Source: Hexactinellida sp. DTS-2022 (taxonomy: Eukaryota > Porifera > Hexactinellida). Taken from it: a DNA stretch of 64,000 bases. Position 1 is the stretch's first letter, and the number at the start of each line of letters is the position of its first letter. Below the pieces are notes generated by a model that did not search any database, was not told where the DNA came from, and saw only the letters and a program-made list of their open reading frames with translations. The stretch covers positions 809,042 through 873,041 of the forward strand of contig JAPNXP010000010.1 of assembly GCA_028753945.1 (NCBI GenBank). The letters are read 5' to 3'. Positions 1-64,000 of the stretch are shown here, in pieces. Position numbers and translations under genes: made by a program.

Positions 1-1150
1 AAGGGGAAATACACAGTTGTGTTTACCTATACCATTATGCCGCTCCTATAGTTGTCGGCGACTTAAATGTGTCCCCGAATATTTTGTGGTCACCAAAATT
101 ATTGGTGCGGCCATGGCCGCACCTGCCGCACCTACTCCTACGGCCCTGAGATTGCATCAATCAGAAGACGCACAGTGGTATCATGTTATTCCCAGCAGTT
201 TCGAGAATACTCATATTTGGTATTTAGATCTGAAAGGAATACGACACTTCTATAGTTACCAGTTTGCTAACTTGGAACATTTGATAAAAAAGTATTTGTC
301 CAAAATTTTTACTGATTTCACATTTGAAGATAACGCCCTATATGGATTAGATGGGTTGACATGTTTATCTAATCTGTACTTGCAAACAAATTTAGATTTG
401 GTTTCCAAAGAGACATTTCCTAGTCTAACACGATTCGATTTATACGATTCTTCTATAACTACACTCGAACAGAGATTTTCTGAGAGACACAAAGAATTGT
501 CCAGAATAACTGGTGATTCTGTTCCATTCCATTGTGATTGTCAGATTCAGATGGCATGGGTTAATCATGTTGTTAATAATCTAGGTTGGGAAGTTACTGG
601 CAGTATGGCACGTGTGAAACTCCTTCCAGTTTGAATGGAAACTCAATAAGTAATAGTTCCAATTACGCTATCTGTACACTCCAATCTTATCATTGTTTCC
701 ACTTCCAGGATACTTTCATTTGTCCTGTGAGGACCTGTGTAACACAGCAGATACACACCATATGAAACTAACAGCTTATGTGATGTTAACGAGTGCACTG
801 GTTCCAACAACTGTGATCATAACTGTATTAACACACTTGGTTCCTATTCATGTTCCTGTTTATCTGGATTCAGTCTTAATCTCCCTTATTTCTGTGTAGA
901 TATTAACGTGCACTGATACCAATATTTGTGAGCATAGCTGTATTATTAACATCCTTGGTTCCTATTCATGTTCCTGTTTATCTGGATTAGTCTTAATCTC
1001 CCTTATTTCTGTGTAGATATTGACGAGTGCACTGATACCAACATTTGTGAGCATAATTGTATTAACACAGCTGGTTCCTATAGCTATTAATGTTCCTCTT
1101 TATCTGGATACACACTACAACTTGATCTACTCACCTGTATCCCTTCGGAA
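1..1150 (+). pseudogene. Decayed LRR-LRRCT-cbEGF extracellular protein fragment
   Basis: An open frame at 17-634 encodes leucine-rich-repeat-like sequence (YGLDGLTCLSNLYLQ, then FPSLTRFDLYDSSITTL) followed by the start of an LRR C-terminal cap (PFHCDCQIQMAWVNHV). The cap continues in a different frame after about 597 (YGTCETPSSLNG), so one base is gained or lost there. From about 775 come three tandem calcium-binding EGF modules. The first is intact (DVNECTGSNNCDHNC then GSYSCSCLSGF). The second has lost two bases at its DIxEC motif and carries other small indels. The third has a TAA where the YxCxC segment should be. A splice-donor-like GTAAGT follows at about 1149. LRR plus cbEGF is typical of cell-surface or matrix proteins. 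The different breaks in each module argue for a dead gene, although unspliced exons plus sequencing errors could explain some. The 5' end may lie outside the window. Confidence 0.6.
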
Positions 1151-1629
1151 GTAAGTACCTTACTTGTTCAATATCTTTCTGTATAATCTCTCTCTTGCTT
1201 ATGTCACTCATCGTATAGGATATTGCATAACCAACTTCTCTATTTATCACTTACTTCTTTCGAATCTTCTTTTAAAATATAATTTTTATTCTTATATTGT
1301 TTTTAACTTATCTTGATTTTTCACTTTCCTATACTCAATCTTTTATTTGTTTATTTATTTATTGGTACTCTTCCTACACTCACTAATATTTGATAATAAA
1401 TTCCTATTTGCTATTTGTTACTTTTATATTCAAAATCAAATTATATTTGACACTGCCATCTCATGTGATTTATATTACCTTTATTTGTAGACCGTCTATA
1501 AATTTTGCAGAACCGTAGCCCCAATCTTCTATGGGATTATAAGTAAATACTATTTAAGTCACATATTTACCTTTTAAATATCCATTTAAATATCTGAACA
1601 TTATGTAACACAATACGACATGCAATATA
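1151..1629. other. AT-rich non-coding stretch
   Basis: This stretch follows the EGF module's donor-like site and looks like intron or intergenic DNA. I see no ORF, repeat arms or other feature in it. Confidence 0.5.
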
Positions 1630-2109
1630 CAGTACCCGGACAAAAGTATTCGACCACCCAACATTTCCCCTTTGAAAATAGTACTATAGTAGGCATAATA
1701 ATAGTGTTCAATGTATTAAAACTTTATGACATATCGCTATTTTGATTTCAGATTCGTATTTTACGCATTCGAATTACCCATTGTAGATGCTTTCAAATTG
1801 ATTACATATAAATTCGGTTTAAAATTATCATCAAATGGCAACATGTGCCACCTGTTCCCAATCTCCCATAGTGGCAATTTGGGAAAAGTGGTGCATAATG
1901 GCACAGGATGATTATCTTTAACCAAATCAAAAAGGGAATGAATTGAATGCTTCAACAATTGATTATTCGAATGCGCAGAATACGAATTTGCAAACGAAAT
2001 AGCAATATCTCATGTAATTTGAATACACTATCCTCCATTATTATGCCTACTATAGTACTATTTTCAATGGGAATATGTTGGGTGGTCGAATACTTTTGTC
2101 TGGGTAGTG
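1630..2109. mobile_element. Tc1/mariner-type MITE, 480 bp
   Basis: The terminal inverted repeats are long: CAGTACCCGGACAAAAGTAT on the left matches the reverse complement of the right end, which reads CACTACCCAGACAAAAG, and similarity continues inward for about 70 bp. TA dinucleotides flank both ends (1628-1629 and 2110-2111), the target duplication of Tc1/mariner elements. There is no transposase inside, so it is non-autonomous. Confidence 0.8.
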
Positions 2110-2435
2110 TATGTATGAGCTAGTCAATCAATTAATCTTGGTACTCTAATACTAAAGAAGTAGCCTGTACTGTTTCTGGGTAAAATTGGTTTCTCACAGG
2201 CATGATTATGTTCCTTGCGTCAATATAGTCTTTCTATCCGCATAATCACCACGATGATGACAAGTTATTCGTACTATATCTGGACAAACGTCAAAATTCC
2301 ATTTCGGTCAATGGTCACATGGCCATGAACCATGAACTTTACCATAAGGTGAATATGTATTGTAGCACATTACTATCCGTATTATGGAGTGTTCGCTCGT
2401 GACAAGGATCGTACAATACAAGTAACCAGCACATA

Positions 2436-2517
2436 CAGTGGTGTTCGCGTAATAGTAAGTCACATTTGGCACGAAATTCGCTTGCTAATAGGCGAACTTG
2501 CTATTAAAGGAACATAA
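2436..2517 (+). mobile_element. pogo-like MITE, left part only
   Basis: It starts after TA with CAGTGGTGTTCGCGTAATAG and closely matches the reverse complement of the right end of the MITE at 61576-61719. No matching right terminus is present, so it is a truncated copy. Confidence 0.55.
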
Positions 2518-2807
2518 TTACTAATTAGCAATATCATTAAAATTAAATCTCAGTTCGGATGCAGCTGTGCTGACAGCATATACATTTGCTGGCAGGTTCG
2601 GTTGTTTGTTGGGAACAGCTGTCTGTTGGAAGTTAGAAGCTCAGCTATTTTTTAATTGCAAAATAACTGAATACTACTACATACACTGCTTTACCACTCA
2701 ACACTAAACCTAAATACAGTACTAACCTAAATACTAAATTCTAACTGATAGTCTCTACTAATAGCTAAATCCTAAATCACACAAAATATGTCCCATATGT
2801 CGTTATC

Positions 2808-5800
2808 TTAGATAGTGATACTGACTGGACAGCGGTTAGATAGGAGAAACACGTAGGGAATCTCCTGATCCTTATTCCTAGAGATAATTTTTGCATTAAT
2901 TTCATTGAGTGATCGCTTGAAATTTTCAATGCAATCTTTTGCTTTTGCTTCTGTGAACCAATTCTGTGGGTAAGCGCCCATGAAGACCTGAGGAATAGGA
3001 ATTTAGAATAAAATCTAAAAATTATAGCTGTGCTGGCAGCATTTTCTTCGAAGGAACGATATTTTGTGGTGCTAATTGTGCCTCCAAAAGAAAATTCTGT
3101 AACACAGCTCTAATTTTAGATTTTTGTACTTGTCATCATCGCTTTAAGGGGAAGACGTTACGCAAGTATTGCTATATGATTATATTTTTATTTAGTATCC
3201 TTAATATATGTTGTCATTTGTGTGTCCATGTGACTATGCAATAGTTTAAATAGGGAAATGTACATTGCACATCCGTAACCCATGAGACAATTTGTATTAC
3301 AAAATGGTCAAAATCGTGGTATCTAATTTTCCTTAATTTTGCGTTACGTAATGTTTTAACGGCTCATAAAGTTGTTAAAGCATTTCTTAGGGTAGCAATC
3401 ATTTTGGTCTCTTAGAAGTACTCAACAAACTTATCGCGTTTCCGAGTTATTTTGTAAAGGATCAATATTTTAGGTTACTCAGCTTTTTAAATTAATAGAT
3501 ATTGAAAATTCAACTAAGTGTAAATTAATATACATGTATTTTGAGATGTCATCATCACCTTAAAGTGTTAAGACCCATTTAGAAAGGTATTATGCGCTAT
3601 AAGGAACAATTTATTAACTGGAAGTTCGTTTCTATCAGGCACCATCGTTGTGATAAATCAAATCTGTTAAATTAATTTAGTCAAACATTTAACATATTAG
3701 TATGTGTATAGAACAATGGGTCGTTCAATGTAATGCTTCCAGGATAGAGGGTGGTGAGCGAAATGTGAGCGTAACCTAGGGAATCGTACTTGTGTACAAC
3801 TGCTTTTTATGCACTTCCGTAGCCATGAGACATCTATCCTGAAGTTTCAAATTCTAATTACTCAAACTATGGTCTGTAGATGGGATACGGGACAAAGAAA
3901 ACTAACCAAGGCAATCATTTCAATACTGGCCCACTACATTTCAGTCGGAACATTAAAAACAATTCAACTGTGATTTTCATATTGATACAAGCTACCATTC
4001 GTATATAGTTAGATTTATATAATCAACATACGTGCATTTAGGTTTTCTTCAACCAAATATGTATCCCAAAGTAAGGGCTTATAAATATGTCGTCAGTGGG
4101 AATAAACCGTAGTATATTAATATATTTGACACAAACTGAACTTGGCAAACAGTTCATGAAATTTTGGGGATACATCCCAGGATTTCTATAAGGAGCACTA
4201 CTTGCACTACTGACTTAAAATGCAGATGATTATAACACTTTGTTATGTGCATATCAAGTCGAAAATAATGCTTGGTAATTTAAGTGTATGTATTTAATAT
4301 TCGTATGTTATTGTAACTTACTTCTTCTGGACTGAATTGAGAAAGAGAAAATGTAATTGCTGAGTTCAATACAGCGGATAAGGCGTGAGGCAGTGCATGA
4401 AGCAGATCGTCTGGTGTATGCACACCTTTCTTAGTGGGAATAGGTTGGCGTAGGTTGGAAGGGGAGTTAGGAACATAACCGTAGATTTGGAATTGGCCAA
4501 AGTTAACTGCTGAGTGTTGTACAGAACCGGTGAACATTATTAGCGTGCAATATTCAACCAATTCATTCTTACTTGTTATAGTTAATGGGAAGCCACGTCC
4601 TACGGGATTACCATGAAAAGCAGGGAATGCCTTGTTGTGTACCTCATAGGTCCAGTTCTTCAGCTCGATATCTTCTGCTACATCTTTATCTCCTGGGTAG
4701 AACAGATCGATAATGGACTTTGTGTACGCTTCTATCGCATCCCACAACCTAACTCCGTCATCTCTGTAGAAGTAGTTCGGTAACTTGTCAGGATCTTCAA
4801 CTCCACGCTCTGCAATGTTCCTCTTAATATTACTCCAATGCACACTGTACAACTGATTGGACCTCTTGAATAGCTCATTCTTCCCTGAATTAATATCATC
4901 ACCTCCAATCGATAATACAAAATCCAATAAGCCACCATCATTAATAAGGCGTGCTCTAGCCTGTGTATTAATAGCCATTGTGTAATGGAAACTAGGTCTG
5001 AGTAGCTTATACACGGGGTGTGCATCTGGTAGTGTCCTCATTGTGGCTACACCGTATGCTTCCATTGCAGCGTGGCATACCACGTAGTGAGAAGAGAGTT
5101 GGTGGTGCTATAAATATTATGAGAAAATAAAGATTCTAGATAAACACATAATTCTACTTCAGTTTATGATTCATTTATGCCAATCCGATTTTAATCTTTT
5201 GTTAATTATATTTCATATACATACTATATTGCTCTGATTATGAATATAAATTTGAAACATTTGTAGATACCACAGTTACCATGTTGAGTAATTTACCTGT
5301 GCACTGGCGTTGGAAAAGTACATTTTGGCTAGCAGCCAGTCACTCCTGCTGTCTGTTGGTAAGAAGATAGGATTATCCTCTGATGGTTGTCTCTTCAGTT
5401 GAATAGCGATGGGAACAAGTTTCTTAGCTGCATTGACGTAGAGAAGACAGAGAGGAGCAGCACAGTAATAATCTTTCCTGCAAGGCAGTCCATCCAAAAT
5501 CTCACTGAGGTCAGAAATGTATACGTATCCATCCTATCAAAAGACAATATTAGAGATTAAAGCTGCTACTTAAGTTTGAAGCATGTATTGAGTGATTATA
5601 ATTTCTAAAGAACAAAACGAAGATGGTTAATTTAATAACTGTACCTCCATTTCTGTTCTCAAATCTCCACTTCTAACCAGAGAGTGTTTTACCATTTCTT
5701 GAGTTACAGAGAAGTTTAGTGGTAGTTCAATGCAACATTTTATGACGACACAATTCACACCATTCAATATTTGGCGTCCGAATTCAACATCACAAGTCCA

Positions 5801-7501
5801 ACGAGATAAATCGTATGGTACGATTGGTCCAACGTATACATTATATATATCATCTACATCAGACTTCTTCTCCTCTTTTTGTAATAACCTCGCAACTTCA
5901 TAGAATCCCTGAAGGTTTTCCATGCTATCCATATTTTCAATTTTATTACCAAATAATTTAGAAAGCATATCATTTGCAATCCTCAGAACACCACTTTCCA
6001 AACCAAAAAATATACCTTTGAAACCATTTCCTAAGAAATTCTCTTCTTTGCATCTATCAAATCTCTCATCGAGAGGGAGAACTTCTTTTTCAGTGTCAAT
6101 TGAAGATGGTAATCCAGTCTCATCATAACTCTTCCATGTGTAAGTTAGTTGTCTGTTTCGAACTTGGGTTGCTCTTCCTTCAACTATAATTTTATTGAGT
6201 TCGACCTGGTTTAGTATGCCTAGAATAGTACAAACGATATACAAGCTTGTTTATAGTTGTGAATTGAACTCAACAGCTCTAGCTGTTAATTAATTAATTA
6301 ACTTATTATTTAATTTACTCCCTACTATCTTCACAGTACATACTTTATCATTTTACTAGCAAATTATACTTTGATGCATAATTAACTCAATTTACGATTT
6401 GGTTTGGGTCTAATTCCTTTTATTGTTAATCTCCATGATTTTGTTTGTATTTTCATTAAAATTTATGGAGAACTAGAAATTTAATTCGTTTATTTTTAAT
6501 TCTCTAATCTTATATTTTGAGAAATAAACTTGTTTAAATCCTGAAATATAAGATGAGATGAACAATTAAAGATATTCCCGAGGATAATTTATTTGAGTTT
6601 TACATTCCTATAATAAACTTTACGAATTTGCACATTTGATTGCAAACTCATAAACTAAATCAGTCCAAATTCTGCAATTTAAAGATAATATACACGAGTG
6701 AATATTCTATCAAATTAACTCACTGCAATTAGCTGCATTAGTGAAATAGTCTCCCAATGCAATCCAATGGTAACACGGGAATACAATCTCCCTATCCACT
6801 TTGAAGTCTTTCACCAATGTATACTCAACATACCAGCTGGCCCATATATTTGATATGAAGCCCCTACCATTACCGACAGTCACGAGTTGTATCTCCCCAA
6901 GGTCTCTGTCACACTCGATAATGAAATCATCATAAGTTCCATTTTTGACGAATAACTGGAAATAGTGCTTAATACTAACTTTATCAGTTTTCGCTTTGTC
7001 TCCAATTATAATTATATATGCATCACCAAGAGTCCCAGCATCTCCTTGATCTCCCGTCACAATTCGGACTCCGTAGTAGTAATGGCCCTGTTTCTGGTTA
7101 CCTATGGTCAAAAAATGATAAATGTATCGATTATATGTAAAATTAATCATAGTCCAAATATTTGCTAATATTGACACAATTGAGACATAGGCAAGATGAA
7201 TTACTAACCAATTGATTGATAGATTAACTCAACCTATTTTAACTTGTCTGATAATTATTGAACGTTGTAAAAGTTGGCTTTAAATCAACTTTTACAACTT
7301 TCAATTATAAATAAATTTTAATTAAATTTAATACACGTATTTGTGAAACTCACTTATCTTGATATCGAAAGGACCTATTTCGGGATTTATCATTGAGGTG
7401 AGCGGATCTTTTTCCTCTTTGTACTTTTTGAAAGGTTTGTTATCACTGATTGAACACCATGCGATCGGAAGAGTTCCAATTGGGCCTTGCGTAATTGCCA
7501 T
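2808..7501 (-). CDS. Animal lipoxygenase with N-terminal PLAT domain, six coding exons
   Basis: The enzyme inserts O2 into polyunsaturated fatty acids and binds membranes through PLAT. Exons inferred from GT-AG sites, 5' to 3': 7501-7354, 7101-6724, 6219-5645, 5533-5297, 5107-4322 and 2987-2808. The lengths total 2304 nt, giving 767 residues plus stop, with phase kept at every join. PLAT spans about residues 50-170 (YYYGVRIVTGDQGDAGTLGD, then DLGEIQLV). The lipoxygenase domain has all the iron ligands: His453 and His458 (HQLSSHYVVCH), His644 and Asn648 (QHSAVN), and the C-terminal Ile767 (CPVSITI then stop). The spacing from Asn648 to Ile767, 119 residues, equals that in human 5-LOX. The first ATG lies two bases inside a possible acceptor (TTTTATAG), so an upstream exon is possible. 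About 50 residues precede PLAT, more than is usual. The stereo-control (Coffa) position aligns by eye to Ser512, not the usual Ala or Gly. The substrate and ALOX class are not assignable. Confidence 0.9.
3025..3690. repeat. Old copy of the array hairpin repeat inside the last lipoxygenase intron
   Basis: It contains AGCTGTGCTGGCAGCATTTT followed by the imperfect return arm ending at about 3120, then GTCATCATC and TTAAGACCCATT blocks shared with the array units at 38-54 kb. It is much more diverged than those copies. Confidence 0.55.
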
Positions 7502-8013
7502 ACCTATAAAATTATAAAAAATTAAGCTTAGTTGTAGATGGGGATACATAATACATATGGCAAACTATTTTATAATAAATATCAATACGCTTATTAACTA
7601 AAACTCTCCCTGATTTGATGAATAGTAACATATAGTATAACATGTTTATAAATTACTTTCAATGTTAAGTAACTTAATTTAATATCAAACTACACTATTG
7701 TATTTGTTTTGGAAGTTTAATTGTAATAAGTATATATGGACAATTCCATTCCATTTCAATAAAAAAAGTTTGAGCTAACAAATAATGATGTGAACAGTGA
7801 ATTGGAAGTGTGTAAAGTTGTGTTGTGTACCATAATGTGAATCAGAGGTTATAACTTAACTTCACAGTGAGTAAACATTTTCAAGATAATTTGTGAGGTA
7901 TAAAGTTCATTAATAATTATTGGATGTAAAAGGTGTTCGTATACTTTTGGCCAAGGAGTTCTAATTCAGTCACCTTAATTAATACTATAAATCTCTCTCA
8001 AACTTGAATAATC

Positions 8014-8165
8014 TGTATTATTAAAACTCGTTTGTGTTTGTTTATTGTTTGTCCGGATTGTATTAAAGTGATGGAGGAATAGAAACCGCATTTATAAATG
8101 AGATATAAACTAACTTTCAAATGTTCTAATAGGTAAACAAATGTTATAATAAGTAAACAAGTATG
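8014..8165 (+). repeat. Helitron-like 5' terminal fragment
   Basis: An A is followed by TCTGTATTATTAAAACTCG, then the segment TTTGTTTGTCCGGATTGTAT and AGGTAAACAA blocks shared with the element at 18905-19608. I found no matching 3' end. Confidence 0.45.
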
Positions 8166-9770
8166 CTGATTTCAAACAACTCAACCTAATTTGTACTGTT
8201 ATAAATAAAAAATTTCACAATACTTTCCAAACATTTATTCACCTTTTCAATATTTTCCAAAAGAAAGATACAAGATTATTAAATTTTGGTCAAATAGCAA
8301 ATACTGATTTATACTCTATTTCAAAATGCTTTCATGCTAGCGACTACATGCTTCAAATACCATTTAAAAGAATTCTATACGCTTCAAATATAATTCAACA
8401 AAGGTTCTAAATGCTCCAGTTACAATTCGTCTCAACGGCTGAATACTCCAAATATACGTAAACTAATACCTTTATGCTTCAAATAAATTTAAAACTGACG
8501 CCTACCTACACAATTTGATTCGAACTAAAGAGTACTAGTACTATTCACAGACTTGACTAGCACCCCTTCATACATTTTTTGTTATTCAAAATATAGAAAT
8601 ATGTAAAACTTTATGGAGCTATTCAAACGTTACATAAGTTATCACTTGCAATTGCAAGGTGATGTAACTAAACGAGATATCCTTATGATGAAATTAAACC
8701 ACCTACTTATGCAGTTGAAATGAGATATCCTTATGGTGCAGCTCAAAATATTATTAATTAATAAACAATTTATGAGAATTTCAAATTACACTGTGTAATC
8801 CAGAATGAATTGTTAGTGAATAATAAATTGGAAAGCAAGACAACGAAATGGCTTTTAACTTGAGGAGTAAAGACACGAATGAACAAATAACTTAAGGGGC
8901 CTATGTTAGTCATTACAGCTGTCTCAAAATTGCTACGTCCGATCTGTTCGCCAGAATTATATCAAATCATATTTTAGTATTTAATCCGTGTTCAAAGTAA
9001 ATTTTGATATCTCACGTGACCAAATTTGGAGAATTATTACCACAGGAATGGTATTAATTCCTAACATTACATTCTCAAATTTTGTACCTACCCTACCGAG
9101 TAAACCTTTGATCGACTCCACTCAGCTCAGCTTCTTGATACTAGTTATACACATGCTGACCCTTTGGACAGTGATTTGATACGATCGGGCGAAATTATTA
9201 TAATCTATGCACAATATCTACAGGTCTTTATTATCTCCTTTTTCAGTAGCGGATCCCCCACCAGATTTTAAGATATATAATTTAGGTAAACTAATCAATA
9301 ACTCAATCAAAGCAGATGTTATTCGACATTTGGTATTGTTCTATACCTATTATCACATGCGTTATTGTCACTATTCTGCAATTTAGCTATTATATTCGTA
9401 GATATCTTAGACCTCTCTACATTATATGCACCTCACTTACTTTGACTGATTTTGGTAAATATCTTTTTAATTTATAACCGTTGTACCTTTATTCTAGTCT
9501 TTCTCTATGAAACCTAAGAAGGTTTGTCTTGCAAATGAATAATAGGTATGACTTTGCGAAGTCTGGTCACCACAAAATAGATTTTGTGATTTAGCATTTA
9601 GAGAATACACTTAGTTTTGTTACCTTAGATTTTCTTATTTAGCATTTACAGTATATATCTTAGTTTTGATACCTTATATTTTGTTATCTAGCATTAACAA
9701 TATACATCATATATTTTGTTTTCACCCTGCAGGAACTTGGACGACACCTAGAGCTTATTGAAGGTTTACA
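8166..9770. other. Intergenic AT-rich DNA with one dispersed repeat
   Basis: No coding sequence is supported. The part at about 8985-9180 resembles 54720-54930 (both carry a TCTCAAATT block, then GACTCCACT or CAACTCCACT and TATACACAT), so it is a diverged dispersed repeat of unknown class. Confidence 0.4.
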
Positions 9771-9775
9771 TCGAA

Positions 9776-10064
9776 CTCGAGATATCGATATTTGAGCCCA
9801 TCTGAGTCAAAAAAATTCCAGGGGGGATAAACCCCCCGAGTGATCGCTCGCAACGCTCGCTCTAGATCCCCCCCCCCCACCAGAAATTTCTGGATCCGCC
9901 CCTCCTGTTTTCGTTAGATTATAAATAAGTTTTTCATTAACTACTCCAAATTGTCCAAAATTATTCTACTACATATAGCAGCGATTTCCAACCTTTTTCA
10001 ACCGTGGACCCCCTATAGTCATTCTGTGAACCCCCCTTCACAGAATGACTATAGGGGGTCCACC
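9776..10064. mobile_element. Relics of hAT-like elements
   Basis: At 9810-9905 a GC-rich block (GAGTGATCGCTCGCAACGCT, CTGGATCCGCCCCTCCTG) resembles the MITE at 29760-30047. At 9979 CAGCGATTTCCAACC followed by CAACCGTGGACCCCC has the form of an Ac/hAT terminus. Its inner part folds back on itself at 10008-10063 (GACCCCCTATAGTCATTCTG and its complement). The opposite end of a similar element is at 16140-16230 (GGTTGGGAATCGCTG). Confidence 0.5.
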
Positions 10065-10507
10065 CCCATAATCTTTGAGATAATGAGTGTATTACCTAAT
10101 AATGAATTAAGTGTTAATTATCTCATTATTTCAAAAGTTATTGAAGTTAGGCATTTAAAATGTATTATCGATGAATAGGAAATTACCTATTCCGGACAGA
10201 TCAGTACCAGTCTAGTTTACATAACATTCATAGTTTTTGAGTTATGGCACATTTTAGGAAATATACATTTTCCATGGCAACCGAGGAATGTGTCAACATT
10301 CCATTTATAATTTCGATATATCTTATTCTACTACTTCTGGGTATAACCATGTTCCAATTTTGAAAATTTATAATGCGTTTAACTATGTTAAAAGTATGCT
10401 AGAAAAACAAGATATTTCGCAACCAAAATAATCATAACGTCATCAGATGATGACATATCACAATTCTGGAGGGTGCTATGTATACCTGGATACCATATTC
10501 CTATATA

Positions 10508-10693
10508 CAGTGGAGCCTCCCATAACGGACACTCCAAATAGCGGACAACCTCTAAATAACGGACAACCCTCGTGGCACGGATTTATTTATTTAGCATATG
10601 TGTAATAGAAAGCAACCTCTAAATAGCGGACAACCTCTAAATAACGGACAACGGTTCCGGTCCCAAGGTGTCCGTTGTTCAGAGGCTCTACTG
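10508..10693. mobile_element. pogo/Tigger-like MITE, 186 bp
   Basis: The ends are CAGTGGAGCCTC and its complement GAGGCTCTACTG, flanked by TA on both sides. The interior carries repeated AACCTCTAAATAACGGACAA units. There is no coding content. Confidence 0.75.
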
Positions 10694-10984
10694 TAGTTAT
10701 AATACACTTTTCAGCTCTATCATTGCTAATTATTCGAATAAAGATCAATTCTCCATTTTGAAAATTAGAAACTGGCCTCTTTCTTTTATGGCCTTCTCGG
10801 CGACATATATAACCGTATATTAAGTAGGCCATGATTAGATATAATAACTTCAGCCCTTGCCCAGCTACGAAATTGGTATTTGGTTAACTTTGAAGGTCAC
10901 TCAAAGTATAATATAAACTTATAGAGTAACGTAAGTGTACTAAAGGATATATACTATACTATATCAGTCTATATGGACATGAGA

Positions 10985-11450
10985 TCAATATTACAAATCT
11001 AAAATTAAAGCTGTGCCGACAGCATGTTCCTCGGAGGCACTATCCTTTGGTCTTGGTTGTTTGAAAGTGCCTCCAAAAGAAATACTGTCGGATTTTTTGT
11101 CATGACATCATCAATGTAAAGGCATAAAACCATTTCAGAAAGGTGTTTAGGACGGAAACAACCCTTAGCGTGTTTGGAAGTTTCCTTTTAGCTTACTTTA
11201 TTTCAGAGATATGCATGTTTCAGTAGAATATAATAGGTTATGTGTCATCATTATCCAGTACATGTTGAGTGATCACTATACGCCAACCAATACTTTCGAT
11301 ATATCGTATTCACAAAATTGTATAAATACATTTTATTGACGATGTCATCATCACCTCAAGGTGTCAAGACCATTTGTAGAGGTGTTACGTTGCATAAGGA
11401 TAATTGAATATTCATCACAATAATAATTCATAATTTTTAAGTTTCTATCC
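10985..11450. repeat. Dispersed copy of the array hairpin unit
   Basis: GCTGTGCCGACAGCATGTTC starts an imperfect hairpin that ends near 11095. It is followed by blocks found in the same order at 30180-30460: AAAGGTGTTT, AGTAGAATATAAT, a GATCAC plus CCAACC segment, and GACGATGTCATCATCACCTC. This is a decayed copy of the long unit of the 38-54 kb array, in reverse orientation. Confidence 0.65.
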
Positions 11451-11676
11451 ATTATTTATTGGGAAAATTCCAAAAATACTCAAGTTTTTTTAAAATTTCC
11501 AAATATACTCAACTTTTACTGATACTCAAATATAAAACTAGATCTTTCCGAATCTACTCAAGTTTTTCAAAATAATTCCAAATCTACTCAAGTTTTTCAG
11601 AATAATTCCAATTCTGCTCAAGTTTTTCAGTAAATTCACAGATCTACTCAAGTTTAGAAAGGCTATATTTAGTCTA

Positions 11677-12472
11677 TCTTATATATTAAATCACAATGTT
11701 TTTGTGTTTGTTTGTTTGTGTGTTTGTTCAGAATTGATTGAGGAACTGGTAAAAGCTACAGACCTAAATTTGGCAGTGGGGTGGGGAATACTAGTATTGT
11801 ATGTACAAACAAGTTCAATATCTAAAAAGATATTCAAATCTTCCATCACAAAAGGTGTCAAAACCTTTAGCCAATTAAATTCGAGGGTTGTTCCAGTATG
11901 GATTAGCAGCTTGCATTCAATTAGTATAATCGAATGCTTTAGTGTCTGTCAAATGTTAAGTATGCATTATGGAATACTGAGAAAGTAATCTAATTGATCG
12001 AGAGGAAGTTCAGGCATTTAATCAGCTATTTGTGTTCTGTCTGTCTAGCCATACATTTATAACATTCCATTGTGTTATTTGATATCAAATTATTATCAAT
12101 CAATACAATAACTTCTCCACATCCCAAAGTTAGGGGTCCACTGGTACAGTTTCTTAGTGATATTTAATTATTTATTTGGAATTGGTATATTATTATACAC
12201 GGACAAGCTCATATATCTAGAAAATTATCTGTTCAAATTTGCATAAATATCCAAATTATTTAATCTGTCCTTATAGAAACCTGTAGCAAGGATGAACGGA
12301 TATAAATAGACGGCTAGCGGCCAACCATCAAGAACGACATTTGATTTGAAAAGCAGATTCTTTTAATACAAGCGAGGGCCGTAGACCCGAGTACAAGTTG
12401 TAAGGACGCGCGTAGAGCAGACGAGCAGATTGTACTAATAAATATTTTTTGTGGTTGGGGTCTCCATACTAG
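11677..12472 (+). mobile_element. Possible Helitron nested between the MULE-like arms
   Basis: An A is followed by TCTTATATATTAAATCACAA and the TTTGTTTGTTTG segment typical of the local Helitron-like 5' ends. A CTAG followed by T occurs at 12469-12473, just before the right tandem arm. The required 3' hairpin is weak, so the 3' end is uncertain. Confidence 0.35.
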
Positions 12473-12474
12473 TT

Positions 12475-12720
12475 TCAATAATCCAATAAAACTTGAGTAT
12501 ATTCGGAATAATCCAATAAAACTTGAGTATATTCGGAATAATCCAATAAAACTTGAGTATATTTGGAATAATCCAATAAAACTTGAGTATATTCGGAATA
12601 ATCCAATAAAACTTGAGTATATTTGGAATAATCCAATAAAACTTGAGTATATTTGGAATAATCCAATAAAACTTGAGTATATTTGGAATAATCCGGTAAA
12701 ACTTGAGTATATTTGGAAAA
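12475..12720. repeat. 30-bp minisatellite, about eight copies
   Basis: The unit is AATAATCCAATAAAACTTGA plus GTATATTCGG, with T/C and A/G variants and the later copies degrading. It forms the right terminal arm of the element at 11461-12805. A minus-strand frame through it is repeat-driven and not a gene. Confidence 0.9.
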
Positions 12721-12945
12721 ACTTGAGTATATTTACAAATTAGTTGAGTATTGTTGAGTATATTTGGAAATTTTTAAAAAACTTGAGTATTTTTGGAATT
12801 TTCCCATTATTTATTGAATTAGTGATCATAGTTTAAATTGATACTTAATAGATAATAGTGATTTCCACAATTTGTGGCTGAATCTTGTTATCTGTAGTAT
12901 ACATATTAATGTCTATAATATTATTATACAGTACTATATATATGT

Positions 12946-13457
12946 TATGTCGATTTTGTCAAATAGTCGATTTTACAAAATCAACATCCAAAATGTCGAT
13001 TTTGTAAAATCAACATACAAACTTAAGTTTAATTTGTAAAATAGTATAAATCGACATTTTTAATTAGTTGATTTTGTAAAATCAACATTTTTAATTAGTC
13101 GATTTTGTAAAATCGACATTTGAGAATGTCGATTTTACAAAATCAATTACGTAATTAGAAATGACGATTTTACAAAATCAACTAATAAAAAATGTTGATT
13201 TTATAAAATCGACATATTTTATTCGTTGATTTTGCAAAATCACCCTGGAATATTTTTTCATTCTAGTAAAAAATTCATTTTGGTAAAAAGAAATCTTCAT
13301 ACAAGTTGGTATATACTTGGATGAAGCGAATTCTGAACAAAATGCAATAAAACCTAGACTTATCCGAGTAACATAGCCAAAGTCGAACACTTGTTTTAGT
13401 TCTTGATTCATGTTGATTTTGTAAAATCAACATTTGACAAAATCGACATAACATGCA
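12946..13457. mobile_element. MITE built from palindromic units
   Basis: The termini ATGTTATGTCGATTTTGTCA and complement (TGACAAAATCGACATAACAT) bound many copies of the self-complementary core GATTTTGTAAAATC in both orientations. No target duplication is clear and no coding sequence is present. The family is unassigned. Confidence 0.55.
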
Positions 13458-13542
13458 TATAGTCGAGTCTATTATTGTAATATAACTTATATAAGTTCAA
13501 TCTATGTTTAGGAACAATCTCTGAATTATCCTAATTTGACTA

Positions 13543-14226
13543 ATGGCTACTGCTATTCCTTTGAGAGAAGATAACTACGAACTAGAATTGAGTCGAATGA
13601 GAGAGAAGATTAAAACTAAGTTTGTTGAATTAACTGATTGGTTGAAAGCTAGAGAAAGTGAGCTATTGAGAGAGTTGGATAATATTCTAGCTTCTTATCT
13701 CTCTTATAGAAGCGAATTGGAGAATGTAAATGAAAAGAGAAATTGAAAAGACCACCAAAATGAAATTACATCGTCTCATATCAAATCTATTCATGAAAAC
13801 ATTATTACACAATTGAACACTGAACTAAAAGCAATTAAGACCCCTATGGAACCAAAATGGTTAGTTTTCAGTGTGACAGCAACAAAATGTTAGCAGAATT
13901 GAACAAATTGGGTAAGTTGGTAGAGAAAGTGAGAAGTGGAATCGACTATAAAAGCAAGAAACAACCGTGAGTGTTTGTGAGAAAGAAATGGAATGGAACA
14001 ATTTAATAGGCCACTAGGTGTAACAGTTGATAATAAAACAGGAAATATTTACATAGCAGATCAAAGTAATAACTGTGTGAAAGTATTCGATAGTACTGGT
14101 AAGTATTTGTACAAATTTGGAGACAATGAAGGTGAAGGGAAGATGTACTGTCACGAAAAAATTCGTCCGGACCAATTATTTCGTGACAGTACAACAGTGT
14201 TTGTTAAGGATTCGATTAGAGTGTAA
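13543..14226 (+). pseudogene. Broken NHL-repeat protein gene
   Basis: The first frame (13543-13746) encodes an N-terminal coiled-coil-like segment with the LKARESELLRELD pattern, which resembles LRVRESSLLSSVD in the intact NHL gene at 17466-18737. A TGA then interrupts, and no open frame continues until 13993, where one NHL repeat is legible (RPLGVTVDNKTGNIYIADQS, then NNCVKVFDSTGKYLYKFG). A 50-bp palindrome then cuts the frame, and nothing recognisable follows. The remaining NHL blades are missing. This is a dead, truncated paralogue on the opposite strand to its relative 3 kb away. Confidence 0.75.
14144..14193. repeat. 50-bp palindrome inserted in the NHL pseudogene
   Basis: The left arm GTACTGTCACGAAA and right arm TTTCGTGACAGTAC flank a loop with GTCCGGAC. 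It sits exactly where the NHL similarity stops, so it is probably a tiny fold-back insertion. Confidence 0.6.
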
Positions 14227-14469
14227 TGCTATAAAATTAGAGCAATTGTGTGGCCGAAGTAAATATTCCGAGTAACTTAACAGCAAATGAGTATACCATT
14301 ACCAAAATTTGAGTATATTGCAGGAAATTATAGTGCACATTGACACACTAATATGCCTTATAAACTACTGTATACACCAGTTATCATTACGTACACCAAA
14401 TGTCTGGTTTACTATTATAATTCCTATGTATCTACGAAATAAATATATCGATAGGAAATAGATATAGTA

Positions 14470-14769
14470 CAGTACACCCTCGCTAATCCGAACAGAGGTG
14501 TTCCGATTCAAAAATCTTCTGTTCCGATTAGTGAATTCGTTCGGATTAGTGAAATAATGCATTTTACATGGGGATCTATAAATGAGAATCTCGATAATCC
14601 GAACCAAACTTGTACAAACCTTGTTAATCCGCGCTAAACAACTAGTGTACTCCTTAAAATACTTGCCTGATACTTATCTTTTATACTGACATTGCAATTT
14701 ACGATTTTTTCCAACATATATTACAATAATATTTTGGTTTCTCCTGTTCGGATTAGCGAGGGTGTACTG
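14470..14769. mobile_element. pogo/Tigger-like MITE, 300 bp
   Basis: The inverted ends CAGTACACCCTCGCTAATCC are nearly perfect, followed inward by GAAC and then TCCGATT blocks, and are flanked by TA on both sides. There is no transposase. A second relic of this type, 32 bp long, lies at 14933-14964 (CAGTAGAACCTGTCTAATCC). Confidence 0.85.
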
Positions 14770-15280
14770 TAGTAGTAATGTTCTATGATTGTATTCTCTA
14801 ACATTTATTAATGATTTTCTATTTATGAGTTAGAATAATTTAGTCTTCAATATACAGTATTAGAACACCTCCCAACATAAAATCAAGTGAGTATATATTG
14901 CAACAGCAATTAAAATAGAGAACAGTAGAACCTGTCTAATCCGATACCAATTGGGATACCACTGTACTACTGTGTACTCCTTGTAGCTCACAATGTGATT
15001 ACTCCAGAGGCTAGATCTATGATGAAGGAAGGCGTTGCAGAGTTCTCATCGCCCCTAACAGTCAGTATAATACTGTGAACAAAGCTGTTACATAATAGCA
15101 ATGCTAAACTATACGATCTAATTTATGTTTCAAATAACTTAATTCAGTGCTATCAATATACAACTTGGCTTTGTACAGAAATAATGATAGAAAATCAAAG
15201 TGAAAATTATGCTGTGGCCGAAGTAACAAAACTACCATCACCAAATTAAATATAATCGCATAAATCAGTGTAAATTTTAC

Positions 15281-15645
15281 TAGGGCTGAAACGAATATTC
15301 GAAATGTAACAACGAACCTTTTTCTAAACGAACGAATATTCGAATATTCGTTCGTTTGGATGACTAAGCATAAAATCATTTCCAAGACACAAAATACATT
15401 GAAAAACAGGTTTTTGTTAATGTAACAATGGTTTAATATTAATTACAAAGTGTATTAGTCACAAGTTAGCTAATAATCAGCTAGTTTAGGTGGAATCTCT
15501 CCAAGCTAAACGAAAGTCATGTTGTTGTCCAAAAGTAGTCAACGAATATCCGTTTCAATCTTATATTCGACCAAACGAATATTCGTTCAATCATTTCACG
15601 AATATACCAAATATTCGAGTATTCGGTATATTCGTTTCAGCCCTA
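15281..15645. mobile_element. hAT-like MITE, 365 bp
   Basis: The ends TAGGGCTGAAACGAATATTC and complement are flanked by a perfect 8-bp duplication AATTTTAC (15273-15280 and 15646-15653), which is diagnostic of hAT-type insertion. The interior is rich in CGAATATTCG palindromes. A truncated relative is at 20563-20620. Confidence 0.88.
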
Positions 15646-16554
15646 AATTTTACACTACTTTAGACTAATTATGTCTTAAAAACAGTACAAATACTATTTG
15701 CTCTACAAACAGTTGCTAAGTTTGTTTGATTTAAAAGTTGTATTAAAATACGATCATACGAGGATGAACCAAAACTCCAAAAGTGATTCTGAGTTTCTAT
15801 TTGTATGTCAATAAATTTATATTCCACATTATAGGATATAAAGAAAATGCCAATAAGAGACTCACCTCTATTCCCAATACCAGTAGGTTTTTGTTGTTTA
15901 TGAAAACATACGGATATATTTGGAATAACTTGTAAATCTTTTAAGCTTCGAAAAGAAGAAACTCTTTGATATGAGAGACAATATTTTAAGAGTCAGTTCT
16001 GCATTCCAATCGATCGTTAATTATTATTTAATATTAATTGTATTGTTAGGAAGTGGAATTGAAACGGGAAGAATTAAAAAGCAAAAAGTGAGCAATTTAT
16101 TACTCTATTTCCACAAGATATATTACGGTCAATGGGAGGGGGTCTACAGAATGTATAATATTTACTATAGGGCCTATAGGGGTTTGAAAACCACGGTTGA
16201 AATGGTTGGGAATCGCTGCTCCATTTGGTAGCAGTATCCTTTTCAATAAAACAATACTTTCCGAGTTTACCGTTTGTATATAATCTCTTTGATAGGAAAA
16301 TAAACAAAAACGAAAATAAAATGAAAATGATTCAGACGAAAAGTAAGTTGTTACTAATGTGAGATATAATGTTATTTTAATCAATTGAAATATATTATAT
16401 AGGATACAAAAGAGACCCCGATTAGGTGAGATATATATCAGTGTTTTAATCCCTTTATCCATATTTACGTACTAATATATTTATTATAGACTAATATTTT
16501 CGATATAGACTTAGTGCTGATCAAGAATTACAAAAAGATTCAAGAGGTGATTTA

Positions 16555-16750
16555 TAGAAACAGCTTAACCAGAAATCTGAGATTCTAAAAAGTGGTTCTA
16601 ATGGACTCGCAATGGTTGATTATCCCAATACAACCTAAATAAGACCAATATGAGGCTTAGTTTATCCCATAATTAAATTTATAAACTGGCCTTCTATTTT
16701 TTGGGCCTACTCGGTGATATACACGGCCCGTATATTAAGTAGGCCATGGA
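16555..16750 (+). repeat. Solo terminal arm of the 21104-21887 element family
   Basis: It matches the right arm at 21695-21887 (CAGCTTAACC, AATCTGAGATTCT, TATAAACTGGCCTTCTATTT, TATTAAGTAGGCCATG). A shorter piece of the same arm is at 10770-10833. Confidence 0.7.
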
Positions 16751-17186
16751 TCATCCAAGGTTGATGATCAAAAATTGTCGTTGTGTACTGATAACCATTG
16801 TATACAGGTTGTAAATAATAGGGGACTTATTTAGGCCACCGTTATAGCATGTTATATTAGTATATTATATCTCTTTATTAGTTATACCCAGAATTCAGTT
16901 TCTCGAATCCAATCTCCCTTAAGAGTAAATCCGTTCAAAAGTCCTTACATAAATATGACGTGAGTTTGTCACTAATCTATGCAAACAGGTTTATTCTACA
17001 AACACAGTAGTTATATTCATGTTCAATAGGGAGAGTTTGTATTCTCAAATACCGTTTCAGTTAATGTTATCAAGTAAGTTAATTTTTGTACAGTAGTATT
17101 CTATCAGTTAGTAATATGAATCGTTTAACATAAAAATGTATTAAAATGTTAAAAATTAAGAATAATATTTGGATATTGTTATAAAT

Positions 17187-17440
17187 CAGGGTTCCGCAAA
17201 CTAGGTTTTTCAGGCCGCGTGCGGCCTGAAACAACCTTGTGTCGCCTGATAGCCCAATGGAAAGTTGTATCATGTGTGGCCCTTATGCACTTTTTGCTTA
17301 GAAATTAGAATAGTTCTAGTATTACACAAAATAATAGTAATGTGATAAATTTCGAAAAATTTCTCGATATTGTTTGCGGCCTAAGGAAAATTTTGTTAAG
17401 ATTATGTGGCCTGATATAAATGAAAGTTTGCGGAACCCTG
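17187..17440. mobile_element. hAT-like MITE, 254 bp
   Basis: The ends CAGGGTTCCGCAAACT and complement are flanked by a perfect 8-bp duplication TTATAAAT (17179-17186 and 17441-17448). The interior has several GCGGCCTGA-like blocks. It lies just past the 3' end of the NHL gene. Confidence 0.88.
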
Positions 17441-17465
17441 TTATAAATATATAAGAGATCCTAAA

Positions 17466-18737
17466 CTAAAAGAATTGCAGACATGCAGTATTTTTCTGAC
17501 ACACAACTACAATCCGTCCAGTGTTATCTAGCACTATTCCCCACGGGTTAATGAACTCCCCAATACCCTGACCATAATTACCAATCCTGTGTATCTCTTC
17601 TCCCAACTGATTGAATACACACACACAGTGATTATTGTAGTCACTCATAATGATGCTATATTCTCTGTCTACGTCGAAACAAGCTGGATTGTATGTTTGC
17701 TTACCATTGCCACGAGTTATCAGTCTGTTGGTTAGAACGTGATTTGAATCGAACACAAACATACAATGATCACTCTCATCTAGCACCAATACTCTGTCTC
17801 GTGTAACCTTAATATAACGTGGATGGTTAAACACACCTATTCCTAGCATGGAATGTAACTTGAGATCCTCTGTGAAGATTTGGACTCTGTTATTATAATA
17901 ATCACAGACATAGACATCGTTAGTTCTATCAGAGACAGCCAGACCGAATGGGCAGTTGAACTGAGCTTCTCCACTCCCATTGATACCAACACTCTTGATT
18001 AGTTTTCCTTCTAGCTCGTACATATTAATACAATGACCACCGTGTTGTGTGACTAGGACGCTATTATGAGTAATACAGATACCCACTGGTTGATTCATCT
18101 TCTCACTGAACATGAAAAGATAGTCTCCGTTACAGGTAAATACCTGTACTCGATGGTTGACCTCATCCGTTATGTAAATGTGTCCAGTCTTGTAATGCAC
18201 TGCTATGTCTCTGGCACCATTCAATTCTCCAGGAGCTTTCTGTTCGGTAGACTTCTTGCAGCAGTAAACAGTAGGCAGCCGTTTAGCCTTGTAGTCCGGT
18301 ACAACAGGCTTCACTTGAGGAGAGAAGGTGCGGGTGGGAGATATGTTAGTCTGACCGTTAAGCTTAATACTCCCTAGCTGTTCAATGTCAGTCTCGAATA
18401 GACTGTCCCACTCGAATTCAATACTACCATCTATAACAGCTGTTAGCTCTGCTATCTTGTTGTCAATTGTAGAACGTATTATTTCAAAGGTAGTTTTATG
18501 TTCGTCATCAGTTAGGGTATCTGAGCTAAATGATGTTATTTTATTCAAATCTTCGACTAATTTATTCATTTTTGGAATTTTGCTATTATACTCTGTCTCT
18601 ATGCGATCAACACTAGAGAGTAGGCTACTCTCTCTAACGCGTAGAGCTTCATGAGACCTTTTGAAGCTGTCATGTATATTCTTTCTTGCATGCGTTATCT
18701 GATCATGGAAGTTAGTACTAGTACTTGCGTTAGCCAT
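17466..18737 (-). CDS. TRIM-like NHL-repeat protein, RING-less, single exon
   Basis: A 423-codon uninterrupted frame from ATG (MANASTSTNFHD) to stop. Residues about 10-105 are helical and charged, as in the coiled coil of TRIM proteins. A short linker rich in Pro, Lys and Cys follows. From about 170 six NHL-type repeats are readable, each with a hydrophobic strand and a D-x-x-N-x-R/C-V-x-V/I-F pattern (for example ITDEVNHRVQVF, VCDYYNNRVQIF, MSDYNNHCVCVF). Six repeats predict a closed six-bladed propeller, which in TRIM-NHL proteins binds RNA or protein. There is no RING or B-box, so ubiquitin-ligase activity is not predicted unless it is encoded elsewhere. A decayed paralogue is at 13543-14226. 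Short, intronless NHL genes of this kind form large families in sponges and cnidarians; its partner is unknown. Confidence 0.88.
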   Translation of the reverse strand: MANASTSTNFHDQITHARKNIHDSFKRSHEALRVRESSLLSSVDRIETEYNSKIPKMNKLVEDLNKITSFSSDTLTDDEHKTTFEIIRSTIDNKIAELTAVIDGSIEFEWDSLFETDIEQLGSIKLNGQTNISPTRTFSPQVKPVVPDYKAKRLPTVYCCKKSTEQKAPGELNGARDIAVHYKTGHIYITDEVNHRVQVFTCNGDYLFMFSEKMNQPVGICITHNSVLVTQHGGHCINMYELEGKLIKSVGINGSGEAQFNCPFGLAVSDRTNDVYVCDYYNNRVQIFTEDLKLHSMLGIGVFNHPRYIKVTRDRVLVLDESDHCMFVFDSNHVLTNRLITRGNGKQTYNPACFDVDREYSIIMSDYNNHCVCVFNQLGEEIHRIGNYGQGIGEFINPWGIVLDNTGRIVVVCQKNTACLQFF

Positions 18738-18904
18738 TTATAAAACTGAGATAATTTATTCTGTAATACAATCTATTTATATTCTCTAGGTTAAGTGTAT
18801 ATTGTTAGAAATTTGAGCCTATGCTAAGAAATCCGATATCTATATACATAATGGATCCTTTTGTATGAGTCGCTTTGCAATGGAATTAATTAATATATGG
18901 TTAA

Positions 18905-19608
18905 TCTATATTATTAAATCTCGATTGTTGTGTGTGTGTGTGTTTGTGTGTTTGTTTGTCCGGATTGTATTAAAGTGATGGGGGAATAGAAACCGCATTA
19001 ATATATGAGATATAAACTAACTGTCAAATGTAAAAATTGGTAAACAAATGATATAATAGGTAAACAAGTATGCTGAACACGAATTTCGCATTTATAAATT
19101 TATAATATGAATATTTGTTGTTGTTGTTTACACAAAATAGGTAAACAAATTAATGAAATTCAAAATCAACCTAGAAGTTAGCTTTCAACGGGTATTATAG
19201 GTAAACAAGTATGCTGAACACGAATTTCGCGTTTATAAATTTCTCATATTAATATTTGTTGTTGTTGTTTACACAAAATAGGTAAACAAATTAATTAAAA
19301 TTCAAAATCAACCTAGAAGTTAGCTTCCAACGGGTATCATAGGTAAACAAGTATGCCGAACACGAATTTCGCGTTTATAAATTTCTCATATTAATATTTG
19401 TTGTTGTTGTTTACACAAAATAGGTAAACAAATTAATTAAAATTAAAAATCAACCTAAAACTAGGGAAATCTTATAAAGAGATGTATATAACGTCCCTTT
19501 CTACCATTTTCCATGTCAGAAAGTGTAAGGAGTAAGGCCGCACAGCGGCCGTTAACTTGAGGTGCGTAGCACCGATCTGTCGCAAAGCGACCGAGACCGA
19601 AGGGCTTG
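18905..19608 (+). mobile_element. Helitron-like non-autonomous element
   Basis: It begins after A with TCTATATTATTAAATCTCG and then the shared TTGTTTGTCCGGATTGTAT block. The 3' part is GC-rich with three short hairpins (GGCCGCACAGCGGCC, GGTGCGTAGCACC, GTCGCAAAGCGAC) and ends near ACCGAAGGGCTTG before TAT. The same 3' block recurs reverse-oriented at 20820, 36457 and 60235, which supports it as a real terminus. It lacks the canonical CTRR, so assignment to Helitrons rests on the 5' end and hairpins. Confidence 0.5.
19068..19450 (+). repeat. Three tandem copies of a roughly 140-bp unit
   Basis: Each copy begins AACAAGTATGC(T/C)GAACACG, runs through TTGTTGTTGTTTACACAAAA and ends with AAATCAACCTA. 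The copies are nearly identical, so the expansion is recent. It lies inside the Helitron-like element. Confidence 0.85.
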
Positions 19609-20819
19609 TATAATCAAAAACACTAGTATGACTATATTGTATAACTTAATCTTTTAGCTTTTAAATTTCTTAAAATAATAGGAGAACGAAATAATCATTA
19701 TCTTCAGATTACAAGCCAAATTTATATAAGAATGTGTACCATCTATTTGCTTAACTATGGTTGATTTACTTTTAATTGTGCTGTCAAACAAAACAGTGTT
19801 ATATCCAAAAACACAACATGTTATATCGGAAAGCTGAAAAATACCACATGTTAGGAAAAAGCGATAAAGTAGTATTAATTAAAAGTATATCTTATAAAGC
19901 GGTCCACTGATTAAAATACAATTCATTTAGTAAGATTTGAGTATATCCATAATTATTGGTTTCAATGTGTTGCTATTTGTAATTTTGTATACACAGATGG
20001 TAAGTTTTAATTAATCAAGTTATGTTTGTTTACCTCTTAAGAGCATGTCAAGAGAATGTTGCATCAGAATTAGAGTCAAAAGTGAGTGTATATATTTGTG
20101 TGTAACTTTTAAATCACTCACTATTTCAATTAATACATTAGAACTCGATCGAGAAATCAAAACAATCTCCTCCAACGCCAAATTTCAGGAAAATATATTG
20201 TAAAAATAATTAAATGAAGGGCTTACTTAGGTATATATCGGCCAACACCCTTCCAATATTAAAACCTGACTTCGCAAACATTATTCTTAGATAACAGATT
20301 TCCTTGCAAGTGCCTTTGATTTTAATTCCAAGATTCTACAAGATATGCCACTTTTTTCATAGCATATACACGTCAATTAACCTCAGTTAATTCCGACACT
20401 TAATACTCTGTTAAACAAAATAACTGTCATACTCATTGGTTGTGATATTGTCATAATTATACCAGACTTGAGTTGAGTGTAGACCCATTTTCAACTTACC
20501 AACCAGAAATTATGCGAAATTATGTTCAATATTAGTTCACACTTTAGAGTGAAATAATTTAGGCATGAAACAAATATTCGTTCGTTTGATGAATAAGCAT
20601 TAAATTATTTTCAATACTTCAAAGCGCGAACTAATAAGTATCCAAGTTACACAAGTAGAAATACAAATAAGTGAAGGTGAACTAGAAACTAATTCACATG
20701 CCTAATACTATAAACTCGATGTAGTTAGCGCGTTTCATTTTTCAGGAGCGCAAGATGGAGCGCGCACCAATTTTAGGAGCTTGCTCACTCCTTTTTCAAA
20801 TTCACTAATCCAATTCAAA

Positions 20820-20895
20820 ATTACCAAACGATCCCTTCGGCTTCGGTCGCTTCGCGATGGATCACTCTCTCACAAAGGTCGCTTCGCGACCATTT
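20820..20895 (-). repeat. Helitron-like 3' terminal fragment
   Basis: CCCTTCGGCTTCGGTCGCTT and the GGTCGCTTCGCGACC hairpin match the reverse complement of the 3' end of the element at 18905-19608. Confidence 0.55.
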
Positions 20896-20923
20896 ATGTA
20901 AGTCACCTGAATTAATCAAAGTA

Positions 20924-21077
20924 CAGTGGAGTTGCTATATTAGCAACTCCCCTATTAGCAATATTGCTTTATTAGCACCGCTTTTCAGACCCCATGCGTG
21001 ATAATACTGTTAATCTAATTCCCTATTAGCAACCAGATTTAGTGCCAAACACGAGTGCTATTAAGCGAATTCAACTG
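20924..21077. mobile_element. pogo-like MITE, 154 bp
   Basis: The TA-flanked ends CAGTGGAGTTGCTA and CAGTTGAATTCGC (reverse complement of the right) enclose repeated TATTAGCAA-type units. It is distantly related to the MITE at 61576-61719. Confidence 0.65.
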
Positions 21078-21103
21078 TATGCAATTTTGGAATTTATGTA
21101 GGT

Positions 21104-21887
21104 CATGGCCTACTTAATATACTGCCGTGTATGTCACCGAGTAGGCCAAAAAAATAGAAGGCCAGTTTATAAATTTCATTCTAGGATAAATTATGCCTCC
21201 TATTGTTATTATTTGGGTTGTATATGGGGTAATCAACCATTGCGAGTCCAATGGAACCACTTTTTAGAATCTCAGATTTGTGGTTAAGCTGTTTAGGCGC
21301 CATTTAATGATGACATCACAAATATACAAATATACAATTCGAGTCTAAAGAAGTACGAGAAAATGAAGAGAATTTGCTAATATACTTAGTATACATTTCC
21401 GAATATATAATGTGTATGAATATTGTATAAACCAGCAATTATATACGTTTTATGGACGAAAATAGTAAGTTGTAACTCGGATGCTACTTGTATTTTAGCA
21501 TGTGGTTGCTTTATAATTTTAAAATTTTTTAGAATGTCGCCATTTTGTGATTTAGTAGCCTTTGGGGTATGAAATATATCCCTATTTAGTATTCCTATTA
21601 TAAAATTATTAGAAAGTATGAAGAAAATGAAATTTATGATATTTGAATTTTTTTCATTTTACCATAAATTGTTACCGTCAACATGAAATGGCGCCTAAAC
21701 AGCTTAACCCAAAATCTGAGATTCTCAAAAGTGGTTCCATTGGACTCGCAATGTTTGATTACCCCATATACAACCCAAATAATAACTATAGGAGGCATAG
21801 TTTATCCCAAGATGAAATTTATAAACTGGCCTTCTATTTTTTTGGCCTTCTCGGTGACATACACGGCCGTATATTAAGTAGGCCATG
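21104..21887. mobile_element. 784-bp element with roughly 200-bp terminal inverted repeats
   Basis: The left arm (CATGGCCTACTTAATATAC to about 21310) is the inverse of the right arm (21685-21887). TGTAGGT is duplicated at 21097-21103 and 21888-21894. Long arms and a 7-8-bp duplication suggest a hAT- or MULE-type non-autonomous element. The frames read through the arms are not genes. Solo arms lie at 16555 and 10770. Confidence 0.75.
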
Positions 21888-22357
21888 TGTAGGTGAAGAT
21901 TAAATCATCAAACCTCTATATGTGCAATGACGAAGCAATAGGAGGTTACATTTTTGTTATTCCCTGGCGCATATTAAATGCGAAATTTATAAAAATTTAG
22001 AGACCTGCAATTATACAATATACGTATTTTATAATATGACAAAATTGTATGTCGATTGAATCCAAATTGTAAGAGCTGTATCTAAATTAGTTTCCACGTG
22101 ACTTCATAATCCCATAAATCGGTATATGTATGTCTCATTTCATGTTGTCTTCCCATTTAAAATTGTGGGCGAATCGGATTAAAACTTAAAGAGTTATTCC
22201 CAAATATATGACTTTATGACGTTATAATCCCGTTATTTCGTTAGAAATTCAATAGATCGTTGTCAACGTTTAAAATTTCCCCTACATGCCAATTTTCGGA
22301 TATTAATTCCATTAATTCTGGACAAACACACAAACAAATAAACAAACAATCAGATAA

Positions 22358-22554
22358 CAGGGCCGTAGCCACCAAAATCTAAGTGGTCCGGTTAATCTAA
22401 CCAACCTGACCGAGTGGTCAGGTTAATCTAACCAACCTGACCGATTAGTCAGGTTAATCTGACCAACCTGACCAATTGTGCCATTTTGGGAAATTCATCA
22501 ACCAAAAGTGGTCAGGTTGAAACCTGATCAACCTGACCAGTGGCTACGGGCTTG
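22358..22554. mobile_element. hAT-like MITE, 197 bp
   Basis: The ends CAGGGCCGTAGCCAC and, inverted, GTGGCTACGGGCTTG enclose several GGTCAGGTT-AACCTGACC palindromic units. The flanks share an imperfect AGATAAC/GGATAAC duplication. Confidence 0.6.
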
Positions 22555-22969
22555 GATAACCATTTTGCTTTTAATATATATATTGTTCTGGTGTTGTTTG
22601 TTTGTCCAGAATTAATTGGAAAGACGACGAGTCCCAGAAAGCTGTAAATTTGCATCCAGGCAGAGACGCCGATCCCAGGGGGGCAGGTGGGGCCCTGGCT
22701 CCGGAGATTTGGGGGGTCTGGTGGGGACTAGCCGCCTAGGGCTTCTTCCCTACATGGTTTTCATTATTAATAATTATAATATAATTATTGTTGCTATTAA
22801 GGCTCGATCCAGACCTCTCATACGACAATCCTAATCCCATTAGGTGGTAAAAGGATTCGTCAAGGCAGTTCCAGTTCACGAGTATACATTTTACATTTGA
22901 AGGAATCTAAAGAATTCTGCTAACATAGTTCCTCATATTCTTCACAATTTGCACTGTATTAAGATTAGT

Positions 22970-24880
22970 TTAGTTACGTATATACTCAAATAGTAGTCCC
23001 CCCCTCGGATAATTGCTCCCCAAAGAAGCAATTTAAAATTTATTACCGCTGCCCGGAGACAACATCTTAATCAAATGCAAGTATTAATAAAATTATCAAC
23101 CGACTACGTATTATGAATAAATTGTATTATACATAGGTGATATTATCGAAATTTCTTAAGATTTTGGTCCCAAAATGGAATAAAAACAATAATCGCCTAG
23201 GGCAAATACGGTAGTTTGTTTGTGAAGTATTTTATTAAAGTTTTACAACAATCTAGAGTTTTCAAGTTACATTAATAGTATTCTAATTTCTGACATGTAT
23301 TATTGTTTTTCTCAAAATTCTAGACTCCCAAAAGAATTTATCTTGGCACAGTTTATAAAATTTATACTAGTGGTTTTTAATTATGGGGCCCCCGGCCAGA
23401 TCTGGGGCTGATTATTAGTGAGCGATTACGATTACGATACGATTACAGATATAATAAGAAGTCATTGATGTAAATGATCACGTAAAGACTGAAAAATAAC
23501 ATGTGGCTTGCAAAAAATGATCTAAATCCAACGCAAACAAATTGAAACAATGTATCGAATGATAATTATCCCCAATCCTTTTCTTAGCAGTTTATTATAT
23601 GGGAAGTCTAATGAGCACTGCTAACAATAAGTATATGGTAGGGAGTAAGGAAAGCTGACTTGACATCATCAATGCAAATGGTAAATGCCACGGCCAGTAA
23701 AATGGGTAGTTGAGTGCAATTAAGTTATGAAAATAATATACATATTTGGCAATTTGCACTTAAGTTATAAACTCCGAGCACTTTTGGTATTGGAATGAAA
23801 ACTAATATTGTCCTTAAAAAGGAAGCTGAAGATTTCCAGAAACAACAACACAATAATAAAATTTGAACAAATATATTTGTCACAAAGTTTAAAAATCTTA
23901 CATTCAAACTATTTAAATAGTTTGAATGTAAGATTTTTGTTCAAGTTATGTTGTATGAGGTCATGAGTTTTTGTGCTTGATAAATTCGAGATCTGATATG
24001 TCAATGAATTCCTATAATAAATGTAATACAAGAAGATGAATAACGTTCATATTATAAAAGGGATGTAGATGTATGGGATTCCACTTGCTTCATAATTACC
24101 AATGCTGGATAAAATCTCCATCTTCTGAATTTTATTTAGTGTGTCGATTCATTTATATAGATTGTGAGTGGATATGTAATTTATATTTTATAATAATCCA
24201 CCACCAATAAAATTAAAACAATGGTAATTATTCCACCAATTAGTTCAATGCTGTTTTTGAAGGGTTACATACCACATTGTTAGCATCGACATAATACCAT
24301 ATACATACTATTTCCAGGATATTATTGGAGATAGAAGGTGTGTAAGCAGATATAAGTGAATGATAATGCTTACAGAACCGATCGGGGAAGGATATTTAGG
24401 GAAAAGTAGCTTTAGATATAATTTAATTAATTATGAATTGAATGATAAGTACTTATTTAATATTTACTTTGCTAATATAGGGTTTCGATCTATACGAACT
24501 TTGGCTCCAACGTTCTGAAACATTGGTGCAGTGTGCAGGTATTGATCACTACCATTTAGTAATTAATAGCATTTTAAGGTATAAATTACATATAGGTTTT
24601 GTTTTCTTTGACAATCTCTTGAATAACATATCATCAACATAAATATACTGCTAGTATATACATGTAATAGTTTAAATAAGGGCGCAACCTAATGTCGTCT
24701 AATGAACACACACTATACGCAATTGTATGTTAATAGAAGATATTGATTATTGAGTCACTTTTGTTCCAAGGTCTAACATACATTTACGCAATACATTTAA
24801 TCATTCAGTCATCGATGATTCAATGAGCTAACAACATGTGTAATATTGTGTTAGTATCTAGACATGAGCTCTAATTACAA
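22970..24880. other. Gene-poor AT-rich stretch with one perfect palindrome
   Basis: I find no supported gene. A perfect 48-bp palindrome is at 23891-23938 (AAAAATCTTACATTCAAACT and onward to its mirror complement). Short AG/GT-bounded segments at 24376-24420 (reading PIGEGYLGKSSF) and 24481-24538 (reading GFDLYELWLQRSETLV) could be orphan exons, but are too short to assign. Confidence 0.4.
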
Positions 24881-24980
24881 CACTGTAGTGTAATAAATTA
24901 ATGCAAATATCATTGTTAGGCACAAAAGTATAAATTCAAGAACATTTAAAATTATCAACAATACATTAACAAGTAATAAA

Positions 24981-25676
24981 ATGGCCTCTAATATTCCCTC
25001 CTTCATGAGCAATACGGCTAATAGCAGCAGTAAGACATCTCGTTCTACTCCAGATAGAACCAGATCTACACCGCCAGTAAATACGAATCCACCAAGAACC
25101 CAGACTCGTTCTGTCACAAAGAGCCCCACTACTGGCTCCAGACCTGCATCCACTCCAATCATCTCATCCCGAACTCCTTCTTTCCGGAGCGGAGCTAACA
25201 AGGAAGTATCAATTCCGAGACCTGTTGAGATCACCAAATGGGACCGCCTTATGAGACTAATCCCAAAAGACTGTGAGGTGTTTCCCCGCCCAAAAGCTGA
25301 AATGCCTTCTAAAAAGGAAGATCTCTGGGAGCTAATGTTCAAGGGGTACCACGATGTTCCTGATGAGCCCCCTAAGGTCTGGCACATCCTCACTACCATG
25401 CTCAGCTACAAGATCCGAGAGTTGAGGGAGAAGTGGGAGGTGGACTGTCCAGATGGTCTCTTCTGGGTCACATTTAAAGGGCGGAAAATAGACCCAGAGA
25501 CGAAGGACGGAAAGTGGATGGTCCGTGCTAGGATTCGCAAATCTGATAAATGGATGCACGCGTTTCTTATTAAGAATCCACCCACAATAGAGAGAGACTA
25601 CTCTCTGAAGCCGACTGATGAAGTAGTATGGGCAGTCGGTGGCTACGACTACTGGGACGTTCTTCCTGATTGGTAG
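24981..25676 (+). CDS. Unrecognised 231-residue protein
   Basis: A single open frame from an ATG in good context (AAAATGGCC) to TAG. The first ~75 residues are low complexity, rich in Ser, Thr, Pro and Arg, with repeated TP/SP dipeptides, and are probably disordered. The remaining ~150 residues look folded: charged helical stretches (WDRLMRLIPKD, LWELMFKGYHDVP, MLSYKIRELREKWEVD) and Trp-rich strands (GLFWVTFKGRKID, KWMVRARIRKSDKWMHAF, ending WDVLPDW). I recognise no domain. The coding region is clearly more GC-rich than its surroundings and has no repeat arms, so it looks selected and not random. It could be an intronless host gene, a domesticated transposon protein or an acquired gene. A possible AATAAA lies near 25939. 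Confidence 0.65.
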   Translation: MASNIPSFMSNTANSSSKTSRSTPDRTRSTPPVNTNPPRTQTRSVTKSPTTGSRPASTPIISSRTPSFRSGANKEVSIPRPVEITKWDRLMRLIPKDCEVFPRPKAEMPSKKEDLWELMFKGYHDVPDEPPKVWHILTTMLSYKIRELREKWEVDCPDGLFWVTFKGRKIDPETKDGKWMVRARIRKSDKWMHAFLIKNPPTIERDYSLKPTDEVVWAVGGYDYWDVLPDW

Positions 25677-26438
25677 TAGAGTCTCTCCTGTCTGTATTGT
25701 TTAATTTATCATGCTGTATTGTAGATTTAATTTAATTGGACCAAGAAAGAGATATAGAATTATACCAAAACTTCCTGTAGCAATTGAATTTGCATCCCTA
25801 AGTAACGTGGCTACAGATACACGTTACTTAAGGTCAAGTTTCCATGTTTATAGGCAATTCAATCAAATCTAACCAATCATAGGAATTCCAAATAGATTGG
25901 TTAGATTTAACTGAATTGCTTTATTCTCTAGCAAATACAATAAACTGTAGTAATCTTAGATTTAATTTACTATTTCAGTCATTAATATAGTTCAAGGATG
26001 TTATAGTGTACTGCAGTTATTCCCAAAATTAATTAATTTAAGAAGATTAGGATAACATTAGAAGAAAATCTTCTAAATTAACTTTTGGAAAAATTATGTT
26101 TTTGAGGGTTTACTTAGTTACTAGTTTTTGAATGAGGATATCAGTTATGTTATGTTAGCTATTATGCTTATTGAATCTATTCGGTTAATTTGTTTTTTTG
26201 CTTCAGGTAAATTTCAAACTAAAATTCATTAGATGTTGTTTTAAATATTGACCCTGTCATATGCCCGAATAAGCAATACAAACTTGAATAAAGTAGACTG
26301 GCTCTTGTTGATTAAGTTTATATAGTAAACAGAAGTCTTAATTGGTCATATCTACAAATATATAGTGTATTTACTCTACCAAATCGAAACAAGAGATGAC
26401 TTAATGTAATGAACAATCACTAACAAAGAAGATTAATA

Positions 26439-26569
26439 CAGTAGAACATGTCTAATCCGACACCCATTGGGATTGGGAAATTAGTGTCATATTGCCAAAT
26501 TGTCGGATTATGCAGGCTCTAATGCATAGTCCGACGCTCATTGGATAAGGAAAAATGTCGGTTCTGCTG
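26439..26569. mobile_element. pogo/Tigger-like MITE
   Basis: The left end after TA is CAGTAGAACATGTCTAATCC. The right end, inverted, reads CAGCAGAACCGACAT. The interior repeats CCGAC-CATTGG blocks. It belongs to the same group as the relic at 14933. Confidence 0.6.
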
Positions 26570-26764
26570 AATTCCAGATTATAGTATTAACTATTACACC
26601 TATTTCTTCAATACAACAAAGAACTAGAGAGCATAACAATAACAAAATCCAAAATTGCAGCTGTGCCGACGCATGTTCCTTTGGTGGAACTATATTTTGG
26701 TGGTGGTTTATTGATAGTGCCTCCCAGGGATGGATCCAGCACAAAAAATCTGGGGGGGGCGCAT

Positions 26765-27093
26765 CAGAGGCGTAGCTATAGGCGGTTCATTGAACTCATA
26801 ATTAGTATATTAAAATCTCTGTACGCCTGTACAGAACAGCCAAAATCCCTATACCGTACAGGGAATCCCTGTACGGTCTTCAGGTATGCAAAGGTTCCAA
26901 AATTCACCATTTGCAGATATACTTCAATCATTCTTGGTCAAAATTTCGGGAAATGCCATTTCCGAACCCAAATTTACCCAGATGTATGCCGCGAACCTCC
27001 TTAAATTTTAATACTCCAATTTGAACTATTGGGGTCGGGTGCCCCGGCACATACTTTTGAACTGGGGCCCCCGAAACCTTAGCTACGCCACTG
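26765..27093. mobile_element. hAT-like MITE nested in the 3.4-kb insertion
   Basis: The ends are CAGAGGCGTAGCTA and, inverted, CAGTGGCGTAGCTA, a very common hAT MITE terminus. The flanking duplication is decayed (GGGCGCAT and GGTGCAAT). Confidence 0.7.
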
Positions 27094-27233
27094 GGTGCAA
27101 TGCCCAGCGTTGGGCATTAGAATTGTGGACGCCGCAGGATGCGCCCGCGAGTCAAATGTGCAGTTTTGGACGTTATTTTTAAAGAATTGCATTTGAGAAA
27201 GCAACTTTCAAGAAAGTTGAAAAATATTTAATA

Positions 27234-29489
27234 CTAGCGCGCTTCGCTTGCTAGGTCGCTTCGCGGCAGAACACAACCACACACCAACCGCTTCGCGGTT
27301 GGTGTGTGGTTTATATACTCCTAATATTGATTATAAAGCGTAAATAGGCCTAAAATGTAGAATTTAACAATGTGAAATTTAGTGATTACGTCATCATTCG
27401 ATAAGGAGAAAGCATATTGGTGATCTGGTGTGACCAACGTGTCCGCAATCCGCATCACAATCTCTTAAAGGGCGCGATTTATGTGTGATTAAGTGAATTT
27501 TCAGGGTTCTCGAAATGTGACAATGAAGTCATAACTTGTCGAGGTGTGAGAAATTTTGAGTGGAAACCTTAACTTGTTGACGGGTGCCAAAAGTTACCCC
27601 TATATGCCAAAAATCACATTTTAGTAGGGTCAAAAATGAAGGTTCCGTGACCAACCTCTGGCTAGTTAAGTTTTATGCCTGATTCTGATACTTTAGGATA
27701 TAACTCGCGATTTAAGCTCCCATGCCGCTCTGGAAAGTTTGGGCAAACTTTTTATAGCGACAAATTCAAAGGGCCTCCGGCAATCATTTTGAAAAATTAA
27801 GGCCCCTCTCTGAACATTTCATAAATTGAGATTAGAGTATTTTTGAACAGTATGCATTAATTAGTAGCTGCACTGAAAATTTCAACTCAATCGGGACTAT
27901 ACTTTTAATGTACTAACCTTTTGAAGATTCTTACGTCATTTGTCACCATGGGAGGTCCCTTCTCTAAACTATTTTTTTAAGGCGTCCGACCTTCTGGAAT
28001 AGGCTACTGAACGCCTAATTTTTTATGTTAAAATCCACTAGATTATTCTATTAGCTATATATTCAAAACAAAGTTTGACTCTCTAGCTCATATAGTTTCC
28101 AAGTTACAGCAAGGTATGTGAATATGGAACTAAATGACGAATCATTGTATTTAACATTATTTGTGAATTTTCTATTCATTTTAATTTCCAGGAAAATTGG
28201 GTTGTTATCAATGCGATGTTAGTGCCAATATAGTTAGTACTAACTAGCTACCTTTACGTAATAGAGCGTTTTAATTGATATCTTGTTTACTTTCAATACA
28301 GCACCAATGACTTTCTGGAATTATTTTCAAAGGTGAGAAATTCCAACTTATCATCCCGACAGTGTTGAAAGTAAACACGAAATCAATTAAAACGCTCTAT
28401 TACGTATAGGTATCTAGTTAGTACTAACTATATTGGCACTAACGTCGCATTGATGACTACTCAATTTTCCAGGAAATGAAAGTGAATAGAAAATTCTCAA
28501 ATAATGTTAAATACAATGATTCGTCATTTAGTTCCATATTCACATACCTTGCTGTAACTTGGAAAATATATGAGCTAGAGAGTCAAACTTTATTTAGAAT
28601 ATATAGCTAATAGAATTATCTAGTGGATTTTAATATAAAAATTTAGGGGCTCAGTAGCCTATTCCAGAAGGTCGGAGGCCTTAAGGGATTTGAAGCATAT
28701 CTCATCCTATATACATGCAATAACCTTTTAACTCGCTATGTAGTATGTCTCCATGTAAATCTCGGTAATAGACCTAAATTTATCACTTTGACTATACAAA
28801 AATTAAAAAATCCAGTCATTTGACGTCAAAATTGTGATAATTATATATATAAAGTGGCCGATTAAAACGATTATGGGTCAATTTTCTTTGCTTCGTCACC
28901 CCCATGTGAGATCTCCAGAAGAGTCAAAGTGGTAAATTTAGGTCTATTACCGAGATTTACATGGAGACATACTACATAGCGAGTTAAAAGGTTATTGCAT
29001 GTATATAGGATGAGATATGCTTCAAATCCCTTAAAAAAATAGTTTAAAGAAGGGACCTCCCATGGTGACAAATGACGTAAGAATCTTCAAAAGGTTACTA
29101 CATTAAAAGTATAGTCCCGATTGAGTTGAAATTTTCAGTGCAGCTACTACTTATTGCATACTGTTCAAAAATACTCTAATCTCAATTTATGAAATGTTCA
29201 GAGAGGGGCCTTAATTTTTCAAAATGATTGCCGGAGGCCCTTTGAATTTGTCGCTATAAAAAAGTTTGCCCAAACTTTCCAGAGCGGCATGGGAGCTTAA
29301 ATCGCGAGTTATATCCTAAAGTATCAGAATCAGGCATAAAACTTAACTAGCCAGAGGTTGGTCACGGTACCTTCATTTTTGACCCTACTATTTGGAAACC
29401 GTTCAGTTTCTTCAATCAACTCGGAACATACAAACAAATATATATACACACACACATATACACCCAGCCTTGTGTTTTAATAGTATAGA
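27234..29489 (-). mobile_element. Non-autonomous Helitron, 2.26 kb
   Basis: Read on the minus strand it starts after A with TCTATACTATTAAAACAC and ends GCGAAGCGCGCTAG before T. This fits the Helitron rule of insertion between A and T with TC at the 5' end and CTRR at the 3' end. Short GC-rich self-complementary sequence precedes the end. A strong hairpin (ACCACACACCAACCGC and complement) lies at 27267-27312. No Rep/helicase frame is present; the interior is the compound palindrome at 27622-29390. Confidence 0.65.
27622..29390. repeat. Compound 1.77-kb palindrome
   Basis: Three inverted repeats are arranged as A B B' C C' A'. A (27622 to about 27990) pairs with A' (about 29035-29390). B (about 27990-28310) pairs with B' (about 28340-28680). 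C (about 28683-28805) pairs with C' (about 28915-29030). Arm identity is high throughout by eye. Frames within it are mirror images and not genes. Confidence 0.9.
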
Positions 29490-29759
29490 TACGTCAAATA
29501 AATCTATTCTATATTCATACATAACTATAAATTAATAATGAATTAATCAAACTATCAATTAACCAACAATCACAATGAATCAACAGTTAAAAATTAGTTA
29601 ACGATTTTTCCTGATATTTGGTATATAACGTTCCCAAAAGTACTCACCGAAAAGATAGGGAAGAGAACTCTCATATGTTTCTCTCAACCAATCTCGGAAA
29701 TTGTGCCAGTCCCTAGATATAATTTTGGAATATATTATCATATTTTTGGGGGGAAGGGG

Positions 29760-30047
29760 TAGTGGCGTATCCAGGATTATCGTGAGCGGATCCTCTGGAG
29801 CGAGCGAAGCGAGCAACGGTAAGGGGGGGATCTGGGGGGCAACCCCCCATAAATTCTTTTGAATCTTAGACGCTCAAACATCGATGTACAGCTATTCTTG
29901 TCACATAGTAGGAGGAGTGTAATATTGTGCAGTTGTACCAAAGATGTTTAGATGTTTTTTGAATTATAAATAACAACATACCCCTTTTGGAAACCAGTTA
30001 TGAGGGGGTGTTTTGGACACCCAAATCCCCCCCTGGATACGCCACTG
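29760..30047. mobile_element. hAT-like MITE nested in the 3.4-kb insertion
   Basis: The ends are AGTGGCGTATCCAGG (first base mutated) and, inverted, CAGTGGCGTATCCAGG. Both flanks are G-runs, so the duplication cannot be read. It contains the GAGCGAGCGAAGCGAGC block. Confidence 0.7.
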
Positions 30048-30460
30048 GGGGGGGGTTCGCACTCCCCCTGATCCATTTTGAAGGGGGGGGGTGCAACCCC
30101 CCAGAACCCCCCCGGTGGATCCATCCCTGGTGCCTCCAAAGGAACATGCTGTCGGCACAGCTGCAATTTTTGATTTTTTTACGCCATGTCATTATCACTA
30201 TGAAGGTGTTAAATTATTTCAGAAAGGTGTTTCAAAAGGCAACGACCCTTAGTGAGTTGGAAGTTTCGTTTTAGCTTACCTCATTTCAAAGATATTCAAG
30301 TTTCAGTAGAATATAATATTTGATGAGTCAACATTTATATGTGCGTGTTGGGTGATCACCCAACACCAACCAACCCATTCGTAATATGGAATTCACAAAA
30401 TTGTAAAAACACATTTTTTTGACGATGTCATCATCAGCTCAAGGTGTCAAGACCCACTTG

Positions 30461-30627
30461 CATAGGCGTCGTAAACCGCCCGGGTGCCCGGAAATGTCCG
30501 GGCGGGCCGAAGGGATTGTCCCTATGCTACTAACACTAAACTCCGAGTTTACCCGGAGTTTACCCGGACATTACCCGGAATTTCCGGGCGGCCCGAAGGA
30601 TTGACCTTTGCATTTACGACGCCTATG
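30461..30627. mobile_element. hAT-like MITE, 167 bp
   Basis: The ends CATAGGCGTCGTAAA and complement are flanked by a perfect 8-bp duplication CCCACTTG (30453-30460 and 30628-30635). It sits in a copy of the array long unit, whose sequence reads through once the MITE is removed. Confidence 0.88.
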
Positions 30628-31233
30628 CCCACTTGTATAGGTGGTACGTGGCATAAGGACCAATTGATATATTGAAAGTTTGTTTCTATCTTGTATCATC
30701 TCTGAGATTAATGAAATTTAGCTAATTAGTATAAATACTTAATTAATTTTTTAATTATTTAACACCATTATTATGTACAGCAAAATAAATTAAGTTCAAT
30801 TATTTGAATAATTATTAATCTAAATTGAATTTCATTATCATAATTGAATTCAGCGCACTCGAGAACCCCAATAATCTATTTGGAACCATCTCTATAAGCT
30901 AAACACAGAGCAAATTAATTAGAATTAAATATGTCATCAAGAATATTCTAAGCAGAAGGAAATATAATCACATAATCTTTCGTTGTTATGGAATGTAAAA
31001 TCTTCGTTTTCAATTGGAAAATAGAAGCCTACTCGATCTCACAAGTTGAATCAATATAATTATCACAAGTTGAAACAATAGAATTAGATTTAACACTTTC
31101 AATTGAACTGAAGTGTTAGTAAACAAAGGAAATTTCAACCTCCATTTATGACATGAATTAAACCCAAAAATATAAAATTATGTATAAAATTCCGGGAAAA
31201 GTGGGGGGGCTATAACCGCCCCGGACCCCCTAT

Positions 31234-31407
31234 CAGGGGTGGCGCTAGGGGGGAGGCAGGGGGGGGGGCAATAGCCCTCCCGTCGGGGAACCTTGCCCCC
31301 CCCCCGTCGGGGAAAGATTATACGGGGCAGCTGATCGCGTCCCTCTATTTAGCCCCCCCCGTCGGGGATCTTAGCCCCCTGTCGGGGAAATACTGGCGCC
31401 ACCCCTG
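31234..31407. mobile_element. hAT-like MITE, GC-rich
   Basis: The ends CAGGGGTGGCGCTA and, inverted, CAGGGGTGGCGCCA enclose four CCCGTCGGGGA units. No target duplication is legible. Confidence 0.6.
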
Positions 31408-31547
31408 CTAGAGATCTCGACGCCTCTGCCTATAATATATGAGTACAAAAAGATGAAGAGCGTACATAATATGAAAGGAATGAAGGTGTAATTGATTTCA
31501 AGTAATTCGTGAATAGCTATGCTGTCTAACGACTCCATCATGCGAAA

Positions 31548-31715
31548 TTTATTACTGTGCCGACTATACTATAGTATAGTGGCCCAGTTCTAATCTTACT
31601 GCCTTGGTTATTTATTATTACTGTGCCGACTATACTATAGTATAGTGGCCCAGTTCTAATCTTAGTGCGTTGGTTATTACTGTGCCGACTATACTATAGT
31701 ATAGTGGCCCAGTTC
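31548..31715. repeat. Three tandem copies of short palindromic repeat A
   Basis: The unit is about 64 bp: ACTGTGCCGACTATACTATA followed by GTATAGTGGCCCAGTTCTAA, then CTTACTGCCTTGG and TTATT. The core ACTATACTATAGTATAGT is self-complementary. Other copies occur at 32385-32533, 37920-38150, 45700-45830, 48376-48490, 49945-50130 and 54478-54500, usually with TTA-rich tails. Confidence 0.9.
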
Positions 31716-32200
31716 TAATCTCAGAGATGATACAAGATAGAAACAAACTTCCAATTTATCAATTGATCCTTATGGCAATTAACACCTCAACAAATGGTCT
31801 TGACACATTGAGGTGATGATGACATCGTCAAAAAAATGTGTTTTCAAAGTTTTGTGAATACTATATTTCGAATGGGTTGGTTCGTGTAGGATGATCACCC
31901 AACACGCACATTTAAAATGCTGAATCATCACCTATTATTCTACTGAATTTTGTATATCTCTATAATTAAGTGAGCTAAATGGAAACTTCCACCACTCTAA
32001 TGCTCGTTGCCTTCTGAAACACCTTTCTGAAATAATTTAACACCTTCATGGTGATGATGACATGGCGAAAAAATCCAAAATTCAGCTGTGCCGACAGTAT
32101 TTTCCTTGGAGGCACTATCAATTACCCAACCGGTAGCCACCAAATGATAGTGACACCAAAGGGAAATGCGTCGGCACAGCTGCAATTTTGGATTTTTTTA
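31716..32200. repeat. Copy of the array long unit with terminal hairpin
   Basis: It has the blocks TCAGAGATGATACAAGATAG, GATGACATCGTCAAAAAAAT and GATGATGACATGGCGAAAA, then the hairpin at about 32085-32195 (CAGCTGTGCCGACAG and GTCGGCACAGCTG). Confidence 0.8.
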
Positions 32201-32216
32201 ATTACTGTGCCGACTA

Positions 32217-32385
32217 CAGTGGAACCTCCACAAACGGGGTCTGTGGAAACGGGGATCCTCTGAAAATTGGATTAAAAAAAAATTCAGCAAATTCCTAGTC
32301 CCATATAAAATGAACCTCCACAAATGGGGAATCGGGGTGGCTAAGACCTTGCGTCCCTGGCACCCCGTTTGTGGAGGTTCCACTG
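32217..32385. mobile_element. pogo/Tigger-like MITE, 169 bp
   Basis: The ends CAGTGGAACCTCCACAAACG and complement are flanked by TA on both sides. Removing it with one TA restores an exact copy of palindromic repeat A (GCCGAC-TA-TACTATAG), which proves the boundaries. Confidence 0.9.
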
Positions 32386-32533
32386 TATACTATAGTATAG
32401 TGGCCCAGTATTGGTCTTAGTGCTTTGGTATATTATTATTATTATTACTGTGCCGACTATACTATACTATAGTGGCCCAGTTCTAATCTTAGTGCCTTGG
32501 TTTGTTATTACTGTGCCGACTATACTATACTAT

Positions 32534-32745
32534 GGGATACATACAATTCGTGACCAGACAATTCGTGACCGACAATTCGTGACACTTACAATTCGTGACA
32601 AGACAATTCGTGACATTTACAATTCGTGACAAGACAATTCGTGACATTTACAATTCGTGACAAGACAATTCGTGACATTTACAATTCGTGACATTTACAA
32701 TTCGCGACAAGACAATTCGTGACGACTGACCAGGCAATTCGTCAC
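32534..32745. repeat. Left tandem-repeat terminal arm of the MULE
   Basis: About thirteen copies of ACAATTCGTGAC alternate with AG, TTT, CG or similar spacers. The inverse array is at 37733-37919; the outermost unit order is nearly conserved between arms. Confidence 0.92.
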
Positions 32746-33220
32746 CTTTCGCAAATGGCAAGGTTGCCGTGGGTATGGGAACTCCCATAGGATGGGAAAT
32801 AAATTCAACCTATGGTAATCCCACAAAAATTATGTGGGATTGGGATGGGAATTAAAATTCCATTCCCACGGAAACCCTGAAACGGACATATTATTTTCAG
32901 CAATTATGCCAATAAAATTGATACTACGTAAATAGTATTCAAGTCTGTGTCGCTTCGGAGGGAAATTGTATTCACATATGTATAGTTAACTAAATGCAGT
33001 TCTCATGGAATTCTTAAAGGAATGGAAATATTAGTAATTAACTAAATGCAGTTCTCATGGAATTCTTAAAGGAATGGAAATATTAGCAATTAAGAGAAAC
33101 TGATATTTTATAACATATATATATTTCCAATTTGACTCAAACTGAAAGAATATATAGTTTATTTCACTCCTAGACAAACAAACAAATGAAAAATAAATAA
33201 ATGAAAATAACATAAATGAA

Positions 33221-35032
33221 TTAATCTGCGAAGCCAAATTGGTATGCTATGCCTTTCAAAAATTCCAATTTTGGACGCGATAGGTAATTGTTGATCAAGG
33301 TCTTTAACGCTTGTTCACGATCTCTATAGAGTTTTCTTTTGGTAGGAATTCTGCCACTCATACAAAAAGCTTGTTTCACTTCAACTAAATCTTGCTCTTT
33401 TTTTAACACTTCCAAGAATCTCCAGATCGAAGGATGATGACATGCCATATCACAGGTAAATGACCTATGCCATGCTTCTATTGCATTAGTCGTTCTCGGC
33501 AAGCTATGTTGAACCATAAAATGGTTATTCCACATTTCAATAGGAAATAAAGGTGGCACAACAATTGGAGAATTGATCATATGCCTCCCAATATAGGTCC
33601 TTTCGAAATACAGTGCGAGGTCATAAGTTTCGGGAGGAAGTGTGGCAAATAATTCACTAAACAGATGGGGAACATCTGTAGGAGTAGCAAATGCTAGGGA
33701 AGGAATCATTCTAACTTGTAGTGCGAACGAGGAATCTTGTTGATATCGAGTTTTTAGTCCTAAATCTTGAATTTTCCTCCACATATTCTGTGTTAAATGA
33801 AAGAAACACCCTTTAACTTGGGTCCCAGGGAAGTTTAGATAGAAGGCATTTATTGCAGCCTGTTCGAAATCTACTATTAGATGAGAAGGGCATGCCTGAG
33901 GGCATAAAATTTTGATTTCATTCCACATTAGAGCATAAATATTTTCAGATTTGTTTGAAAGCAGGACAAACAAACAAGGTAATAAATGCCCATCTTCCAG
34001 GATATTTGGCCCCCCTTTTAGAGCGTGGATAACGTAGAGTTGATAAAACAAATTCGGAGCTGTTTTAAACGTACCATCAGCCATCCAAATATTTGATGTG
34101 TTCAATACCTCGATATTTGATGCTGTGCCAAATATCAAGATGCGCTGATCTTCAATATCTGTCCCAGAATCATATTGAAGAAATGCATCTCCTTTATTTG
34201 TCTTCTTGTAACTCTCTGGTATAACGAGCGTATTAAATCTCTCTGGTTCTGGAGGTACATTTAATGCTCTTTTGCGTGCTCTCCGAATAGTCTGTTTTAA
34301 ACTGTCAAGCTTGGGCAGACATACAGCCGATTGTTCGCTGACATCTCTCAATGAAGAAGTCAGAATATTGTGGGTACTATCTTGGGTATCAAAAGCTCGA
34401 CGTTTGATAACAGTTTTGACCTTGGAGCAATGAAAAATTGAAGAATTACTTTCATGAGTATGTTCATGAATCCTCTTGATAACGATCTGATTTTGTGTGT
34501 GTATTCTGGCACTACATACACTCCTTTGCACACACTGCCATTGCACAATATTTCCTCTAATTCGATGACTTGTGTATGAAAAGCCCATTTCCATTAAACA
34601 TTGTGCTCCTCTCTCTGTTGTAGTAAATCTAAGTTCAGACAATGAATGGTCTTGAACATGCGAAATGGGGATTTGGTCCTGTACATCCGAGACAATATCA
34701 GAAGTATGATCAAGAAATAGTGAATCTTCGGATGTATCTTGAAGAATTGGTTCAATTGAATGTTCCTTATCTCTATTCAGAATTGGGTCGTTAAGCACTT
34801 CCATTATTTCTAAGTGCAGGTTAGCAGCTTGTTCATTGAGATTGAGTTGTTCTCTATATACTTCTGTAGTACAGAATATATATTCATGTAACCTAGCATG
34901 TATTTGCGTATTATCCCAAATTATTGTCCTGTTAACAAATAAGGAGAAAGCGATAAGCTCGTCAAACTCGCTACACTCGATGCTTTGCCATGTAATTCTG
35001 ATAACCAACAGATTCTCACTCTTACCCCACAA
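33221..35032 (-). CDS. MULE transposase with FLYWCH zinc finger
   Basis: A 603-codon open frame. Residues about 136-196 form a FLYWCH-type zinc finger: an aromatic WQC then C (WQCVQRSVCSAR) and the HEHTHE histidines, which in this family binds transposon ends. Residues about 300-430 form the MULE RNase-H-fold core: first catalytic Asp319 in IWMADGTF, second Asp388 in LIVDFEQAA, and the CFFH motif around His412. A Glu in TTNAIEAWHRS is a candidate third catalytic residue. Length and domain order are normal for animal MULEs. There are no stops or frameshifts, and both terminal arms are preserved, so the element may be active or recently active. The first ~100 residues show no recognised domain, and the true start could be a later Met. 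Confidence 0.88.
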   Translation of the reverse strand: MWGKSENLLVIRITWQSIECSEFDELIAFSLFVNRTIIWDNTQIHARLHEYIFCTTEVYREQLNLNEQAANLHLEIMEVLNDPILNRDKEHSIEPILQDTSEDSLFLDHTSDIVSDVQDQIPISHVQDHSLSELRFTTTERGAQCLMEMGFSYTSHRIRGNIVQWQCVQRSVCSARIHTQNQIVIKRIHEHTHESNSSIFHCSKVKTVIKRRAFDTQDSTHNILTSSLRDVSEQSAVCLPKLDSLKQTIRRARKRALNVPPEPERFNTLVIPESYKKTNKGDAFLQYDSGTDIEDQRILIFGTASNIEVLNTSNIWMADGTFKTAPNLFYQLYVIHALKGGPNILEDGHLLPCLFVLLSNKSENIYALMWNEIKILCPQACPSHLIVDFEQAAINAFYLNFPGTQVKGCFFHLTQNMWRKIQDLGLKTRYQQDSSFALQVRMIPSLAFATPTDVPHLFSELFATLPPETYDLALYFERTYIGRHMINSPIVVPPLFPIEMWNNHFMVQHSLPRTTNAIEAWHRSFTCDMACHHPSIWRFLEVLKKEQDLVEVKQAFCMSGRIPTKRKLYRDREQALKTLINNYLSRPKLEFLKGIAYQFGFAD

Positions 35033-35522
35033 AGTTACAGGGATTTGAATGCATCTGTCAGCTTTGGCTTGGAATTAGAAAAACAACTTTTAACACCATT
35101 TTCCAGTGAACGGATTACCTTAACTGACCTAACCAAGGCACGAAAGGTTACCGATTCAATTGTGGCCATTTCTCTATGAGTTGATCAATATCTTCTTCAC
35201 TTGCAAGATTTTCAGAATTGACGTGAGAATAATTCTGGCAAAAAGTAGAGAATGCGAAGATATGCCAAGGTACATCCATATAGTTCATTGTAAAATTTAG
35301 CACAATATGTAATATTGATTAAATAATCGAGTATTTGTACTCTACCTCAAAATGTGAAGATATATCACTCTTTGTTGTATATTAGGTGCCACTTATTAAT
35401 TAACTTTGATTCAATTTAATAATTAAGTTTGGGTTTGATTTGCTATATTTAAAGGGCTTCGTTAATTCGTTAACAATTTATCGAATTGACAAATTAACAA
35501 TATATCGAGTTGACAAATTAAC

Positions 35523-36245
35523 CAGGGTTGGGTTCAAGTACAATTTACTTAAGTACTTCTGTAATTAAGTACATTTTTTGAGTACTTGTACTTGTACTTA
35601 AGTACTTTCACCATTTTTCCGTTGTACTTGTACTTGTACTTAATTACTTTCCTCATTTTTCTAAAGTACTTGTACTTGTACTTGAGTACTTGTTACACGT
35701 GACTATTTTATCATTCAATATATTTCCAACACACATCATTGATGTTCCTCAAATTCCATCTCAAATAAAGTAGTTTTGCTTAATACTTAGTATATTAGGA
35801 ATTGTGTTCGTGTCAAGGACTACTGCTACTTTCAATTAAATAGATTTGGATGATATATAAACTATATAGTTAGCAATTTCTACTATTAGTCCGAGAGATT
35901 TATCATAAGAGCTTGGGAAGTACTTTCGTAATTTTTTCATTGTACTTGTACTTGTACTTAAGTACTTTAAGTTTACCTGTACTTGTACTTGTATTGTACT
36001 TAAGTACTTTAAGTTTACCTGTACTTGTACTTGTATTGTACTTAAGTACTTTAAGTTTACCTGTACTTGTACTTGTATTGTAACTTAAGTACTTTAAGTT
36101 TACCTGTACTTGTACTTGTATTGTACTTAAGTACTTTAAGTTTACCTGTACTTGTACTTGTATTGTACTTAAGTACTTTAAGTTTACCTGTACTTGTACT
36201 TGTATTGTACTTAAGTACTTTCAAATGTACTTGAACCCAACCCTG
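35523..36245. mobile_element. hAT-like MITE inside the MULE, 723 bp
   Basis: The ends CAGGGTTGGGTTCAAGTAC and complement are flanked by a perfect 8-bp duplication AAATTAAC (35515-35522 and 36246-36253). The interior consists largely of TGTACTTGTACTTAAGTACT units, with six near-identical copies of a roughly 45-bp block at 35940-36225. Confidence 0.9.
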
Positions 36246-36456
36246 AAATTAACAAGGCTTCCAGAGATGGGGCCAAATCTAGAGACTCAAGATTTTAAAG
36301 TTATTGAACATTTTACCTAACTTGACATTGAATGACATCAGTTTAATATGGATGACATTTATTTTTCGACCGCGATGGAATAATTTTGACAAATTTTGTG
36401 TATTTAAATTAAAATATTTTGCATGTGAGGCAGCCAAGGCTATGTTTTATTTAATA

Positions 36457-37676
36457 CGAGCCCTTCGGTTTCGGTCGCTAAACGACGGATCACTCTCACA
36501 AAGATCGCTTCGCGACACTTGTTCGTTCGTGTTAGACACTACGCGACACAATTAACGGCCGCTTTCGCTGTCTTTTCCTCCAACAGTAATTTTAATAATA
36601 AATAAGTTAATTAACCTGTGGCTTGTAAACTACACACTACTACATAGGGCATTAGTCGATCGCCAAAAAATTGATCGCGGTCCCGATCCCGATCAGCACT
36701 TAAAATAGTATCGTGATCTCGATCCCGATCGCATTTTTACAAATGATCGCCAATCCGATCCCGATCATTTTTTATATGCCGTAGTAACTGTTCAGGATGC
36801 TCAGGTTTCAACCAAGGAATTATCCAGGAGCGCGAGACGTTCCTTTTGGAGCATGCTATTAGGAAAATTTGAATTTAGGAGCGCGAAAATTTGGAATCCT
36901 CTCCTATACTGTAACATTAATTTGTGATTTAGGCGTATTAAATTTGGATCAGACCAGGATTAGGAGCGTATTTACAAATGACTGCATAATACACTGGTTT
37001 CAACCTGACCAACTTTTAGAAACATTGAAGTTAGATTTTCAACAAACTGAACAATATTTATTCCTTGATACGGGCTTGTTCTATGGATGAATTGAATTTA
37101 TAATTGTATTCAATTTAAATACATCTGTGTTCAACAAATTTGGTGGTTTGCTGGCGTTAGCCACCAAAGGTCTTTCTGGGAAGTAGTAATTCGAAATTTA
37201 AAGAAAGGCCTTATGATCCATACTGAGATTTGACAAGTGCTTTATTATTAATGAATTTATTTGCCAACCTTTTCAAAAAAGATCAGAATGTAGGATCGAA
37301 AATATATGCAAAAAAAAGGATCGCGATCTCCATTTCAATCGTTCTGTAAAATACGATCGATGATCTTGCTTCGATCGTCAAGAAAGGATCGCGATCTTTG
37401 ATCGTGCGATCCTAATGGCCTACTACTACATAATTCATTTCAGTATGTTGTTATTTGGAAGAAGATTTTATATAATTTTTACGCTAATCTAGTCAAATTT
37501 TGAAAGTTATTAAGGAAAATGTTACGGTGTGATGTCATACTCACAATATTTCGCTTAGACCCATGTCGCTATGACAAACTACACCTATACACAAAATTTC
37601 AGCTCTCTAGGTAGTACGCTCTTTTCAATTAATTACTAGCAAACATCCAAACAAACAAAATCAGAACAATATATAG
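36457..37676 (-). mobile_element. Helitron-like element inside the MULE
   Basis: On the minus strand it starts after A with TCTATATATTGTTCTG and TTTGTTTGTTTGG, and ends with the ACCGAAACCGAAGGGCTCG block before TATT. This is the same pair of ends as at 18905-19608. The hAT-like element at 36645-37422 is nested in it. Confidence 0.5.
36645..37422. mobile_element. hAT-like element, 778 bp
   Basis: The ends TAGGGCATTAG and, inverted, TAGGCCATTAG are flanked by a perfect 8-bp duplication CTACTACA (36637-36644 and 37423-37430). The subterminal regions are packed with GATCGCGATC-type units. A 73-codon frame (36869-37090) matches nothing I recognise. The block at 37126-37190 (GTTCAACAAATTTGGTGG and onward) recurs inverted at 58380-58455. 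Confidence 0.8.
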
Positions 37677-37732
37677 ATTCGTATACTAACCGAAAACATG
37701 GCGCCTATGGTAGAGACCACATACCTTTAGGT

Positions 37733-37919
37733 CACGAATTGTCTTGTCGCGAATTGTAAATGTCACGAATTGTAAATGTCACGAATTGTCTTGTCACGAA
37801 TTGTCTTGTCACGAATTGTAAATGTCACGAATTGTCTTGTCACGAATTGTAAGTGTCACGAATTGTCGGTCACGAATTGTCTGGTCACGAATTGTCTTGT
37901 CACGAATTGTATGTATCCC
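37733..37919. repeat. Right tandem-repeat terminal arm of the MULE
   Basis: An array of GTCACGAATTGT, the complement of the left-arm unit, ending GTATGTATCCC at the target duplication. Confidence 0.92.
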
Positions 37920-38894
37920 ACTATACTATAGTGGCCCAGTTCTAATCTCAGTGCCTTGGATAGTTATTACTGTGCCGACCATACTATAGTATAGTGGCCC
38001 AGTTCTAATCTTACTGCCTTGGTTATTATTATTATTACTGTGCCGACTATACTATAGTATAGTGGCCCAGTATTGGAATCACTGCCTTTATTATTATTTT
38101 TACTGTGCCGACTATACTATAGTATAGTGGCCCAGTATTGGAATCACTGCCTTTATTATTTTTTTTTTTTTTTTTTTTTCTCCGTAGACGGTGCCCTGGC
38201 CTGAGCTTTATAGTTGATGGGCTGAAACTTGGCATGTAGGTGCGATGGGACCGTCTAATTTGCACCTGGGGTTACGATTTTTGATTAACAAATTTTTGAC
38301 ACATCTTTAACACCTTTCAAAATTTGTCTGGTCCATAACTCAAAATATGTTTTACTAAACCCCCAAATTTTATTTCACATTTGGATTCACCATAAAATTC
38401 TGCGTCTGATGGGAGAAGAGAACTTTTAATAAAGATTTTTATTTCTGCCACAAATGTGGTTTGAAATTTCTTTGTTTACTCACACTTCAATTTCAGTAAA
38501 ACTGTGAAATCTAATTCCATTTTTCAACTTGTAATAATTATATTGATTTAACTTGTTAAATCTTTCACTATTGTTTCAACTTGCGATAATTAAATTGATT
38601 CAACTAATAAATTCCAGCTGGCTTCTATTTAATTCTAGTATTACTATACAATGGATTAAATAAATTATAATAATATAAGGAATTTGTTGACTCAACTCAA
38701 CCAACCGTGGATAACATTGCTAAAATAAATTCCTGATAATATATTTTATTATCAATACATAATGAATGAATGGCATTAAACTCTTGATGGTTTATGATAG
38801 AAACTAACTTCAAATTTATCTACCGTTCCTTGTAACTCCGACCAATTAACAAATGGTTCTTCACACCTTGGGCGTTGATGACTGGGCGAAAAAA

Positions 38895-39005
38895 AATCCA
38901 AAATTGCACCCTGTGCTGACAGCATGCTCCTTTGGAGGCACTATCAATAACCAACCAATAAAATATAGTGCCACCAAAGGAACATGCGTCGGCACAGGGT
39001 GCAAT
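38895..39005. repeat. Unit-closing hairpin (representative copy)
   Basis: The arms AATTGCACCCTGTGCTGACA and GTCGGCACAGGGTGCAATTT plus the middle TTTGGAGGCACTAT and ATAGTGCCACCAAAGG fold into a roughly 110-nt stem with a short loop (CAATAACC region). Comparable copies close other units at 40345, 41562, 47540, 48147, 49828, 51290, 52140, 53620 and 54358, and dispersed copies are at 3025, 11005, 26650/30130, 32085 and 45337. Confidence 0.88.
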
Positions 39006-42000
39006 TTTGGATTTTTATTATTTCTCCGTAGCAGGTGCCCTGGCCACACCAGTATACATTAAGGGCTGAAACTTGGCATGTAGTTGCCGAGTGACCGTCT
39101 AATTTGCACCTGGGGTTACGATTTTTGATCAAATAATTTTAACACCTATTTAAACTAATTATGGCTCATAACATTAAATAATTAATAGTGAGCTTGATAA
39201 ATTTTACATGTACGGATAGATAATTAAATTCTACACCTTTTAGCAAATCAAAAAATTTCAATTTGGCCTAGATTTGTGCCTTAATTGGGGTACCAATCTC
39301 CTGTATTTTCTCACACTTCAGATTCAATAAAACTGTTAAATATAATTCTATTGTTTCAACTTGTAATAATTATATTGAATCTAATTCTATTGTTTCAACT
39401 TGTAATAATTATATTGATTTAACTTGTTAAATCTTGCTCTATTGTTTCAACTTGAGATAAATATATTGATTCAACTTGTAAATTCCAGCTGGCTTCTATT
39501 TAATTGTAGTATTACTATACAATGGATTAAATAAAATATAATGATATAAGGAATTTGTTGACTAAACTCAAATCACCGTGGATAACATTGCTAAAATAAA
39601 TAACTAATAATTTAATTTATTATCAATAAGTAATGAATGAATGGCATTAAACTAAAGATGGTTTATGATAGAACCGTTAAGATTTTACATACCACAACAA
39701 CGACAGATTAAGTGATTATATTTATTTCGGCGAGAATATTCTTGCACAATTAATGTACTGACATATTTAATTCTAATTAATTCGCTCTGTGTTTACCGTA
39801 TAGAGATGGTTCCAAATAGATTATTGGGGTTATCGAGTGCGTGGAATTCAAATATTATAGTGAAATTCAATTTAAATTAATAATAATTGCAAATAATTGA
39901 ACTTAATTTATTTTGCTGTATATAATAATGAAGTAAAATAATTAATAAATTAATTAAATATTTATACTAATTAGCTAAATTTCATTAATCTCAGAGATGA
40001 TACAAGATAGAAACAAACTTTCAATTTATCAATTGGTCCTTATGCCAGGTACCACCTATGCAAGTCGGTCTTGACACCTTGAGGTGATTATGACATCGTC
40101 AAAAAAATGTATTTTTACTATTTTGTGAATTAAATAATTCGCATGGGTTGGTAGGAGTTGGGTGAATACCCAAACGGCACCTAAAAATGCTGACTCAGCA
40201 CATATTATATTCTACTGAAACTTGAATATCTCTCAAATGAAGTGAGCTAAAACGATACTTCCAACTCACTAAGGGTCGTTGCCTTTTGAATCACTTTTCT
40301 GAAATAGTTTAACACCTTCATAGTGATGATGACATGGCGAAAAAAAATCCAAAATTGCAGCCTGTGCCGACAGCATGTTCCATTGGAGGCACTATCAATA
40401 AACCACCACCAAAATATAGTGCCACCAAAGGAACATGCGTCGGCACAGCTGCAATTTTGGATTTTTTATTATTATTATTGGTCCGTATTGTCTCCACAGA
40501 ACAGAGTTGTAATTACTAAGAACTGAAATTTTCAGGACAGGTGTCTCATGGGTTACAGATGTGCACCTGGGGTCACGATATTATATCACATTTTTTTGGA
40601 CACATTTTTGCACCTGTTTAATGTTAGAAAAAGAACAATAAATAGTGCGCGAATAATCAATTTATATGCATTCGATAGAGAATTAAATTCTACACCTTTT
40701 CACAGTGCACGAATTTTCAAATTGTACTTAGTTTGTGCCACAATTGAGTTGCAAGTTTCCTTTGTTTACTAACACTTCAGTTCAATTGAAAGTGTTAAAT
40801 CTAATTCTATTGTTTCAACTCGTTATTATAATATTGATTCAACTTGTGAGATCGAGTAGGCTTCTATTTTCCAATTGGAAAAAAAGATTATATATTTCAC
40901 AACAACGACAGATTATGTGATTATATTTACTTCTGCGAGAATATTATCGCACTCTTAATATACTGACGTAATTAATTATAATTAATTCAGTCAGTATATT
41001 ACTTATATAGATGCTTATAATTTGTTTATTAGGGGTTATCGAGAGTGCTTAATTGAAATTTGATAACAAAATAATTAATTAATTATTCATGACAAAATAA
41101 TTTAATTTAATAATTGTAAGTTGACATTGAAATTGGTGTTAAATAATAAATAATTTGAATAATTATTTATACTAATTAACTAAATATCATTAATCTCAAA
41201 GATTATAGAAGTTAGAAACAAATTTCAAATCTATCAATTGATCCCTATGCCACGTAACACCGCTACAAATGGGTCTTGACACCTTGAGGTGATGATGACA
41301 TCGTCAAAAAAATGTGTTTTTACAATTTTGTGAATTCTATATTTCGAATGGGTTGGTTGGTGTTGGGTGATCACCCCACACGCACATAGAAATGCTGACT
41401 CATCACTTATTTTATTCTACTGAAACTTGAATATCTTTGAAATGAAGTGAGCTAAAAAGAAACTTCCAACTCAATAATGTGTCGTTGCCTTTTGAAACAC
41501 CTTTCTGAAATAATTTAACACCTTCATAGTGATGATGACATGGCGAAAGAAAATGAAAATTGCAGCTGTGCCGACAGCATTTTCCATTGGAGGCACTATC
41601 AATAAACTACCACCTAAATATAGTGCCACCAAAGGAACATGCGTCGGCACAGCTGCAATTTTGGATTTTCTATTAGTCCGTACCTCTCCACAGAACAGAG
41701 TTATATTTACTAAGAACTGAAATTTTCAGGACAGGTATCTCATGGGTTACAGATGTGCACCTGGGGTCACGATTTATCAATTTCGACTTGGAAATTATTT
41801 AACGGGACTTTACCTTTTTTTGTCCCATAAGAAAATAAATGCAATAACAAGAAATTTTTTAGAATCATTAGTATCAGAAAAGTATTTTGCAACTGATAGC
41901 TCTTCACGATTTTTTTAATCCGTCCTCATTTACCTGATAATTAGGCTCACATTTGCCACAATTCACCCTTAACTTTCTAAAATCGTAAATTCATTAATAT

Positions 42001-42238
42001 TCAATCATGCAATCATTTCGTAGTTTCGGCGAAGATCTACTATTTATGAATAATGCAAATAAATTCAGTGTTACACTATCCAAGTTTATTGTATATTATA
42101 GTTACAATAAAGAATTCTCTTTACATGAATAATTCAATTAATTCAATAGATATTACTATACAAATCGATTTCTGATATCATAGTTACAATAAAGTATTCT
42201 ATTTATATGAATAATTCAATTTGATTCAATAGCTGCTA

Positions 42239-44577
42239 TGAGTAGCCTGATTTTGATCGAATTTAGGTCGGAATTTGATCGAAAACTTGTTATGTAGGAA
42301 TTTGATCGAATAGTTTTCCGATGCCGGAAAATGATCGAAAATGCTATTATACCATATTTGACTAATAAGTGAATAAATACGAATTTGATCGAAAAGTTTT
42401 CCGATGTCGGAAAATGATCGAAAATCATGACGTGAAATTTTGTATTAGTTTAATAAAAGTAAATAAATGAAATTAGTCAAGTAAAGAAAAGATACTTTAG
42501 ATTGAAAATATTGAATAAATTCACTGGAAAATGTTCATTGTTCCGATTATTTCTCCGCGGCAAATTGGGCATACTTGTTTCAAACGATGTATTTCTGTAG
42601 CACATCTTTCACAAAACCCAGCGTGAGCAAATCCATCATGTAGGAGTCCAAAATTATCTATTCTTTGTTGAAAGCATACGTAACAGCGGGAGTTTGATGT
42701 TCTCCGTCGTCAGATAATTCTAATTCTTCTGTATTCGAATGTTCCTGATCGTTTGAATTCCCTTTTGTTTTGTTTTCTTTTCCAATTGTTGACGAAATGG
42801 CATTTATGTACTCAATTGCCGTGAATACTCGATTTAAATATTTATTTTTATACTGATTTCGAAGATCTGCATTCTTACGAGATTTCGGATTAGAACCTCT
42901 TGTTATTATTAATCCCTCCTCTAACCTCCTCATTTCTAAATCAAAGTCTAAGATTATATCTTCTAAGGAAGACAAAAATTTCCAGATATTTGGATGACTT
43001 GTCTTTATATTAGACTTTAGTGACTTGTGATAAGATCAGCATTATTATTCGTGCTAAATTGGTAGTAAAAAACGGACATACTTTCGTTCCCATCAATCCA
43101 AGTTTTATAAAAGTAATTCTCAAGAGATTTCACAAGTTCCAATTCAGTAAGCGTCAAATCTAAGAACGATTTTTTGATCGCGAAATATGTGGACGTAATA
43201 TCCTCTTCAGGTAGATATGGAAGCGCCATCAATTCATGTACCCATTTCTTGAATGATTTGTTGGTTTTGTACAGCTTAGCGAGACCGATCTTTTGTACTT
43301 TATCATGAATAACCTTTGTATAGTGAAACCAACATCCCACGATAGTGATATCCGTAGAAACAGTTTTAAATGCATTGCGCGATGCCTTCTGAAAATCACA
43401 CATTGCGATGGAAGGATTGAATTCTGCAACAAGTTGGTGTATTGCTAATACTACTGCAGTATAAAGGTGTTCACTCTTAGAAGTCATCAGAATATGTAAT
43501 GCTGGAATCGCATGCCCCTTGATCCGATAAAAATTGTCAAAAGCTGGTAGAATATTCGCGGAACTACATCGAAAGTGGCATCGAAGTGAATAATTTCGGC
43601 TTCCTTAAGCTTCAATAACATTAGATCAGACGCAAATACTACTGCTATTTCATCGCAATTCCTAATTGTTAGTCTGTGGAATTTGGAGTAAGGAGAATTT
43701 GTTAGGAGTTGGTCGAACTCTTCAGGAGATACCGGCAATTTAGGCAGGTGTGATCTCCGTCTCTTGAACATCGTACTTTCAAGTGTTCTAAAAGTTAAAG
43801 TTGTTGCTGCCTGTCGAGGTACGACACTCTAAGTTGAATATCTGTCTCAAATTATCAGTAGAAATCTCTGCAGTTCGTTTGATTCTGTTGGCTAAGACAA
43901 TACTATGAGATTTGTATTCCGATTCAGAATGATTGTGCGCTCTAGTTATTTCCAAATTATTTACCAAGGTACTGATTTTTGCCAATCCCTCACATGCATT
44001 TTGTCTAGCGAGAGTGCACTTCAGGTAAATTGTACCGTTTGATTCCCGATTCTTTGCATAGCGATATCCTCCAGATATATAATTAGTCGAATTCAATTTT
44101 ACCCCCTCAACAATTGAAAAATCCATTTTGATTAAATTTAGATATTATATAATACTCTCAGACTCTCAGTTGATGTCCAATATATAGTTATTTGATCAAA
44201 ATGTACCTAATACGTTTGCTTACCAAAGTAAAAGTGCAAGCGTGATAAAACAACTGCATTTAATAACAATGCTTGTTATCATTTTGCAAATTTATACTAA
44301 TTCACTCCAATATACTCAAATTTCAATAGAAACCATTTTCGATCAAATTCCTATTTGTTCACTTTTTAGCCAAATATGGTATAGTAGCATTTTCGATCAT
44401 TTTCCGACATCAAAAAACTTTTCGATCAAATTCCTATTTGTCCACTTTTTATCCAAATTTGGTATAGTAGCATTTTCGATCATATTGCTATTTTTTTACT
44501 TTTCACTTTCGATCATTTTCCTACTTCCATTTTCGATCAAATTCCGACTTCAGTTTTCGATCAAATTCAGCTTTCCC
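42239..44577. mobile_element. MULE transposon with decayed transposase, 2.34 kb
   Basis: Both ends carry inverted arrays built on TTTGATCGAAAA and GGAAAATGATCGAAAA units, with shared blocks GCTATTATACCATATTTG (left) and its complement near 44370. The duplication GCTGCTA flanks it (42232-42238 and 44578-44584). The sequence just upstream is a tandem partner of the target (CAATAGATATTACTATACAA), which matches the joined flanks and acts as an empty site. Confidence 0.82.
42521..44126 (-). pseudogene. FLYWCH-MULE transposase with C-terminal MDM2-type RING, frameshifted
   Basis: Five reading-frame segments in order. 44126-43788 holds a FLYWCH-like finger (YLKCTLARQNACEG, then RAHNHSE). 43771-43487 begins the MULE core (IHFDATFDVVPRIFY, first Asp). 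43487-43017 continues it (AMCDFQKASRNAF, second Asp, and GCWFHYTK). 42975-42658 is the acidic tail (PNIWKFLSSLEDI precedes it in another frame). 42685-42521, shifted by one, encodes a RING finger: C-x2-C, then H-x4-H-x3-C-x2-C (HDGFAHAGFCERC) and CPICRGEI, ending near NIFQ and a stop. This His/Cys spacing is that of the MDM2 RING, an E3 ubiquitin-ligase fold. At least four single-base shifts have killed the gene. The segments join only by inference, but each junction overlaps in an adjacent frame. The RING lies inside the transposon ends, so it travels with it. Confidence 0.8.
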
Positions 44578-44950
44578 GCTGCTACTATATAAATCGATTT
44601 CTAATACAATAGTTGTATTAATGTTTTTTCCTATATGAAAATTCAATTTCACTCAACAGTTATTCAATTTCAGAACGATTTCTGATATTCAAACAATGGA
44701 TTAATGAGATGGAATATTTATTTGTATAAATATTTGTCTATGTGTGTGTGCTTGGTGCGTAAGGGGGGGGGGGGTTTACAATGCATTAATAATGGAAATA
44801 TAAACTTAATCCCATATGTCATTCTAAGTAAACATGCTGATTTCAATTTCAAAACGATAACTGATATATAAACAGTGGATTATTGAGATGGAATTTCTAG
44901 TTTATGACTATTCGTTTGTGTGCTTGTTTGGTGCCCGAATTTTATTAGAG

Positions 44951-45336
44951 CAGGGCCGGCGGAAGAGGGGCGGCTGGGACGGCCTGGGCCGCCCCACTTT
45001 TTCTATCATAATACAAGGCAAAAAAGTGGGGCTTAGGCCTGGGCCGCCCCACTTTTTCTGTCATAATACAAGGCCAAAAAGTGGGGCCTAGGCCTGGGCC
45101 GCCCCACTTTTTCTGTCATAATACAAGGCCAAAAAGTGGGGCTTAGGCCTGGGCCGCCCCACTTTTTCTGTCATAATACAAGGCCAAAAAGTGGGGCCTA
45201 GGCCTGGGCCGCCCCACTTTTTCTGTCATAATACAACTTATACAAGGCCAAAAAGTGGGGCCTAGGCCTGGGCCGCCCCACTTTTTCTGTCATAATACAA
45301 GGCCGCCCCACCTCTCACCAGCTTCCGCCGGCCCTG
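44951..45336. mobile_element. hAT-like GC-rich MITE, long copy
   Basis: The ends CAGGGCCGGCGGAAG and complement enclose about five copies of a ~77-bp unit containing GGCCGCCCCACTTTTTCTGT and GGCCAAAAAGTGGGG. Its left flank ends TATTAGAG; the expected duplicate of this 8-mer is not on its right but, inverted, next to the copy at 45609 (see findings). Confidence 0.8.
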
Positions 45337-45608
45337 GTGCCAATGCATGTTCCTTTGGTGGCACTATATTTCTGGTGGTGGTTTATTGATAGTGCCTCCA
45401 AGGGAATATGCTGTCGATACAGGCTGCAATAATGGATTTTTTCGCCATGTCATGAACGTCACATGGTGTTTACACCCCATTTATCAATTTGTTACGGGAC
45501 AAAGGAACGTTTGATAAATTTCATGGTTCTTTTTATCTTAAAACATCTTGAGTTTAAGTTTATATTTCCATTATAAATGCGTTTTAGACCCCCCCTATCA
45601 CTCTAATA

Positions 45609-45671
45609 CAGGGCCGGCGGAAGCTCGTGAGAGGTGGGGCGGCCCAGGCCGCCCCTCTTCCGCCGGCCCTG
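45609..45671. mobile_element. hAT-like GC-rich MITE, 63-bp deletion copy
   Basis: It has the same ends as the copy at 44951 and keeps only the outer parts (GAGAGGTGGGGCGGCC). Its right flank is GTCGGCAC, the middle of a standard array hairpin. Confidence 0.8.
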
Positions 45672-45881
45672 GTCGGCACAGCTGCAATTTTGTATTTTAC
45701 TGTGCCGACTATACTATAGTATAGTGGCCCAGTTCTAATCTTACTGCCTTTAATATTTTTATTATTACTGTGCCGACTATACTTTAGTATAGTGGCCCAG
45801 TTCTAATCTTACTGCCTTTAATATTATTATTATTATTATTATTATTTATCCGTAGACGGTGCCCTGGCCAGAGCTTAATAG

Positions 45882-46842
45882 GGGGACGCTGCAATTGGTC
45901 AACTTTTGTAGGTTTGCAATTGGTCGACTTTTGTAGGTTTGCAATTGGTCGACTATTCTAAAGTATGGAATTGGTCGACTACTCTAGGGTTTGCTATTGG
46001 TCGACTATTCTAAGGTATGCAATTGGTCGACTATTCTAGGGTTTGCAATTGGTCGACTATTCTAAGGTATGCAATTGGTCGACTATTCTAAGGTTTGCAA
46101 TTGGTCGACTATTCTTAGGTATGCAATTGGTTGACTATTCTAAGGTATGCAATTGGTCGACTATTCTAACTATTCTAAGTGGAGTTTTTTCACTTGTATC
46201 TTTACAAACTATTATTACTATGTGTATAGTTCTTTCTCTCTAATGCACTGACACACATCATAAACCAGCTAGGGTTGTTTCAATGGCATTCAACAAATTA
46301 CAATGAATAATGGATAACACCTAGGGCTACGGTGACACTGAGACTTTCCTCTAGGCTCCATACCATCACACTTAAAATGGCCTGATTTTACCCCTGATCC
46401 ATAGATGACAATTAGAAAAGCGTACGTTTTCAATAGGATCCATATAACACACTTTGAAAGGTGATTCTTTTCACTATAATCAATACAAGTCAATTAGAAA
46501 GGAAATTCTTTTCACAAGTATCCAAACTAGTCAATTAGAAAGCGATTCTTTTCATCTTTTTCCATCAAAAAAATGTCAAAATGAAATAGTCGACCAATTG
46601 CATACCTTAGAATAGTCAACCAATTGCAAACCTTAGAATAGTCGACCAATTGCAAACCTCATAATAGTCGACCAATTCAAAACTTAGAATAGTCGATCAA
46701 TTGCAAACCCTAGAATAGTCGACCAATTGCATACCTTAGAATAGTCGACCAATTGCAAACCCTAGAATAGTCGACCAATTGCATACCTTAGAATAGTCGA
46801 CCAATTGCAAACCTACAAAAGTCGACCAATTGCAAGCGCGCC
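45882..46842. mobile_element. Non-autonomous MULE-like element, 961 bp
   Basis: The 8-bp duplication CTTAATAG flanks it (45874-45881 and 46843-46850). Left arm: about ten GCAATTGGTCGACTATTCTA units with AGGTTT or AGGTAT spacers; right arm: the inverse array from 46586. The ends are GGGGACGCTGCAATTGGTC and, inverted, GGCGCGCTTGCAATTGGTC. It splits a B-type array unit (GAGCTTAATAG-TTGATGGGCTG), which reads through when it is removed. The short interior (46190-46580) has repeated AATTAGAAAG-GATTCTTTTCA blocks and no gene. Confidence 0.85.
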
Positions 46843-49800
46843 CTTAATAGTTGATGGGCTGAAAACTTGGCATGTAGGTGCGGTGTTGCCGTCTAATTTG
46901 CACCTGGGGTTACGATTTCTGATTAACAAATTTATGACACATTTTTAACACCTTTCTAATTTTTTCTCGTCAATAACTCAAAAAATGTCATACTAAACCC
47001 CCAAAATTTTTTTCACCATTGGATTCACAATAAAATTTTGCGTCTATTGGTTGAGGCCAAATTTTAAAATTGGGTTTAATTCATGCCATAAATGGGGGTT
47101 GAAATTTCTTGGTTTATTCACACTTCAGTTTCAGTAATACTGTTAAATCTAATTCTATTGTTTCAACTTGTAATAATTAGATTGAATTAACTTGTTAAAT
47201 CTTACTCTATTGATTCATCTCGCGATAATTATATTTATTTAACTTATAAATTCAAGCTAGCTTCTATTCAATTGTACTATTATTATACAATGGATTAAAT
47301 AAAATAATTAATATAGGGAATTTGTTGACTTAACTCACTCACCGTGGATAACATTGCTAAAATAAATTACTATTAATATATTTTATTATCAATACATAAT
47401 GAATGAATGGCAGTAAACTCAAGATGGTTTATGATAGAAACAAAAATCAAATTAATCTACCGTTCCTTGTGACTCGGACCAATTAACAAATGCTTCTTCA
47501 CACCTTGGGCGTTGATGACTTGGCGAAAAAAAATCCAAAATTGCAGCCTGCGCCGACCGCATGTTCATTTGGAGGCACTATCAATAAACAAACAACAAAA
47601 ATACAGTGCCACCTAAGGAACATGCGTCGGCACAGGCTGCAATTTTGGATTTATTATTATTATTTTTCTCCGTAGACGGTGCCCTGGGCACACTTTTATA
47701 CATAGAGGAATTAAACTTTGCATATAGATTCGGAAGGCCCTTCTAATTTGCACCTGGGGTTACGATTTAAGATCAAATAATTTTAACACCTATTTAATCC
47801 AATTATGGCTTAGCCAATTAAATTCGAGGGTTGTCCCAGTATGGATTAGCAGCTAGCATCCAATTAGTATAAAAGGATTTTCTATCGATTGTTAGTGTGC
47901 ATATAGAATGCCTAACCGAAGCTGTAATTTAATTTGTCGAGAGTAAGAAGTCTTTAATTCACTGCACATATTGAGTTTTAGTCATTACTTGCATGACTCC
48001 ACCTGCATCATTTAAGTTTAGCTAATTCTATTGAAGTAGAAATTAAAATATAGATTAGATAATTGTTATCTTTTTCATTATTTCACTTTTTGAAATGGTT
48101 TAACACCTTCATAGTGATGATGGCATGGCGAAAAAGATCAAAAATTGCAGCTGTGCCGACATTATTTTCCCTGGAGGCACTATCAATTACCCAACCGGTA
48201 GCCACCAATAGATAGTGCCACCAAAGGGAAATAGGTCGGCACAGCTGCAATTTGGGATTTTATAAATATTATTAGTCCGTATTCTCTCCACAGAACAGAG
48301 TTTAATTAACTAAGAGCCCAAATTTTCAGGATATGTTTCTCATGGGTTACAGATGTGCACCTGGGGTCACGATTTTTACTGTGCCGACTATACTATAGTA
48401 TAGTGGCCCAGTATTAGAATCACTGCCTTTATTTTTACTGTGCCGACTATACTATAGTATAGTGGCCCAGTATTGGAATCACTGCCTTTATTTATATTAT
48501 TAATATTTTTATTTTTATTTTTTCTCCGTAGACGGTGCCCTGGCCTGAGCTTTATAGTTGATGGGCTGAAACTTGGCATGTAGGTGCGTATGGACCGTCT
48601 AATTTGCACCTGGGGTTACGATTTTTGATTAACGAATTTTTGACACATCTTTAACACCTTTCAAAATTTGTCTGGTCCATAACTCAAAATATGTTTTACT
48701 AAACCCCCAAATTTTATTTCACATTTGGATTCACCATAAAATTCTGCGTCTGATGGGAGAGGAATATTTTCAAAAATATGTTTAATTTCTGCCATAAATG
48801 GGGTTTGAAATTTCTTTGTTTACTAGCACTTCAATTTCAGTAAAAGTGTTAAATCTAATTCTATTGTTTCAACTTGTAATAATTATATTGATTTAACTTG
48901 TTAAATCTTACTCTATTGTTTCAACTTGAGATAAATATATTGATTCAACTTAAAAATTCGAGCTGGCTTCTATTTAATTGTAGTATTACTATACAATGGA
49001 TTAAATAAATATAATGATATAAGGAATTTGTTGACTAAACTCAAATCACCGTGGATAACATTGCTAAAATAAATAACTAATAATTTAATTTATTATCAAT
49101 AAGTAATGAATGAATGGCATTAAACTAAAGATGGTTTATGATAGAACCGTTAAGATTTTACATACCACAACAACGACAGATTATGTGATTATATTTACTT
49201 CTGCGTTAATATTATTGCACTGTTAATATACTGACGTAATTAATTATAATTAATTCAGTCAGTATATGACTTATATAGATGCTCCCAATTTGTTTATTAG
49301 GGGTTATCGAGTGTGCGGAATTGAAATTTGATGGACAAATTAATTAATTTATTATTTATGACAAAATAATTAAACTTAATAAATATAAGTTGACATTGAA
49401 ATTGGTGTTAAATTATAAATAATATTAATAATTATATATACTAATTAATTAAATATCATAAATCTCAGAGATCATAGAAGATAGAAACAAACTTTCAATT
49501 TATCAATTGGTCCTTATGGCACGTGCCACCTATACAAGTGGGTCTTGACATCTTGAGGTGATGATGACATCGTTAAAAAAATGTGTTTTTACAATTTTGT
49601 TAATTCGATATTAAAAATGGGTTAGTTGATGTTGGGTGATGACCCAACACTCACATAAAAAATGCTGAGTCATCAGTTGTTATATTCTACTCAAACTTGA
49701 ATATCGCTAAAAGGAAGTGAACTAAAACGAAACTTCCACCACTCTAAGGGTCGATGCCTTCTGTAACACCTTTTTGAAATGATTTAACACCTTTATAGTG

Positions 49801-52800
49801 ATGATGACTTGGCGAAAAAAAAATCCAAAATTGCATCCTGTGCCGACAGCATGTTCCATTGGAGGCACTATCAATAAACCACCAACAAAATATAGTGCCA
49901 CCCAAGGAACATGCGTCGGCACAGGATGCAATTTTGGATTTTTTTATTACTGTGCCGACTATACTATAGTATAGTGGCCCAGTATTGGAATCACTGCCTT
50001 TATTATTATTTTATTACTGTGCCGACTATACTATAGTATAGTGGCCCAGTATTAGAATCACTGCCTTTATTATTACTGTGCCGACTATACTATAGTATAG
50101 TGGCCCAGTATTAGAATCACTGCCTTTATTTATATTATTATTTCTCCGTAGCAGGTGCCCTGGCCACACCTGTATACATAGAGGGCTGAAACTTGGCATG
50201 TAGATTCGGAGTCGACGTCTAATTTGCACCTGGGGTTACGATTTTGTATTAACAAATTTTTGACACATCTTTAACACCTTTCAAAATTTGTCTGGTCCAT
50301 AACTCAAAAAATGTTTTACTAAACCCCAAAATTTTATTTCACATTTGGATTCGCCATAAAATTCTGCGTCTGATGGGAGAAGAAATTTTTCAATAAAGGG
50401 GTCAATTTCTGCCATAAATGGGGGTTGAAATTTCTTTGTTTACTGACACTTCAATTTCAGTAAAGTGTTAAATCTAATTCTATTGTTTCAACTTGTAATA
50501 ATTATATTGATTTAACTTGTTAAATCCTACTCTAGTGATTCAACTTGCTATAATTATATTGATTTAACTTGTGAATTCAAGCTGGCTTATATTTTGCAAT
50601 TGAAAATTAAGATTATATATTTCATAACAACGACATATTATGTGATTATATTTACTTCTGCGAGAATATAATTGCACTGTTAATATACTGACGTAATTAA
50701 TTATAAATAATTCAGTTTGTATTTAACTTATATAGAAGCTTCCAATTTGTATATTAGAGGTTATCGAGTGTGCGGAATTGAAATTTGATAGATAAATTAA
50801 TTAATTAATTATTTATGACAAAATAATTGAACTTAATAATTGTATGTTGACATTGAAATTGGTGTCATATTATAAATAATATTAATAATTATTTATACTA
50901 ATTAATTAAATATCATAAATCTCAGAGATCATAGAAGATAGAAACAAACTTTCAATATATCAATTGGTCCTTATGACACGTGCCACCTATACAAGTGGGT
51001 CTTGACACCTTGAGGTGATGATGACATCGTTAAAAAAATGTATTTTTACAATTTTGTTAATTCGACATTTAAAATGGGTTAGTTAATGTTGGTTGATGAC
51101 CCAACACCCACTTAAAAAATGTTGAGTCATTACAGATTATATTCTACTGAAACTTGAATATCTCTTTAATGAAGTGAGCTGAATGGAAACTTCCACCACT
51201 CTAAAGGGTCGTTGCCTTCTGAAACACCTTTCTGAAATAATTTAACACCTTCATAGTGATGATGACATGGCGAAAAAAAAAATCCTAAATTGCAGCCTGT
51301 GCCGACAGCATGTTCCTTTGGAGGCACTATCAATAAACCAACAACAAAATATAGTGCCACCAAAGGATCATGCGTCGGCACAGGCTGCAATTTTGGATTT
51401 TTTATTTTTATTTTTTTTATTTTTTCTCCGTAGACGGTGCCCTGGCCAGAGCTTTATAGTTGATGGGCTGAAACTTGGCATGTAGGTGCGATGGGACCGT
51501 CTAATTTGCACCTGGGGTTACGATTTTTGATTAACAAATTTTTGACACATCTTTAACACCTTTCAAAATTTGTCTGGTCCATAACACAAAATATGTTTTA
51601 CTAAACCCCCAAATTTTATTTCACATTTGGATTCACCATAAAATTCTGCGTCTGATGGGAGAAGAAAACTTTCAATAAAGAGTTTTATTTCTGCCATAAA
51701 TGGGGGTTGAAATTTCTTTGTTTACTCACACTTCAGTTTCAGTATAACTGTTAAATCTAATTCCATTGTTTCAACTTGTAATAATTATATTGATTTAACT
51801 TGTTAAATCTTACTCTATTGATTCAACTTGCGATAATTAAATTGATTTAACTTATAAATTGCAGCTGGCTTCTATTTAATTTACCATACAATGGATTAAA
51901 TAAAATAATATAATATAAGGAATTTGTTGACTTAATTCAACTCAACCGTGGATAACAATGCTAATATAAATAACTAATAATATAATTTATTATCAATACA
52001 TAATGAATGAATGGCATCAAACTCAAGATGGTTTAAGATAGAAACAAACTTCAAATTTATCTACCGTTCCTTGTGACTCGGACCAATTAACAAATGCTTC
52101 TTCACACCTTGGGCGTTGATGACTTGGCGAAAAAAAATCCAAAATTGCAGCCTGCGCCGACAGCATGTTCCTTTGGAGGCACTATCAATAAACAACCAAC
52201 AAAATATAGTGCCACCAAAGGAACATGCGTCGGCACAGGGTGCAATTTTGGATTTTTTTTATTTTTTTTTTCTCCGTAGACGGTGCCCTGGTCAGAGCTT
52301 AATTGTTGATGGGCTGAAACTTGGCATGTAGGTGCGATGGGACCGTCTAATTTGCACCTGGGGTTACGATTTTTCGTTAACAAATTTTTGACACATCTTT
52401 AACACATTTAAAAATTTGTCTGGTCCATAACTCAAAATATGTTTTACTAAACCCCCAATTTTATTTCATATTTGGATTCGCCATAAAATTCTGCGTCTGA
52501 TGGGAGAATAAATCTTCCAATAAAGGGGTCAATTTCTGCCATAAATGGGGGTTGAAATTTCTTTGTTTACTCACACTTCAATTTCAGTAAAGTGATAAAT
52601 ATAATTCTATTGTTTCAACTTGTAATAATTATATTGATTTAACTTGTTAAATCCTACTCTAGTGATTCAACTTGCGATAATTATATTGATTTAACTTGTT
52701 AAATCCTACTCTAGTGATTCAACTTGCGATAATTATATTGATTTAACTTATAAATTCCAGCTGGCTTCTATTTAATTCTAGCATTACTATACAATGGATT

Positions 52801-54480
52801 AAATTAAATTAATTTATATAAGGAATTTGTTGACTTTACTCAACTCACCGTGGATAACATTGCTAAAATAAATAACTAATAATTTAATTTATTATCAATA
52901 AGTAATGAATGGCATTAAACTAAAGATGGTTTATGATAGAACCGTTAACATTTTACATTCCACAACAACGACAGATAAAGTGATTATATTTATTTCGCGA
53001 GAATATTCTTGCACAATTAATGTACTGACGTAATTTATTATAATTAATTCCTTTTGTATTTAACTTATAGACGGTTCCAATAGGATTATTGGGGTTATCG
53101 AGTGCGCTGAATTCAAATATGATAGTGAAATTCGATTTAAATTAATAATAAGTGCAAATAATTGAACTTTATTTATTTTGCTGTACATAATAATGATGTT
53201 AAATTATTAATTTATTAATTAAATATTTATACTAATTAGCTAAATTTCATTAATCTCAGAGATGATACAAGATAGAAACAAACTTTCAATTTATCAATTG
53301 GTCCTTATGCCAGGTACCACCTATACAAGTGGGTCTTGACACCTTGAGGTGATGATGACATCGTCAAAAAAATGTATTTTTACAATTTTGTGAATTAAAT
53401 AATTCGCATGGGTTGGTTGGAGTTGGGTGAATACCCAACACTCACATAAAAAATGCTGAGTCATCAGCTATTATATTCTACTCACACTTGAATATCTCTA
53501 AAATGAAGTGAACTAAATGGAAACTTCCACCACTCTAAGGGTCGATGCCTTCTGTAAAACCTTTTTGAAATAATTTAACACCTTCATAGTGAGGATGACA
53601 ATGCGATAAAAAATCCAAAATTGCAGCCAGTGCCGATAGCATGTTCCTTTGGAGGCACTATCAATAAACCACAATCAAAATAAAGTGCCACCAAAGGAAC
53701 ATGCGTCGGCACAGGCTGCAATTTTGGATTTTTTGATTACATTTTTTTGACACAATTTTACACCTTTCAAAATTTGCCTGTTCCATAACTGGAAAAATGT
53801 TTTACTAAACCCCCAATTTTTATTTCACTTTTGAATTCATCATAAAATTCTGCGTCTGATGGGAGAAGAAATTTTTTAATAATGGGTTCAATTTCTGCCA
53901 TTAATGGGGGTAAAGATTTCTTTGTTTACTCACACTTCAATTTCAGTAAAACTGTGAAATCTAATTCCATTGTTTCAACTTGTAATAATTATATTGATTT
54001 AACTTGTTAAATCTTACTCTATTGATTCAACTTGCCATAATTGTATTGATTTAACTAATGAATTCCAGCTGGCTTCTATATAATTGTAGTATTACTATAC
54101 GACGGATTAAATTAAATATAATTAAATAAGGAATTTATTGACTTTACTCAACTCACCGTGGATAACATTGCTAAAATAAATAACTAATAATATAATTTAT
54201 TACCAATACATAATGAATGAATGGCATTAAACTCAAGATGGTTTATGATAGAAACATTTAAGAAACATTTATTTATCTACCGTTCCTTGTGACTCGGACC
54301 AATTAACAAATGGTTCTTGACACCTTGAGGCGTTGATGACTTGGCGAAAATAGAATCCAAAATTGCAGCCTGTGCCGACAGCATGTTCCTTTGGGTGTAC
54401 TATCAATAAACCACCACCAAAATATAGTTGCACCAAAGGAGCATGCGTCGGCACAGGCTGCAATTTTGGAATTTTTATTA

Positions 54481-56429
54481 CTGTGCCGACTATACTATAT
54501 AATCTGGTCGTTGAATCCCAAAATGGGTCATTCCTAGAAAAAATTCATACAAAGCGTATTTTAGTATCATTAAAAGCGGAATTTTTCGTAGAATAACATA
54601 TCCAAAATCCGCTAAAATCCGTTTTGGGGAAAATCTTTTACACGGGTGGCAGTGTCGGCCATTTCATAGTAAATCGCCGACATTTTCGTAACTTTCTCAA
54701 ATCAAATCTAATCAACTTATAATCACCATATTTGTACTCAGCGTAAAATTTCCAGCAATTTGATATATCACATGACAACATTTGGAGGATTTTCCATAGC
54801 AACGCTGGAATGTATCAAAAATATGTCAGGAATGTGCGAACATTCCATTCTCAAATTGTGTGCCTATTCAATCTAGTGACCCCTCGTTCAACTCCACTAG
54901 TATAATTATACACATATCGACCCTCTAAAATGGGATTTGGCGAGATTTATCTGAAAATCTTCAATTTAGGTTTATCTCGAATAATCTCGACAAATCCCAT
55001 TGGCTGGACCCGGAATTTGGCTGGATCCGGAATGGGAATCACCGGATCCGGATTCGTATACGAAATTAAGTTTAATTTGGTTATATTTACCCAATCCGTA
55101 AATATATATAATCAAATTTCAATGAATAAATAAATTGTATCAATGACCAGTGAACGTTACACAACACATTTTTTATTAGGAACATCTAGTAAGGAAGTAT
55201 GGCCGAGATTTCCCAAAATTAAGGAACTGCCCAGGCTATTATTCATAAAATCTCAATTCGAAACACATCGAATTGAATAACTACATAGTACAAATGATTT
55301 TTGGACTGAACACGGGATCACATTTCACTGTTGTCACCAGTGGCATTTGGATATTACCCTCCCTCCCCCATTTTCAATCGTTGCCCTCCCATTTACCGGT
55401 AAAATAGAAATATGGACTTAAATTCGTCATTTTATTTCACCCATTTTGGGAAATTTTATAACTCCCCAAATTTCCCATTTGAACGAATCTAGCTGTCACG
55501 GTGCCACCGCCACGTACTGTATATACATATCTAAACATTAAAAGGTAATATGCGGGAAAATATATTTTTGTTACACAATAAAATTATAGTTAACATAAAT
55601 TGCGGTATATTGAGAGTCAGTTTCAGGTTAAGAAAAATAACTGTTGAGGGTTCCTTATACAGAGAAGCGAACAATGTAAATATAACATTTGGATTAGTGA
55701 AGATGGATGAATTGTATATATATTTACTTTATCTACGCTCACGTTTTTAAAGAATAATATACTGACAATCGCATCTGTAGGTATTGAAATTTTGGGCCGA
55801 ATGGCAGTCAATTGTTTCTGGCTTCAAGGGGCTTTGCTCCTGGACCCTACTGGGAGGATAACAGCGCCCAAGACTCCAAGCTGGTAATGTAATTGATTAG
55901 AATACTACACCCCTTCTAGAAAATCCTAGATCCGCCAAAGCCTAGGTAATTTATGAATATTTAAGAAAAATTCTCATAACTCCACCCACTATCACTCTCG
56001 GGATCCAGTCCTATAGCGTCACTGTTAGCTCTAGCATCAATAAACGTTTTCCCCCCACTAGATATTTATATACCCCCCTAGATAAAAAAATCCTGGCGAC
56101 CTCCCTGATTGTAATGCGTATCTATATACCATGTATTCTTAGCTACCTGCTCTATATTTCGGTATTTCGGCTCAAAGCGGATCCGGTAAGATCTGATTCC
56201 GACCGGATCTCAAAAAAATGGATCCGGACTCATCATAAAACGTACAACACTTTCGAGGCATATCTAATACAAATTTTTCTAATAAACAGTATAATTATAG
56301 ATATCTGAGGGGTAAGAAGACGCTAAACTACAAAACATTGGTTGACAACCTTTTTGTGATGAGTGCCAAATAATAATATAGGTTAAGGGATTAGGGAAAC
56401 GCCTTAGGTAAATCAAAGTGATCTACGGA
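54481..56429. other. Intergenic DNA beyond the array
   Basis: No gene is supported. 54720-54930 resembles 8985-9180. GGATCCGG-rich blocks at 54995-55050 and, inverted, 56175-56235 could be the ends of a degraded element of about 1.25 kb, but neither termini nor duplication are clear. Confidence 0.35.
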
Positions 56430-56527
56430 GTCCCTAAATATGAATTCCCATTTCCCATTCGCCAATAATAAATTTCATATGCATAAAGTTAACTGATCTC
56501 GAGATTTTAACAATATTACCATACACA

Positions 56528-56669
56528 CTGTTCTCTCTAATAGTCCACTAGTGGGCAATTGGCCCAAAGTGGACTATTAGAGAATATGGAAATAGTTGAT
56601 TTGGACAATTAAATAAATGGACTATTATAAAAGTGGACTATTAGAGAAGTGGACAATTAGAGAGAACAG
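56528..56669. mobile_element. Small TIR MITE, 142 bp
   Basis: The ends CTGTTCTCTCTAATAGTCCA and the inverse of GTGGACAATTAGAGAGAACAG enclose further GTGGACTATTAGAGAA units. The TA duplication is not preserved. It lies within a 165-bp repeat unit. Confidence 0.7.
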
Positions 56670-57267
56670 CCTGATAAGGAAAGGTGTGAACATCGCATAA
56701 CTTACATTCCACAAATATTTCCGATAAACCAATATGATCGATGGATTCCCAAAATATGACTTCCTATATGACAATAATACATTTCATATGTATAAAGCTA
56801 ACTAATCTCGAGATTTTAACAATATTACCATATATGGAAAGGTGTGAACATCGCATAACTTACATTCCACAAATATTTCCGATAAAGCAATATGACCGTT
56901 GGACTCCCAAAATATGACTTCCTATACGACAATAATACATTTCCAGTGTCTAGCATTAGCGGATTACGGGATATCAATAAGTACACAATACTGTTTTCGG
57001 CCAAGGAATTATCCAGCTGGGCCCGTATTCACTAAGAAGTTAAGTACGTACTTAAGTCGTATTCACTAAGATTGGTATTCACTAAGATTTAAGTGTGTAC
57101 TTAAGTACAAAACTTAAGTAACCTACTAAGTTGACTTAACTTATAAGAATTTTCTTTTATTGACCCTGAGACGTTGGTGTTTAATTAGAACATTGTATTA
57201 TATATCTAGTAGTATACTTGCTTTACTTTAGGGGAAGTTTATTATTCTATTTTCAACAATTATTACT

Positions 57268-58005
57268 TTAGTAGTTTTTTTCTAAAAGTTTCTGTTTTTT
57301 CAGTCGATAGTATTCCCTCTGCTCCTCTATTTTAATGTTAATTGTGCTGAGAAAACCTCCATTTGTTTGCAGAGAACTTCTTGCTGAGAGGAAGTAGATC
57401 AGAGGCTGATAATGACCTCGCTGAAGATTTTTCGGCGCTCCTCTTACGTTTTCGGGTACGTTATTCAACAATAGAACTATTGTTTACAAGAACTTCTGGT
57501 GCGTCGAGGATCATGGAACTTGATTCAATAACAATTTCTTCAGGTAGGGAATTTGATGGGAATTTGATGGTCCTTCGAACAAGTCTGTACTTCCCTTAAT
57601 TCCACTAAATGCTGGGTACCCTCTAGCATATCTGTCACCCTCTCCGTTGCAGTGGTTGACAAGTCTTTGTCAGCAGAAAGGATAAGTATAGCCTCGTCAT
57701 TTATCTCTCCAACTGCATTTGGTCCTCCTCCTGTCTGTCTTGGTTCTCGACGACTACTATCCACATGAGACTTTGCAGCTCCCTTGAGATTATTCCATTT
57801 TTTCTTAAGGTCTTTAACATCTCTATTGTTGCCATGGATCGAATTAACCTTTCCTACCATATCGCTCCACAGTGATTTCTTCTTCCTATTGAGGTCAGCA
57901 CAGTGCCCAGTACCTCTGAGTAAATCACCAGCGGATTGAATCGCGTCGATGAGTGTATACCTTCCTCTTTGGACCAGTTATTTTTCGAGGTTTTTCCATT
58001 TTCTT
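57268..58005 (-). pseudogene. Myb/SANT-like DNA-binding protein of a PIF/Harbinger element, degraded
   Basis: The central frame (57860-57540) and the codons just upstream encode the helix-turn-helix part of the Myb/SANT-like family (NRKKKSLWSDMVGKVNSI, then DVKDLKKKWNNLKGAAKS) and the typical ARQTGGG-like RQTGGGPNA linker. A later frame (57471-57268) gives the C-terminal helix (IKIEEQREYYRLKKQKLLEK). An NNWSKEE stretch near 57980, in another frame, looks like the first helix. Frames are broken between these parts. Such proteins accompany the Harbinger transposase. A GGGCCCGTATTCACTAAG terminus-like sequence at about 57020 and degraded minus-strand sequence at 58085-58180 may be the rest of the element, but no transposase catalytic motif is readable with confidence. 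Confidence 0.65.
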
Positions 58006-59032
58006 TAGCTGAAATTCAAATATTAACTTTAATTTATACTTTTGCAATAACAACAGCCGATGCAGTTGTACTCGACGATATTTCTCAAGCACGGATTAAA
58101 ATGAACGGAATAGGTGGATTGAGGCAATGCCAAATAATCCAGGGAGTCTCAAAGATCGAAGAGAATCTTTGTGCGTGAATCACATTTTGAATTGTTTGAG
58201 ACTGTGTAAAAGGTGGAAAGCAGCCAGTTGGACCTCCTACCGATTTAAATCGGTAAACAATGGCTGGTTTAACAAACTTCTGATGCCGTAAAACAACAAT
58301 AATATTAAATAACAAAAAATGCAACAAATAATATAATCTACACATGGTCAAATAATCCGCAAATGGTGGATTAGTTAAGCCTCCAAAGGAAAAAATTGGT
58401 GGCTTAAGAAAGATTTTTGGTGGCTAACGCTAACAAACCACCTAATTTGTCGAACACTGCTAATTAGTGATAGTCAATATGCCAATATCTTCCTTACATG
58501 TGACTTCCTATTCGACAATAATACATTTATGGGAATCCTTATATAGAGCTGAGCTTTGTAGAGTTCAGATTTTTTCCCATACTAAAAGCCCAGGCTTACT
58601 TTCTAAAGGTCAATTTAAAAGTCTGGAAAAAAACTGACCTTTCTCAGTGCTGAATACACATAGTGAAAAACTGAACTCTACTAGAGCTGAGCTCTATATA
58701 AGTAATTTCTACATTTATTATGTCTAACTCTAACTGAAGTCGAGAATTTGAGATAATTACCATATATGGAAAAGGTGTGAAAACCGCAAACTCACATTCC
58801 ACAAATATTTGAGATAAGGCAATATGACCAATGGACTCCCAAAATATGACTTCCTAAGTTCCTATACGACAATAATACATGTCCTGTGTCTAGCATTAGC
58901 GGATTACGAGATATCAATGACACAATGGACCCAAGTTCCAGGACCAGAGCTGACAGCCTACAGTCCTTTATTAAAGTAGTCTATGTCCCTACCTTAGTGT
59001 GGCCGGTATGCTGAAAAAGTTTGCGAACTCCT

Positions 59033-59474
59033 GACTTAAGGCTGGGAATATTCTACTGGCCCAGGCGAATCTGGATGGGACATAAAATTAACAGATTTTG
59101 GACTGAGTAAGGTTGTGGATCAGGAGGGGCTCGATGGAATGGAACTGACGTAAAAGGGTGCAGGAGTCCCACCAGAATGTTTCGTATCAGCAATGAACCG
59201 CCTAAGATAAGCAGTAAGGTTGATGTTTGGTCTGTTAGTGTAATCTTCTATCAATGTTCGTTTGGCCGCAAACCATTGGCAATGAATAATCACAGGCGAG
59301 TGCGAGTATTCTCCATGAAAATACTATCCTAAAAGCGACAGAAGTTCCTGATAAATCACCGATTTCTAAGGAAGCATAAGATTTTATCAAAAAATGCTTG
59401 ACATATCGAAAGAGGAGAGACCAGATATTTTCACTCTCTCAATCGATTCTTACTTGAAACCTCCCAAAAAATAG
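59033..59474 (+). pseudogene. Tousled-like kinase (TLK) processed pseudogene fragment
   Basis: The kinase C-lobe is readable across shifting frames: the catalytic-loop remnant ending GNILL at about 59050, IKLTDFGLSKVVDQ (DFG motif), DGMELT, PPECF, VDVWSV-like, FGRKPL, and a C-terminal SIDSYLKPPKK before TAG at 59472. The GMELT-to-PPECF region and the PPECF-to-NKVDVWS spacing are hallmarks of TLK, a nuclear Ser/Thr kinase acting on ASF1 in chromatin assembly. Here the TYWYLP segment is deleted, there is an in-frame TAA after MELT, and there are several indels. No introns interrupt about 150 residues, so it probably arose by retroposition. A hAT-like end (GTTTGCGAACTCCTG) abuts it upstream. Confidence 0.75.
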
Positions 59475-59641
59475 CGTATCACATTGTAAAGTAATTAGCG
59501 TATTCAGTGCATCATAGGTTGGTCTTGATGTATACGCTAAAATAATCCATCCACGCTACTAATATTCCATAGGAACTTATTTCATTTCTTTCACCGTGCT
59601 CCCATTTAGCTGTGTTAATTTCCCTATACCTTACGGAATCT

Positions 59642-59783
59642 CCAGGGCGTAAATCTATGCTATAAAGTGGGTGAGACGTTTTCACAATTGGTGAGAGGTT
59701 GATGAGACAATTTATATAGGTGTCCCTTCTACTCCAAAAAGTGTGGGGATGCGTCCCCCCCGTCCCCCCCAGGATTTACGCCC
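59642..59783. mobile_element. Possible hAT-like MITE
   Basis: CAGGGCGTAAATC on the left and GGATTTACGCCC on the right are inverted repeats about 140 bp apart. No clear duplication is seen. Confidence 0.4.
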
Positions 59784-60234
59784 ATGCTACGGATTCATTG
59801 TGGTGGTCATCCGATTACATATTAACAATGTAAGATGCACTTCTCTCTCTTGGTAAAATATATTTGTATTTGTGTTATTTTCGAATTCTGATAATCTACT
59901 GACTTATCTTTCATTTCTGAGACCCACGTAATGTTAGCATATACACTAAAGTTAAAATACTTTGCGATTACTATAATTAGGAATTGTAAACTCGTCTGCT
60001 GTACTCTATTTTCTAGATTTGACTGTAATCATATTCTTAAAAACACTGCTTAACTGCTTAATTTCGCGAGACAAATAGTATTTCCCCATTGACTACTCCA
60101 CCATTTTAGTTATTCTGAATAACTGCAACAATTGAATCTATTCTATGTACACAAATTTAACAAAACGCATCTTCTTTTTTAGAAATATTAATTGTTGTTG
60201 AGAACCGTTGTAATCATTATTAGTATATTGAACC

Positions 60235-60365
60235 CTTCGGTCTCGGTCGCTTTGCAACGGATCACTCTCTCACAAAGGTCGCTTCGCGACCTTTGTTCGT
60301 TCGTATTAGCACTACGCAACACAATTAACGGCCCGCTTCGCGGCCTTACCCTCCTCAAAATATCA
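60235..60365 (-). repeat. Helitron-like 3' terminal fragment
   Basis: CCCTTCGGTCTCGGTCGCTT, the hairpins GGTCGCTTCGCGACC and GGCCCGCTTCGCGGCC, and CACAATTAACGG match the inverse of the 3' end at 19530-19608. No 5' end is found nearby. Confidence 0.55.
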
Positions 60366-60759
60366 CTCATAATAAATTACGTTAGTTGATCAAGTTCAGT
60401 TTGTTGTTATTTGTGAGCCAAGCCATACCAATGTTGTCAATAATTAATTAAAATATTATTTACTAATTAGCCCAAGATTTACCTTCTGCACAATAACTTG
60501 TTTGAATAAAAATTCGCTGAATTACTCTCCTCAATATGTCATTTATTATGCAAAAGATATAGACAATAAACTGAGTGCACTGTAATTATTATGCATTTAA
60601 TCTATGTATTTACAAAATGTTGTACATTCATTTGTACTATTAAACTTGCGAATTGCATTCACTTAGTAAAAGTAAATAAAATCAATGTCAAGAAGAAAAA
60701 TATGGAAATAAAACTCTAATACTAACTTTAAAAAGTTCAAATTCGAAAAACAAACAAGA

Positions 60760-61335
60760 TTATTTCTTGTACGTAATAAGATGTGAGGGATATGCGATAC
60801 AGTTCTCATAGACAATGTGTATAACTTCTCCCCCTCGTCTCCCCTGTACACTGTGGTATCTATCTCTCAGTGCTATTGGGGCGTAACGGGGGACTGGTAA
60901 TACTTTCATCCCGTGAAAGTTCTTTTGAGTATCCTATAAAAACTGTTGCTACAAACACACAGCATAAATCGTCCTGTGTTTCATAGCGATAAGAATGTGA
61001 ATATGAACAATTTGTGGCGAAATATATACCACGCCCCCATAGACCCTTATGAGCGTAGTTCATATTAAACCCTTGTGGATCGTTAATAATTAGGTCTGGA
61101 TTGGTGCCGCTAGACCCGTGAAAAAGCGAGCGGATGTAGAGACAACTGTCTGGATTTCTGTTAGTTTGTTGGAATATTTTATCTTTTAAAGCATTCCAGC
61201 AGTGCGGATTGAATATTTTCTTAATAAATATAACTTCGGAGTATGGCATGGAGGAATGGAAACAGCGAGAGATAGCTTTGAATTCCTCCTCCTGTGAGTC
61301 CAGGTTAACTTGACTGAAGGACACACCCACGTCAA
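60760..61335 (-). CDS. PARP/ADP-ribosyltransferase catalytic exon, 3' end of the sacsin-HEPN-PARP gene
   Basis: An acceptor (TTCTCTCAG) at 61336-61337 opens the exon; it joins the exon ending at 62013 in phase (AVLN-F-DVGVSF). The sequence shows the helical lead-in (IKKIFNPHCWNALKDKIFQQ) and the NAD-binding motifs: His in LFHGSSG, GFNMNYA, and Tyr in GLWGRGIYFATNCSYSH. The frame breaks at the C-run at 60888-60892. In the shifted frame the domain ends normally (RDRYHSVQGRRGGEVIHIVY, then ENCIAYPSHLITYKK and stop at 60760). One base missing or extra there, genuine or from sequencing, would account for it. Aligned with PARP1, the catalytic Glu position is Ile (VIHIVYE), giving H-Y-I, which predicts mono-ADP-ribosylation at most. 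It resembles PARP10-15-type domains. Confidence 0.8.
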
Positions 61336-61575
61336 CTGAGAGAACACAGTAATTTGTAAAATAATATTGATATGAAAATATATACAGTGGTCAGTGTTTT
61401 TTTAAGGAAAATTATAGGCCCAAATGGGCTTCTAATTTTTCTCAATGAGCCTCTAATTTTTAACGTGCTAAGTACTCAATATCATGAAATGTAGAGTGAG
61501 GGCCTCTAATTGTTGGGGTGAGGGCCTCTAATTGTTGGTAGGGCCCTCTAAGCAAATCCTTAAAAAAAACACTGA

Positions 61576-61719
61576 CAGTGGTATTTGCATATAAGCAATA
61601 TTGTTCTATTAGCAAGTTATCGTGCATTCCCAAGCAAGCGTTTAATTGAAGTGAATACGTTCATCTAATGACAAGTTCGCCTACAAAAAATGATACTTGC
61701 TATTACGCGAACCCTACTG
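61576..61719. mobile_element. pogo-like MITE in the sacsin-PARP intron
   Basis: The left end is CAGTGGTATTTGC and the right end, inverted, is CAGTAGGGTTCGCGTAATAG, followed by TA. The inside repeats TTAGCAAG-like units. A further terminus-like sequence (CAGTAGACTCTCGTAATAAT) lies at 61762. Confidence 0.6.
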
Positions 61720-62012
61720 TATAATAAAATGAGATTTCCTTAATAGCAAATAGCAAACTACAGTAGACTCTCGTAATAATGAACACCAATGGACCTCGGA
61801 ATTTCATCGTATTAACTGGAATTCATATTAAGCGGAGTAATTTAAATGCATATTATAGACGAGGGGAACTAATCCTTGTGTTATAGTATAGTAGGTTAAA
61901 TCTACATGTAGTTCTTAAACTGTATATCGCTTATCTCACAACACTTGCACTCCCCTCCTTAACAAATATTTCGCCTTACCCTTGTATATTGCTTAAGTGC
62001 ATAACTACTTAC

Positions 62013-64000
62013 AGTTTAGCACAGCGGTTATGAGAGGGGGGTGTGCCGAAGGCAGAGACCTGAAGAGTGGGTCCCGCTGGTCTAGCAGCATCTCCCGCAT
62101 TGCCGGGAGCTCCCAAATAACCAGCTGCAAGATACGCTCTGCACTCCTACTCGCCTCTCTCGCCTGATCCAGTGTGAATATCTGTTGGGGAATATAACTC
62201 CCCACCCCGTGAGTAATGGTGGAATTAGGAATGCGCGTCTCGACGTCATAGTTCACTAGCGGTATGGTGAGCTCTTCTATTTCCGTGTACAGCCGGGGGC
62301 GACCGGGTAGGAGGAAAGGAATGTAGTCGATGAGCACTCTTAAATTCCGCTCCATTTCGAGTCTATTTTTAGACCCCTTAAAGTGTAGCAGAGCTGTCAG
62401 CACCTTAACCACAGCCTCGAAACAGAAGAAGCAGGCGTGTGCGGGAAACAAATTATGGTTGTCTCCACAAGGTGTGAATAATTTCTGTGCAGTTAGCAGG
62501 TCACACTGCGCTATCATTAGCCAGAGTCTAGCAGCTGGGAGATCTGGCTCTCCAATAGAAATACCCTGGGGCCTAGGCCGTGGTGCTGTGTATGTATAGT
62601 AGGTTCTAGCTACAGGGGAAGAGTGGTAAGACCTGCTACCAGTGGAATGAGTACTATAGTGAGTGCCTGAGTGAAATGTTGGGGGCGGAGTTGGAGATGG
62701 GGGCAGTGGGAGAGGCCAAGGATCGAGTGTTATATTGTATTCATTGAGTTTCTCCATAATGTCAGCTGGTTCTAGCATGAAACAGAACTCAAAGAAAGAA
62801 AGCACATCTGTGAAAATACCGCCGAGACGCATGTTGATTGTATAGGCGATGTCTTTATGAATACACTTATTTGGGTTGCTTGATAGGATGAACTGATTGC
62901 TGCTAGCGTTAATGTAGCAACTACATGCGTTGTTAAGAGAGTAGTTAACAGGCGGAGTCTGTAGCTTGTCGGTGATAACAGTATCAATCTGTGTTACCGC
63001 TACAACGCGTAATCTGTTCACCAATATACAGTAAACAGACTCAAAACCAGAATGGTCTGAGCCGTCATCGCTAAAACAAGTTTGTCCATTCGACAGGAGT
63101 AACTTCTCAAGATCTTTCTTAGTTAAGTGGAAGTAGAGTCTTCGCATGGAGCGAAATACGACGGGAGAAGTTAGAGCTGTTTGTAGAGATAGCGAGGCAT
63201 AAGTCCCCGGGATTATAACTTTATGTGTTAGAACATTAGGATCAATGTTCTCAGTTATGAGTTCTGTTAACTGCTTCAAGCGAAGGCAGTTAGGTGGCAC
63301 ACAAGATTTGTTCTCATCTGGTTCTAACGGCTTTAGGATGTTGAGGGAGAGATTAAGTTTGTTAACCCTTGACAGTAGCGATAGGTTATCTGCGAATATG
63401 ACGTCACTGCATATTACTAGCCGAGTGTCTCTTGTCAACAGATAAACCTGTGTTAAGTCGAGTGTACATTGTGTAGAATTATTCTGAAGTTCTCTCAGAG
63501 CACTGATGAAGCTGTTGAACACTTCATCAACTTTTTGTTCGTATCCACTATCACTCAATTGAATATTTTGTGTATGTAAAAGCTCGAATATTTTAAATAG
63601 AAAGTATGCATAATGTCTGAAAGTAGCCCTTTCTTCAATCCCAATTCTTTTCAGAAACTGAGGATAGTTCCCAGCTAATTGAGCAGGTAGTTGGATCACA
63701 AAAGGAAAGAGAATTTCTATTGCACTGAATAGCAATTGAATTGTGTAGTATAACTTAGTATCCCATAGGACGCAAGGTAAATCAACAAGCCCTTCGTATT
63801 TGAGATCTGTTTGTGATAGATACTTCTCCAAGTATTTGTATGACTCATTGAAGTACTTTATAAAGCCGTTAGGAATGTCAGTTAGTGCGGGGTATACCAG
63901 TACTATCTGATTTGTTATATTAATTAAATGATCCCACATTATTTTGGGATTAGGATGGCTAATTATTCCAAGATATTGGTAAGAAACATTTGGGAATTTA
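62013..64000 (-). CDS. Sacsin-like repeat region plus HEPN domain, large exon (5' partial)
   Basis: The frame is open from the window edge: 20 codons upstream of the first ATG (63939) still read sacsin-like sequence (YQYLGIISHPNPKIMWDHL). Residues 1 to about 400 (counting from that Met) resemble the sacsin repeat tail with its YLGI-HP-HL pattern. A Pro/Ser/Thr/Tyr-rich linker spans about 405-460. Residues about 465-620 form a HEPN domain: LPAARLWLMIAQCDLLTAQK, the CFFCFEAVVKVLTALLHFK helix, and YIPQQIFTLDQAREASRSAE. Sacsin is a giant co-chaperone ending in DnaJ-HEPN; no HPD-bearing DnaJ domain is visible here. A donor GTAAGT follows AVLN at 62012, just before an in-frame stop, so the exon should splice on to the PARP exon. 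The N-terminus (sacsin Hsp90-like repeats, if present) lies outside the window. Confidence 0.82.

Follow-up and report, generated by a model that had tools for sequence, protein, structure and literature searches.

A predicted family of giant sacsin-like genes with a PARP12/14-type last exon in a hexactinellid sponge, proposed as chaperone-effectors

The window analyzed here is a stretch of 64,000 nucleotides (C2:809042-873041) from the 112-Mb, 18-contig assembly of Hexactinellida sp. DTS-2022. Its minus strand carries the 3′ end of a sacsin-type gene, in which a giant exon with a terminal HEPN domain is followed by an intron and a PARP exon (Table 1, which also lists other genes of the window). 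The full frame of the giant exon comprises 1153 aa, extending past the window into L009, and upstream of it lie frames of 2173 and 789 aa (L009, L010), the gene being resolved as far 5′ as L010:2932. The first-pass annotation, made from the letters of the window, had suggested looking upstream for Hsp90-like sacsin repeats, and these were indeed found, the Sacsin profile PF25794 matching the 2173-aa frame at E=2e-116 and the 789-aa frame at E=2e-19, with three repeats at this locus. A Pro/Ser-rich linker lies immediately N-terminal to HEPN, within a region (62548..63999) that is 94% identical to the copy on C15 and 28-44% identical to the other PARP-linked copies. The N-box and G2 box of GHKL ATPases were found by pattern in five of six giant frames, L014 giving no match to the N-box pattern in its giant frame, and their retention makes ATP binding by the Sacsin repeats likely. 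Searches for a DnaJ (J) domain gave no match at E≤10 for the frame of the window, and none at E≤0.1 for four giant frames, those of L018, L017, L014, and L012.

The giant exon ends at the donor AACT/GTAAGT (62013/62012) and the next exon opens at the acceptor CTCAG/TTGACG (61336/61335), a predicted join that is in frame in phase 1. The first-pass annotation had read a sacsin-like/HEPN exon with a consensus donor at 62013 and an acceptor of compatible phase at 61335, and both sites are present as described, the upstream frames supplying the Sacsin domains. Read through unspliced, the exon meets an in-frame stop that begins 6 nt past its last full codon. A PARP catalytic domain does follow in the next exon, as had been proposed (PF00644 at 4.2e-14; PARP12 at 1.1e-12 in the PDB), but the accompanying claim that it runs to its natural C-terminus is not supported, since the window frame stops early and a different frame holds the final ~35 residues.

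Table 1. Coordinates of the features discussed. Plain numbers are positions in the window; those with a contig label (C) refer to the assembly.
Feature	Location	Strand	Remarks
Lipoxygenase gene exons with PLAT domain	4280-7228	-	PF00305, PF01477
423-aa Met-start open frame with NHL repeats	17466-18737	-	
MULE/FLYWCH transposon protein	33221-35074	-	617-aa open frame
Second MULE-like copy	42658-44144	-	fragmented
Displaced PARP-domain end (YHSVQG...VIHIVYENCIAYPSHLITYKK) and stop	60760..60933	-	out of frame with PARP exon
PARP exon in spliced frame	60860..61335	-	stop TAG 60862-60860, premature compared with paralogues
PARP catalytic match	60887..61288	-	PF00644 profile 2-134 of 199; 53 bits; H (LFHGS), Y (GRGIYFA)
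Phase-1 intron, 677 nt	61336..62012	-	donor GTAAGT, acceptor CTCAG
HEPN domain, end of giant exon	62014..62547	-	PF05168 profile
Giant sacsin exon 5′ of HEPN	62548..63999	-	after last Sacsin/Hsp90-like repeat; extends past window
Giant-exon open frame, window part	62005-63999	-	664 aa, open to window edge
PARP-linked sacsin loci	C2:870k (window), C15:3.41M, C1:540k, C4:5.30M, C1:7.17M, C2:5.36M, C1:12.26M		
PARP-less sacsin loci	C18:1217-1232k, C4:4377-4392k		four Sacsin repeats each; giant frame ends just before HEPN position
L042, internally deleted broken copy of window gene	C18:5386766-5389942		sacsin-exon pieces, HEPN end, intron, PARP start in order
207-aa PARP frames	C6:2100142-2147631 (9 places); C3:2471k; C4:1089k; C12:137k		tandem array on C6

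The domain that ends the giant exon is called HEPN on the basis of a profile match together with its position. In the window copy the match to PF05168 (E=0.0011, 19.6 bits) lies under the curated cut-off of 22, and it stands at E=0.017 when the whole 664-aa frame is searched. Six of the seven paralogous domains are matched by PF05168 at E≤1, the best at 6.6e-5, and no other Pfam family recurs; two paralogues rise above the cut-off in the genome search (22.8 and 22.5 bits), the same two falling below it in scans of long frames (17.0 and 16.9 bits). A PDB search with the HEPN family profile returned nothing better than E=0.99, a first PDB search with the whole 664-aa window frame returned repeat-protein noise only, and a single-sequence fold of the window domain was mainly helical at low confidence (pLDDT 40.6). 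The strict motif of HEPN RNases is given as Rx4-6H, and several HEPN-T proteins are listed with D replacing H (PMC3710099). This pattern occurs in four of the seven sequences at non-homologous places, RNL is invariant, and D stands at x6 after RNL in four of seven. Given the lack of a shared Rx4-6H and the D at x6 as in HEPN-T, binding is favored over cleavage, and RNase activity of this domain appears doubtful.

The PARP module is matched by PF00644 in all seven paralogues, and its family profile run against PDB found PARP12 (6.9e-26), PARP14 (about 1e-21), and then PARP15 and PARP13. The H and Y of the catalytic triad are invariant in all seven domains, as are the residues surrounding them, and the third residue, read at what we take to be its position in the aligned domains, is I, V, or A in each of the six that reach it, the window copy stopping before it in frame. 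Hence the domain is PARP12/14-like (Clade 3) with an H-Y-[I/V/A] triad. A triad of the type H-Y-[I/L/V etc.] in place of H-Y-E is the rule for mono-ADP-ribosyltransferases, and the lack of glutamate at the third position suggests that this domain is probably one of them. Scans of viral and of bacterial/archaeal contigs with the PARP profile, which are silent on animals, confirmed none of 11 and none of 22 pattern stretches, respectively. Away from the sacsin loci, the genome also carries 12 PARP frames of 207 aa with identical scores (Table 1), a pattern that suggests recent amplification of PARP or a mobile unit.

The condition of the window copy itself has to be considered separately from that of its family. 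The displaced end of its PARP domain, about 35 aa closed by a stop at 60762-60760, lies at C2:869804-869908 (L019:4305-4475) and corresponds to residues 195-229 of the L018 PARP at 89% identity. L018, the copy on C15, has a PARP domain 93% identical to that of the window with a frame open to the domain end, and in the whole-genome searches the longest giant frame reached 4125 aa in L018 and 2963 aa in the window gene. Outside the window, at L009:3477-3507, the gene is broken a second time: here the frames of 1153 and 2173 aa overlap without sharing a phase, and L018 is open at the equivalent site. One of the two breaks adjoins an A run, the other being a short tandem duplication. Compared with an open L018, the two frame breaks point either to recent pseudogenization of the window copy or to assembly errors in it, and the copy is probably non-functional or mis-assembled. 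On balance we lean toward a recently formed pseudogene and not an active member of the family, a reading favored by both breaks and by the existence of a yet more decayed, internally deleted copy at C18:5388k (L042); against it stand the small number of breaks, just two in the part of the gene read, the chance that the one beside the A run is an assembly error, and the dN/dS values against L018 given below. Unbroken paralogues of the window gene are present in the genome (e.g., at C15:3.41M).

Sacsin-repeat arrays form nine complete loci in the genome, with three repeats at six loci and four at three, and in seven of the nine a PARP exon lies downstream on the same strand. At C1:12.26M about 16 kb separate HEPN and this exon, and the two were paired by their order and junction; the intron before the PARP exon measures 223-924 nt at seven other loci. 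An additional duplicated copy of the tail is found at C1:547k and decayed pieces lie on both strands at C18:5342-5394k, where the donor of L042 has changed to GTATGT. In all eight loci where the junction was read it falls at the same place, in phase 1, with the donor GTAAGT and the acceptor AG, in proteins as little as about 30% identical. Because the same arrangement is repeated at these other loci, its occurrence in the window is far beyond chance. No PARP match was obtained at C18:1.22M and C4:4.38M, where about 1.5 kb past the stop of the giant frame was read. Duplication by haplotypes was ruled out as a source of the copies, since the window gene and L018 lie on different contigs (C2, C15). 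The first-pass annotation had named the absence of any orthologue with both domains as an argument against a fusion; within the one genome covered, paralogues carrying both HEPN and PARP are present.

Such a recurrent pair might also consist of two adjacent genes that were duplicated as a block, one encoding sacsin-HEPN and the other encoding PARP from a promoter of its own. For seven loci measured, the in-frame stop that follows the giant exon begins 6-96 nt past the last full codon, and five of the seven PARP frames (L018, L012, L013, L017, and L014) have their first Met before the PARP domain, in L017 and L014 just past the acceptor, as independent genes could have. Against this stand the common junction in such diverged proteins and the first Met, which is at no common place and lies inside the domain both in L016 and in the window copy. 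Moreover, among 40 PARP rows from the genome the top ten are all sacsin-linked or decayed copies, and the next full-length match after them is 29% identical, one further row being a 41-residue match at 49% (C1:9133031). We therefore regard two neighboring genes as very improbable.

The history of the two modules was compared by trees. For PARP, 18 domains were used, eight sacsin-linked and ten others of the same genome, leaving out 11 further fetched loci (only pieces or a twin) and the places that were not fetched, and the sacsin-linked domains fall on one side of one branch with support of 86/91 and in 88% of bootstraps. Convergence of unrelated neighbors is rejected by this tree. The tree of the sacsin tail, with ten rows of which the two PARP-less ones served as outgroup, groups the window with L018, L012 with L013, and L014 with the pair of L016 and C1:12.27M, and it is compatible with the PARP tree. 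Placement of the PARP-less pair is supported by just 45/1, so that a gain of PARP and its loss on another branch both fit.

Selection was estimated as dN/dS by the method of Nei-Gojobori in three close pairs. For HEPN the values are 0.17 (window/L018), 0.18 (L012/L013), and 0.21 (L016/C1:12.27M, a pair with dS above 1), and for PARP they are 0.25, 0.71, and 0.20 in the same order, so that five of the six comparisons fall at 0.17-0.25; the pairs window/L012 and L018/L012 are saturated for both domains. For the giant exon, the window gene compared with L018 gave 0.44 and 0.61. These ratios suggest that HEPN and PARP have mostly been under purifying selection. Taken as a prediction from sequence, a fused sacsin-HEPN-PARP architecture is in our opinion highly probable, and the genes are expected to be transcribed and spliced across the HEPN-PARP junction. 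The proposal of the first-pass annotation that one gene joins sacsin/HEPN to an ADP-ribosyltransferase is accordingly upheld for the family, by the same junction at eight loci, compatible trees, and mostly purifying selection, but not for the window copy as it stands, whose PARP frame is broken.

The predicted protein would consist, in order, of Sacsin repeats (Hsp90-like GHKL ATPase), a Pro-rich linker, HEPN, and PARP, and this order allows a working scheme to be drawn. ATP binding by the Sacsin repeats would drive capture or remodeling of a client, HEPN would dimerize and bind polyanions such as nucleotide in the manner of human sacsin, where it forms a dimer that binds nucleotides through their phosphates (PMC4569058), and the terminal PARP domain would mono-ADP-ribosylate the captured or a neighboring target. 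The domains, the junction, its recurrence, the selection, and the breakage of the window copy are read from the sequence, and the ATPase and transferase activities, the targets, and an immune role of the fusion are predictions. The reading that we favor, with moderate confidence, is that of a giant sacsin-like family with a catalytic domain of PARP12/14 type in its last exon, which may act as a chaperone-effector. The proteins could instead be ordinary sacsin-like proteostasis factors with a passive or inactive PARP at the C-terminus, given that a chaperone role is described for sacsin (PMC3710099, PMC4569058), that the third residue of the triad is variable (I, V, A), and that the window copy lacks the strand bearing it in frame. 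Nevertheless, the invariance of H, Y, and their neighboring residues, the dN/dS of 0.20-0.25 for PARP in two of three pairs, and PARP12 and PARP14 as closest solved relatives all weigh against a passive domain, which we consider unlikely.

What a chaperone-effector of this kind might do is suggested by analogy. Regulation of translation and of viral replication is attributed to PARP7/10/12 and an antiviral role to PARP13 (PMC4245714), PARP14 is likewise called antiviral (PMC8195603), and sacsin is placed within a coral-diversified, stress-responsive gene set (PMC6208414). A stress or innate-immune effector mechanism can be put forward tentatively on these grounds. The copies on four contigs, the tail duplication, and the decayed copy fit the turnover of immune genes, and they also fit ordinary duplication. 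More speculative still, and rather doubtful at present, is the view that these are giant sensor-effectors, specific to one lineage of early-branching animal, each with a sacsin clamp that is driven by ATP and would sense foreign or misfolded material and activate a tethered mono-ADP-ribosyltransferase. If so, they would amount to an NLR-like immune system in one protein, chaperone-based instead of built on a STAND ATPase. Sacsin mutations occur in a human ataxia, and what the protein does at the molecular level is described as still unclear (PMC4569058). A repeated natural fusion of sacsin with PARP suggests that both can share a target, and it connects chaperones of the sacsin type with ADP-ribosylation signaling in a way that can be tested. 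Should an immune role be true, the fusion would also add a type of effector to the immune repertoires that marine invertebrates have built by domain shuffling.

Among known systems, the nearest counterpart of the N-terminal part is sacsin itself, human SACS and the sacsin-like protein of Acropora, which combine Hsp90-like, J, and HEPN domains (PMC3710099, PMC8626496). The fusion resembles them in having its Sacsin/Hsp90-like repeats mostly in a giant exon and HEPN ending the chaperone part, but differs in its lack of a J match (four paralogous frames, E≤0.1), its Pro-rich linker, and the PARP exon after HEPN. In vertebrates, sacsin also carries a ubiquitin-like domain at its N-terminus. With the PARP12/PARP14 group (Clade 3) it shares a C-terminal catalytic domain and the H-Y-[I/V/A] triad, whereas its remainder consists of sacsin-HEPN and not of CCCH fingers/WWE or macrodomains; a PARP census (PMC4245714) contains no occurrence of HEPN in its main text. 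Sacsin-like paralogues of the sponge Amphimedon are likewise fused to a further domain, the signaling domain DEATH, and are treated under host-pathogen conflict (PMC3710099). The Amphimedon partner, however, is DEATH and N-terminal, and none of the Death domains of the present genome lies near a sacsin locus, the four places found all being away from them. Cnidarian TRADD-N proteins that combine HEPN with Macro-PARP, predicted to be immune (PMC8195603), likewise unite HEPN and PARP in one predicted protein, but are built around TRADD-N with macrodomains. TRADD-N sacsin fusions are named separately in passages of PMC8195603 that do not bring sacsin together with HEPN and PARP in a single protein, and no description of a sacsin-HEPN-PARP protein was found in the literature searched, mostly open papers and without the supplementary architecture lists of PMC8195603. 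The parts are known from these systems, and their combination as sacsin-HEPN-PARP is, as far as can be told, new.
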